In this document: piece after piece, positions 1 through 64,000 of the stretch
Position numbering within the stretch: the stretch's first letter is position 1
How the letters are laid out: each line of letters opens with the position of its first letter
NCBI GenBank assembly: GCA_038030265.1
Contig: CM075937.1
Coordinates: 28,438,198 to 28,502,197, forward strand
Direction of reading: 5' to 3'
Origin: Corythucha ciliata
Lineage: Eukaryota > Arthropoda > Insecta > Hemiptera > Tingidae
Length of the DNA: 64,000 bases
Notes under the pieces: model-generated
Seen by the model: only the letters and a program-made list of their open reading frames with translations
The model's database searches: none
Told to the model about the DNA's origin: nothing
Made by a program: the position numbers and the translations under genes

Positions 1-949
1 AACACCAGTGCACCAGTTGAAAAATGTGAACGTTCCCCCTTCAAAGTAGAAATGGAGAAAAATCTGCTAAAATAAGAAAAAACGCTAATTCATGGCTAAA
101 ATAATGGAAAATTGCTAATTACAAGGGGCTGCTGAAAGACTCACCCGGGGGCGCCAAACGTCTAAGGCCAACACTGCCAGCATCCGTTACACGGCAACAA
201 AGACCTTCATGTTTTTTTTTACTTCGTACAAAACCTCACTACTATAAATGTCTTCGGTTACGTCTTCGGCAATCGCCACGAGGTCTCTCAAGTTGGCATT
301 TTTCGAATTCCTTGCCAAAAGCGATAGCAATTCTAATTTGATTTGCCTCTCTCTGAAATAATGCAAAAATTTGATTACGGTTCCCGGTCTTTTCGTAATA
401 CTATTCGTGAATAGGGGGAAACGGTCGTTTTCAGCCATCCTCTGATTTTTCACTCTCTTATATGGGGACCGACCACTTTAGCGACCCATACCACTCGACT
501 TAGCATACGTTCAGGGAGCACAGGTCAAAATTTGAGCCAAATATACTTGTAGACCTAACTTGCTAGGGGTGGGCTGGAGCCCTCCCTTAAATGGCTGGGT
601 AGGCGGAAACTCGGCCTATGTACAAGTGTATCTAGATGTCATTATTGTATGGAATTTTGTAATTGATCGTCATGTTTGCTTGCTGTAGACTTTCTTTATA
701 CCATAGTTTATTAAGTTAGCATCCGTTTTTGCTATGCTTAGAGCTGTTTTTGAGAATATTGAGAGAATATTGAGTTAGCAACTCAATTTGTTCTCCGTAG
801 ATCTAACTTTCTGAAAAGGGACGAAAAGGGTGCTAAATTCACGCCCGTTATGCATGTCTTCGGTTTCACCTTTCACGTAAATTGTACCCAAGATAATAAA
901 CTATGATGAAAAAAAGAGTTTTTCGCACGACTATTACGGAAACACACCA
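1..949. other. Unannotated left flank
   Basis: I see no recognisable gene. An 88-codon minus-strand frame (187-453) has a plausible helical composition (FLHYFRERQIKLELLSLLAR) and an AG acceptor-like site just before its methionine region, so it could be an exon, but I recognise no family and it may be chance. The rest is AT-rich non-coding sequence. Confidence 0.3.
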
Positions 950-1088
950 GGGGGCCTATTCTCTAACTCCGAAGCAATAGCTTTTTGGAAGTCATATGTT
1001 TATTTCGTTCATTTTCTTCGAACAAATGAATGAAATAGACGATTGGCTGGCGAAAAAAATATTACTTCTTGTTAGAGAATAGGCCCCC
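950..1088. mobile_element. Short palindromic MITE (139 bp)
   Basis: Both ends carry an 18-bp perfect inverted repeat, GGGGGCCTATTCTCTAAC at the left and its complement at the right, around about 100 bp with no coding capacity. The terminal motif resembles that of the element at 26887-27064 (GGGCCTGTTCTGTAACTC), so both may belong to one family. A target duplication is not clear (possibly CA/AG). Confidence 0.7.
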
Positions 1089-1408
1089 AGTATCGCACAG
1101 GAAATAGCCACAGAAAGTGACTGTTTTCGTAAAACTATTACGATATGAATCTATATCGTGCACCTATGACGATATGAAAACAGCTGATTACTCCAATTTT
1201 TTGCGCCGTAATTAACCATTTGAAATTCCTGTAAGAGTTTCAGGTTATTCTTAGATAACCTTAGGCAGCCTTCCGAGCTGCTCTTAAAGAAAGGTTACGG
1301 TGTTGTTTTTTTTCTCCGTTGTCAAAGTGCCGGCCGGACTATTTACGACGATAACTAAAAGTGAGAAGTGACTGAAAGTAAAAAATTGAAGAAAAAAAAA
1401 AAAAAAAA

Positions 1409-2696
1409 ATGTTCTCAAGCAGTGATTCGGAAGATTTCGAGAGGAGCAGTTTTAATACTCCGCCAAGGATTGCGAAGATCGCCAAAGCTACCTCACAGAA
1501 CCTTTTGCCGGCGAAATCTGAAGAAAGATACCAACGCGCTTTCGACAAGTTTAACGAGTGGAGGATAAAAGAAAATGCTCAATCGTTCTCTGAAAGGGTC
1601 CTCATGGCGTATTTCAGTGAACTTTCTGAAAGTACGGCACCTAATACGTTGTGGACGTGCTACTCGATGATAAAAAGTTGCCTTCAAATTCGCGAGAATG
1701 TTGACATCACGAAGTATAAACAACTCATTGCATTTTTGAGAAGAAAGTCAAACGGATACCAACCGAAGAAATCTAAATCGTTGTCAAGCGATGAAATTGA
1801 GGATTTTATTACGAATGCTCCAGACGACGTTCACTTGTTGACAAAAGTAAGTCTTTGACTCGTTTGAACTTTGTGCATTAGGTTATATTAATCGTTGGAA
1901 TCAGTGGGGCTTGTCGGAAACAAGAAATAGCCCAGCTTACGGTGAAGGACGTAGAAGATTTTGGTTCGGCTCTTCTCATAAAACTCACAAAGACGAAAAA
2001 CAACACCTCGCGGTCTTTCACCTTGACAGGACAGTTTTATGAACTATTTAAATAGTACACCGATCTTCGGCCTGCTAACTGCAACACTGAGCGTTTATTT
2101 TTGAATTACCGAAACCGGAAGTGCACTGTGCAGCCTGTGGGGGTAAATAAAATTGGAAGTGTACCATTCATGGTGGCTTCTTTTCTGAAACTCAAAGAAC
2201 CCCGGTTGTACACTGGGCACTGCCTCCGGAGATCGTCGGCAACAATTTTGGTTGACTCCGGAGCAAATATAACAACCCTCAAAAGACACGGAGGATGGAG
2301 ATCGTCAACTGTAGCAGAAAGTTACATCGATGAGTCACTCAGAAACAAGGTTGAAGTTGGAAACGCGATTATGACATCAGTGATAGGGAGTGAGAAGGCC
2401 TCCGACGAAGAAGCCAAAAACTTCCCGTTAATAAAGTATGTACTTAATTTAATGCCTCTTTGTTCTTTGTGCTGTTGTGATGAGTTGTTTTCTACTTTTT
2501 CAGCTCATCTCACCAGAACCAGGCTCTATTAAAAGAAACGAAGCCATGCGACGAAATACAACAGAAACAGGGATTCATATCAACAACACGCATGCGTTCA
2601 GAGCAAGGGGTACTAAACTTTATCCATTGCTCAAACAATAATATTACAATTAATTACATTTGTAATCAGAGGACAACTCAGACTCAGACCGAATGA
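1409..2696 (+). pseudogene. Crypton-like tyrosine recombinase, three exons, one nonsense codon
   Basis: Exon 1 (1409-1846) encodes a 146-aa N-terminal SAM-like/core-binding region. Exon 2 (1882-2435) carries the catalytic set of tyrosine recombinases: Arg in GACRKQEIAQL (codon 1915), H-x-x-R in GHCLRRSSA (2218 and 2227), HGGW (2287) and the Tyr in AESYIDES (2323). Exon 3 (2504-2696) gives a short Asn-rich tail. Splice phases agree at both introns (GT at 1847 and 2436, AG at 1881 and 2503). A single in-frame TAG at 2053-2055 interrupts exon 2 between box I and the C-terminal half. Without it the product is about 394 aa. Intron 1 is only 35 nt, unusually short. The family mobilises circular DNA by strand exchange and lacks terminal inverted repeats; none are seen here. 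A diverged relative lies at 52511-52990. An alternative is a domesticated integrase-like gene; the stop codon argues for a relic. Confidence 0.75.
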
Positions 2697-2699
2697 ATG

Positions 2700-3024
2700 A
2701 AAAAAAAAAAACTAATATTTTTCATAATTTTGTCATGTCCATTAAAGTTTAGTTATTCGTTGAAGTTTTGTTTCGTCGTGTGAAAAATATCGTTCATGAC
2801 TCGTCGGAAAGTATAACTATCATGTGCTCGAGTAATAGCCTCACTCGACTACGTCTCGTTCGGCTAACAACTCTCGCACGATATTTCACGCTTTCCGCAC
2901 TTGTTATGAAATGTACTATTCCAGTTCATCCTTTCAGTCAGTCTTTATCTCAAAATGAAAAAAGGTTGTGTGTAAGCTATTTTTCGGTAGTGTTGTAGCA
3001 ATAGGTGCTCTACAAAATTTTCAG
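2700..3024. other. Non-coding gap
   Basis: This stretch follows the recombinase stop codon and starts with a poly-A tract (2699-2711). It holds only short frames with no recognisable product, and ends in an AG acceptor-like site (3021-3024) before the next exons. Confidence 0.4.
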
Positions 3025-3703
3025 TCACATCAGCATGACCAAAGCACCCGCATCCTATCCCCTCACAAAACATCACTGTACCTTTTCCACAATGAAAACC
3101 AAGTTCTCCCTCTAACACCATACTCGAGCTACTACAATGTAAAAAGAATTAAAGATGTCAAACCCACACCATTGCCAGTCTCCACGAGGAAAGCACATCT
3201 TATAATATTTCTTGATAATGTCGCCGAGGAGAACCCGTGGAGGAAAATAAAGCGCCGTATAGTAAGTATTGAATTAACTGAATCGTGCTAGACAAACAAA
3301 AACTAATTCCAGCTTTCATGTCGATTAGATTCCAGAAGAAACTGATTATTGATGGGTTAGACTTACTCTCACCCAACGACATAAATGATGTCGCAAAGTT
3401 GGTTACAGAAGTATGTAACATGCCCTCGAACTTCTTCGCTTGATTCGTACTAAATTGGTTTTTACGATTGCAGAGAAAAAGTGCAATGAGGATCATGGAC
3501 AACCAGCGGCCCTCAAACACCACACCAATGGCTCCAGTCCAACCACTGTTGCCGCCACCAATGTGGCCCCCAATGCCCCATCAGCAAGAAGTTTTCTATA
3601 TTCCACAGCCTCAGCCACCCCCCCCCCCAACCCGGTACAGCACCCTCTTTTCTTCAGGCGTCAAGCACCTGATCAGCCGCATCAACATTTCAATCAAAAT
3701 TAA
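3025..3703 (+). pseudogene. C-terminal exons of an unknown proline-rich protein
   Basis: Three blocks fit one reading frame with phase-0 introns: 3025-3261 (donor GTAAGT at 3262), 3336-3410 (acceptor AG at 3334-3335, donor GTATGT at 3411) and 3474-3703 (acceptor CAG at 3471-3473). The middle exon encodes KKLIIDGLDLLSPNDINDVA, helical in character. The last exon is rich in Pro and Gln (MAPVQPLLPPPMWPPMPHQQ). A run of 11 C at 3618-3628 shifts the frame: before it the proline-rich frame is open, after it the frame ending NQN-stop at 3703 looks like the natural C terminus. I do not recognise the family. A tail of a MADF/BESS-type transposon partner is possible but not shown. Upstream exons were not found. 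Confidence 0.35.
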
Positions 3704-5062
3704 GGAAATTGAGACAATTGTTCTGTATTATTTTATATTTACTTCGTTCTAATAATAATTTGCCATGGCGAAAATTTGGATTTTCTAGTTGTGTTTTTCA
3801 TGTTTTCCACAGGAGAGTGAAGGGGTGCTCCTGGAATCGCTTAGAAACCTTCAAAAAATGTAATAAATCGCTATAACTTGCCCCCTATTTATCCTAGAGG
3901 GTTGACATTTTCACGTCACCCAGGAGGGCAAATATAATTAACCCCGATTTTTTAAACAAATTGATTAAAAAGTCCTATGTGTGAAAAAAATGTCTTGACA
4001 AGGTGTTTTTTAGGGGTTGCGAAATCTTAGCTGTGTTACAAATGGCCGAACGGGGGTAGGTGGGTGAAGTATCATTTTACTTCCATGCCCACGTAGGAGG
4101 GAATGGAAGTATGGCGTTCGAGAACAAAATGGAGTCCGAATGACTTCATAATTATACAACTTCAGAAAGATTGAAAAAAGTGGGTTTCGGCATGCCGCGT
4201 CGTTCTAACTGTCGGTTTGACGCGTTTTGTATAAATAACTTTAAATCACAGAATTTGACGAATTTTGTATAAATAACTTTAAATCACCCCTTATTCATCT
4301 TGAAGGATTGAAATTAAAAAAAAACAGGAAGGAGAGGATTTGATTCACACTAATTTTTGAGAAAGTGTTAACACATTCCCGAGGGGATGTAAAAAATCAG
4401 CAGGGACGGATGTAGGCTTCAATGTTCAGGGGGGCTTAGCCCTGAGCTCAAGATCCCCCCCCCCCCCAAATATAATTATAGATTTTGTGTATTTTGGCTC
4501 TGTTGCTATCGCAGAAACAATTTCAAAGGTTTTCCTCTGTCAAAAAACCAATGTCACAGGATTGGCTCCCTAAAAAGCCTATTGTGGTTTTGAACAATTT
4601 ATCTTTTAAAACGTTTGGATTTCTCAGCATAATTACCAAATTTCTCGCTGCTTACCAATTCTAAAGGTAGTTTAATTTGTGGTTAACTCCATGAGAAAAC
4701 AAAATTTCACGGCGCTGGTTCACCTAAAAAGCAAAATCGTGAGTTTCACTGCACCAAAAGCAAATTTTGGCATGCTTGAGCCATTGAGAAATCCATTTTG
4801 TGTGGCATGGCCCATAGTCATAAACAATATCTCACTGCTCTGGCTCATTGAAAACCCTAATTTCGCTGTACCAGTTGCCTCAATCCCAAATATCGTGGAT
4901 CTATGTTTCAATTTCCAGCAAATTGTTTTTCCGTTCAGTTTTGGCGGGCTGGGTCAAGGGAGGTGGTGCTCCCATAGCCTTGGAAGGGATGATGCTCCAG
5001 CCTAGTCTAACAATTATCCGACGGTCCTATACTCCCGGAGGGCAAAAACAGTGGGCCAATAC
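3704..5062. other. Non-coding stretch with repeats
   Basis: No gene recognised. It contains a short direct duplication near 4219-4289 (TTTTGTATAAATAACTTTAA twice), a C-tract (4457-4467), and at about 4480-4925 degenerate 40-45 bp units with recurring words such as CAAAATTTC and TTGAGCCA, similar in style to 47760-48220 and 49861-50420. The 8-bp target duplication of the following hAT element occupies 5055-5062. Confidence 0.4.
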
Positions 5063-5810
5063 CAGGGCTGCCAGGTCCCCTGAAGAGGTTGTCCCCAATT
5101 TTTTCCCCACTGAACCACTAATTTCCCCACTCAGCTCCCCCCCCCCCAAATCCTCTCGCCAATCCATGCCAGTCAAGGCTCAAAAGTCAAAACTCGAAAA
5201 AACAAACAAACCAATTTATTTTACGAACAAAAAAGGCAACAGGGACATAAATTCCAAGCTATAAAACGTTTCACAATTTTTAGGTCGGTTGTGTTCCTAA
5301 ATTCATCGATGGATTAGGTTACCATACTAACGCATGATAAATAAGAGGGAAGGCACGGTGGACATTTTCACTCACCTGCTGAATTTAGGAACTCTCCCGT
5401 CATTTAAATAACGCCAGCTAGCATATGTTTGCTCTCGAATAATAAACGAATGTATGATTATGAGCAATTTAGAGGCAAGAAAAGGACCGTACAAGCGACC
5501 GAGAAGGCAGCGAATGTTGTGTTGTGGAAAAAGTTCGATTTGGTGGGATTTCAAATATGCCAATTTTTTAATTAAAAAATATATTTCCGAAGGGTTCCAA
5601 TATTTTATTTATTTACATGGAAGGATTGATACGTCCAGCATCCTCTCTTTTTTCTAAAAAAAAATATTTGTTTTGAAAATGTGAAACTGCCTCATTACTC
5701 TATATAGAATACTTATATAAAATCCCCACTTCAACGACGGATTCCCCATTTCCCCAAAGGTGTTCCAAAATCCCCACATTGGGGAAAAATCCCCACACCT
5801 GGCAGCCCTG
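5063..5810. mobile_element. Non-autonomous hAT element (748 bp)
   Basis: The ends are inverted repeats, CAGGGCTGCCAGG (5063-5075) and CCTGGCAGCCCTG (5798-5810), flanked on both sides by the perfect 8-bp direct repeat GCCAATAC (5055-5062 and 5811-5818). CAGGG-type termini with 8-bp target duplications are the signature of the hAT superfamily. There is no transposase. CCCC-rich subterminal words (TCCCCAC, TTCCCCA) recur near both ends. The interior 5405-5700 is similar to the MITE at 26498-26830 and, inverted, to 24808-25015, so the element carries part of another repeat family. Confidence 0.88.
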
Positions 5811-5818
5811 GCCAATAC

Positions 5819-7618
5819 GTCCTGTACCAACTCACACAGCCGTTTTTAATGTCATTCAACACCCTACCTCCACCGCTTTGAGTCCCTACTGCGGGATGTA
5901 GCACATATTCTGCTCAGATTCAATCAACTTTTATTTTCCGCACGCTCCACGTGAGGCTCGTATATGTTCAAAAATCAGGTTAATTTTGAAACATTTGTTT
6001 TTAGAAAATGAACTGGATTATTGAATATTTTAATTGGATCTCTCATGCTCGCGGTGGAAACATGTTTTAGATGAGTTCGTCTTTTAGAAGTTTACTTAGT
6101 GGATTTTAATAAGTATATGTATGCATAAGATAGCTGGCTATCCTGACCTCAACCACTCATGTTCACCTTTCTTAATAGCCTTCATAACTGCTTATTCTGT
6201 TTTTTTAGAATGTCCAAAAGAGCGCCTAGGATTATAGGTCTTGCTTTGGGCAAAAACCACGAGCAGGCAAGGTAACGTAGTAATGACACTTTTGTACTTT
6301 AGGACCTACACCTAAAATGAAGTTATGCCCACAAGTGCAAGAGTGAATTAATTTTGTTGCTTTTCAAATCCTTCATTTACTTTAGTATTATATTAAGGGG
6401 GTCGCAATCGCGGGTTTTCTGTATTTTTGTGTACTTTTAAGACAAAACAACCAGGGACCGCTTGAACCGTTCACCGGGTTTCACCCCCTCATCTATCATA
6501 CAGCATTCTATGATTCTACAGTTCTTCTTTACTGATCAGAGCATTGACCTATATCAATATTATCTTCACATCAAGATAGGTGCCAACAACGAGCATGCAA
6601 AAATTCGTATTTGAATTTAATAGTGAGACTTGAGGTGGGGTAGAAAATCACCTCTCTCGGTTTTGGTCGAATTATGAATTATTACTTCTATTTTATTGTT
6701 TGTTATTTCTCCCACTAACTTTTTTCATACAACTCCCCCCCCCCTTTTTTTTTCTCTTCCAATGCTGTGGAGCCGATGAGGTTGTGAAAACTCTAAAGAA
6801 ATAAATGGGATACGGATGACTACAATAATTTATTGGAGCACAAAAAAACCGCCTGCACCACCGTAACTATGGCCCCGTTGTAAAACTCGAAAAATGATGA
6901 GCACTCGATGAGGTTTTGTTTTTAATCAAGGTCTATATATAAGAAGGTCTGATCATTTTAGATGAGGTGCGGGGGGATACTGTGGGCAGATTACTTCAAT
7001 TTATATTTTACACCTCTGCTCCACTATACTTCATAACTCTAATATAATTGCTTGGTCGTGTTGCTTGCTAACTTGGCATGCATCAATACATATAATTCAT
7101 AAAAATCATTTCCAACCGAAATTAGAACATGTACCTCGATAAGTAAAACGATACGAACGCACTACAAATTTTCATTCATACTCTTTTACTAGTGGAATGT
7201 GATCAGGTCATAATATAATTTTTGCGAGTGCAAATGTGTGTGTTACGAGATATTTTATGGATATCTTTGCGCTCGTATACTAATTCTTACTATGCATCAT
7301 TCCCCTCACTCACTCATCCTTTGTCGGATTATCAGTTGAATTGGGTTCAAAACGTTTATCGCTTAGATACGTATTTGTCATAAGACCACAAGCACGCGGA
7401 TTTGATGGAATTAGCGTTTTCGATGGAATAGGTGGAATTTGACTAAGCCTACGAAGTATATCCATGGCAGAAAATAGCAAAACTACGGAGCGTGCGGAAT
7501 GATTCTTGCAATTTATGAATAACGAAATCAATTTACCACTCTCGACTGTCTTTTAACGTGCGTAATTTAAGCTCACTCCATACAAGTATCAGATAAAAGA
7601 AGTATGAAGACCATCCTG
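5819..7618. other. Non-coding stretch
   Basis: AT-rich DNA downstream (on the minus strand) of the P-type transposase. I find no gene. A 73-codon minus frame at 7310-7531 has no recognisable domain. I searched this stretch for an inverted repeat matching the far side of the P-type gene and did not find one. Confidence 0.4.
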
Positions 7619-8202
7619 TCAAGTTAAAATTTTTTTCATTTTATTTTGAATTTGTCTAGGATATTCGGGTTTCCTCTTCCTGCTGTTTGCGTAATTTTGT
7701 TGAGCTCTTTTCATATTTAAAAACTTAATTCTTATAAAAATTCTTTGTTTGAAAAAAGACCGAATAATTTCCCTGTCCCGTTCAACAATTTTATCCCCAA
7801 TTACAATATTTGTTAATTTTGACGTGACACGCTTAGATTTTGAAATAGAATTGTTTGCATTGTAATTTAAGAAAACGGTATTCATTTTTTTGACGTCGAG
7901 GAGCCATTTTTCCGATGGCTCAGTAAGTCCACCATAAGACAGAAACCTCAACCAGGTCGGGGCCATACTGTAGCAATGGCTACTTTCGTCGTTCCTCGCA
8001 TAACTCCCTAATTCCGGGTACTTCTTTTTAAATTTCTTAGCGATCCAGCCAGCTAAATAGCTGACGCCATCTTCCTCTGTCACTGTAGTTCCGACACCAT
8101 CCGTGGCCGAAGAAGACGGCAAAGAAACGCTTTCCATTTCCAAATCCGGCAAGTATTCTTCCTCCGAGTCTTTTGGGGCTTCAATTTCTTCTGGTTCAAT
8201 CT
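7619..8202 (-). CDS. P-type transposase, C-terminal exon
   Basis: After an acceptor (TTTCTGCAG, about 8203-8211) this exon opens with an acidic linker (IEPEEIEAPKDSEEEY) and continues to a stop at 7619. It encodes the P-element transposase C-terminal domain, with the recognisable block DGVSYLAGWIAKKFKKKYPE followed by SHCYSMAPTWLRFLSYGGL and a Lys-rich tail. In P-family proteins this region closes the RNase-H-like/GTP-binding body. No internal stop is seen. It is joined to the exon at 8374-10073; a phase-0 donor near 8430-8450 (for example TCC|GTAATG) would keep frame, but I could not fix which donor is used. Confidence 0.75.
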
Positions 8203-8373
8203 GCAGAAAGTTTGTACAATACTATTTGTTCAATAAGACCTTGGATTTTGCCGATTTGAGCCCACACATATCTTAGATACCGGTACGACATAAGATGCAT
8301 TGGTGTAGTTAGCAAATAGTACATAAGGGAAAGAAAGGGTCGTATTATTTCTGTGCAATATTGAACTAACTAC

Positions 8374-10073
8374 TTAGTATCGGTATTGGGAGTACGTGTA
8401 GGCTCTTTCGGCGTCACTAACCACAGCTTTACTCATTACGGAGGATGTAATGAATTCATCCCCTTCCTCGTTTGCTATTGGAGGCATTGAGTTTGTCTTA
8501 TCTTGTATCACTCCTGGATTTTTCCCCAGAAGGATCATTCGAATTCTGTATAAAGCGTTTAGCGGCGTAGGGTGATCATTTAATCCTCCTCGAGTACGAA
8601 TTTGGGAGAAAAAGTTTTCCAATGAGACCTGATTCAACCTGTGTGTCATTAAAAACTTCAACTCCGGATGATCCCGTTTCAAGCTGTCATAGAGGCCTAT
8701 TAGCGATCGAGACGAGATAATTATCGCCTTTTGGAATATTTGGAGTGATGTTTTGTTCATGCATCGCATCGTCTCCATTATCTCTATAACGTCACGAAGG
8801 CACGTCAACTGATCGGCAATATGAATACCGAAAGCTCTTTTCGTTGCTATGCTTGCTGTAGGAGAATATGAGTTCATAATATCGAACCACTGGTTCATTT
8901 TCAAAATGAATTCCGCCGTGGCCGTTTTTTCGCTCTTGTCGCACTCCAAACTGTAAAATAACAAACTTTTTCCTACGGTATTTGAAATTAGCTCGGTTGC
9001 CAGCCTAACATTCTGTCGTTTTGTTTTTTCACAGTTCAAATGTGACTCTGTCAGCTTGAAACATGGTGAAATTTCTTGCGCAGTGGTTTCTTGTAGCTTA
9101 ATCAAAGGCACCTTTGTCACAAGCGAGCCATCTTTCAATTTGAAGCCAGTATCCAACAGCCAATTTCTGGTCAACTTCTGAAGGTGGGGAGGATCCCCAA
9201 AGACGTATATCAATTTTCCTGGGCTTGTTGGATGCTGGAAACTTGTTTGGGTGGTTGTTACTCCCAATTCCCTCCAAACACCTAAATTTGATCCCCCGCA
9301 GTCACTCACACATGCGCAAACGATGTAGTTTATTTTGTGTAATTCGCCGATGAGCTCGAACAGCAAATTTCTCGTCATTTTTTTGTCGAAATCTACATAA
9401 ATTGGTTGTTTCCATTTTCCAACCAAGCCCCTTACCATGACAACTTGCGTTTGGGAGTGTGGTCCCAAAACTTGGTCCTCTAGTCGATCATATTCGTAAA
9501 CAGAACAAACTTTCATCTCGTCGTACTGTATAATAGTGAGTCTCTCCATTTCACTGAGCTCCGAGCCTTTGATCTCCATGAACTTCAAAACTTCTTTTAA
9601 AACACCCGTTCTCATCGTAATTTTGGACGACCATCGTCGAAGGGAACATAGTGCCGGGAGCGGAAAGTGTAGGGTCTCCCTTATAAATTTGTAGGCTCTA
9701 ACACTGAAATATCTCAAAGCAAAAGCATTTGAAATGTCATCCGTTGACCAAACAACCTTCTTTTTCTTCCCAACGATTATTTCTAACTGTGGATTTGTAA
9801 ATATATGGCCAAAAGTCCCGTATATTTCTGTCTTGGTGTCATCTCTCATACTTGAAATTTGCCTCTTGAGCTTCAAAACTTCACACTGAAGACGATTTAT
9901 GGTTTCAAGGCTTTCCATTAGCTGTAGCTTCAAATATTCGTTTTCATATTGAAGGGAATGACAATGCGACATCAGGTCTTGATCGTCGGACTCTCTAGCT
10001 ACAACTTCCAGTTCTTCTTCTCTACCTTGATTATTTAATTCACCATTAGCATCTTCCTCTTCTTGAATAACTA
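8374..10073 (-). CDS. P-element/THAP9-type transposase, central exon
   Basis: This exon encodes about 566 aa. It starts with an acidic segment and a coiled coil (roughly the first 85 residues, likely dimerisation), then the P-type catalytic core. Candidate acidic residues of the RNase-H fold are Asp in IIQYDEMKV, Asp in VSDCGGSNLGVW and Glu in NQVSLENFFSQIRTRGG. FGDPPHLQKLTRNWLLD is a family-conserved block, followed by the C-terminal LNDHPTPLNALYRIRMILLG. The likely acceptor is CTAG|TA at 10074-10075, which is phase-compatible with the THAP exon (12766). P-type enzymes cut and paste DNA using GTP as cofactor. There are no frameshifts or stops through the core, so this gene could be recent. 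The frame stops at 8374, but splicing before that point to the C-terminal exon is expected. Intron 1 (10074-12765) carries an inserted Harbinger-like element. Confidence 0.85.
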
Positions 10074-10822
10074 CTAGGTGCTTCCGTGACACCTTCAAAA
10101 CGAAATAAAATGTTAGGAAACTGTACCTATAAGTAATAAGGAAGTGCCTAATTTAGTCATCCATAGTTTTTCTTATTCTCCGGTAACTCACAATGCTCTG
10201 ATTGGGGTGGAATTTGGCATACAAGTTATAATGTAGTTATAGTATACAAGTATGCGTGAAGATAATAGATAAATTTACTTTGTCCTATAACTTGAGCTCA
10301 TTCTGTCGAGGGAAACGGGAAAATTTAGTACAAGGCGTATTATCGCGCGCGTACATGGTGTGCCTATTCTTTCATACGTTCATACACGTGGATATGAATT
10401 GTGTGTCAAGTTTCAGCCCTATCTGAGCATCTTGAGGGCCCGGCAAGTGGAAAATCTATGTTTCAGTAAATTAAACTAAACGTCACTAGATTCGTGACGT
10501 ATCAATGACATCCCCGAAGCAAAACGGACCAGAAATTTATTCCCTCTTTTTCCCCTTAATTTATTTGTTAACTTTACTAGTAGCGTTGAACTTAGGTGTA
10601 AGAAGCAAAAAATTGAGCATACTTATGATGCGCGTTGTCCTACCTCCATCAATGTGGTACTTTCGTTTAAGATTTCCTCATAAGAAGACATTTCGGTTTT
10701 AATTCCTTCAGAGCACTCAGACGGAGTTATCTTAATCGACGGAATCGCTGGACACGATTGTACGTTACAATCAATAATTATTATAACATTTTGCATGTAA
10801 AATATAGTTATGCTTTGTCTTA

Positions 10823-12756
10823 GGGCCGTATTCAGAAACCAACCTTTACGTCCCCTTAGGAGCTCCTTTAGTTAAGGTTCCTTTAGCGATTCCTTTAAAA
10901 ATCGTATTCAGAAACGTTCCTTTAGAGTTCCTCGGCAGTTCCTTTAGCTAAAGGGGCCTTAAAGCAAATAAACAATGAAAATATGCTTTTAATGGTGACT
11001 GTACGCTTTATCACGTGAAACCTCTCGCTATTTACGCCTTCAAAAGCCCATTAGTTATCAAAATTGTATGAAATGCCAGCCTATTAACATTGCGTAATTT
11101 TAATTTATTGATGAGCATGGACAAGTTCAAGACCGAAGAGAACCGCAAAGTTTGTGCGGAATGCACAAGGGAATGCCCTGCTGGAGACTGCGTGATCGAG
11201 CAACGGCTACGGTTCTATTTTGGAAAATTCGAATGTAGCCAACGGGTGACAACGTCTACAAATTCCATCCTTGGGCCGCAAAACACAACTACTTTGAGAC
11301 TCATCCAGACTCCCGTCACCTACGGAGATTTTAAGCGGAGTATATGTGCACAATAATTGCAGCCGACGACAACGGGGAAACCACCCAATCTGAAAAATGG
11401 AACGGATGATTCTCTCACTCTTTGGCCACTAGGAAAATATATAAGCTGTTTTATTAGCCCCGCAATGCTTTCAGACACTTCCTTTATGTTCACGATTCCA
11501 CCGGCGTCACCCGTTGGCTGACACCCCGTAGGTCACGAAACTGTCTGCGAGGGCCGTTGCTCGGTACCTATGAGCCTATGAGGAATGAGTTTGTCCAGTG
11601 AATTTCTAAGGAAATGTAACGCTCTTCAACGTGTGACTCAGAAGACGTTTTCGTGGAACGCGCAGTATTCGAGTGATAGGCAAAAATCCGTTTAAAACTC
11701 CGGGGAAAAACGCAGTTTTCTGCCCCCACTGAAGTTCTAAAGAGAAGTTTTGGATGGAAGAGGAGCCTTTTAGCTCCAGGGGGTCTCACGAGGTGGCGCC
11801 GACAACGATGAGCGAGGGCTTTCGTGCGCCCTTGCGACTGGGGCCTTATTCCGAACGGCCGGGAAGAAAATGCCGCAAGAGGGATCCAGGGACCCCGTAT
11901 AAGAAATAACATTATCCCTTCGTGGGAACCAGACTTGCGTCATTTTTCCCTGACACCTCTGAACAGGCAGCACTCAAAAACAGCTCCGGCCGCGGTAGTA
12001 AGCTAGAGGTCGAAACGGTGCCACTCACCGTGCACTTTGACGAAATAATTATTTTCAGACCTATAAATTATTTATTTTGGCCTAGGTTCCAATCCCGTAC
12101 AAAACGAAAATAATGAAATAGATAGGACGGTCACACTTAAAACACAAGGGGAGGCACAACACAAAAAAGATAAATTGACAAATCGTGGTATGGGACCGTC
12201 ACTTGAAGATTTCCCGACGCGTAAATTCTCAGTAATTTGTGAAAGTTTGACAGCCGTAGAGAAACTTGAACCCTTCAGTCAGTCGACGGATCAGAATCAC
12301 AACGTTTCAAACAGTCTGATCTGACCGAAAAGAGACCTTTTGCAGAACCGAATTGGATTCAGATAGTGTGCTTCTTCTGTGTCGCTCATTACGCCATTGG
12401 GGATCCGAAATAAGTTTGAGCGAGTCGAAAAACACAATAAATTCTTCCATTTCTCACATTTTCTGAGGGAAAATAATTACAGTAGAAACACTACAACACA
12501 AGACAAGGCTTAAAGGAATTGTAAAGGAAGCTCCCGAGCTTCCTTAGAGTTATCATAAGTATAACCAGCAAATAACATTCTTTAAAGGAACCACGAAGGT
12601 AAAAGTGGCTTTGTGAATACAATTTTTTCATGCCTTAAAGAACTCCTTTACAGTTCCTTAGCCAATGCGGATAAGGTTGGTTTCTGAATACAAATTCCTG
12701 CTATAAGGAGCCACAAAGGTTAAGGTCTCGTAAAGGTGCGTTTCTGAATACGGCCC
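10823..12756. mobile_element. PIF/Harbinger-like non-autonomous element inside the P-type intron
   Basis: The termini are GGGCCGTATTCAGAAAC (left) and its complement (right), flanked by the 3-bp direct repeat TTA (10820-10822 and 12757-12759), as expected for PIF/Harbinger or ISL2EU-type elements. The outer 150-250 bp on both sides repeat the words GTATTCAGAAAC and TCCTTTAG/CTAAAGGA several times, a subterminal repeat array. The 1934-bp body has only short frames (for example 11090-11356 plus) with no recognisable domain, so it would depend on a transposase in trans. Its right end lies only 9 bp from the splice donor of the THAP exon. Confidence 0.8.
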
Positions 12757-12765
12757 TTAGTGTAC

Positions 12766-13024
12766 CTGATCTTTTCAATATTTTTTTCGACGGAATACCA
12801 ATAAGTTCGTTCTTTAGATCTTTTTCGAAGTCGTCCTCCGAGAAATGCTCAGAGCAAATGAAGGTATTTTTTGTGTTGAGGTTGAGGTCGTCCCTGCATA
12901 TTGCGAGCCACAATTCCCGTCGTTCATCATTTGGAACCCGGTGAAAATGTAACTCTTTTTTCTCTTGCTTAGCCTTTAACCAAGAGTTTTGGCAGCCTAC
13001 TGTGGCACAGGAGTTGCCGGGCAT
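12766..13024 (-). CDS. P-type transposase, THAP-domain exon
   Basis: The frame starts MPGNSCATVGCQNSW and encodes a THAP (C2CH) zinc finger: Cys6, Cys11, then Cys57 and His60 in FICSEHFSEDDF, with the conserved Trp39 and Pro31. This finger binds the transposon's subterminal DNA in P-element transposases. The exon ends with donor TCAG|GTACAC (GT at 12765-12764) in phase 1, which fits an acceptor at 10074. The methionine is the first in the frame and sits right before the THAP consensus, so I take it as the start. The frame continues beyond the donor into the inserted element, which is not coding. Confidence 0.85.
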
Positions 13025-15708
13025 CTTGAAAGTATTCTAAATCAATGATTATATATATATATAAATTTGTGCGTAGTCTGGTGGCAGTGGAATAGTCATT
13101 AGTGTGAGATGTATATGGTGATCAAATTGGGAAGGAGGAAAGAAACACTTCCCCTGCAGCTTCAAGAGGGAAAGGATTGGTTGTAAGCTCAAAGGGTTAA
13201 GCTTGTTATTATTGGTTTTTTAAACATCAATACCTGTGTCCCCGTAAAGGGGATATCGGAAATCTATTATTCAAAAAAGGTCCGATCTCTTGAAAACCCA
13301 AATGCAATTTTCTTACTGTAATAAGGAAGTGGAAATCCATGATACATAATTAATTGTTATAACGTCTTGATTCGTACAGTATGGGGGCATTGTGTGTTAT
13401 TTACCTTAATCTTAATGCTACCCAGTTATCAGTTTCAGTCGGCCAAAGCCCTAGATGACTGCTGGCCGGAAGGACCACCTTTGTACGAGAAAGTTAAAAG
13501 TTTCTTTGAAAATAAAAGAAGAACCTTTGATAATTAAATTACTTTTCCTATATTGTCGAGTATTACAAAATATATTGTGTTGCGAGGTATGAGCAGTTCG
13601 AATTGTTTTATGATCAGCCCCCTCTCCACAGTTTTCCTCTGCGTAAGGTGGATACCTGTGAAATAAAGAATTCCGCGTTGACACCTTCACTACAGAAAGT
13701 TTTTGCTGCCATTTTAATTTTAGTGGTAGGCCTCATCAGATACATTTTAAGGGACGAGCAATGAGCGGTAGGTGACAGACGATAAGGTGGCGTCGCTTTG
13801 GATAGAGCTATGAAAACAGGAGTACGGGTTACGGTAGTCTAGAAAGTGAGAATGATGGGCATGCTGCTCACTGTTCTTTCACTCTTCGCTAACACTTGAA
13901 ATTCATTTTCGCATGTCGCTCCAAGGGTTAATCTATAGAGCACGTTATGAAATGATTAGGTGGGCATCCTCAAATCTAGTCGCAGATAAAGCCACGCGTT
14001 TCATAATAATGACGGCGACAAATTTACAAGTCATCCGTATCTTAGCCACTACCGCTCAATCCTCACTCCCTTAGAGTATCTGCCGCCCACCAACGTGAAT
14101 GCATAGTCGGACGTCGTCCTTTAATCAACTTACTTTGTCCAAAGAAAAAATCAGAATCCTTCACAGAAAATCAAGTATACATACAAGTAAATATGACGCT
14201 ATGACAACCATTCGCATTGGAGTACACCTAGGAAGAATCCCTGATGTTTTGTTTATTATTTTTGCCCACAATGACGTCATTTTTACCTTTCCCCCTCGTC
14301 CATCGAAACGTATGATCGGACCTTCTTTTTTATAGACCTTGGTTTTTAATACATGTAAAATAAGAGGGAAGGATTAATCACTGTTAATCGCAAAGTCATA
14401 TGGAAAACCAAGTCCTCAGACTCGAGGAAAAAAATGTTTTTTATTTTGGATTGGGATTTTTGCTCCCGTTAAGAATAAAAAAGGAGAAAACCCGCCAAAT
14501 ACAAAAATTATTATATTTATGTACAACCCGGAGATAAAGCAGTCCTTATCAATTTCAAAATTTTATGGTAAGCCTGCCTATTACTCCCTAGGGAAAGTCA
14601 CCAGCTTTATTATCTCATCTTTCGGGAGTAAAGGTCATTGTTACCAACTATGAAAGACAAGAAATACTGATTTTGTAGAGTGATTTACTTGAATGACGTT
14701 GGCTGCTCTACATTCCGCTCCCCTGGCTTTTTTTCATTTGTCTTGTTGTGAACGCCGGCACGCCATAAATTCGGGCGGCGCCCTCCTCGCTCTGAAGAGT
14801 CACGGAGATTGGAAGTCTAGCGTCCAGCGTTGCCGAAGGGTACGTTGAAAACTCCATGAAAAGTAAAGAGTAAACCGCAAGAAGAATTCCAGGGGTCGAC
14901 GACTTACCGGGGACCGGGGCCCAGCACAAAGTAAAAATAGATAGCTGAAAACCCGAAGAAGAACACTTACTGCATGTCACCCCGAACACTGAGAGAAATT
15001 TTCAACAGAAATAAGAGGAATTCATGTTAGAAACCGACTCACGTTACGGCATCTTACTGCATTAGGAACTAGTAGCACGATCCCTCATCATGCTCCTTCA
15101 CGTTGGAAGGCATTGGCATAGAGGAACCATGACGTCATACCTTTATCAGGAATCCTTTAGAAATATTGGGATATGAAGAATAAATTAACGTGATCCTCAA
15201 TTGAAGTTATGAGGAAGTTCATTTTTTCCCCTATTGGCTCTTTCTGTGCTCTCACGTTATCGTAACAGTATATTCGGTTGACGTGAATGACTTTCACCAA
15301 GAATCAGTACCCCTGAATCTCTACTTCTAGCAGAGAAACTCAATTTCTAACAGTACTATAGGACATACATTTTCAGTATTTCCTCAGAAATATTAACAGC
15401 GTATAGCTTGGTAGCATGATTTATTAGTATTACATTGCTCCATTATCCTCTTGGCATCTTTTTATTTCCTTGTAATTTGTCAATAAAACTACATAATTTG
15501 ATATCCGATGAGAAAGGCACTCAAATTTTGGGATGGAAAAAAGAAGAGCCAAGCCCTTTCAAGAGTAGGTAAATGAAAAGAAATAGACAGAAAAAAGTAA
15601 AATAGGTATAAGAAAATATTCCAATTACCTTATTTTTTTCAAATCCTTTTATTAACATAAATGATGAAATGGAATGGCATATACAAATATCACAACAACA
15701 CACAATAT
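13025..15708. other. Non-coding stretch between two transposase genes
   Basis: I find no gene with recognisable homology. There is an (AT)n tract at about 13050-13062. A 93-codon minus frame at 14708-14989 contains GTAAGT-like donor words but no known domain. The region probably holds the 5' flank of the P-type gene and the 3' flank of the CMC-like gene; their terminal repeats were not identified. Confidence 0.35.
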
Positions 15709-16372
15709 TTAGTCCACTTTAGATCTATTTGTAACATAATATTTTAAATCTCTCATTAGGGTAATCGCATTAGGACACCGGCTAACTGCATGTTTATACA
15801 GTTTGGAACTGATCACTTTTCTCCACTTCGTAAGCATGAAAGTGGTCATTAAACAATATCGTGTTCAACACTAAGCAACGGAAATAAACCTCATTGTCAT
15901 CTCCTACAATGATATCATTAATTAATCCGAAAATTGGTTGCCCTGCTTTCTCATCAATGTCCAAAGTAATTACTGAACTTTGTCTCCACATTGAGCCCCA
16001 AATTTTCACCCACTGGACGCAGTGAGTTGGTGAAACTCCAGAGCGTAGGACTAAAGTGACTCGGTCAGATTCGTCTAATGATATCAGTTTTCCAAACTGA
16101 ATGCACGAATTCTCGAGCTGATTCAAGAACAAGTCGTTTAAAATGAGCTGGTTTTTTACAGCGATAGACTTGCAAATATTTACTCTACTGCTGTTGGATT
16201 TGGCAATCAATTTCTGAACCCTATGTTTTGATTCGAACCTCATGCTCCAAACCATTCTCAGAGGGCCGAACTGCTTTAGCATGTCGGGGTAGTGCGTCAA
16301 AAAGTGAAATTTGGGTTTAACTGACGAATTACTGACTTGAGAGTAATGTTTTATGAAACAAGAAATAAGGTG

Positions 16373-17443
16373 TGTGACGTATATTAGTGGACAAGAGAGA
16401 GAGAGAGAGAGAGAACGGTGAGGGGAAAAAACTCATATGAGACTAGGAGACTGGGGAGTACGGCGCAGGCCCGCCTGGCATGTCGGGGGTGGGGAGTAGC
16501 CCTTAAATAGGGAAGAACCGGCAGCAGCAAGAAGGTTGGCCCACGCAAGTGTCACGCTCAGAGACTCGGTCCGCAGCATCGGAGAGTCAGATCGGAAACC
16601 GGAAACGCGAAAGAATAAGTCAAATAGAAGTCAGACTCGATCCGTCGGAATCGGGGAGTCGCCACGAAGGTTTGAGAAATTGCGAGTACGATTCGTTCAA
16701 GAGAGTATTAGTTTCGAAGTGAGTCAGTGCCTCAGTTGAGTCGGTTAAAAAGGAAAGTCAGAGCGGAAAGGGCCTTAAGCGAGTCAAGCGGTAGAAGTCC
16801 GCGAGTGTGAGTCAGTGTCTCAGTTTAGGCAGACAGTATATTGGTTCGTGACCAATGGTGGTTTCAGCCACCGTCATTGTGGTGCCTCATCGGAGGCAAG
16901 TTGTCTTCAGCCACCGTCGTGGTGGTGCCTCATCCGAGGCAAGTCATCTTCAGTCCCCGTCGTTGTGGAGCCTCGCCTCATCCGAGGCCAGTCTTCTTCA
17001 GTCCCCGTCGTCGTGGTGCCTTATCCGAGGCTAGTCGTCCTCAGTCATCCTCATCGTGCTGTCTCACTTGAGACCACCCTGTTCCCGAGCCTGTCCGTCG
17101 GTGAGTCAAACTATTCTCTTTCTTTGGCATTGCCTGGTGGTTGCATGCGTCTGGCTCCCTAGCCGTCGGGAAACTTTTGGGCGTCGACCCGTTCGCTCTC
17201 TCTCGAATTGGGAGTGTCAATCAAGTTCAATAATAGTTTTGTTCGTCGTTCTTTATAAATTATTCTTGTATATGATAAACATCGTTTTATGAGATTTCGA
17301 GTAACTAAATCAGTCCTATCCTCCTCCTACACACCAATGAGCAAGGGCCCTCGCTAAAGGGTCAAAGCTAAAGAAAAGAATAGGGGAAGGGAGAGGGAAA
17401 CGGGACATCCCCCCCCTCCTCTTAAAGTTTAAGGAACGTTACA
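16373..17443. mobile_element. Solo LTR (1071 bp) with 4-bp target duplication
   Basis: It begins TGTGACG and ends CGTTACA (the TG..CA rule, with the short inverted end TGTxACG) and is flanked by the direct repeat GGTG (16369-16372 and 17444-17447). A 4-bp duplication suggests a gypsy-type or related LTR element whose interior was lost by LTR-LTR recombination. Inside are a (GA)n run (16387-16412) and a minisatellite. It sits in the transposase ORF between the QLKHL and LISCF codons and does not disturb the frame on either side. Confidence 0.85.
16855..17075 (+). repeat. Minisatellite of about 50-bp units within the solo LTR
   Basis: Four to five imperfect units share the core CTTCAGyCmCCGTCGT followed by GTGGTGCCTCATCCGAGGC. 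It creates open frames on both strands that are not genes. The unit is GC-rich compared with its surroundings. Confidence 0.75.
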
Positions 17444-19136
17444 GGTGTTTAAGTTGGACGATCGTATCGCTGAAAATCCTATCGCTCAGAACGCTTTCTG
17501 TCACTTGACGCAATAGAAGGTACAACTTCCACACTTCATCACCGTTAGGGACGTAATATCCAACTATTAGGCCAAAATATCTTATCAAAGTCAGCATTTC
17601 TGATGCTGTTGTTTTGAGTTTGACAGTAGACCCTACAAAAATCAAACAATTGGTAGGTTTCGTTCCAGAATCTGGTCCAAAATCAAAACTGTGCAAACGT
17701 TCCTCTAACGTGTTGCGATGCAACAAACCTTGGGATAGTAAATAGTTCAATACAAAAACCATTACGTACTTGGCCACACCTTCAAGAATATCATGCATTG
17801 GGTCCACAGCAATGTCACGAAACAAATCAAAACCTTCAAGACCTAGCCAACAACTGGGTTCTTTGATCCCAAACGCGGATAAATTTTCCATTTTAATTTG
17901 TTCTTGATATTCCTCCATATTTCTCATCAGTGTGTCATCTTGATAAGTAATCTCCCCAAGATCTTTTTTATTAATTTTGCAAAAACGACAGCAATTATTC
18001 GACGAAAAGCTTTCATGGAAACCTAAAATTGAATGCAGGCCCAAGTTATCTCCAGTTAAAGCGGCCAACTGAAATTTTACGACACCCTCGAAAAAATCCT
18101 CTTTTATCATTACACCGTCATTTCTTAGAAAATTGAGCTCTTCTATTATTGGTCCGAAAATTGCTTTGTTTCCAAACTCAGCTTTGTCGGAAGAGTGACA
18201 TAGGCCCATTACAAACACATATTTCAACTGAGAAAACATGTGGGGAGGAAGGGAAGGCAAAGACACATAAATTCCTCCCAACTTGTGTATTCCCGCGTGA
18301 CTCCCAAGCGGGTTACCTATCTCAAAGTCGTCGTAATAAAGAATTAAGGGCAAAACCAAACAATTACTTTCATTGGGAACCTGTGTCATTTTTTTAATCC
18401 AACAGGACCCTTGGGTGATATTTTCCAAGCACAGCGGCCGCGCTTCGCTCCCTTCGTTAACTTGATTTAGCTGCTGCATGTGATTTTGGGTAGCTAGCCA
18501 AACGGGTTCAATCGAATAGAACTTTTGCAGCACCATTCTTAAAGGAATGACCTGCATAGTCGATACCCTAGGATTGAGCGACAAAGAACCCCCACTGCGC
18601 TTGGTATCAACCCTAGAACCAACGGTTACTTCTGTTGGTGGAATATAAGTCCCTAACTGCGAAAAATATTTTAAACGCTTGTATTCTGATTTAAAGGGGT
18701 CAAATGTATCTTCTACTTTCGTCAATATGGATTGAAGAGAGCCCCTTGCATCATTCAAACTTTGACAACTGGATAAGCTTTGGTCAAATTGGGAATTTAC
18801 GTTTTCTGTAACTTTACTTATAAGTTTTTGGACATTGTCAACTACAAATTGAACTACCGACCGGCTCACTGATGGGTTGGTGTTCAGGGAAGAGACGAGT
18901 TTGGAAACATGGGTAACTAAAGGTTCATCATAAGCTTTGACTTGGTCTGGAACCTCTGTTTCCATCAGGCTCTCGATTTGGGAAACGTTACGAGAAGGGC
19001 CTGGGATTGCTGAATCGACTTTGAGGGAAGTTGGTTTCTTCAAAGAGGGTTTAATCAAGTGTTGATTAGAATGACGTCGGAAAGAACAAAGATTGCCAAA
19101 TTGTCGAAAACAATTAGGATGACCACAACGATAGTT

Positions 19137-21144
19137 CCATCTTATGGCGTGGATATTGTGGCATTTTTTTTTTTTTAGATATCTAATCACGAAGAGATAT
19201 TGTCTTCCCACACGTCTTTTTTATTATTCCTAACCGGTTTTCGGTCTACAAGGAAACCATCTTCGGGGAAAAAAGAATTCTGCAAATCCCATAAACAACA
19301 TTAAGATTATGACTAGGGACTAGATTAAGAGTTGAAGGGGGGGGGGGGGCAAAACAACTAAGGACTTAACATGGATAAAGGGGGGTCATTTAAAAAAATA
19401 TATTACTATAAAACGTACCTTGTCAAAAAACCTCTAAAAAAAAAAATTTTCGTGTAGAGCACATCTATCACAGTCAAAAACAAATCTGGTATCTTAATTT
19501 CCTTTTAAAGCTATAGTTTTCGGAGGAGCGTTCGGCGGCAGGAGTGGGAGGAGTGAAAGGAAGGGAGATACGGGAACCTCAATTCGCCCGTTGATGCAGT
19601 TCTCGTTGTGGGAGATTTCCTAGTGAATCACGAAGCCCTCCAGAGCATTCAGTACTCCTTTTTTTTTCCGCTCTCTCATTATAATCTGGGCCGTGTGGAC
19701 CCCGTCACCGACGCAGTTGCTGGTATGCTGTCTAAACCTCGAGTCTATTCGGCGGGTATGCTCTTTGAACCTGACAGCAAAACTTCGTGTGGTGCGTCCT
19801 ACATACGTTGCTTCCTTGCAGAGCCCGCACTTGAGCTTGTAGATCCCACTGCCCTTCTCAGGCTCTTTGGGATTCTTCCCGCTTGGTAGCATGTTCTTTA
19901 GAGAACCATTCGCCTTGAACGCTGGTCGGTAACCCGCTCTCTTCAGCACCCTCTCCGCTGTGGAGGCGGAGGTAGACAATAAATTAAATTTCCTGGACCT
20001 GACCATCTCCCGAACAAACACGGCATTAGAATTTGGGGTATATCGCAAGCCAACGGCCACCGACTTAATCATCCCGTCCGAGTCGAACCACCACCCCAAG
20101 CAGAAATTATCAGCTTTGAAGGCTTATGTTCACCGTCTCGTTTCACTACCATTGAGCGAAGAAAATTACAAAAAAGAATGTTTAGCTGTAAGAGAGATAG
20201 CAGTAAATAATGGTTATAATGCCAATATTGTCAATGGCATGATAAAAAAGAAGGAATTCGATCTTTTGTTAGACTCGATCTCTCCCGCACATGCTACAGG
20301 GAACAACGAGTTTAGTGGCGATAAGTGGGTCCCTTTGCCTTATCTGGGTCGGATGTCCTTGGAGGTGGAGAGGGTGCTGAAGAGAGCGGGTTACCGACCA
20401 GCGTTCAAGGCGAATGGTTCTCTAAAGAACATGCTACCAAGCGGGAAGAATCCCAAAGAGCCTGAGAAGGGCAGTGGGATCTACAAGCTCAAGTGCGGGC
20501 TCTGCAAGGAAGCAACGTATGTAGGACGCACCACACGAAGTTTTGCTGTCAGGTTCAAAGAGCATACCCGCCGAATAGACTCGAGGTTTAGACAGCATAC
20601 CAGCAACTGCGTCGGTGACGGGGTCCACACGGCCCAGATTATAATGAGAGAGCGGAAAAAAAAAGGAGTACTGAATGCTCTGGAGGGCTTCGTGATTCAC
20701 GAGGAAATCTCCCACCACGAGAACTGCATCAACGGGCGAATTGAGGTTCCCGTATCTCCCTTCCTTTCACTCCTCCCACTCCTGCCGCCGAACGCTCCTC
20801 CGAAAACTATAGCTTTAAAAGGAAATTAAGATACCAGATTTGTTTTTGACTGTGATAGATGTGCTCTACACGAAAATTTTTTTTTTAGAGGTTTTTTGAC
20901 AAGGTACGTTTTATAGTAATATATTTTTTTAAATGACCCCCTTTATCCATGTTAAATCCTTAGTTGTTTTGCGCCCCCCCCCCCTTCAACTCTTAATCTA
21001 GTCCCTAGTCATAATCTTAATGTTGTTTGTGGAATTTGCAGAATTCTTTTTTCCCCGAAGATGGTTTCCTTGTAGACCGAAAACCGGTTAGGAATAATAA
21101 AAAAGACGTGTGGGAAGACAATATCTCTTCGTGATTAGATATCT
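19137..21144. mobile_element. Penelope-like element, truncated, inverted-copy arrangement
   Basis: A 12-bp direct repeat, ACAACGATAGTT, flanks it (19125-19136 and 21145-21156). The plus strand 19960-20829 encodes the C-terminal part of a Penelope-like protein: the RT thumb (LNFLDLTISR, VYRKPTATDLII, RLVSLPLSEENYKKE) and a GIY-YIG endonuclease (GSGIYKLKCGLC, YVGRTTRSFAVRFKEH). The endonuclease and 3' part occur twice, as inverted arms 19174-19961 and 20367-21144 of nearly identical sequence, separated by the thumb segment. The RT palm with its catalytic aspartates is absent. The left edge has 37 extra bases including a T-tract. Penelope-like insertions are known to form such inverted or tandem partial copies. 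The target was the zinc-finger region of the CMC-like transposase. Confidence 0.85.
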
Positions 21145-21252
21145 ACAACGATAGTTGTTCGATTTCAAAAAGGCGGAACACACTGTTTTATAATGGTGAA
21201 GTAATAATTTAAAGGAGGGGAACTTTTTCTGACAGCTATAGCAATGCAACAT

Positions 21253-21616
21253 TTTTCTGCTAGCGGTCAAAATAATAAAAAATAATTAAAAAAAAATAAT
21301 AATAATAATAAAAAATGAAATTCACTAAAATTCGAAACCGAAATTGAGGCAAATTTATGCTATCAAAAGGGATAAATGTTTTTGTTTAATTTGACAAACC
21401 GAGGTCATACGAGATAAAAAAATCATAAAAAGTAATAAAAAATAGATTGAAAAAATTATGAATAAAACTGGGTACCTTGAAGTACAAGTACAAAAGATGG
21501 CAAGTATAGTACACCCGTCTGAACGCCTCAATAACAATCACGCTGAAAAAAAGGAACAATGCTCACGATCAGAGAAAAAGAGGAGAGGATTGAACAAATA
21601 AAGCGTTGTACCTTTC
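21253..21616. other. AT-rich spacer
   Basis: This lies between the start of the CMC-like ORF and the end of the next gene. It is very AT-rich, with (AAT)n at about 21294-21312. I looked for a terminal repeat of the CMC-like element here and saw no convincing one. Confidence 0.4.
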
Positions 21617-24162
21617 TTAATTATCCCCTAAAAGATTAAGTTTTGCCAGAGTTTGTTTCACTGCTGCCGTTGGTCGATCGTAAGCTGTTTTTATTTTGTA
21701 GTAGCCCAATTGTATCAATAGCCAAATGTCGTAGGCCTCTTGAGGATAACACGCCGCTGTTGCATGGAAAATTTTAAAGCATGCGTCAGTCGCCGATGGA
21801 ATGTTGTGGAATTCGTAGAGGCTATTTTCGACTGCTACGAAGACTTTTGTAACGCTGGTGAAGGCTTCCCCGCAATAAACAATGATTGGCTGGAATGTCA
21901 CTTTGAGGTTTTCTAATTTTTTCCGACGTTCCGCTAAGACTGGTAGTACTTCACTCTCTGAAGGGACATGAATCACGTAGCCATCCACGACTTCCGGTCG
22001 ACTGGCATGCCAGGTACTTTTCGACCGGCGGACAGGCGATATATTGATAAGGAACGCAAGAAGTAGAATGGCGGCCGAAAACTTGGTCTGGTCGCTTCCT
22101 AAAATGAAATAAAAATGTTAAATATACAGGGTGTTCGGTCGTTTTGAGAAGTGATAGTTCACCAAAAATAGGATACATAACAATACCTAAAAGACCTATT
22201 CGGACAGTAAACTATCTCTTTTTGTTTTCAGGCAATGCTTTTTGAATTTATTTCAGGACCAATAGTAATTTTCCCCGAAAAACTGTTATTTCTCTGCTTG
22301 TACTGCTCTTTTTTCGAAAGTGAAAGTAGTTTCGAAATCCACAGAAACTGTCTACGAGGTGGAATCAATCTTCAAAGTTTCGCAAAAACCGAAGAATGTC
22401 AGGCTTTTTTTTCGTCGTCGTGTTACGCTATAATTAAGAAAAAATAGAATTTGCAATTTTAAAACAAAGTAAAGAGTCTCCAAGAATAGCTCAAAGGACT
22501 GTCAAACCACAAAAACATCACCGTTTTCCAGATTTTCAATCAAAACGTGGTATTTTTCTGGGAAAATTTAGCTCTTGGCCGGTCAAATAAGTTAATCTTC
22601 AGGAAATTCCGCATATGCAGTAGTTTTCCTTTTTTCAAATTTCATCCCATAAGTGATTTTAAAATCGCCTTGAACTTTTACCTTGTAATTTCACGATTTT
22701 TTTATTCTAAAACTACTCAATTCCGGGTCGAAACTTGGTTCGAAACTGTCATCACTTTTTTTCGAAAGATGCGCAGCACAAGCTGAGAAAAACTACGTGT
22801 GATGAAAAAAACTATTTTACGTAAAAATGACTACGAAAAAAAAGAAAAAAATCGAAAAATAAACAACCAAAAGAGGTACCTAGGACTTCTTCTTCCAATT
22901 TATGGTGTGCTATCAGCTATCACCCTATTGTATTTTTTGTACTCAAAACTGTCCACCCTGAATCAATTGGATTAGAAATTAAATCATTACCGTCAAGACG
23001 TTCGATTATATCACAGATCGACTTCTTCACGAATAAATCCTTCGTCGAATCTTTTTTCTTCACTGCGAGGTCGATGACATCCTGAGAATTTGCGTCAAGA
23101 AGGCGCAAGCCGTTCTCCTTGCCGGCATAAATTTTTGTGAAGTCTTCTAACAACAGTTGGTATCCTGAAGGTGACTTTAAAATTGGGAATCTATCCAGAT
23201 AGTTTTGGAGAGTGCCTTTCTCATGGTATAGGTACTTCAGCCTGGCATAAATTGTTGAACTCCAGTCTTCAGAAATGGACTGCCATGGCCCTGTTTTCAC
23301 GTTCTCCAACTTGGACAAAACGCTCTCGACGCCTGTGTCTTCTTCTAAAAAAAACAAAAAAAAAACGGCAAGTGTTTAGTCGAGCATTATTCCGTCTGCC
23401 AGCAGGTACTGCAAAAAAGCATGTACTGAGACTGAATATACCTGGCTGTAACTGGGACAGATCAATCCCTCCAGAAAACCTAGGGTCGCTCTCTGAAGAA
23501 GCGCTCGACGACCTCGATCTCGCTCTTTTCGAAGGGAGAATGCCCAAATTTATCAAGTATTTGACCCTTCGATTATGTGAATTTACGAGCCAACCAGATT
23601 GGTTTCGTTTCGACTGAAATCGTGTTGCGGCAAGATAAGGAGCGTAAAATAAAGCTGGTGACTCTTTGGGGAATAGTTCGGCAATTTCTCTTGAGAGGTC
23701 TAAAAACTTCGATCCGTTGAGCGGCGTTGGTTTCTCGTCGTTGAGATGGTGCTCGATCACCAGATCGCAAATCCTGTGCTTCAAATCGTCGCTGAGGGCG
23801 CCTCCGTCGGATTTGGCCCTCGACAGGATTTTTCTCCCTTCGGCTGTTTTCTCAAGTAAATGTTCCACCTGTTCAAAAAAAAAAAAAAAACATAATTATA
23901 TGAAAATCTGCCCCTTGAATTTATTCGTCTATTATACGTATTATGTATTTACTGAGTTATTCGTAGACGCGTGCGAGGAAATTTCCTCTTGGGACGGCGA
24001 ATATGACTGCGAACTCTCAGGGATCGACAGCGGGTCAGAAGTATGAGGTATGACCTGGAGCTCAGTATAGATTGCTTCTCTTTCGGGAACAAGCTGCCTC
24101 AGGAAAGATGAGTCCAGTGAATTACTGCGATCCGAAGTCGTTACCTGTGTAATAATTTGCAT
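21617..24162 (-). CDS. Four-exon gene of unknown function, 490 aa, apparently intact
   Basis: Exons 24162-23953, 23868-23442, 23344-22991 and 22098-21617 join with matching phases (0, 1, 1) at canonical GT/AG sites and total 491 codons with the stop. Exon 1 is Ser/Thr-rich and acidic. Exon 2 holds a helical block (LKHRICDLVIEHHLND...FLDLSREIAELFPKESPALFY) followed by an Arg/Ser-rich segment. Exon 3 has WSSTIYARLKYLYHEKG and GYQLLLEDF; exon 4 has KFSAAILLLAFLINISPV, then QPIIVYCGEAF and YPQEAYDIWLLIQLGYY. From memory this layout recurs in arthropod proteins of unknown function that are often multicopy. I see no nuclease or transposase motif. The start ATG is the first in the exon and is provisional. 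Intron 3 carries a MITE. Open frames over four exons argue that it is recent or selected. Confidence 0.7.
22127..22965. mobile_element. MITE in the third intron of the 490-aa gene
   Basis: Left end CAGGGTGTTCGGTCGTTTTG and right end, read inverted, CAGGGTGGACAGTTTTGAG form an imperfect terminal inverted repeat about 840 bp apart. No coding capacity. CAGGGTG-type ends resemble Tc1/mariner-derived MITEs, but a TA duplication is not clear at the right side. A partial relative ends near 50845. Confidence 0.5.
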
Positions 24163-24599
24163 TTCAGTTTTTGCAGCCCAAGTTCTTGTTTAAGAAGACT
24201 CTCAGCATATTTTGCTTGCCACAACATTACCAAACACCGTGGATGGGCCTTGGTAGGGGAGTGGGAGCAAAAGCAGCTGCCTGCCTGCTTGAACTCAACG
24301 CGTTACGATGCTCACTTTTTCCAGTTAAATTCGTAAAAATGTTTCTAAGGGGTCATGAAAGTGATCCCCTCCTGCCTATCATTCCCCACAATCTACCTAT
24401 TACTCCTCTCACCATTTTAAGCTTACAGTGTGAGATATCGAGTGTCGAGTGTGAGAGCATCCTTAGAAGACGAAACAGAAAGACAAGAAACTTGATTCCG
24501 ATGACGGCTCCCCCGAACAAGCCGGACCGTCTAAAATAAAAAGCTAAGAAATGTGATTTGGAAATGGTAATTTTCACGTTATCAACCTGCAGGCGTTAA
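24163..24599. other. Upstream flank of the 490-aa gene
   Basis: Presumably the promoter region of the minus-strand gene; I see no clear TATA box at a fixed distance. A plus-strand frame at 24171-24539 has no recognisable domain. TTAA at 24596-24599 is the likely left target site of the next MITE. Confidence 0.35.
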
Positions 24600-25179
24600 G
24601 GGGGAGTTTTACATGTGTCTCCTCGACCCCCCTCCAATCATACCCGGCGTTACGTAAATTATCGCCGTATTTCTGCACCAATCCTGGGTTTCAAGGTCTC
24701 ATTTAAATCTTCACGAAATTCCGCAGAACCGTGCGATCTTGCTTTCCTAAATAAGTCATTGAAAGAGCGTGAATTTTCAAGGTAAAAGTTCATGTGCGTT
24801 TTACAGTGAGGAAGTTTCACATTTTCCAAAAATATTTTTTTTCGATGAGGCATATCAATCCTTCCACGTAGGTAAATAAATAAATAAAAATTTAAAACCC
24901 TTCAGAAATATTTTTTATTTCTTAACAAAAGTTGGCATATTTGAAATCCAGCCAAAACCAACATTTTCCGCAACAAATAGATATATGAAAAAGTTCTGAC
25001 CCATGAAACTTCCTCGTTATTTTAGGGGTGAAATATGAAAAAAGAAGATCGTACGGTTGTGCGGAATTTCCTGAAGATTTAAATGAGACCTTGAAATCCA
25101 GGATTGGTGCAGAAATTCGTAACGCCGAGTGGGCGAGGTATGATTGGAGGGGGGTTGAGGAAACATGTAAAACCCCCCC
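24600..25179. mobile_element. piggyBac-like (TTAA) MITE copy with a nested MITE
   Basis: Inverted arms 24600-24760 and about 25040-25179 match each other (GGGGGAGTTTTACATGTG... with its complement; GGTCTCATTTAAATCTTC is shared). TTAA precedes the left end; the right flank is decayed (TAAA). It is a diverged copy of the family at 46609-46973 and 49672-49860. The centre is filled by another MITE at 24808-25015. Confidence 0.6.
24808..25015 (-). mobile_element. Nested MITE, GAGGAAGTTTCA family
   Basis: Ends GAGGAAGTTTCA and TGAAACTTCCTC. The interior matches, in inverse orientation and with a deletion, the MITE at 26498-26830 (shared words GATGAGGCAT and TCAATCCTTCCACG). Confidence 0.65.
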
Positions 25180-26497
25180 TAAAATTTGAGAGCTGTCACA
25201 TTTTTAGCGAAGATGATGAAACTTTAAAATCACTGACTGGCGATTGCGTCAGAACGGGAAGACCGATTGTGATGTTTCAAACGTCATTCTACAGGGAATT
25301 TGACGCTCTTTGAAAACAGAAATATAGTACAATTTTAGGTAAGATGCGAAAACTCGAGCAATGACGTAAACATTTCGATTGATTTTAAAAAGTCAGAATT
25401 TGGACCATTGTGAGTGGTTGGAGGGGGGGGGTAAGGTTACCTCCCCCCCCCTGGATCTTTCTCCATAAAATAGGCATAGTAAAATCACTAACACTCGACC
25501 TGCACTAACGCAACAACCTTACTGTAAACCTTGGTTTTTAAATTTGTTTTTCATTGTGGTCAGTGTGGGAGGGGGGGGGAATAGAGGCTTCTTGCGGATC
25601 TCGAAAAGGCCAGAAAACGTTTTTTCTTACAATCATACTTCTTTCCCGAGCTGAACGTGGAAGTACAAATAAGCAATGCAACGTGTTGAGCGTAATCGTA
25701 ACTAAGAAAACCGCCACAATGATTTGTGTATAAGTGAGAGAGCCAGAAAATTATTTGTTTACCCCTCCGACATCATCTTCCTTGAGCAAAGCAAGGTTCT
25801 CAGAGAACCGTATGCGATCGCCAACCGCAGGGATTAGTTCAGCAATTTGTTCCTGACTTAATTTTGTTAAAACCAAGCAGTCAATGCGCGCATCTGCGTG
25901 AAAAATCCAAAATTATTAAATTAAAATCAGAATTTAAGTTAAGCTCAAGGGGTTGAGCAGTGAAGAAAGAGGAGATCCAGAAAAGCAAGCACAGAGCATG
26001 TGAATGAAAAAAAGGAGGGCGAGCCAGCGGGCCCATTGGCGATCAAAGGGGGTTTTCGCAGCGTTCTGAAAAACCGTCGACAACTGGGCAACTGTTCTGG
26101 CGGCATATAATAGGAGTTAAATTGTCAGGTTGGGGAGTGAAGAGAAGTGAATAATGAACAAAAATACGTAATATCACAGGTCAGCACCATGCAAAAACGA
26201 AGATAAAAAAGATGTCGAGTACAATTGTCTCTAAAACAATAAAAATCAGCGCATTCTTGGTCTTATAGGTTTGTGTAATAGTTGTATACTCTGTTACGGA
26301 AGATCAGAATAATGGGACTGTTCGGGGGGGGGGGGGATTAAGTCCTGTTTGCGGGGGGAAAAAAAATCACGGCACGAGGTCTGATTATGATTTTGATGGC
26401 AAAACAAAGTCTAGTAATAAAAGATAATAGGCCTCCTTATCATCCATTTTAATGGACGAGAGGGAAAAATAAAAATTACGACTTTGTAGGCGACAAT
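25180..26497. other. Non-coding stretch
   Basis: No gene recognised. It contains G/C tracts (25424-25432, 25441-25451, 25570-25579, 26324-26335). A segment at 25205-25340 (AGACCGATTGT... TTTGAAAAC) resembles 48860-48975, so it is a dispersed repeat of unknown class. Confidence 0.35.
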
Positions 26498-26830
26498 GAG
26501 GAAGTTTCATGGGTCAGAACTTATTCATAAATCTATTTTTTAAGGATTATTTATGCTAAAATAGAGCCTTATTTTCTACTAGAGCTCTCCAATAATAAAA
26601 TAATGGAGGATAAACAGATGAGCTATTTAGAGGCATGAAAAGGACAGAGAATACAACGGATATTACGTTGCGGAAAATGTTCGTTTTGGCGGGATTTCAA
26701 ATACGCCCACTTTTGTTAAGAAATAAAAAATATTTCTGAAGGGTTTAAAATTTTTATTTATTTATCTACGTGGAAGGATTGACATGCCTCATCGAAAAAA
26801 AAAATTTTTTGGAAAATGTGAAACTTCCTC
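26498..26830. mobile_element. MITE, GAGGAAGTTTCA family (333 bp)
   Basis: Terminal inverted repeats GAGGAAGTTTCA and TGAAACTTCCTC; the inverted match extends outward by AAT/ATT. The right two thirds are similar to 5405-5700 inside the hAT MITE. No coding capacity. Superfamily unassigned. Confidence 0.7.
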
Positions 26831-26886
26831 ATTATTTTTAAAAACATATGGGATTCTCTTATTCCCTCTCAGATCAAACAATCAGC

Positions 26887-27064
26887 GGGCCTGTTCTGTA
26901 ACTCATAACGCGGGTGCTAGCAGAATATCTCAGCTGCCCCCCTATATTCTGTAACTATTAACGCGTGCGTTAGCGAAATAAACAAGGTGATTAATTGAAA
27001 GTAATCAGCTGAGAAATTTTGCTATTTTGCTAACGCGCGCGTTGAGTTACTGGATAGGGTCGGG
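26887..27064. mobile_element. Palindromic MITE
   Basis: Imperfect inverted ends GGGCCTGTTCTGTAACTC... and its complement, with inner inverted words (AACGCG, CAGCTGAGAAA). The terminal motif is like that of 950-1088, which suggests a shared family. Confidence 0.55.
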
Positions 27065-28127
27065 CTTAAATGAGTCGGTAAAAACAGGCCTCAGCGGTTG
27101 ATAACATTTAGGCGTTCACATTACGCGGCAACTAATAGCAAAAATGTGCAAGTTACATTCTCGTTTATTGGCAACTGTGCGGTGAAGCCATGTAGGCATC
27201 AAATACACTTAAAGACACAAAGACACCACGCCTGACTCGGCACCTTTTTATCTTGATGTACAGGGAAACCTTCAAACTCATTTTTATGCTTAAGATCATG
27301 CACATTACATACCACCAACGAGAAAAAGATATGTACTTTCTTTCGAATGTCGTTTCGTAGTGGCTAAGGCCCCAACGCTCGAGCAGGTCGCGAGTACACT
27401 TGTCCATGATTAGACTGAGCGAGTGATAATGGCCGAATGGCGAAGGCCCGCGAGAACGAGAATGATGAAAAACTGTGTCTGCACCCCGCCCGCTATAGAT
27501 GAGCACCTAGTCCTTTTCCTGATAATTCCTCGTGATTCTCGTTGAAGCAAGAATCTTCATTTAAAAAACCTGAGTCACTTCTTTAAATTTGTAAACACAA
27601 CGTCAAGACTTTGATGTGATCTTGCAATTTTTTGTCGACGCCTCGACGGAATTGGTTATTCTTGTCCTAATGTACCATAGTGACATTTACCAATGTGCTT
27701 GCGTTTCTACCCGAATTGGAAATGTAACAGCACCACAGTTTTTCATTCCAATATCATGAGGGAGTGACGTCATTGCCTCATTCGGACAGCTTTCCTGACA
27801 GCGTGAAATGAAATAATGTTATTTCATTGTGGACAATTTCTTGAAGGAAGGATCATGATTTTCTTATAAGATTATGGGGATCAATAACAGCATAATTGCA
27901 TTACGTTATGGTATTTTTCTACGACATTTCAATGAATTTCAATTAATACAATACTTATTTGGCCATCAACTTATGGTTCACGAAGGTACTCTTATTTCAT
28001 TACGCCATAACAATGTTTTTACATTACTGTGAAAGGGGATTTTTCTCAGTGAAAGAAGTAAATTACAATTTCAAATTGCAACAATTGCCGAATCAATATA
28101 AAAATTGACCAAATAGAATTACTTACA
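27065..28127. other. Non-coding stretch
   Basis: I see no gene. A 113-codon minus frame at 27165-27506 shows no domain. The sequence is AT-rich with ATTTCATT/AATGAAAT words recurring in 27780-28060. Confidence 0.35.
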
Positions 28128-28300
28128 CCCGTTTACCGTTTACACGGTTTAACCTTGTTGCTCAATTTGATGGAATTAATTTCATTGAATGGCTCAGGTA
28201 ATTTGATGGAGCAAGATTATGATAAGTACAAATGTTTACATGTTCCAATTTCATTGAATCCATGAAATTGAGCAACAAGATTAAACCATGTAAACGCGCC
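28128..28300. mobile_element. Inverted-repeat MITE next to the MADF ORF
   Basis: The arms GTTTACACGGTTTAACCTTG with TTGCTCAATTTGATGG (left) and their complement (right, ending TAAACGCGCC) give a hairpin of about 50-bp arms. It overlaps the upstream part of the open frame that leads into the MADF region, so that upstream frame is probably not coding. Confidence 0.6.
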
Positions 28301-28567
28301 TTTTCCTACATTGTTCATTTAAATAATTCAACGCACAAATATATTTTCTGTTGTCTTGCGAACGATTCAACCACAACAATCACACCGCCCTTCAGGCCTG
28401 TCCAGAACGAGTGGCATGCGTTGCAGTATGCGCCTCGCATGCGACAAAAGTCGAAAGGAGGGAGTAGAAAGAAGGCGCAAGCTGTGGCGAAAGGGAATCC
28501 AAGACCCCTGGATTTTCGTTCGACATTCAGTGCGACTCCAGCAGTTATTTTAGTTAAAAGTGTTGAA

Positions 28568-28930
28568 ATGGATTGGGGGAACGAAAAAACGTTGACCTTC
28601 ATTGAAGATTACAGGTCCCACGTGGTATTGTGGGACCAAAATAATAAAAATTATAACTATAAGACATTGAGGGCAGACGCCATCGATGCCTTAAGCACTA
28701 AGCATTCAATGTCGGCGGCCGAAGTAAAAAATAAAAAATTTGAGAAGTTATTTCTCCAGAGAGCACCAAAAACTGTGCACGAAGAAGTCAGGCTCGGGGG
28801 CTGACTCCCAGCCTTCACCCTGGTTTGCTTACTCAGCTCTCCTCTTTATCAAGGACTCAATCACGCCCCGAGAAACCAGGGACAGCGACGAGTCCCTTGC
28901 ACGTGCTGATCAACAATTATTGGAGGTGAG
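28568..28930 (+). pseudogene. MADF-domain protein of a Harbinger element, frameshifted
   Basis: From ATG at 28568 the frame reads MDWGNEKTLTFIEDYRSHVV and on through a MADF (Myb/SANT-like, Adf-1 type) DNA-binding domain. In an A-rich tract near 28725-28740 the homologous frame shifts by one base and continues as LRSYFSREHQKL...PSPWFAYSALLFI, the usual end of such domains. A strong donor-like GTGAGT follows at 28926. PIF/Harbinger elements encode this second protein beside the transposase; here it converges on the transposase relic, whose 3' end overlaps it by about 20 bp. The frame shift makes it a relic unless it is a sequencing error in the homopolymer. Confidence 0.7.
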
Positions 28931-30314
28931 TTCATTCCTTTGTAATAATTGAATGGCTGGCACGAGTAACGTTGAAACAGACGAAGTTAGATTTTTAGAA
29001 TCTAAGCAACCCAATACAATGTCCACTACTGTGCTTTCCACTTTAATTTCCATAGGCTTCCTGAATACTCTAAAAACAGATGCCAACAAGCCAAAAGCGT
29101 TCTCCACCACGCGTCTAGACCTAGAAAGGCGGTAATTGAAGACTCTTTTGGGGGAACCTTTCTTCAAGTCTGTTGAAAAGGGGTTCATCAGATTCGGAGA
29201 CAAGGCAAACGCGTCATCGCCTACTAGAGCATAAGGAATCGGGAGAGTCTGTCCAGGAAGTGGTTGTGGTTGCAAGCTGTGTTGAGAGCTATATGTATAG
29301 GGTGTACAAAAAGCGACTGTACAGAGAAAAACCAGTGAAGAGGCAACTCATTTCTGATCGAAATGACTATTTGCAATTTTCCGAAATTCCGCTTTGTTTC
29401 CGAGATATCCACCATTTTCTGATTTTTTCAGAAACAGCTTGTTGCACACGCAATAATTGTTGCAATGGCAAAAATGTTGAGCCCATTGGAAAGAGCACAA
29501 CATTTTCTATTTAAGGAGCCTATTTTTATCCAGATCAGACGACGTCTACTACGTTTTGAATCAGCTTATTATCCAGAAAATTTAATTCCAGAAGTATTGG
29601 TGATTTGGTGATGTAGTCAGAAAATTACGTTTTTTCGCCAATAAGCTGATTCAAAACGTAGTATATGTCGTCTGATCTGGATTAAAAAAGGCTCTTTAAA
29701 TAGAAAATGTTGTGCTCTTTCCAATGGGCTCATCATTTTTGCCATTGCAACTATTACTGCGTGTGGAACTAGCTGTTTCTGAAAAAATCAGAAAATGGCG
29801 GATATCTCGGAAACAAAGCGGAATTTCGGAAAATTGCAAATAGTCATTTCGATCAGAAATGAGTTGCCTCTTCACTGGTTTTTCTCTGTACAGTCGCTTT
29901 TTGTACACCCTATATAGCTCTCAACACAGCTGGTAAAAACGTCGAAATAGTTTGCTTCGAAACTTTGAACAGGTAGAAAAGGGAGGTCAGTGAATCACCA
30001 GACGCCAAATATCGAAGTGTGATGGCCAATTTAATTTTCGCCGGAATGGAGTCCCTGAAGCGCGTGTCTCTCTTCGTGATTTTCCCCTGAATTAAGCTTA
30101 AGATTTTCTCAAAGTCGTCTCGAGACATTCTAAAGAAATTCTTAAAGAGCGCTTCATCGCTCTCGAGTTCCGCCATAATTTTATAGTCCCGAGATTTCAG
30201 GAAATTTTTCATCCACACTCTTTTCGTTTCGTTTTTTTTCTTTCTTTTCCTACGCAAAATAAAGAACTTCGTCAAAAGTTGCAGAAAATCAGCTGGAAAG
30301 CCCGTTGCTGGCAT
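28910..30314 (-). pseudogene. PIF/Harbinger transposase relic, centre replaced by a palindrome
   Basis: The N-terminal part (30314-29910) has the typical start ESDEALFKNFFRMSRDDFEK, then KITKRDTRFRDSIPAKIKLA and TLRYLASGDS. The C-terminal part (29275-28910) has LPIPYALVGDDAFALSPNLM and RVVENAFGLLASVFRVFRKP, the last catalytic block of the DDE_Tnp_4 type. About 150 residues between them, where the first catalytic aspartates should lie, are missing, and the palindromic insert 29275-29931 occupies the place. The protein cannot be active. Element ends were not identified. Confidence 0.8.
29275..29931. repeat. Long palindromic (foldback) insert
   Basis: Arms of about 290 bp (29275-29573 and 29640-29931) are near-identical inverted copies around a 66-bp loop. 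An inner boundary TAGGGTGTACAAAAAGCG next to TA suggests a Tc1/mariner-type MITE. The outermost 19 bp on both sides (AGCTGTGTTGAGAGCTATA and its complement) are transposase coding sequence, so target DNA has been included in the inverted duplication. Confidence 0.8.
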
Positions 30315-30433
30315 TTAGTCAAGGAAAATGATATTATCCTAAAAAGATGATAGAAAAATCATATCTCGTAGGGTTTTGATTTTCGGACCATGGTTTAAGA
30401 AGTGTTTTCGATCGCAAATGAGGTGTAATTTTA

Positions 30434-30464
<31 letters not shown>

Positions 30465-30570
30465 CACTTATACGCATTCACCCTGTATAACTAGTTAGTT
30501 ACACAAATAGAATTTTTTTACTAGCGTGGTCGCAGCAGTAAGTTGTTCATAAACCGAACGGCTTTCTTAC
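30315..30570. other. Spacer with a 30-nt T-tract
   Basis: Non-coding; a long T run at about 30436-30465. It separates the Harbinger relic from the broken 3' end of the MULE/YqaJ gene. Confidence 0.5.
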
Positions 30571-32252
30571 CTGGTAGAAATACGCGTGCTTTTTGTTTAT
30601 TTCTCGGTCGGTGTTCCAGAAAGTGATTTTTCTTTCCTTCACACCCTCTTCAGGGGTCATTTCGCGACAAGAGTACGGGCACTTGACTTCCACGAGTAAG
30701 TCGTCTTCCGTCATTCCACCAGGCGTAGCTTCCAAGTAAGGAACTTCACTGTCAATTATGAGTCCACACGGGCTAACATTCACATTCAGCACTTTTTCAA
30801 CTTCTCTTAGTGCTTTTGACTCATTGATGCACCCGTATTGTGTCGCTTTCGATGAGAACTCGGAGTACAAAAGTATTTTCACGGTGACAGCAGTATTCGT
30901 ACTTGATTTCAATTTGCATACTGCGCCGAAATTGGAAGCCGTGAGACGTTTTCTTCGTTCTTCTTTCCATTTATCGGAGCAGTCCCGTGTCACATGCTCG
31001 AGTTCTGATTTTTTGATGTCATCAATATCTAGGGATTTCAAGAAAATTGCTGACTTATGCTCGTATTCGTTGTCGGACATGTCCGACGCGAAGTCCATAA
31101 TCTTCTTTACTGCTGAACAATCTCTTTTTTGGAACACGCGTTTCCCGGAGCATGACTTTTCTTGTATTTTTTCTCGTTAAAACCCCCTTCCGTCGAATGA
31201 TCAGGGAGGTAGTTCTCAGGCCGGGGCTTTTTTTTTAGATATTTCTCTTTGAAGCTTCGCGTGCATGGACGGCGAATTGTACGATATGGCTGAAGCCATG
31301 CACCGTCTTTGGTAAGAACCACGCTTAGTAAAATTAATTCTTTTTCCTCCTATCATTTTGCAAATGATAGCGTTGAACGACTCAGCACAGTTGCTAGTAA
31401 GATTCTGTATCAAGCTCTTACTGTGGCGAGCGACGTTAAGAAAAACATCTCGAAGAGATTCACCAATCTTCTCTTTTTCGAAATTGTTGAAAAAATTTGG
31501 CTCATCTTTGTTATCATTGGCGTTGCAAAAGTAGCCCGCGCATTTACTGTGGTCTCCAAATACGTGGCGAGGAACGTTGAGAATATCATCGCGAAGGCTA
31601 GCAATTTTCTCCTGCAGTGAAGTGTCCTCTTCCATCTATCGATGTACGATGACCTTCGAGACAGCAGTCCTCATCCTAAGAATGTTCGACCCTACAACTT
31701 TCCGTAGGCTCAAGGGGCCTGCTCTTTTGTCCTTGACCATTTCACGTAATTTATTGCATAAATTGCGGAGAACGTGGTTTTTGCATTCCACCTTTTCTAC
31801 GGGGGTTGAATTGTATGGTCGAGCGTTCACTATTTTATGATAGACACTGCTGTCTCCGTCTGCGATGAGTTTGTTGAACCTTACGCCGAACATTTCTTCA
31901 CTACTATTAAATCCTTGAAGAATAACATCACTCTCCATGGACAAAGATGAGCCGTTCCAGTTCCTGTAGCATTTATGTTGTTTCTTTAGTTTGTCTTCTT
32001 TCCCTTCGTCTTGTTGACAAACAGAACAGCATTTGTTCCGAACGCCCATGAAGATGATTTTTCTGGTCCTATATCCTACTATAGCAGCCTGGAAACAAAG
32101 ATCAATGTTTAGTTTAATTTTAACCATAGAAACGATCAGAAAAAAACACAACGCCCGAATGCGAGTTATATTTCGTCTTGTAGGATCTTTTGGCCCAACT
32201 GCCGTCAGCCACGACAGGAATCAATGGAGTACCATCGGTAGGGCCGCCCTAA
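30571..32252 (-). pseudogene. Mutator-like transposase fused to a YqaJ exonuclease domain, decayed and truncated at both ends
   Basis: On the minus strand an exon with VVADGSWAKRSYKTKYNSHS (to about 32159) is followed by an intron (acceptor TTTCCAG near 32092) and an exon with AAIVGYRTRKIIFMGVRNKC, LIADGDSSVY and NCAESFNAI. These supply D, D and E candidates of the arthropod Mutator-like domain. A C-terminal YqaJ nuclease-like domain follows (KRLTASNFGAVC, ATPGGMTEDDLLVEVKCPY, HAYFYQ). Damage: an in-frame TAG at 31636-31638 and two frame changes (about 31225-31300 and 31130-31150). The 3' side ends at a splice donor (CAG|GTAAGA near 30571) with no following exon. The 5' side ends where the foldback MULE arm begins at 32254. 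Confidence 0.8.
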
Positions 32253-32253
32253 T

Positions 32254-33784
32254 TTGCAGAATGGACAAAAGCTTGCAGAATGGGGTGTTTAAAATTATTT
32301 ACGACGCTGAAAATTCACACACAGTATTGCACCACCACTATACAAGTTTGATACGGAGCACTTTTCATTTTGTGCAAAAAGTACTAGTACTTCTCCCCAA
32401 GAGGTACTTTGCAGAATGGACAAAAGCTTGCAGAATGGGGTGTTTAAAATTGTGTACGAAGGTGAAAATTCACTCACACTGCACTTTTCATTTTGTGCAA
32501 AAAGTACTAGTACTTCTCCCTGAGAGGTACTTTGCAGAATCTGCAAAGCTTCTCGAGTGCACGTTGCTGAAGGGATAACAGCTTGCAGAACGGGATCTTG
32601 AAAATTTTGCATGATACGGAAAATTCTCACACTATCCCTCGGTGACACCAGCCACACGTCTCAGGATTATTTGAGGAAAAATCCGTTACTCTAGCAACGA
32701 GGCTGCGACAAATGTCGGTCTAGTAGTATAGTTTCGACCAGAAGGGAAGAAGTAAAAATTGACACAATAATAGATGCTTGTGTGGAGTTTGACGCTCTTT
32801 TATTTTTTCCATGTTCCATTGGGCGTTAAAACATTTGGACCCTTAGGAATAAAAAAGAGCATGACCTTATACTTGCATTTTTTCAATCACATCGCCATCA
32901 ATTATGAATAAAATCATCATTTTCATTCATAAATCGATGAGCATAATTGAAGTATAAGGTAATGCTCTTTTTTATTTTTATGGCTCATAGTTTGATAATT
33001 ACGTATTTCGTAAAAACGTACAATGTCCAACTTATTCCTTCCTGCAGCTGCTTTAACCCAACGCAAAATCGTTGGAAATTTGTTATGCTTTGTTAAGAAA
33101 ATGGCTTCAAACAACTGGGTCCACTCGGCACCACGAGGTCTTGTATTCGTTTGGATTTCTGGGTCACATTATACTTTCCTTTCTAAATTTCCTCTCTACG
33201 GATAAATCAATACTTTTCTTCCAATCGTTTCCATGGATCCTCATGTAAGTGAGAATGGTTATGGGATTATTTACGATGGGTGTGTAGTGGGATTTGTAGG
33301 GGAGGGGAGAGGATTTTCTAAAGTACATTCAATTTTAAGAAATGTACATGAATACAGGCGCCTATGTATATAGTGAAATTGAAGAAATTCAAACCTTGTA
33401 GCCTTCTAGATGGCTTTCGCTAGACAGTAAGTGAAAGGTGTTGAAATACGTGTACGTCTCCACTATAGGTACCTTGCAGAACGGGATCTTGAGAATTTTT
33501 CACGAGGCTGAAAATTGCATACTCAGTCTCCCACTGTCATCAGACACAAGGCTCAGGAATATCACTGGAATAATCGGTTTTTCCAGCAACCAGGCTTTGG
33601 CCAATTCTCTGTCTGCTTTCCTTTTTTGGCTATTGTTTCTACCAGATTACGAGGAGCACGAATAAGTGGCGCGATAATTTCTTGTGTACAATGTAGCACT
33701 CTTCGAATTTTGTGAGGTACAAACATTGGAGGTAATTATTTGTTATACTGGGCTAAGGAAATTATACCAAACAACTAGCAACTA
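32254..33784 (+). repeat. Left arm of the foldback MULE
   Basis: Composed of tandem terminal modules (TTGCAGAATGGGGTG...ACGCTGAAAATTCACAC... AAGTACTAGTACTTCTCCC), a middle portion shared with the right arm, and a second module type (CTTGCAGAACGGGATCTTG) at 32582 and 33474. A palindromic insert lies at 32847-32978. Minor frames inside it are repeat sequence. Confidence 0.85.
32847..32978. mobile_element. Palindromic insert in the left arm
   Basis: Inverted ends AATAAAAAAGAGCAT... CTTATACTT and complement, around ATCATCATTTTCATTC. The same palindrome is present at the mirror position (about 41000-41130) in the right arm. Confidence 0.7.
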
Positions 33785-34712
33785 GCAATTTTCACAAAAC
33801 TAGATCAGGACGACTTCTGTAACCCCAATATTTTGATAACTATAGGTATAGTTAGTTTTAAGCATTTTGTCCTTTATACGACGAAATACGTATGGCAATA
33901 CACCAAGGGCGTAGTTCAGTCTTCTTTACGGCCTCAGACTATCACCTACAAGAGGCTCTTTGTCCTGGCACCATCGATCTGGCAAATTTAGGCCGAGTAC
34001 TCAAATGGATCAACCTAAGTGTAGGCATTATTATTTCGTTTAACCAACGTTCTTTGGCGTAATTTGAAAAGTTACTTCGTATTCACTACCGAAAACAGGC
34101 TGGTTTTGCAAAAAAAAGTCCCAAACCCCACAAAAAGTTCAAAAAGGTCGCAGTTTTTCTATAATTTAAGGCTGATCCCTTGGTCTTTCGAGGTCAACAA
34201 TTGGTACACGTTATACCTATACCACCACAGACAACGTGAAACCATAAAATCATCTACCCTAATTATTGCAATCTTGCCCCCCTTTTTATAGCTTATTTTA
34301 CTGGACTCTTAGTTTATCACGTTTTAGGGGTGGTGAATCCGAATACCGATTTCCGACGCTCTACTAGTGCTCCTGCTTTCTGGACTAGGATAAAACTGAA
34401 ACTAGAAGTGCACCCAGTTAGGGGCAGCTAGGAATGGCTAATTTCTGCCACCAAAATAAAAAGAGAAAAAAAGTGTGCATGATATACATATATACACATA
34501 CATATGTATCTCAAGCCCAAGTGTCTCTTCCCAAGTGTCTTAGTGTGCGACAGTTTATTTTATTCTTGCTTGAAATAAGGCGCTGATGTTTAATGCGTGT
34601 CTTGACTTTCTTAGCTCGTATTCTTATTATTTGTTTTTGAGTACTATTCCATTATCTTCTGACATGAAATTCTGACTAAGTATAATAATAGACTATTCGA
34701 CCTCGGTGAATC
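33785..34712. other. 5' flank of the 1039-aa gene
   Basis: Non-coding DNA between the left arm and the start codon at 34713. It must contain the promoter; a (TA/CA)n-like tract (34478-34508) and AT-rich sequence are seen, but no decisive core promoter element. Confidence 0.4.
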
Positions 34713-37700
34713 ATGGATTCCGTCAACAGGATCTATCGATCCTCCAATCACTGGTTAACGGTTCAAGAATATTGTGACATATTACAGACTGTAGATATTA
34801 CCAGAACCATATCTTTTCCTCCGGTCCGTCCCAAGCCTGGTGACCTTTACGTTTACCGTAATGCTGAAAGGCAGGAAGATTGGAAATCGGATCAATACAG
34901 GTGGCGTCACACAGGTATCAAGCCATTGCCAACAAAAAATCCTGTTTTATATTGTCATTATTTTCAGACGTACAAAGGGAAAGGGTTTTTTAAAAGGGCA
35001 TTTACGAAATCAGGGAAAAATTTCTATTCCGACGTTACGATAATTCACTACGTTGGTTCCATTGAAGATGTTGTTCACGACAAACACGGCAATAGGAAAC
35101 GGTCATCCAGAAAACATGTCATGACAGCTAAATCTCAGTTGCTGGAACAAAAAAAGAAACTAGTGCTTCCCCCTCAGCAAGTCTACAAAGAATTGCAGGC
35201 GAAACCTATGCCAGCACAGCTTTGCCCTGTAATGCTTCCGAGAGATCACAAACAAGTCAGTAATAGCATTCTCAACGAGAGAGAACGTAAATTAATAAGC
35301 CAAGACGACATTATTGGTTTGTACGTGCTCCATGAGGAACTCGATGGCTTTGTTACTTTTCTGTCACTATGTCCCTCTCTAGTGGTAATTTGCATAAGTC
35401 ACAATATGATAAATTTGTACACAAAAATGTGTAAATTGGACGGATGCGCCTTATATTACGACACAACTTTCAATTTGGGAGACTTTTACGTGTCCACTTT
35501 GGTTTTTTCCCACACTGCTTTCCTCGAATCACCTGTTATTCCACTCGGTTATCTAATTCACCACTATAAAAAAACTGACGTCCATAGCTTATTTTTTTAT
35601 ATAACGTCCAAACTGTGCCCAGAAATTAAAAGCCAAATCATAGTGACTGACCGTGAAGCGTCTATCCGCAAAGCGATAGTTGAAACTTTACAAGGGTGTC
35701 ACGTATTTTGCTGGAACCACATTTTGACTGATGTGGAGTACTGGCTGAAAAAACAAAAAGGTTCTAACACTGAAGATATTAAAACGTACAAATCACACGT
35801 CTGGGATCTATTAGATTCTGACAGCGAGGACTTGTTTGAAATTAAGTATGAAGATATGTCGTCGGAATGGAGTGAAACCTTCAAAAAATATTTCGACGAT
35901 CATTTAAGAGATGATTTAGTGAAAAGTGGAAAATGGGTTCTCGAGACCCATAAAATCTATCGGGCAACGAGTGGCATAACAATAAACTCATCCGAAAGTT
36001 TTAACTCTGTTCTTAAACGATTCCTGAATAGAACGGAAGTTAGGCCTCAGGTTTTAGTTCTCTCACTGTTTCACCTCGACCTTTTTTATCAAAAAGAAAT
36101 CCTCCGAGGGTATTGTGACACGGGAAACTACAATCTCAAGGACGATATGAGGAAGCGATTCTTTGTTGAAATCGATGAGATTGAGTTCCCGTGTTCACAC
36201 ATACCCCTCGATCAAATTCCGTTCGTTTTCGGTCCCGAATACCCAATGCCTGAGCTAATCGACAGTAAAGTGGAAAAACCCTTTACGAATTACGGAGTTG
36301 CCAAATCGTTGGTTATGATGGGTAAAGTTCATCTGGTAGCAAGCCAGAAACTTTTCATTATTTCGGGTCTAGAAAACGAGAAGAAAAAAAATGTAGTACA
36401 TCTCTTCCCAGCCGAACAATGTTCTTGTAAAGCTCAAAGAGGTTGCCACCACATTCAAGCGGCCAAACTCGCGATAGGTGACGAAAAACAAACACACCCA
36501 TCAGTTAAACTATCGAAGATAATAAAAAGGTCTAAAGGATTCAAATCAGGAAGAAAAACCATCCCCAAAAAAGTCACCATTGTCGAGGCGGCAGACGATT
36601 CCATTTCTTCAGCGAATAAGGAAGAGGAAAATTTGAGTATACTAGTTCCTACGAAGAATGTAGGCTCTAGTATAATAAAGAAAAGGTTCAAAAGACCGTT
36701 AGAAGACCCATCGGAAGGCGACTTAACGGTGAACTTTGACTCACCCTTAGAAATTGAGCCTCTTCTTTCCTTGCCTACTCCCATTGCAAAAAAAATGCAG
36801 AGAGAATTAATTCCAACACAATGCAGGATCGGGGGTTCCCTAATTTATAAATCTGACCTTGACTGCTTAGTGAGCACGAATAATTCATCAACGGATAACT
36901 TCATCAATGATTCTATCATTGAGTCGTATTTATGGATATTGTCGGACGAATACACCAAAAAACACGCACACGTCAGAATATTCACGTGCGATAATATTCT
37001 CCTCCAATACAATTCCTCGGACTCGTTCAAAAACAGCGTAGCCAATTTGCTACGCTATAATATTCCCGATTTTGACGTTATACTTGTCCCTGTTGTGATG
37101 CATGGTCACTGCACATTGCTAATTATTATCACCAGGCATAATTTAATAATTTATCTGGATAGTCTAGGCAGATCAAAAGGCGAACAAGCAGTGCGAAAAT
37201 TATTGTCACTGCTTCGGGCGTATCGAAGATTGAATGGTGATGAATTCGACGCTCGAGACTACAGGATTATAGCTCCCAAAGACGTTCCATTACAGAACAA
37301 TAACTATGATTGTGGAGTGTTTGTAATGAAGTATGCCGAATACATATTAAACGAAGAAATTCCTGATTTTGACAAATATTCAATGGCAATATCACGAGTT
37401 GAGATAAACGATAAAATACTGTCATGCATGGAGGGAAAAAATCAAATACCACCTCCTAGGGAATATAGTATTGAAAGATATTGCCTTGACCTATTGGACT
37501 ACATTGACATCAAGAACGTAGCAGTTTCGAGAACATTTGCCAACACCACGACACCATCCCTGGATACCATTCGCAATTTGATCGAAAAATACCGGGAAGA
37601 TGACATGGAATTCGCTAAGTGCACTCTAGACGACTGTCGCATGTCTGCTCAAGACACCTGGATCATGTGTAGAAAATGCGAAAACTGGTTTCATGTACGG

Positions 37701-37832
37701 TGTGCGCAAATCACAACAAATTCCCGCAGTCATACTTTTATATGCGAAAGGTGCGGACGAATCCCTAAAAAAACGCGAACATTGAAAATCCGACGAGACG
37801 TAAATTACTACTTTCCTTACTTGAAAAAGTAA
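34713..37832 (+). CDS. MULE transposase with SWIM finger, Ulp1/C48 protease domain and PHD finger
   Basis: A single intronless ORF of 1039 aa. Residues 1-200 form an N-terminal region (YRWRHTGIKPLP, SDVTIIHYVG) of unassigned DNA-binding character. The MULE DDE core has Asp250 (YYDTTFNLGDFYVSTLVF), Asp313 (VTDREASIRKAI) and Glu428 (INSSESFNSVLKRF). A SWIM finger is CxCx5CxH at Cys570, Cys572, Cys578, His580. Residues about 700-880 match Ulp1-type (C48) cysteine peptidases: His799, Asp816 (IIYLDSLG), Gln861 and Cys867 (QNNNYDCGVFVMKYAEYIL), so the catalytic set is complete. The C terminus has a PHD finger (C970, C975, C986, C989, H994, C997, C1011, C1014). Predicted role: nuclear transposition with possible de-SUMOylating activity and chromatin reading; the last two are inference. 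Known plant and animal MULE elements also carry Ulp1 domains; the PHD addition is less familiar to me. No disruptions seen. Confidence 0.9.
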   Translation: MDSVNRIYRSSNHWLTVQEYCDILQTVDITRTISFPPVRPKPGDLYVYRNAERQEDWKSDQYRWRHTGIKPLPTKNPVLYCHYFQTYKGKGFFKRAFTKSGKNFYSDVTIIHYVGSIEDVVHDKHGNRKRSSRKHVMTAKSQLLEQKKKLVLPPQQVYKELQAKPMPAQLCPVMLPRDHKQVSNSILNERERKLISQDDIIGLYVLHEELDGFVTFLSLCPSLVVICISHNMINLYTKMCKLDGCALYYDTTFNLGDFYVSTLVFSHTAFLESPVIPLGYLIHHYKKTDVHSLFFYITSKLCPEIKSQIIVTDREASIRKAIVETLQGCHVFCWNHILTDVEYWLKKQKGSNTEDIKTYKSHVWDLLDSDSEDLFEIKYEDMSSEWSETFKKYFDDHLRDDLVKSGKWVLETHKIYRATSGITINSSESFNSVLKRFLNRTEVRPQVLVLSLFHLDLFYQKEILRGYCDTGNYNLKDDMRKRFFVEIDEIEFPCSHIPLDQIPFVFGPEYPMPELIDSKVEKPFTNYGVAKSLVMMGKVHLVASQKLFIISGLENEKKKNVVHLFPAEQCSCKAQRGCHHIQAAKLAIGDEKQTHPSVKLSKIIKRSKGFKSGRKTIPKKVTIVEAADDSISSANKEEENLSILVPTKNVGSSIIKKRFKRPLEDPSEGDLTVNFDSPLEIEPLLSLPTPIAKKMQRELIPTQCRIGGSLIYKSDLDCLVSTNNSSTDNFINDSIIESYLWILSDEYTKKHAHVRIFTCDNILLQYNSSDSFKNSVANLLRYNIPDFDVILVPVVMHGHCTLLIIITRHNLIIYLDSLGRSKGEQAVRKLLSLLRAYRRLNGDEFDARDYRIIAPKDVPLQNNNYDCGVFVMKYAEYILNEEIPDFDKYSMAISRVEINDKILSCMEGKNQIPPPREYSIERYCLDLLDYIDIKNVAVSRTFANTTTPSLDTIRNLIEKYREDDMEFAKCTLDDCRMSAQDTWIMCRKCENWFHVRCAQITTNSRSHTFICERCGRIPKKTRTLKIRRDVNYYFPYLKK

Positions 37833-37845
37833 AAGTGATATAGCT

Positions 37846-37851
37846 AATAAA
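37846..37851 (+). promoter_or_regulatory. Polyadenylation signal AATAAA
   Basis: An AATAAA hexamer begins 13 nt after the stop codon of the 1039-aa ORF, a compact 3' end consistent with a functional transcript unit. It is common by chance in AT-rich DNA. Confidence 0.4.
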
Positions 37852-38314
37852 ACTGAGGTGGCAAATACTAATCCGATATGAGAAAAAAACAAAAATAATA
37901 GCAATTGAAGCGTGAACAAGAATAATTTTTGAAATAGAGGGGGAAAAAAGAGAATAGGAAAAAGTATCAAACGCGAAGTAACAAAAAGAACAAAAAATGA
38001 TTATTTATTAATTTCATATGAAGACTTATAGGTACTTTTAAGTCTTAACTAAGCGTACATCCCTTTGTTGAATCTGTAATTGCATATTTATTGAAGAAAG
38101 TTTTGCCATTTCCGTGGAGTAACGGTTGGGTCTTTTGTACACTTTTGTTGCACGTTGAAAACGCAGAAAACTGCCTATATTCTGTTCAAACCTTTATTAT
38201 AGCTAAGTACATCTTACCATCCTCAGGCATTTACACTGATAACACAAACGAGTTAATGAGAGAAATGAGTTACGGCAATTAACCCAACGGTCTTTTTTCC
38301 CTCTTTGTCATTTT

Positions 38315-39140
38315 TATTTCCATTCGCTAATTCTTTTTTGTCATGAATGGATGTCTGCTTAAGTGTACTTTGCGAAAAATATGTACATAAAGGCTCAAAA
38401 TTCATAGTATTGGTTGTTCTCTGCGTTTTCAACGCATAACAAGTCCAGAAATGTTTTTGTTTTCTATCCGCTTACGGGGAAAAAAAAATTAAATATAATA
38501 ATAATAATGTTCGTTCATGTTTTTTTACCTTTAAATATAACGATGCGCACGTATACGAGTTACTATTTCCATTCACCAACTCTTTTTAGTCATGAATGGA
38601 TGTCCAAGACTACTTAGGTGTACTTGGCGAAAAATATGTAAATAAAGGTTGAAAAATCATAGTATTGGTTGTTCTCTGCGTTTTCAACGCGTAACAAGTC
38701 CTGAAATTATTTTGTTAGAAAGAATTTTCTGTTTTTGTTTATTCTATCCGCTTAAGAAGAAGAAAAAAAAAAAAAAAGTAAAACAAAAAAAAAATATGTT
38801 TTAATGTTTGTTTATGTTTTTTTTGTTTTTTTACGTTTACAAATAACGATGCGTACGTATACGAGATACTATTTCCATTCACGAACTCTTTTTTGTCATG
38901 AATGGATGTCCAAGACTACTAAGGTTCAAAAATCATAGTATTGGTTGTTCTCTGCGTTTTCAACGGGTAACAAGTCCAGAAATTATTTTGTTTGTTTTGT
39001 TAGAAAGAATTTTCTGTTTTTTTTTTTATTCTATCCGCTTAAGAAAAAAAAATTAATAATGTTCATTCATGTTTTTTTTTTACCTTTCAAAATGACGATA
39101 AGTACGTATACGATTTAATATTTCCATTCACTAACTCTTT
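38315..39140 (+). repeat. Tandem repeat of about 250-300 bp units, three copies plus a partial
   Basis: The block TATTTCCATTC...AACTCTTTTT recurs at about 38315, 38563, 38869 and 39119. CATAGTATTGGTTGTTCTCT recurs at about 38405, 38660 and 38935. Units differ by small indels in A/T tracts. It lies 3' of the MULE gene inside the foldback element. Confidence 0.8.
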
Positions 39141-40194
39141 TTTATCCAACAATTTGTATTCGAATAAAACGTTATCCCTCAGACTGGAATAAAAAATGGT
39201 GCCTAACAAAGAACAAATATAAAAAAAGGGGAAGGCGAGAAAGAAGATAAATAATATTGTATATGGAAAAAAAAAAATAATTTTTAACAATGGCCTATCA
39301 TCTTCAAGTGAAGAGTTATTTAGTAATTTCATTTTTTATCGTAAAATCCCTCATCAGCTCTTGGAAATCAAACTCAATTTAATTGTATTTATGTAGAAAG
39401 CTTGGTCAACCATAAACAACTTATATCCAGTCAAGAAGAACATGAACCCTCGGCCAGCGCTCTCTCTCAAAACGTCAAGAATCATCCTGACGAAACGTCG
39501 CGAAGTGATTTTACATTCAGACAGGATATAAGGTCGAAAATAAAACAAATAAATAAATCCAACCTGTCGTAAAAGAAAAAACAATTAAAAATAAAGTGTT
39601 ATTATCAAACTTAAGTTGCATGAAAGGGGTTAGGAAAAATAGCAGGAGGGGCTGATCACAGGAGGGCGAGGTCTACATTTAACTTGACGGGCTATAACTT
39701 CATCTTCCTAAAATTTACTTATAAACTCAAACAATGAGGAAGATGCATGATTTCCAAAAATTTTACATTTGTCATCAAATTTAGTCCCGGAGTTGTTAAA
39801 TGCCTAAACTATCTTCTACTACTCCACTGTTCTAGACAAGACTGTTCGAGGACGGGTCAGAGAAACATCTCTTTCATCACTTATCACTTTAGGTCTAGCG
39901 AAAACCTGCTTGAAGGCTACAAGGTTTGGATTCTTGCCTTTCAACATAATTAGGCCCGTATCGATAGCAATTTCTTGAACTTAAATGTACTTACAGAAAT
40001 CCCCCCATCCAGCCATTCCAACCCCACCATTGCCCACCCCCGCACCCCCTTACCATTCTCATTAGCCTTTACAGAAGACTCCGAACAAATGATTTAAATT
40101 AAAAAAAAAATGATGTGATAATTGCCTACTTGGGGGAATTATTTAGGAGAATATTAGAATTTGATTCAGACATCCAATCGATTAGAAGAACTTT
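39141..40194. other. 3' interior of the foldback element
   Basis: Non-coding. At about 39890-40110 there is a diverged, extra copy of the arm segment found at 40550-40740 (CTAGCGAAAnCCnnCTnGAAGGCTACAAGG, then the CCCC-rich run and ACCATTCTCA), showing that arm modules also exist inside the right arm's inner edge. Confidence 0.5.
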
Positions 40195-41959
40195 TGTTGC
40201 TAGTTGTATGGTATAATTTCCTTAGCCCAGTATAACAAATAATTACCTCCAATGTTTGTACCTCACAAAATTCGAAGAGTGCTACATTGTACACAAGAAA
40301 TTATCGCGCCACTTATTCGTGCTCCTCGTAATCTGGTAGAAACAATAGCCAAAAAAGGAAAGCAGACAGAGAATTGGCCAAAGCCTGGTTGCTGGAAAAA
40401 CCGATTATTACAGTGATATTCCTGAGGCTTGTGTCTGATGACAGTGGGAGACTGAGTATGCAATTTTCAGCCTCGTGAAAAATTCTCAAGATCCCGTTCT
40501 GCAAGGTACCTATAGTGGAGACGTACACGTATTTCAACACCTTTCACTTACTGTCTAGCGAAAGCCATCTAGAAGGCTACAAGGTTTGAATTTCTTCAAT
40601 TTCACTATACATAGGCGCCTGTATTCATGTACATTTCTTAAAATTGAATGTACTTTAGAAAATCCTCTCCCCTCCCCTACAAATCCCACTACACACCCAT
40701 CGTAAATAATCCCATAACCATTCTCACTTACATGAGGATCCATGGAAACGATTGGAAGAAAAGTATTGATTTATCCGTAGAGAGGAAATTTAGAAAGGAA
40801 AGTATAATGTGACCCAGAAATCCAAACGAATACAAGACCTCGTGGTGCCGAGTGGACCCAGTTGTTTGAAGCCATTTTCTTAACAAAGCATAACAAATTT
40901 CCAACGATTTTGCGTTGGGTTAAAGCAGCTGCAGGAAGGAATAAGTTGGACATTGTACGTTTTTACGAAATACGTAATTATCAAACCATGAGCCATAAAA
41001 ATAAAAAAGAGCATTACCTTATACTTCAATTATGCTCATCGATTTATGAATGAAAATGATGATTTTATTCATAATTGATGGCGATGTGATTGAAAAAATG
41101 CAAGTATAAGGTCATGCTCTTTTTTATTCCTAAGGGTCCAAATGTTTTAACGCCCAATGGAACATGGAAAAAATAAAAGAGCGTCAAACTCCACACAAGC
41201 ATCTATTATTGTGTCAATTTTTACTTCTTCCCTTCTGGTCGAAACTATACTAGACCGACATTTGTCGCAGCCTCGTTGCTAGAGTAACGGATTTTTCCTC
41301 AAATAATCCTGAGACGTGTGGCTGGTGTCACCGAGGGATAGTGTGAGAATTTTCCGTATCATGCAAAATTTTCAAGATCCCGTTCTGCAAGCTGTTATCC
41401 CTTCAGCAACGTGCACTCGAGAAGCATTACATACCTTTCACATCCATCCACTTCCTGTCTAGCGCGAGCCAGCTTGAAAGCTACAAGTTTGGATTTCTTG
41501 AGTTACAATATAAACACAGACACGTATATAGATAGGCCTTTTTTGAAGTTGAATAACCAAATGAAAAGTACTCCGTATCAAACTTGTATAGTGGTGGTGC
41601 AATACTGTGTGTGAATTTTCAGCGTCGTACACAATTTTAAACACCCCATTCTGCAAGCTTTTGTCCATTCTGCAAAGTACCTCTCAGGGAGAAGTACTAG
41701 TACTTTTTGCACAAAATGAAAAGTGCTCCGTATCAAACTTGTATAGTGGTGGTGCAATACTGTGTGTGAATTTTCAGCGTCGTACACAATTTTAACCTTT
41801 GCAAGCTTTTGTCCATTCTGCAAAGTACCTCTCGGGCAGAAGTACTAGTACTTTTTGCACAAAATGAAAAGTGCTCCGTATCAAACTTGTATAGTGGTGG
41901 TGCAATACTGTGTGTGAATTTTCAGCGTCGTACAAAATTTTAATCACCCCATTCTGCAA
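40195..41959 (-). repeat. Right arm of the foldback MULE
   Basis: Inverted copy of 32254-33784, longer because it holds three rather than two terminal modules and an extra segment at about 41425-41570 (CTTCCTGTCTAGCGCGAGCC...) absent from the left arm. Over most of its length it is nearly identical to the left arm. Confidence 0.85.
41000..41130. mobile_element. Palindromic insert in the right arm
   Basis: Mirror copy of 32847-32978, at the same position of the arm. Confidence 0.65.
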
Positions 41960-43080
41960 GCAATGGTTCCCAAAGCTTGGAAAAAATGCAGCCCCCCCCC
42001 CCCACCAGCAACATAAAACCATATTGTCCATGAGTTTTCCAAAAGTTTTGGATAGTTGAACCAAACTCTGATGGAATTTTTAAACAAAATGTCCATAAAT
42101 GAACCTAATCATTATATGTAGTACTATAAAACAAATTGCTTTTATTGATTTTTGGTGCCATTAGAATGTGATTCAACTATAGTTAAATTTTGGTGTGACT
42201 TGCCGTTCGCTCAGCCGTTCTTCTTACCACCCCTTCTACCTACTTCGTATAGTGCATTGCAAACTGACTGAGCCCGCGTTTTCTCGCATTTGTTTTTACG
42301 TGAAACGTCTTTATTTTTACTAGTCGTATTCTTTTGTCTCATAGCTGGTGTCAGTGCGGATGTCATTAGAAGCTGAAAATTATTCGAGTAATCAATCAAG
42401 TATGGAGTGGGATAAGAAAGAATTAGTGGGGCCCGAGCTCATGGTGCAATCGAAATGTTCAAGTAAAAAGTTTAATTAACAATTAAAACTTAGAAATCCT
42501 GTCCGATTAACCACTGGAAAGAAACGGCACAAACTGGGTTGAACGACAACGCGCGCTCCTTGTCATTTCACTGCTCCTCCCTAGAAACGGAACGGGGAGC
42601 AGAGCGATGTTCGGTTCGGCAGAATGATCGCCCAATTTGTTCGACCTTTCCGCTCCGCTCAGCGGCAGTTTGTTACAAGTGTGGACGCGGCTTAAGCAAT
42701 CCTAGAAACGAAGACAGGTTGGGGGGTTACCCGCTCCATAGCTTTCCTACCCTACCTGCCTTCACGCTACCGTCCATCACCCCGCAATCCCGTTTGAGAA
42801 GGGATTCCCTTCTCAAACACTTACTCCCCAATAAGAAGATATGAAGAAAACCACAATAATGCATAAATTAATATCTTGGGGCGGAAAGGCGGGGTTGGCT
42901 TCTGCTCCAGCACCAAGCGCATCACCCCGTAGACGAGTGAGAACTAAGACCTTCTTCTGCCGCTTGGGAATGCCATAGGCTGGAAGCCTTAACATTAACG
43001 TTAAATTATGCACGAAAATGCTTCAAATAATTATTAATCACCACTAATATTTCTGTTACAGTGGTAATGTTGTTTGTTCA
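41960..43080. other. Non-coding stretch
   Basis: No gene recognised. It has a C-tract (41992-42003), AT-rich sequence to 42500 and a more GC-rich part (42540-42840) with short frames of no known family. The missing 5' part of the MULE/YqaJ gene was looked for here on the minus strand and not found. Confidence 0.4.
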
Positions 43081-43816
43081 TAAGGCCGGGTGCACACGAC
43101 GCGTTAGGACAGATACCTAGAAGTAAGTCTATGGGGCAGTGCACACGTAACGCCGCTGCAAGAGACGCCCGACTGCAAGCTTGAATTGACGCCGGTTTCT
43201 GTGGAACGCGCGTCCCTTTTTTATCGCTCGCTTACCCTCCGATACCTACCAATACACAGAAGTCTGTGGAGCAGTGCACACGGGCAGTCGGGCGTCACTT
43301 GCCGCTCGGCGTCGCAGGAGTGAGACAGCTGTTGTTCTTATTCATTTTTTTTTGTCAAAAATTTTCTTTTTTGACTCATTATTTCTCAATAATGAGTCTT
43401 TGTAATCGTACCGCAAAAAAATTTTTCTGACCCCCCCCCCTCAAAATTTGTAGTTTTACGTTTCAAAGTGCGTAGAATCCAAATTTGAAAAACCGGGCCA
43501 TATCTTGCCCTAGGATTGCCTGAAAAAACTCGTTCTTTCGCACATAGACTCCATTTGGGGTCTAGTTGGTCCTAACATCTGATCAGTTTGATCAAATAAC
43601 TCCCTGGGGTTTTATGGGCCAAAAGCGGGTTCGAAATGGGTATTTTTAAAGGATTTGGGATCATAGGGGTGAGGGGTGTCGATTTTCATGTAATTTCACG
43701 CCGGATTTGACTACATCCATGAATAATAAACCTATGAACAGTCGAAATAATAAGGCATTGTTCGATAATTCGGAGCGTTTTTCAAACATTTTCATTTTTT
43801 TTTTTAGTTTTAAAAA

Positions 43817-43936
43817 ATGAGTGAAGAATTGGAAGTCGATACTGAATTATTCATTCATGAAGTCCAAATTCATCCCTCAATTTGGAATGTGAGGAGTGAG
43901 GAATACAAGGATAGAAACAAGGATATAAATTCGGTA
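43817..43936 (+). pseudogene. MADF-domain first exon (fragment)
   Basis: ATG at 43817 opens MSEELEVDTELFIHEVQIHP followed by SIWNVRSEEYKDRNKDINS, the N-terminal half of a MADF domain; a possible donor GTATTA begins near 43937. The rest of the domain is missing. It is too short to stand out as an ORF, but the motif order is clear. It supports the Harbinger assignment of the surrounding element. Confidence 0.65.
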
Positions 43937-44064
43937 TTACGATGTGTGTGCCTATACACGGCAACCGAAAAAAGTATTTTCTTCTTCAACTATTGAGCCC
44001 TGACATCCGTCTTGTTGAGTGGAAGAGGAAACACTGTCTAGCAAACGCTCGCAACCACCAAGTG

Positions 44065-46148
44065 ACGAGAGCTTGGGGACAGACTACACATTAGTTGGCA
44101 CTGAGTCCGCCAGGTGCGCTTGGGCTGTTGGCATTATTTCTTATCACCAGCTGGACAGATCGTAAACAAACCGATATCGATTGCCCGCATTCGAAATCAA
44201 GTGGATCACCCATCCAAGGCGGATTATAATCACTTCTACGTCTCTCTGTGTTTAAAATCAGTGAAGTAGCTTCCTGTTCAGTGTATTCCTCAGGAATTGT
44301 TTCTCGTGCTAGCTGCCTGGAGCATCAAGTCGCCTCTTCATTTGGACTTTTCAGAAAATGACAGTAAGTACCTATTATGCTAGTGAAATGCACGTAAAAC
44401 CCAATGACTACTACCTCCACTAATACTTATTTTTGATGCGCCCTCCTCGCCGTCCCTAAATTGCCTGGCTACGATTTGTGATAATGCTTTCATCCTTACG
44501 ACTTTGATCTCTGTTTCAGGTGATATGTTTCGGATTGCTGATGCATTCGGAAGATGAGGCTATCATTCCACCACTAACAACCGGAGCTGCAACAAAGTTT
44601 TGCAGAGCTAGGCACCTACACTCGGTGATGTTCTGGAAACGGTGACCTGCAACCGGAGCTGTGAAGAAGTTCTGTAACCGGTGTTGACGTTCGACGACGC
44701 TTTCCTTCTTCCTCCAGCCCCCGACGGAGCTTCCTAGAGCTTTCGTGTGTGCTCTATTTAGCCAGTTCAGATTCAGTTATTCATTCTTCAAGTTCCTCAG
44801 TATTAATAATAAAAATCATTATTATCAACCTGTGTTACTGTTGGAATCAACCCGTCATCAGAGGGACCCGGGTGTCCGTGCGAGTTAAAGTGCGTTCCGT
44901 AATGATTGATTGATTGACCCGTCATATCAACTTATTATAGGTTTGGAGGACGGTCTAGTGAAGGTATTGTAAGAAATCGCTCGGCAGTAGGTATTGTGAA
45001 ATAAAAGTTGGTCGTTAGGTTGGAACAGTACCTAGTTTAATTAACCTACTGTTAACCTACTATTAATATAGATCGGTAACAAAACAGTAGGTAGTTTTGA
45101 TAAGAGCGGATAAGGCTCTGTAACATACGTAATTTATTACACAAATTAATACGTACTTACACAACTAAAATAAATAATCAAATATCACATGGCGTGTAAA
45201 TCTTGTCTGGTCAACAAGTTAACGCGACTTATATGAGCCGGATTAGAAACATTTCGTCTAATGCACTCCAAGATATCATCAAACGGGATTTTGGCTGCGA
45301 TTTGGGTGGCAATAGTCGACCTTTCCTCGGGGGTTAATGAAAGATGTTGAAGCTCCTCACCGTGCCCCCAATGCGATGCTGAGAGACTCACTGAACACGT
45401 ACCACTTCTTTCGAATTTACAAACGATTTGAGCTGGGCAGAAACCACCAATTTTTCGGGTGCCCTGCGTCTTCAAGTGTCTCGCTCCTTGCCCTCTAGAC
45501 TGAAAAAACCCCGAACGGCTGCACGTCATGACCCAGGATTCAGAGGAACGGTTGGTGACGGTTCTTTTAGGCTTCACGAATGAAGCTACTGTATCTTTTT
45601 CGTAAAGCACCTTCCATTCAAAAAATTTTTCTCTTGATTCAAACGTTAGTTTTTCAGGAGGCTTCACTTGAAAGGAGTGTCTAACCTGGAGGTGTTCATT
45701 AAACTCCGCCTTACTTGCAGACGAATTTGAGCATTCGCTGCAAACGAACGAAGGAGCGGACGGAGATGTATAAATCAGACCCTTGAGAGTTTCACCATGG
45801 GCCGTCTTCAGGTGGCGGTTGAGGCTACTTCTGGCCGAATACGCACAACCACATATCTTACACGTATCATTGTTTGCCATAGCGACGTACCGTTGGAACT
45901 TTCCAGTAATAACGTACAAACTTTCATTAGCCAGGAACAAACGAGCAAACCACGAACAAAGGTAAATTTTGAAAACTTGGAAGGAAAGGACGAGGACGCG
46001 AGGAACAAAAAAATGTGTAAAGTGAATTGTGTGGATCAACGAGATAGCGATATGATATCACGGAAAGTGATGAGCGGGAGATAAAGCGTTCATGCGCTCT
46101 TAGCGGACTCTGTGCTAACTAATGTGCAGTCTGTCCCCAAGCCTTCGT
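44065..46148. mobile_element. MULE nested in the Harbinger-like element (2084 bp)
   Basis: A perfect 10-bp direct repeat CCACCAAGTG flanks it (44055-44064 and 46149-46158), the size expected for Mutator-like elements. The ends share an imperfect inverted repeat (ACGAGAGCTTGGGGACAGAC and complement, continuing through CACATTAGTT and GAGTCCGC). It contains a minus-strand gene for a MULE N-terminal protein; the left half (44065-45180) is non-coding, with AT-rich and CT-rich parts. Confidence 0.8.
45185..45880 (-). pseudogene. C2H2-finger MULE transposase, N-terminal part only
   Basis: From ATG at 45880 the 231-aa frame reads MANNDTCKICGCAYSARSSL with two C2H2 fingers (CKICGCAYSARSSLNRHLKTAH; CSECSNSSASKAEFNEHLQVRH). 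A FAR1/WRKY-like pre-transposase region follows (FESREKFFEWK, SRSGFFQSRGQGARHLK, HWGHGEELQHLSLTPEER) and ends IPFDDILECIRRN...LLTRQDL. In full-length relatives the DDE core comes next; here a stop follows at 45185 and no core is found downstream. It may be a truncated element mobilised in trans, or the rest was deleted. Confidence 0.7.
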
Positions 46149-46245
46149 CCACCAAGTGACGCACGTCACTTGGTGCTCGAACGCTCGGGTGCATTGAACC
46201 AAAAAGTGACGCGCGTCAATTTACGCTCGTGTGCACCCGGCCTAA

Positions 46246-46604
46246 GATTTCGCAATTGTTAGCGGAAAAGATTAATTTAAAAATCATCCGTTTCATAATT
46301 TTCAACATTAAAAACAATAAAAAAATCAGAAAATGTTGAAAATTAACCATAGAGACAATTTAAATGGTGCAAGGACAACAGAAAAAAATAATACCACTTT
46401 TTAAATTCAACCGTATCCGTGAATATAGCGAAAAACGAGTTTGGCTAAGGAGTAAACTAGATTTTAAAAAATTTATTTCGAAAAAAGTAAACCATACAGA
46501 CAATTCAAATGGTCTGAAATGAACAAACACAAAATTTAAAAAATATATATCCAAAATTCGAGGAGATATCTCGGAAATGAACGTCGCGCTGGTCGCGTAC
46601 CCCC
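46246..46604. other. AT-rich spacer
   Basis: Non-coding; partly repetitive words (ACCATAnAGACAATTnAAATGGT occurs at about 46348 and 46490). No gene seen. Confidence 0.4.
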
Positions 46605-46608
46605 TTAA

Positions 46609-46973
46609 GGCGTGGTTTCAGGCGGGTTTTCCTCGACCCCCTCCCAGCCATCCCACATCTAAACTTCACTCCTATATTTTGGTTCCATTTCTGAACCAAT
46701 GTTGTATTTGAAAGTCTCATTTAAACATTCAGAAAGTTATACAGTGACGTTAGATCTTGGTTTTCCAAATTGCATCGAACTCTGAAGTGTTTTTCGGTTA
46801 TTTTAGGGATGAAATTTGAAAAAGCAAGATCTTACGTCACTGTAGAACTTCCTGAAGATCAAATGAGACTTTGAAATCAGATATTGGTGCAGAAATGAAG
46901 CCATAATTTAGAGAAGTAGTTTAGGCGAGGAGTGAATGAGAAGGGGTCGAGGATACCAGACTGAAACCCCGCC
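46609..46973. mobile_element. piggyBac-like MITE (365 bp) with TTAA
   Basis: TTAA at 46605-46608 and 46974-46977 flanks inverted ends GGCGTGGTTTCAG and complement. The long arms match through CCTCGACCCC, CATTTAAACATTCAG and GTGACGTTAGATCTTG. No coding capacity. Same family as 24600-25179 and 49672-49860. Confidence 0.75.
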
Positions 46974-46977
46974 TTAA

Positions 46978-47210
46978 TACTTAAACGCACGTTTCCTGTC
47001 TGTTTATTTTATAAGATTAGAGAGTTACAAGTGAGTCGAAGTGGACATGAACTGCAATTTTGACTAATAATGTACCAACAACAATTTTTTGCGATCAATT
47101 AATAGAAGTGCAAATATTCTAACGGCAACCGTTCCTCTCTGGCGAAAAATAACTCCAGCAAACAGTTACTCGTCATTCCGAAGGGGAATGTAACGGGTCA
47201 GCTTCGTACC
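46978..47210. other. 5' flank of the two-exon gene
   Basis: AT-rich, non-coding. No core promoter that I can defend. Confidence 0.3.
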
Positions 47211-47714
47211 ATGGCCACCGCGACCATGGACGGACAGGACGAAGGAGTATTTTTTCTGGCTGCTGGAGGTAAACATTTCATCGAATAATTGTTTCACTAA
47301 TTTACATAATGTTTTGTGGCTTATAATTTGATCTCTTATGCAGAAGTAATGTCTATGAATGACATGAAAACGTCGCTGGAGAGGCATTGGAGACGTGCAC
47401 AATGGTCCGGAAAGAGGAAAACGTGTGCACTTCTTCAATTAATTTCTTACAAGGATGAAGAAATCGGTGACTGCGACGAAAAACCATTTGAAGAGCTTTC
47501 AAGAAAGGAAGGTACTGAAGAGAATGGAATAGTCGATGATACCGAAGCCAAAACAAGCGTTGTTCGAAGAGCGCTGTTTAGTTCTGATACAGCTAAACAA
47601 TTCATAATTTGTAGAATTCCATATCCTCCACACGGAATAAGGGTGAAGGGGTTAATGGGAATTATTTTTTTTTCGTGGGAACCTCTGTTGTCAGTGAAGA
47701 GCTTTAGCTATTGA
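47211..47714 (+). CDS. Small two-exon gene of unknown function
   Basis: Exon 1 (47211-47268) starts MATATMDGQDEGVFFLAAG and ends at donor GAG|GTAAAC. Exon 2 (47344-47714) follows acceptor ATGCAG and joins in phase 1 to read EVMSMNDMKTSLERHWRRAQ... CALLQLISYKDEE, then an acidic stretch. The combined frame is about 142 aa. Basic helical segment first, acidic second; no family recognised. The last 40 residues look less protein-like, so the exon may end earlier at an unseen donor. It could be the N-terminal part of a transposon protein. Confidence 0.4.
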
Positions 47715-49671
47715 AATCTCTTTTCACTATTAAAAACGTCCATTTATGGTGGATTAGGCCCGTATTCGAGAAAAAGCTATGCAGTATCGGTGTGGTAGAT
47801 TTCAGGGCCACCGGCTTAATTTTCACGAGGCCCGCGGCATTTCCGGGCATGCTTCCGCCGCGTCCACGTCGTTTCCTGTCAATCTCACCAATTCGATGTC
47901 AAAATTGAGAAGCTTGGGACTCATGAAAACCAAATTGGACGTCTTTCTCGCTCATAAAAGCCGAACTTGACGAGTTCGGGATCCTCAATAAATCAATTCT
48001 GCGGGGCCTCTTTCGAAGCCCCAACAGAACCCAATTTCTCGATTTTGGCTACTAAAGCTAATTTCGACTATGGCTACTTGCAAATCCAAATTCTGCTGGT
48101 TTGAATCTATTAAAAACGAAACATGCTCGTATAAAACCAAATTTCACGGGGGTGCCTCGCTAACTTCGTGGAACTTCGCGACTTCATTGATTTCACATGC
48201 TTAAAATCAAACGATTTTCTACACTACTCCAGCAAATGAAGAGACAGGTAGTTTATGAACTACCACGGGCTTCACCAACAGAATGAAACTTTGTTTTAAT
48301 CAAATGTGTTTATAAGCCAAGGTCTAGATGGAGGGTGTTTCAAAAGGATTCGACAATAGTGTTGACTTGTACCACTAAGAAGGGCGAACCGAAATTACTA
48401 TATGGAACTATGGTCGCATACGCTTCGTTTCAGAGAATTTGGTGTTTTTTAAGCCAAACCAGTTCTTTCCCGCCAAATAAGGTCTTAACGGACTAACCTT
48501 TCAAGATAGAACGAAATAAATTACGTTTCTGAAAATACCGCAAAATTTTCACGTTAGAAAACCTAAGAATAATACGCCAGGGTGATCTGTTGAAAAAACT
48601 AAAACGTGTGACATTGAATTTTTTTGTTTCTATCAGAGGATAATTTAGCTTAACCATAGTGGGTCGCATATTGTTGAACTCAAGTAAAAACGTGCCCATT
48701 TTGTAAGCTTTCAATTGACGTGAGAAAATTTAAAATTGGTTGGATTTGAAGTGACAGTACAAATCGAACCAATTATAAATTTTCTCACGACAATTGAAAG
48801 CGTCATTTTCACATTTTTCAATCGACAGGCATTACAATTTGAGGGCTTCGACTTTTTAGCGAAGCTGGTTAGAATTGACATCGTTGAAGGGAGACTGCGG
48901 CTGAACAGCTAGACCGATTGTAATTTTCTACGCGGAATTTAATGCTTTTTGAAAACGGAAATGATTTTTATGTAGGATGCGTACTTTTCGAGTTATACGA
49001 GAAAAACTTGGAAAAGTGCAAACATTTATCGGTTTTCAGGCTCTCAAATCTCAAGTACAACCAAGAACGTCCCAAACTGATAACTTTGTGCTTCAGGGCC
49101 AGTGTTGCTAATGAGAGGGTAATTACTATATTTGGAGGTAATTTCAACCACTTGGGTTAATGCGTGGGGTAAGTGATTAATGGGGTAATTTTGGGGGTAT
49201 TTCTGATTTCTGCATATTTTTAGTCAAAATTTGACCAAAACTGCCTTATAATTTAAATTAAACCTTTTTTTACGAGTTTGGGCCCATCTAAATCCCCCCA
49301 AAAAATATTTTCGAATGTTTATAGATTAGCTTAGGCAGACTCCTCAAGAGTACAACAGGACGTAGAGAGGGCCCCGCCCCCTAGAGCCAAGCAACCGAAC
49401 GAAATACATTTTATCATTATTTTCAAACTGCTGCCTTTTTAAATAATAATAGTGAAATAATCATTTCACTACCACCCTAGTACGCAAGCCTAACTTACGC
49501 ACAATGGAGAGTTTATGTTACGCTCAAAAAATGCATTTTTCGAAGTCCATTCGCTCGTCGTTCTGAGCAGGGGAGACGGGCAGCTCGGGACAGAAAACGA
49601 ACAGAAGTAAAATGTTGATAGATGCAGACTCAGTGAAATGTATGCGTTAAAGCTTGAGAACCTGACTTTAA
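47715..49671. other. Non-coding stretch with degenerate repeats
   Basis: No gene recognised. About 47760-48220 shows loose 35-45 bp units (words such as AAAnCCAAATT and TCTTTCTCG). A hairpin with arms of about 34 bp lies at 48711-48803 (CAATTGACGTGAGAAAATTT and complement). 48860-48975 is a copy of the dispersed repeat at 25205-25340. Confidence 0.4.
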
Positions 49672-49860
49672 GGTGTGGTTTCAGGCGGGTTTCCTCGACC
49701 CCTTCCCAGTAACACCTCGCCTAAACTTCGCACATAAATTTTGGCTCCATTTTTTGCACCAATATTCGATTTCAAAGTCTTATTTTAATCTTCAGGAAGT
49801 TCTACAGTGACGTTAGATCTTGCTTTTTCAAATTTTATCCCTAAAATAACCCCCAAAACA
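49672..49860 (+). mobile_element. Half copy of the TTAA MITE family
   Basis: Begins at TTAA (49668-49671) with GGTGTGGTTTCAGGCGGG and follows the left arm of 46609-46973 up to the centre (TTTATCCCTAAAATAAC); the right arm is missing. Confidence 0.7.
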
Positions 49861-50420
49861 CTTTGGAATTCAAATGTTTATGAAGGAGCGAAATCCGTGA
49901 CCTTTGGATTAGTAAAAGCAGGAATCCGCGACGAAATGTTTTGAAATATCCAAAATCCAAGTATTAGTTTTTCGAACTAACTTAGCCTGCAGACTTGGTT
50001 TCAGGAAGATCCATGATTATACGTTTTTCGTAAAGCTTAAATCCCCATAATTGGATTTTAATGGTGCCAAATCCAAGGAAATTTGTTTGAAAGAGCAGAT
50101 ATCCGTGAAATTGGGGCTTGAAAGAGTCATGTCCCTGGGGTTGGTTTTTTCAAATAGTCAAATACCCTAAAATTGGAATTTGGACGAGCCGATTACGCAA
50201 AATTCGATTTGAAATAGCAAAAAACCGTCAAATTGGGGTCTGAAGGACTCAAGGGGGAAAACCCGTGACATTGGAAGAGCAAAAATCTCAGGCGAAAGTG
50301 GATTTTGAGGACGCAAAACCTATGTAACTCACGAAAATTGGGGTTTGAAAAGCAAAACCCACGAAGTTTGGAGTTTGAAGCATGAAAATTCACGAAAGTA
50401 TGGATCGAAATAGCGCGGGC
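49861..50420. repeat. Degenerate tandem units of about 35-45 bp
   Basis: Loose recurrences of the pattern AAAAnCCGTGAAATTGGGGTTTGAAAGAG with variable spacing. Weakly similar style at 4480-4925 and 47760-48220. Not coding on either strand as far as I can see. Confidence 0.45.
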
Positions 50421-52116
50421 TTTTTGTTTTTTGCTGTCCCGGGGCTAATTTAATCTTGCCGCCCCATGTTGCTCCCCCCCCCCCACAACTGTTGTTTCCT
50501 CCAATATTTGTGGTGCCAAGCAAGTAACAAGAGAATGGATTCTACAAGTCCTAGAGGGAAACTGTATATTTCTTAAACCTGGTGGAAAACCCTCAAGATG
50601 ACGGGAAGCCAAGAAAGAATCTTGGCTTTTAGTGATGAACGCGAATGACGTTGAGGGAAGTAGAAGCTGAGAAATAACAGTTTTTCGGCGAAAGATACAG
50701 TTGCGCCTAAAAATCACTAAAAAAATTATTACTCGAAAACAAAAAGAGATAGGCCACTATCCGAATAAGACTTTTTTATCCCATTTTTAGCGTACTATTA
50801 CCCAATTTGTTTTTTTGCTACTCAAAACCGGCCATCCTGTATGTCACCGGTGATTACTTCGAAAATGTCATGACATGATATGTTCGTACGTTGCGTCTTA
50901 CGTGTTGCCACGGATACCACGGGTTAATTGTCCCCTTAATTTATGAATTAAGAGAGGGGCTTACAAAAATACTTCAATCATGAGCTACCATTTTTGTAAT
51001 GAGCAACTCCATTGGCTTCAGAACGGGGGTAACCAAAAAGAAATAATTCAATTTGTTGAACTAGCTTATCAATGGAACAAACCTAAACCTTCACATTTTA
51101 TGTTTTCAAGCATTTTGAACACCAGCTTCAGTAGATGCCATGACATAAATGTCTCCGTGTGTACGGGCTTGTGGGGCATTGATAAAACTAGTTCTGACCA
51201 CGATATACAAAAGAACGGGATTGCTCATCACTGCTGATAAAGAATAGCAATTAGTTAAGTTCCCAAGTGGATGAGAGGGGTGGAGTTTCAAAATAATTAC
51301 CGCGTTGCCATAACTACACAAGGAGAGCGACAGGGTGATTGTTTATCAGGGGACGACCTGCCCCTCCAGTCCGCAGTGAGCAATCCAGGCTTATATATCG
51401 TTGGTTCTGACTAGGCAATTCGGGTTTAGATGGTAACACATGTACTACTGGATGAGACATGGATGTTCATCTAAATCTGTTTTTAAAATATCTAATAATC
51501 GAGAAGACCATTCTGAACACATTTGACTCACCACCTCACCCGTCACTTCACTCATCCTTTTTCTTTTCACCCACCCGTACTGTCTACAGATGGAGTGGTG
51601 AAGGAGGAAGGACTAAAGTCTATGGAGAAGTGTCAGGAAGAGGGAGGAGCCTCTCCCACCAAACCCGCTCTCTCTCACCAAGCCCGTTGAGAAGTAGCTC
51701 TGAATCTGAACTGTTTTTCTTTTATTCTTCAGTTTACGCTTTGCCTTTCACGTTGGTAGTTGGCAGGTGGCGGGCGGTTGGACATGCCTTCTAGCCTAAA
51801 GCCTTTTCTTTTAATATCCTTGTCTTATTTACTTATCCCAATAATAGGTTCATTATGTCTTCTTCTGCCTCTACATCCCCAACTTGATCGGGGTGTAATA
51901 AAGCCTTTTATAAAGCAAGTAATTATTCATTTTGTCATGAAAACGTACGTTGAAACGGTACGTGATTCGTATAACTCCGCGTCTTAGTCATGGAAATTAA
52001 GAATTCTTCAGGCCATTGGAATTTCGTTTAATAATGCGCCGTTCGTGTATCCTTCCGCCACATTTCAAGACTTCCAGCCTGGATGTCGGCACCATTATTA
52101 GCTAGTGAGGGTAGAG
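50421..52116. other. Non-coding stretch with a MITE end
   Basis: 50700-50845 resembles the right end of the intron MITE at 22127-22965 (CTACTCAAAACCGGCCATCCTG). A CT-rich segment spans 51520-51720. No gene recognised; several short frames lack domains. Confidence 0.4.
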
Positions 52117-52360
52117 AACCTTTAAAACACAGGTACTGCAACACGGATTTCAGCGCCATATTTGGTCCCTCAGTTGTTAGGGTAAACAAAATATCATGAA
52201 TGAAAAAATTGCCATCGTAACAGCAAACGAACGCGGAACGCGATCGAAATAAATCAAAAAATATTACTTATCAATGAGATCAGGTGATAATTATAATCAT
52301 GTGAGGGACCAAGCATGGCGCCGATTTCCGTGTTGCAGTACTCGTGTTTTAAAGTGCCTT
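52117..52360. mobile_element. Palindromic MITE with about 50-bp arms
   Basis: The left arm (TTTAAAACACAGGTACTGCA... TTGGTCCCTCA) and right arm (TGAGGGACCAAGCATGGCGC... GTGTTTTAAAG) are inverted copies with a few mismatches, separated by about 130 bp of AT-rich sequence. No coding capacity; no clear target duplication. Confidence 0.65.
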
Positions 52361-52510
52361 AGTGAGGGTTGCGACGTTCGGCGGAGGCAGTGGCCTGTGA
52401 ATTCTCCTCAGATTTTTGGTAATTTCAAATATTCGGCAATTTTTTTTTCGGGACTGCCGATATTGTGTTGTGACCGTCGAAGGTTGTAAGATTTGCCATT
52501 CAAGTATTTT

Positions 52511-52990
52511 TTAAAAAACGACCGGTTGAGAAATTTGAGGGACGTAAGGACACCTAATTTTTTTTTTTATATCGACGGTCATTTTGATAGATGGAGTGCC
52601 ACAAATTGTGAAGTTTCTCTCTATATAATTTTTTGTGCCTCGTATTTTGTCAATTAAAATGCCTCCCTTGTCTATAACGTCGCTGTTCATCAAATCCGTA
52701 AGCTCCTTTGACCGGCAAGCACCCGCTATTCCAATGACCAGTACGGCCTGTGAAGATGAAAATAACAATATGTATTACTATTTTCAAGGACTCAAAATTG
52801 TATTTGATGTATCTTTCACCTTTATCATCAAAAACACTTCGCCCAGTGCTTGAGCGAGGAAATCTTTTATATTTTCGGTATCAACAACTTGATTTTTTTC
52901 GCTTTGTACCCCACGGCATCGGCACGTCGTTTAAGTAACGCTTTAACTTTCGGATATCGCGAAATGTCAATTTCAGCTCTCAAGGATAAC
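52511..52990 (-). pseudogene. Second Crypton-like tyrosine recombinase relic
   Basis: Reading the minus strand, an exon end (EIDISRYPKVKALLKRRADA, then after a one-base shift in an A-run VVDTENIKDFLAQALGEV and donor AAG|GTGAAAG) is followed by an intron and acceptor CTTCACAG. The next exon reads AVLVIGIAGACRSKELTDLM and carries the box I arginine. The order and the intron position match the copy at 1409-2696 (GISGACRKQEIAQL after its first intron). The C-terminal half with H-x-x-R and Tyr is missing. It is clearly inactive. Confidence 0.65.
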
Positions 52991-53610
52991 TTGCTCAACT
53001 AGCACAATTTAGTCGTCTCGACATCGGGAAACATGACCCGACGTCACCATGCGACACCACATCGACTTCGTCACTTCCAAAATATGACCAAGTGGTACTC
53101 ATTTGAGTCGTGATGACGTCATCCAGCGATTACTGGTTGCACGAAGTTGCTCTGGCCGTTACACTCATACTTCAAAATGCTGTAGAATATGTATACTGTT
53201 ACAAAATTGCAACATTGTACACCACCTTCACCACCGCCGTTGACTCCGGTCCCCAGTCTTTGTCTGTCTTTAGTCAAATGAACACCTCTTTCATTACGGA
53301 ACTTGCACTCGTTTCGCTCAGTACTGCTTGGTACGCTTATGAAAGCAAGTTGTGATTGCCATTGAGTCGTTGTCAATAGTGTGGTTGGCTAATTTTTCTT
53401 TCCGGTCTTTTCTATTTAGTGACAATGTATAAAAAAAAAAGAATTATAAATATTGTTTTGTGCCACAACGTCAGAACACTAATTTTTCGACTCCCGGTAA
53501 GTTGTTTGTGTAAGAATAACGAGAGCTGTTCGAATGAACAGGAAAAGCAAATCTATATTTTTATAATAATAAATCAAAAGTAAGTCACATATGATCACTC
53601 ACATAGGTAA
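52991..53610. other. Non-coding stretch
   Basis: No gene recognised; opposing short frames at 53110-53376 have no domain. Confidence 0.35.
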
Positions 53611-53747
53611 AGGCCCGTTCACAAGCTCTGTGCAATGCGTCTGTGGAGTCTATGTAACCTATCAAAATGCTTCATTTTTTGAGGGAATAAATTTGTTTGG
53701 TTGCATAGACTCCACAGAACGTAAAAATAGAGCTTGTGAACGGGGCT
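53611..53747. mobile_element. Small Harbinger-like MITE (137 bp)
   Basis: Ends AGGCCCGTTCACAAGCTCT and the complement of AGAGCTTGTGAACGGGGCT, with an inner inverted TCTGTGGAGTCTATG, flanked by TAA (53608-53610 and 53748-53750). Confidence 0.75.
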
Positions 53748-53791
53748 TAAACACATGTACCTATGGAGATCTCATTACATCTTCCTTTTTC

Positions 53792-55258
53792 TCACGGACG
53801 ATAAAAATTCGGTTTTTTGACTGTCCGGCCGTATCTTGTTCTGTAGGAAGATTCGTTTGCGACAGGAGCAGTGGTGGAAGGACTAATACCCACTGAATTT
53901 GTGACCGCAGATGAGTTTTCTTCACGTCTTGAAGTATCCTGGTCAGATTCGAAGAAATTACCTGCCGGAGTTAAGAACTTTCTGTTTCTTCTAAATCTTC
54001 TCAATTCAGACTCGACGATATAGTCTCCATTGGTAGGCCCCGATCCATTTTCCACGACTGTTCCGTATCGTCGGAGATCTTTAATCCAGACTCTTTCTCC
54101 TTTATTCAAAGGGCAAAAAGGACGAGCGTTGTGTCGTCTATCAAAATAAAACTTTTGATCTTAAGCTGCCCTAGATACTTTATTACGATAAATGAACTCA
54201 AATCCGGCCAACATGGACGTAGCGTCGTAAGAGAAATTGGCAGACTGGAACGAATCTTTCTTCCAAACAATAGTTCTGCCGGACTGTGACCGGATTCCAA
54301 AGGAGCACTCCTGTAAACAAGCAGACCCTCATACGGGTCTCGATTTTTTTGTAATATACTCTTCGCTATCCGAACTGCTCTCTCCGCCTGACCATTCGAT
54401 TGCGGATAATTCGGACTTGAAGTAACGAGACGAAAATTGAAATGTTTTGAAAATTCCTTGAATTTCTTACTGATAAATTGAGGACCGTTATCAGTTCTTA
54501 GAGTCAAGGGAACTCCATGTCGCGAAAATAAGCCCCTTTAAAACAACAATGATTTGGTAGGAATCAGTGGCTCTTAGTTCTACCAGTTCAATGTACTTGG
54601 AAAAATAATCCTGGACGACGAGATAATTTTTACCACAAAAGAAAAACAGGTCGGCTGCTAATACCTGCCATGAACCGTTTGGAGCTTCTGATGGAATGAG
54701 CGGTTCACTTTTATCCGACTTATTCTCAAGGCAAAGGGAGCAAGTACTTATTAAACGCTTGATGTCTACTGTGATGCCAGGCCACCACACGCAATCTCGT
54801 GCTATTGAAATATACTTCGAAACGCCAAAATGACCTTGGTGGATGACATCTAAAATTTCTTTCCTCATTTCCTGGGGAACAAAATACCTCTGACCATAAA
54901 CTATTAAATCATTGAATACGGCTAAATTTCCTCTCTCCTTGTAAAATCCAGAATTTTTAAATTTTTCCCAGTTTCCGGACAAAATTGCTTCCTTCAAATT
55001 TATTGAAACTTTATCAACAGCCTGAGCTTGTTTAAACTGTTCTACTCTCCACTCTCCTATCGCTCACCGGAATCGAAGACACGACTGATGAAACAAACAT
55101 TTCCAATAAATCAAGGACATCAAGATAGACTTCCCAAACCATTGAATACTTCAGGAAACTTCGAAAACAACTTAAATTCAGACGAAACTTCCGTAACATC
55201 ATTTTTAATGAGACCAAAAGCCACTATTACAGCTCTTCCCAATAAAGATTCTTCTTGA
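53792..55258 (-). pseudogene. Gypsy-type pol relic: integrase present, reverse transcriptase deleted
   Basis: On the minus strand, 54997-54491 encodes the H2C2 zinc-binding part of a retroelement integrase (HFGVSKY, CVWWPGITVDIK, CSLC) and the start of the rve core (WQVLAADLF). After a one-base shift near 54520, 54507-54106 continues the core (RTDNGPQF with Asp, NGQAERAVRIAKS with Glu), and 54109-53792 gives a C-terminal part (GERVWIKD, RRFRRNRKF). Upstream, 55258-55032 has a short piece preceding the RT (FPEVFNGLG) followed almost directly by the RNase H-integrase linker (SSIPVSDRRVE). Thus the RT and RNase H body is gone. No LTR pair was found. The order is typical of Ty3/gypsy elements. 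Confidence 0.8.
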
Positions 55259-55306
55259 CCGTCGATAATTTAAATAAATAACTAGATCTCATTACAGTTT
55301 GTATCG

Positions 55307-55507
55307 ATGCCTAAAAGAGAACCGTGTAGAACCAAATGGTTCAGACAAGAACTAACTCCTACGTCGTTGAAATCAACGCTTCATTGTTGCGAAGATCACT
55401 TCATTTGCAAACTTATGCCAGTCGTTTTCCTCGTCAATCCTGACGCCAACCGAATAAGGCTTGGCGTGCACCTTGTGTTCTGGGGTGATCTTAGCGAAAA
55501 CTGTTGA
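55307..55507 (+). pseudogene. Possible THAP-domain fragment
   Basis: After an acceptor-like TTACAG the frame reads FVSMPKREPCRTKWFRQELT and TLHCCEDHF, which fits the middle of a THAP finger (conserved Pro, Trp and the C-x-x-H pair). The first cysteine pair would be on an upstream exon that I do not see. The remaining 30 residues are not domain-like. Confidence 0.35.
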
Positions 55508-56182
55508 AAAGAAAAACGAGACACCACTCACGAACACGAAAACACACACATGTTGCCGTGTGTTGATAATTTTTAGTGCATTTCATTAAAAAAAATGCAC
55601 TATTGGTCTCGCCCTGATGGTCGCACATATGGGTTGTGATACTTTTTTTTCACTTTTCAGAACTCCTAGAACACGAATCCGATGTCGGTTCGATTTGATA
55701 TATATATATATATGGCCTTTCGCTTGTTAGCACGAACGGTCGCAATTTTTGACTTTGGGCAACCAAATTTGGTCTAAAAATCAATAGCGTGAATATCTCG
55801 GACGAGTTTGTGATCCAGATGATGAATCGGTCCACGGGAACGGTATGAAAGAGGGGTTTGAATTTGTTGAAAATTCGCTACCGCACGGATTTTGATGCAA
55901 TTGCCCCAAAATTGAAACGAGTAATGAGAAATGAACGCGCTTTCGTATGAGACCCTTGTGAACCAAATCCGTTGATATGGCAGGGGAGTTCTCGGCGGAG
56001 GGGAGCTATTAAATTAATGCTATGCCTTACTGGACCACCCATTTACCAAAAAATTTCATTGGCATTGTATTTTGAGCCGTCTCTTTTATTTGATTTGCCT
56101 ACAGTCTGATAAATCTTGAGTAAAAAATCCTGAGGTGGGCCAAAAAGGGAGGAACAAAAAAAAATTTAAAATAAATTGTTTC

Positions 56183-56193
56183 GGATTCGAACC
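56183..56193 (-). other. tRNA-like B-box in a SINE-like segment
   Basis: On the minus strand GGTTCGAATCC is a perfect RNA polymerase III B-box, preceded at about the tRNA distance by a degenerate A-box-like GGTTAAATGGTA. The segment (about 56165-56285) cannot fold as a normal tRNA by eye, so I read it as a tRNA-derived SINE head. Further copies: 57574, 58316 and 60936. Confidence 0.45.
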
Positions 56194-56286
56194 CAGGCAC
56201 TCCGGTTTCCGCAATGGTGAAATTGTGACATACCATTTAACCTAATTTAACTGATCTGAAAATTAACGTAACCTAAAAAAAGTTTT

Positions 56287-56697
56287 GTTCCGACAGCAGC
56301 CTGTCGGGAAAAGTGCATTTCATTCATGCGACAATCGAGTCAAACCTCATAAGTTAGAACGATATCAATCAATTATGAATGAAATTTAGGCCGGGATAAA
56401 TATTTTAATTGCAAATAACTCCTCCAACAAGAGTCCACCTTCCCATATCGTATAGGCAACCAAACCGACTCTGTTTCATTTTTCATTTTCATAATTTTGT
56501 TCCCCCTCAGTTGGTGCCAAAAAAGGGGCCTGCGGTAAAAAGAAACACGATTTTATGATTTTGACTTTCTATATCACGGCCTAAATGTCATTCATAATTG
56601 ATTAATAATTATCGTTCTAACTTATGAGGTTTGACTCGATTGTCGCATGAATGAAATGCATTTTTCCCGACATGCTGCTGTCGGAACTTTTGTTACT
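56287..56697. mobile_element. Foldback MITE, copy in unit 1
   Basis: Arms of about 110-120 bp: GTTCCGACAGCAGCCTGTCG ... and CGACAATCGAGTCAAACCTC are mirrored at the right (56577-56697). The loop is non-coding. Copies: 58420-58809 and 61040-61438; a truncated left arm is at 57678-57715. Confidence 0.8.
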
Positions 56698-56823
56698 GTT
56701 CTGAATTTGAATAAAAAGATTAGTTGTTTTCATAATAACTTGATAGTTCACATACAACAGGTTATGGTGGCCCAGAACAAATGACTTGAATAGTAAGCGC
56801 TTTATTTTGAAAAATAAAAGAAG

Positions 56824-57258
56824 ATGAGCAACTCAAGTTACCGAATTGAACCACTAAAAAAGGACAATTAAATACTTGGAAGCTACAAGCTCAAGCCGTG
56901 CTAATTAGGGCTGGACTCTGGGGTTATGGGTCTGGAAAGAATCAAAAACCAACTGAACCCACAGAAGTCAGCACACGGGAAGAATCTGACATCAATGCTC
57001 GATCGAAACTCATGCTAATGATAGCACCATCCGAACTAAAACAAGTAAAGAACTGCTTGACGTCAAACGATGTCTGGAAAACCCTTGAAAATGATTTTCA
57101 AAGCAAAGGTCCGGCTAGAAAATCGAGCCGCAATTGAGCTGCGTTCAAGAGTCAATGTTTCTGCTCGAGATTATCGACTTGCTGGAACAGCATCGCACAT
57201 TTTTCCAATTCAACGCATAAAGCTCTACAAAATGCCCTTGAGTTTCCTTGAGACTTGA
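56824..57258 (+). pseudogene. Copia-type gag fragment, copy 1
   Basis: Encodes WKLQAQAVLIRAGLWGY and SKLMLMIAPSELKQVKNCLT, NDVWKTLENDF, the UBN2-type N-terminal region of copia gag polyproteins. An in-frame stop follows KKDN, where copy 2 has one extra base (TACAATACT versus TAAATACT). After PARK the sequence leaves gag similarity. Not functional. Confidence 0.75.
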
Positions 57259-57519
57259 GCCGATAAATAAATGCATAATTTCCTACACACACTTGTACAC
57301 GAACTTCGTTCCTTCACTACGTGTATTTCAAAAGGCCGTAAGGGTTCACCCTCGTGGTGCACGTTCCTGCTGTGCAAAAATATATACGTATATGTATACG
57401 TTATTAGATGGATATAATGAATGAATCTGTCGCCGGTATTTTTAATTAATAATTTAATTAAACTGATGTTATCAGTTCACGACACACGATTCGAAGGAAG
57501 CGAAAATTTTTAATTTTGG

Positions 57520-57556
<37 letters not shown>

Positions 57557-57558
<2 letters not shown>

Positions 57559-57703
57559 AAAATAAATTGTTTCGGATTCGAACCCAGGCACTCCGGTTTC
57601 CGCAATGGTGAAATTGTGACATACCATTTAACCTAATTTAACTGATCTGAAAATTAACGTAACCTAAAAAAAGTTTTGTTCCGACAGCAGCCTGTCGGGA
57701 AAA
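57557..57703 (+). repeat. Extra tRNA-like segment plus truncated foldback arm
   Basis: Repeats 56163-56330 (B-box at 57574-57584, then the first 30-40 bases of the foldback MITE) immediately before unit 2. It follows a long A-tract, as expected of a retroposed or recombined junction. Confidence 0.6.
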
Positions 57704-58419
57704 GTGCATTTCATTAAAAAAAATGCACTATTGGTCTCGCCCTGATGGTCGCACATATGGGTTGTGATACTTTTTTTTCACTTTTCAGAACTCCTAGAAC
57801 ACGAATCCGATGTCGGTTCGATTTGATATATATATATATATATGGCCTTTCGCTTGTTAGCACGATCACGGTCGCAATTTTTGACTTTGGGCAACCAAAT
57901 TTGGTCTAAAAATCAATAGCGTGAATATCTCGGACGAGTTTGTGATCCAGATGATGAATCGGTCCACGGGAACGGTGTGAAAGAGGGGTTTGAATTTGTT
58001 GAAAATTCGCTACCGCACGGATTTTGCTGCAATTGCCCCCAAAATTGAAACGAGTAATGAGAAATGAACGCGCTTTCGTATGAGACCCTTGTGAACCAAA
58101 TCCGTTGATATGGCAGGGGAGTTCTCGGCGGAGGGGAGCTATTAAATTAATGCTATGCCTTACTGGACCACCCATTTACCAAAAAATTTCATTGGCATTG
58201 TATTTTGAGCCGTCTCTTTTATTTGATTTGCCTACAGTCTAATAAATCTTGAGTAAAAAATCCTGAGGTGGGCCAAAAAGGGAGGAACAAAAAAAAATTT
58301 AAAATAAATTGTTTCGGATTCGAACCCAGGCACTCCGCATTCCGCAATGGTGAAATTGCGACATACCATTTAACCTAATTAAACTGATCTGAAAATTAAC
58401 GTAACCTAAAAAAAGTTTT

Positions 58420-58809
58420 GTTCCGGCAGCAGCCTGTCGGGAAAAGTGCATTTCATTCATGCGACAATCGAGTCAAACCTCATAAGTTAGAACGATATCA
58501 ATCAATTATGAATGAAATTTAGGCCGGGATAAATATTTTAATTGCAAATAACTCCTCCAACAAGAGTCCACCTTCCCATATCGTATAGGCAACCAAACCG
58601 ACTCTGGTTCATTTTCATCATTTTGTTCCCTCTCAGTTGGTGCCAAAAAAGGGGCCTGCGGTAAAAAGAAACACGATTTTATGATTTTGACTTTCTATAC
58701 CATGGCCTAAATGTCATTCATAGTTGATTGATATCGTTCTAACTTATGAGGTTTGACTCGATTGTCGCATGAATGAAATGCACTTTTCCCGACATGCTGC
58801 TGTCGGAAC
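58420..58809. mobile_element. Foldback MITE, copy in unit 2
   Basis: Same structure as 56287-56697 with small deletions in the loop and one arm (GTTCCGGCAG instead of GTTCCGACAG). Confidence 0.8.
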
Positions 58810-58945
58810 TTTTGTTACTGTTCTGAATTTGAATAAAAAGATTAGTTGTTTTCATAATAACTTGATAGTTCACATACAACAGGTTATGGTGGCCCAGAAC
58901 AAATGACTTGAATAGTAAGCGCTTTATTTTGAAAAATAAAAGAAG

Positions 58946-59404
58946 ATGAGCAACTCAAGTTACCGTAAGTAAAAAAGTAAAAAAAAAAAGTAAAGTAAGT
59001 AAAAAAGGACAATTACAATACTTGGAAGCTACAAGCTCAAGCCGTGCTAATTAGGGCTGGACTCTGGGGTTATGTGTCTGGAAAGAATCAAAAACCAACT
59101 GAACCCACAGAAGTCAGCACACGGGAAGAATCTGACATCAATGCTCGATCGAAACTCATGCTAATGATAGCACCATCCGAACTAAAACAAGTAAAGAACT
59201 GCTTGACGTCAAACGATGTCTGGAAAACCCTTGAAAATGATTTTCAAAGCAAAGGTCCGGCTAGAAAATCGAGCCGCAATTGAGCTGCGTTCAAGAGTCA
59301 ATGTTTCTGCTCGAGATTATCGACTTGCTGGAACAGCATCGCAGATTTTTCCAATTCAACGCATAAAGCTCTACAAAATGTCCTTGAGTTTCCTTGAGAC
59401 TTGA
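58946..59404 (+). pseudogene. Copia-type gag fragment, copy 2
   Basis: Same fragment as 56824-57258. Here the KKDNYNTWKLQAQAVLIRAG junction is intact, but the insert upstream (CGTAAGTAAAAA) introduces a stop after the first seven codons. Confidence 0.75.
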
Positions 59405-59952
59405 GCCGATAAATAAATACATAATTTCCTACACACACTTGTACACGAACTTCGTTCCTTCACTACGTGTATTTCAAAAGGCCGTAAGGGTTCACCCTCG
59501 TGGCGCACGTTCCTGCTGTGCAAAAATATATACGTATATGTATACGTTATTAGATGGATATAATGAATGAATCTGTCGCCGGTATTTTTAATTAATAATT
59601 TAATTAAACTGATGTTATCAGTTCACGACACACGATTCGATGTGTTGGGCTATGCCCTTCCATCGTCGTCCGTATATGTATACCTTTTCGCTTTTAGCGA
59701 CAATTGCCAACTGGGAAGAGGACCACCGGGGAAGAGGACAGTTGAAGGAGAATGGGGTAACTGGAGAATGAGTGGGACTCCGAATGGGGGACTTCACAGT
59801 CAGCCACAGGGACCAACTCGGAAAGATCTTCGTACAGCGCTAAGCTACGACCAACCGGAAGGCATCCTGAACAACGCCCCGTCTCACCCTTGGCTGCTTC
59901 TGCCAGTAGCGATTGAATACGCCTAGCGGTGGGGTATTCTTCACCCAACTTT

Positions 59953-60351
59953 TTAGTCGATGAAGGTCCCACCTCTACAAACCTTTCTCATGATCTTCCC
60001 CGGGTTTGAAAGCCTCAGGCTGAACTCAATTCGCTGTGTCTTGCTCCCATTGGAAAAGAGACCAGTTTCGCACCATTCACGAACATTGTGTACACAGCTT
60101 TCCTCTGCCAGTTTTCCTCGATAAGTAACAGAAATGTCATCAGCGTACAGATCCATTTGGAGCTCCCTTGGAATAAGAAGGGCAGGTCGTTGATGAAATA
60201 GAGAGAGAGCGAGAGAGAGAAGAGGCCCAAGCGCCGAGCCCTGTGATATGCCTTGAAGAACAGAGATGAATTCAGACGTCACCCTGTTAAACTCGACACT
60301 TAAGTAGCGTAGTCGGGGGGTAAAAGATGGGAATTTTGAAAATCCCTTCAA
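59953..60351 (-). pseudogene. LINE (non-LTR) reverse transcriptase fragment, copy 1
   Basis: The minus frame reads FISVLQGISQGSALGPLL and MDLYADDISVTYRG: the GxSQGSxLGPLL and YADD blocks of non-LTR reverse transcriptases. A CT-rich simple repeat (60200-60222) between them shifts the frame so that the expected FINDLP block is in another frame. Downstream sequence (59694-59952) continues a decayed RT thumb. Not active. Confidence 0.75.
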
Positions 60352-61039
60352 GTTTGTTCGCGTTCCAGTGGCCTACTGCACTGTAATCATTCACCCCCTT
60401 GAAAGCTATACAATTTTTTGTAGCCTGTAGTTAAGTTGGATTTCGGTATAAATTATAAAAAAATGTTTTCAATTCAGCCATTTTTCTTTCCTCTGAACCC
60501 CAAACTGCGGCACCTAAGGCATTAGTCTAAAAATCAATAGCGTGAATATCTCGGACGAGTTTGTGATCCAGATGATGAATCGGTCCACGGGAACGGTATG
60601 AAAGAGGGGTTTGAATTTGTTGAAAATTCGCTACCGCACGGATTTTGATGCAATTGCCCCAAAATTGAAACGAGTAATGAGAAATGAACGCGCTTTCGTA
60701 TGAGACCCTTGTGAACCAAATCCGTTGATATGGCAGGGGAGTTCTCGGCGGAGGGGAGCTATTAAATTAATGCTATGCCTTACTGGACCACCCATTTACC
60801 AAAAAATTTCATTGGCATTGTATTTTGAGCCGTCTCTTTTATTTGATTTGCCTACAGTCTGATAAATCTTGAGTAAAAAATCCTGAGGTGGGCCAAAAAG
60901 GGAGGAACAAAAAAAAATTTAAAATAAATTGTTTCGGATTCGAACCCAGGCACTCCGGTTTCCGCAATGGTGAAATTGTGACATACCATTTAACCTAATT
61001 TAACTGATCTGAAAATTAACGTAACCTAAAAAAAGTTTT

Positions 61040-61438
61040 GTTCCGACAGCAGCCTGTCGGGAAAAGTGCATTTCATTCATGCGACAATCGAGTCAAACCT
61101 CATAAGTTAGAACGATATCAATCAATTATGAATGAAATTTAGGCCGGGATAAATATTTTAATTGCAAATAACTCCTCCAACAAGAGTCCACCTTCCCATA
61201 TCGTATAGGCAACCAAACCGACTCTGTTTCATTTTCATTTCATAATTTTGTTCCCCCTCAGTTGGTGCCAAAAAAGGGGCCTGCGGTAAAAAGAAACACG
61301 ATTTTATGATTTTGACTTTCTATATCACGGCCTAAATGTCATTCATAATTGATTAATAATTATCGTTCTAACTTATGAGGTTTGACTCGATTGTCGCATG
61401 AATGAAATGCATTTTTCCCGACATGCTGCTGTCGGAAC
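61040..61438. mobile_element. Foldback MITE, copy in unit 3
   Basis: Same as 56287-56697. Confidence 0.8.
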
Positions 61439-61574
61439 TTTTGTTACTGTTCTGAATTTGAATAAAAAGATTAGTTGTTTTCATAATAACTTGATAGTTC
61501 ACATACAACAGGTTATGGTGGCCCAGAACAAATGACTTGAATAGTAAGCGCTTTATTTTGAAAAATAAAAGAAG

Positions 61575-62009
61575 ATGAGCAACTCAAGTTACCGAATTGA
61601 ACCACTAAAAAAGGACAATTAAATACTTGGAAGCTACAAGCTCAAGCCGTGCTAATTAGGGCTGGACTCTGGGGTTATGGGTCTGGAAAGAATCAAAAAC
61701 CAACTGAACCCACAGAAGTCAGCACACGGGAAGAATCTGACATCAATGCTCGATCGAAACTCATGCTAATGATAGCACCATCCGAACTAAAACAAGTAAA
61801 GAACTGCTTGACGTCAAACGATGTCTGGAAAACCCTTGAAAATGATTTTCAAAGCAAAGGTCCGGCTAGAAAATCGAGCCGCAATTGAGCTGCGTTCAAG
61901 AGTCAATGTTTCTGCTCGAGATTATCGACTTGCTGGAACAGCATCGCACATTTTTCCAATTCAACGCATAAAGCTCTACAAAATGCCCTTGAGTTTCCTT
62001 GAGACTTGA
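61575..62009 (+). pseudogene. Copia-type gag fragment, copy 3
   Basis: As 56824-57258, including the same one-base deletion and stop after KKDN. Confidence 0.75.
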
Positions 62010-62557
62010 GCCGATAAATAAATGCATAATTTCCTACACACACTTGTACACGAACTTCGTTCCTTCACTACGTGTATTTCAAAAGGCCGTAAGGGTTCAC
62101 CCTCGTGGTGCACGTTCCTGCTGTGCAAAAATATATACGTATATGTATACGTTATTAGATGGATATAATGAATGAATCTGTCGCCGGTATTTTTAATTAA
62201 TAATTTAATTAAACTGATGTTATCAGTTCACGACACACGATTCGATGTGTTGGGCTATGCCCTTCCATCGTCGTCCGTATATGTATACCTTTTCGCTTTT
62301 AGCGACAATTGCCAACTGGGAAGAGGACCACCGGGGAAGAGGACAGTTGAAGGAGAATGGGGTAACTGGAGAATGAGTGGGACTCCGAATGGGGGACTTC
62401 ACAGTCAGCCACAGGGACCAACTCGGAAATATCTTCGTACAGCGCTAAGCTACGACCAACCGGAAGGCATCCTGAACAACGCCCCGTCTCACCCTTGGCT
62501 GCTTCTGCCAGTAGCGATTGAATACGCCTAGCGGTGGGGTATTCTTCACCCAACTTT

Positions 62558-62957
62558 TTAGTCGATGAAGGTCCCACCTCTACAAACCTTTCTCATGATC
62601 TTCCCCGGGTTTGAAAGCCTCAGGCTGAACTCAATTCGCTGTGTTTTGCTCCCATTGGAAAAGAGACCAGTTTCGCACCATTCACGAACATTGTGTACGC
62701 AGCTTTCCTCTGCCAGTTTTCCTCGATAAGTAACAGAAATGTCATCAGCGTACAGAATCCATTTGGAGCTCCCTTGGAATAAGAAGGGCAGGTCGTTGAT
62801 GAAACAGAGAGAGAGTGAGAGAGAGAAGAGGCCCAAGCGCCGAGCCCTGTGATATGCCTTGAAGAACAGAGATGAATTCAGACGTCACCCTGTTAAACTC
62901 GATACTTAAGTAGCGTAGTAGCGTCCGAAAAGATGGGAATTTTGAAGATCCCTTCAA
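62558..62957 (-). pseudogene. LINE reverse transcriptase fragment, copy 2
   Basis: As 59953-60351, with an extra base at the codons before YADD (62757) that moves QGISQGSALGPLL and YADD into different frames. Confidence 0.75.
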
Positions 62958-63131
62958 GTTTGTTCGCGTTCCAGTGGCCTACTGCACTGTAATCATTCAC
63001 CCCCTTGAAAGCTATACAATTTTTTGTAGCCTGTAGTTAAGTTGGATTTCGGTATAAATTATAAAAAAATGTTTTCAATTCAGCCATTTTTCTTTCCTCT
63101 GAACCCCAAACTGCGGCACCTAAGGCATTAG

Positions 63132-64000
63132 TCAGTAAGTCGAATCCTCTCCTTTCACTGTGGGTTAAATCCCCCTTCATGCCATCTGACTGCACATTGA
63201 CTCAGCAATGTGTTTCCTTGATTTTTTTTTTCGAGGACAATTTTTCATCCTTAAGAATCAGTGTTATAGCTGTTCAGTTTCGGAATCGGTCACGCCAATG
63301 GACAATTTGAGTAACGACGTGAATTTGTCTCATCTTTTATAGGTACCACTTCGTTTTATCGGCGATTGCAGCTAAGCGAGAACCCGGGAGACATCCCTGA
63401 GAACTGCCTAGCCGGTACTTTTTTCTCGGTACGCCAGAGTGATGCTACTATTCACACTCAAATACATAGCAAAAGCGAAGGCGAGTAATGATCAAATAAA
63501 CCCGAGACAGTAGCGCTCAAGTGATAGTTGAAATCGTCAACAGTCTGCTAGGTTTCATGGATTCCGTGTTGTTCCTTACTGTTTCAATGCAGCAATCATT
63601 AAGCCGCCTTCACATGCAAGCTTTGAAAAGATGAGCTGTGGGCCTCAACCAATCAGAGCGCTCCTTTGGTTGAAGCCCACAGCTCAGCTTTTTAAAGCTT
63701 GCATTCGATTCGTAGTAGTATCTGAATACAATATCTTTCATTGAGCCGGGGACTACGATTCCAGGGGGGGGGGGATTGGTTTTTTCATGTAAACTGTTGT
63801 TTACTTTGTAGTTCCGCGAGGTGTATTTCGGATTATATTACCTTTTTACCAAAAGTCTCTGAAGGTGTAAATGTATTTACACTACGCGCATCTGGCATCT
63901 GCGCTTGGTGAGACGTGTCAAAACAAGCGAGGCAAGCCTCGCGGGGATGACTCGCCCTGAACTGCCGTTTGGCTATCCGTCTCCGATGGCGAATCAAAGG
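63132..64000. other. Right flank
   Basis: No gene recognised. A hairpin lies at 63604-63712 with arms CATGCAAGCTTTGAAAAG / CTTTTTAAAGCTTGCAT and an inner GAGCTGTGGGC / GCCCACAGCTC, probably a small MITE. A G-tract (63763-63774) follows. Confidence 0.45.

Follow-up and report, generated by a model that had tools for sequence, protein, structure and literature searches.

What kind of element carries a single gene in which a transposase core is joined to one domain resembling a SUMO protease and another resembling a histone reader, has it moved recently, and is the combination new? The question is raised by a locus in the window, a 64,000-nucleotide stretch of contig CM075937.1 of the hemipteran Corythucha ciliata, in which inverted arms with outer monomers of ~150 bp enclose a single intronless transposase gene together with a 3′ minisatellite (Table 1). 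We interpret the locus as a Mutator (MULE) superfamily transposon that is young, moves by cut-and-paste and is potentially autonomous, and put the probability of this reading, for the kind of element and its core mechanism, at roughly 85%; we are less sure of the Rehavkus label considered below.

Table 1 Features of the element and its left flank, in window coordinates
Feature	Position	Strand	Remarks
YqaJ piece	30547-31176	-	profile match
PF20700 ('Mutator') piece	31636-32151	-	profile match
Expected left target-site copy	32232-32240		9 bp, CCATCGGTA, just left of the element
Left inverted arm	32241-33782	+	1,542 bp; terminus GGGCCGCCCTAATTTGCAG, same letters in the C4 copy
Tandem monomers, outer left arm	32253-32478	+	two, ~155 bp
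MITE-like insert, left arm	32838-32988		palindromic, ~150 bp
Transposase ORF	34713-37832	+	intronless, 1,039 aa; CG-1-like, DDE, SWIM, C48, PHD
N-terminal CG-1-like domain	34743-35087	+	WRKY/NAC-like fold; about residues 11-125
DDE (RNase H-like) core	35295-36149	+	residues 195-479; D250, D313, E428
SWIM motif	36420-36452	+	C570-x-C572...C578-x-H580
Ulp1/SENP (C48) domain	36813-37445	+	residues 701-911; H799, D816, Q861, C867
PHD finger	37620-37754	+	C4HC3; residues 970-1014
Minisatellite, ORF-to-3′ arm interval	38315-39146		~3 diverged copies of a 249-306-bp unit
Right inverted arm	40196-41961	-	1,766 bp; own MITE-like insert at 40990-41138
Tandem monomers, outer right arm	41559-41961		~148 bp, 2.6 copies, 92% match

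The first-pass annotation had read a complete-looking DDE set, a SWIM finger, a full set of C48 peptidase residues and a C4HC3 PHD finger in the ORF, and all of them are confirmed. The profile search that it had proposed as a check recovered C48 and PHD, the latter at 23.9 bits against a Pfam cut-off of 24; MULE gave an E value of 0.03, below the cut-off, and Pfam also matched CG-1 at the N terminus. The MULE profile matches 19 of the 20 aligned family members, the window protein being the sole miss, and a MULE search of the insect’s own genome, which scored 150 of 510 candidates, did not have the window ORF among the 150 matches listed. In structure comparison, the DDE fold resembles ISCth4, and the core is of the MULE type that marks the superfamily; the C48 fold resembles SENP2, and the catalytic His-Asp-Gln-Cys set on an Ulp1 fold makes this a C48/SENP-type domain. 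The fold of the N-terminal domain is nearest to SSR4, 4m8b, and NAC and WRKY chains.

Among solved structures, the PHD finger matches MLL5 (E 0.0025), PHF13 (E 0.0031) and, more weakly, BPTF (E 0.066), all of which are readers of H3K4me3. The aromatic cage of such a reader includes a tryptophan. In the family comparison, 17 rows have the PHD histidine, and all but one of these (16) retain Trp992, which precedes it. Because of these matches and this conserved residue, reading of methylated H3K4 by the finger is plausible.

Arms of 1.5–1.8 kb had been proposed to frame the ORF, and they do so at 1.54 and 1.77 kb; the N-terminal CG-1/WRKY/NAC-like domain, the minisatellite and the tandem monomers of the outer arms are additions to that description. 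We place the left end at 32241 because the terminus there is identical in a second copy, on contig C4. This border adjoins a fragment of a minus-strand gene of PF20700/YqaJ type, the final stretch of which, up to 32240, was read by eye from the translation. On the other side, the monomer array breaks off out of phase at 41961 and adjoins CAATGGTTCCCAAAG, which we take to resemble a hAT end. No 9-bp duplication pairing with the left flank was found on the right side of the window copy. The gene is intact, but the unpaired target site and out-of-phase right array suggest that the insertion was altered at its right end or arose by recombination between copies.

Searching the genome with the arm gave 87 match rows from 40 scored of 277 candidates. 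Three places among these rows are near full length, namely both arms of the window copy and a single site on C4. A further 37 rows (E <= 4e-35) are confined to query positions 100–289, which correspond to the MITE-like palindrome of ~150 bp that is present in both window arms and in the C4 copy; this insert thus has at least 37 further match rows in the genome, at 83–90% identity. Elsewhere in the window, two ORF pieces on the minus strand (7619–10152) encode a P-element-type transposase, and a plus-strand ORF at 19933–20829 has a weak GIY-YIG match (E 0.0082) and perhaps, we presume, comes from a Penelope-like retroelement. Between about 55700 and 60800, identical short strings, found at 55807, 57939, 60560 and positions nearby, point to large repeated units about 2.1–2.6 kb apart.

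The C4 copy (about 2182399–2187339; 4.9 kb) is internally deleted and has different flanks. It retains the 5′ region, with 227 bp of its own sequence inside it, and the first 102 codons of the ORF, and has lost the equivalent of 35019–40157 along with the greater part of one arm. On both sides it is flanked by ATTATAAAG, a perfect target-site duplication of 9 bp, and its ends start GGGCCGCCCTAATTTGCAG and GGGACAATCTAATTTGCAG; this deleted sister copy defines the ends of the element. The window arms are 99% identical to the C4 arm (left, 11 differences over 1,235 sites; right, 9 over 1,235), the interiors differ at 22 of 1,229 sites, and the shared codons carry two nonsynonymous and two synonymous codon changes. 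Differences this few mark recent movement of the family and a young element. The monomer motif occurs twice on one side of the C4 copy and 11 times on the other (about 2185660–2187339), compared with two to three in the window; the C4 array may be a satellite that is expanding within the end of a transposon.

This copy bears directly on two other accounts of the locus. The inner arms of the window copy are 99.5% alike (6 differences over 1,236 sites), as might be expected if they were a mirror artefact of the assembly, the outcome that the first-pass annotation had named as fatal to its reading. The arms differ, however, in substitutions, indels, monomer number and one stretch confined to the right arm, and they are no artefact because the independent C4 copy shares them at 99% identity with other flanks and its own target-site duplication; we give the artefact almost no credence. 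Scarcely more probable, and disfavoured, is a domesticated host gene lying by chance between inverted repeats. A single ORF-bearing copy, with its ORF intact, would suit such a gene, but the 5′ region, the 102 codons and the arms recur on C4 between 9-bp duplications at 98–99% identity. A transposon remains our reading, and the view that the locus is a long-armed element with a MULE-type transposase bearing SWIM, Ulp1/C48 and PHD domains was right.

The same annotation had considered the domain combination unusual, which the family does not support. Public protein searches returned 22, 54 and 40 matches, in overlapping sets; their named sources are a psyllid (Cyamophila), a mirid bug (Apolygus), a mite (Leptotrombidium), bivalves (Ruditapes, Mytilus, Crassostrea and Pinctada), frogs (Spea and Pelodytes), a hemichordate (Ptychodera) and a sponge (Dysidea). 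One match lies in a bacterial bin (Candidatus Thiodiazotropha, P0016), and we infer that it is host DNA within that bin. Residues were compared across 27 rows, comprising the window protein and 26 of 91 fetched proteins (800–1,699 aa), the other 65 being excluded on length. All 27 hold D, D and E and the four SWIM ligands. Within the C48 domain, H799 is kept in 24 rows, D816 in 19, and Q861 and C867 in 22, with the full tetrad in 18; the Gln-Cys end is missing in P0004 (psyllid), P0015, P0058, P0060 and P0087, and D816 is replaced in P0004, P0063, P0086, P0087, P0088 and P0089. The PHD histidine is present in 17 rows and absent from 10, and all eight PHD ligands are found in 15. Twelve rows, from the 27 that count the window protein, combine a complete C48 tetrad with the whole set of eight PHD ligands; Mytilus P0008 and Ruditapes P0012 are among them.

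In a single chain, P0056 has a SWIM motif and Pfam matches to CG-1, MULE, C48 and PHD that each exceed the cut-off, and P0007, P0012 and P0085 keep the DDE, SWIM, C48 and PHD residues (the window protein is 27% identical to P0007 and 32% to P0012). The frog, hemichordate and sponge matches have CG-1 and/or MULE, with no C48 or PHD in precomputed Pfam annotation. Given P0056 and the 12 of 27 rows, the DDE-SWIM-C48-PHD architecture is usual for the family, though perhaps not universal. In a DDE tree of 20 family members, the window protein and P0001–P0006 form a supported set of seven (98/99). P0085 differs from the window protein in an extra Macro domain: its DDE-SWIM part, recognised by motif, is followed by Pfam matches to Macro, C48 and PHD in that order; in P0060 and P0073, as in P0085, this ADP-ribose domain is located after the SWIM motif. 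The C-terminal modules of these transposases appear to form an exchangeable set.

Published systems point the same way. As early as 2010, alignments covering Ulp1 and PHD domains from both Ginger1 and Mutator transposases were printed in PMC2836005, which suggests an active part for Ulp1 in transposition and names Mutator elements with Ulp1 in hydra, lancelet and plants. As described there, both groups have a C-terminal Ulp1, with or without PHD, on a DDE transposase, as here. Ginger1-9_HM carries both domains, like the window protein, whereas the Ginger1 core is of the Gypsy-integrase type rather than MULE. Plant Kaonashi (KI) elements are likewise MULEs bearing a ULP protease domain but, in the account in PMC2528002, are non-TIR elements with that domain reversed relative to mudrA. 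In PMC13359780, arthropod MULEs reach 9,972 bp and their transposases 1,136 aa, while the longest TIRs measure 1,193 bp in its text and 1,527 in its Table 1. By this standard, element size and protein length fall near the top of what is known, and the arms equal or marginally exceed the maximum.

Our match to Rehavkus is by published feature descriptions, the DDE tree having been built with no Rehavkus reference. The table in PMC6446971 gives Rehavkus in Arthropoda and Annelida, with 9-bp target-site duplications, TIRs of 26–400 bp, a PHD finger and a minisatellite that the text, which cites Rehavkus-1_HR, places before the 3′ TIR. PMC10218199 describes Rehavkus-1_TC of Tribolium castaneum as ~9.5 kb long, with inverted termini made of tandem 164-bp satellite monomers, mostly 5 and 8 in number. 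The present element shares the PHD finger, the position of the minisatellite, the size, the satellite monomers inside inverted termini and, on C4, the 9-bp duplication, which equally fits the ~9 bp of the superfamily (8–11 bp for the MULE groups tabled in PMC6446971). Its arms of 1.5–1.8 kb exceed the tabled TIRs, as do the monomer arrays of Rehavkus-1_TC. C48 and CG-1, present in the window transposase, go unmentioned in the Rehavkus descriptions of these two sources.

The same kind of element, with the same mechanism, could instead bear another label, namely Phantom, MULE-Mollusca or an unnamed animal CG-1-MULE-SWIM-C48-PHD clade, its Rehavkus-like ends being convergent. We regard this as possible, at well short of even odds. 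SWIM and the minisatellite do not separate Rehavkus from Phantom because, according to PMC6446971, Phantom lists SWIM and aphid Phantom has a minisatellite after the transposase ORF; the window element is compatible with both. Several of its relatives are from bivalves, and the Rehavkus row of that table gives a PHD finger and no Ulp1. By contrast, the zinc finger that the table assigns to Rehavkus is of the PHD type, and an anatomy of 9.5 kb with satellite in the ends fits Rehavkus-1_TC.

For a MULE under either name, we propose that the CG-1/WRKY-like domain and SWIM finger would bind the arms, and that the DDE core would cut and join DNA with a 9-bp stagger, by the chemistry of the superfamily; the duplication behind this proposed stagger is observed on the C4 copy. 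The Ulp1-type protease may then act on the transposase, or on host proteins at the site, to strip off SUMO or a related modifier, and the PHD finger may dock onto histone H3 tails. The first-pass annotation had suggested that such a protein could counter host silencing or target insertion, and the PHD matches and conserved tryptophan give at most an indirect hint of this. It is conceivable, if rather improbable, that the C-terminal PHD/Ulp1/Macro set serves to deal with host chromatin, with the PHD finger steering insertion to H3K4-methylated promoters and the protease removing SUMO-dependent silencing or repair signals.

The locus represents no new type of element, and the Ulp1/PHD-bearing MULE family is already widespread. 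It offers an example of a young, anatomically well-defined animal MULE with SUMO-protease-like and histone-reader-like domains fused to its transposase, and it makes the suggestion printed in PMC2836005, that Ulp1 acts in transposition, testable in a cell assay.
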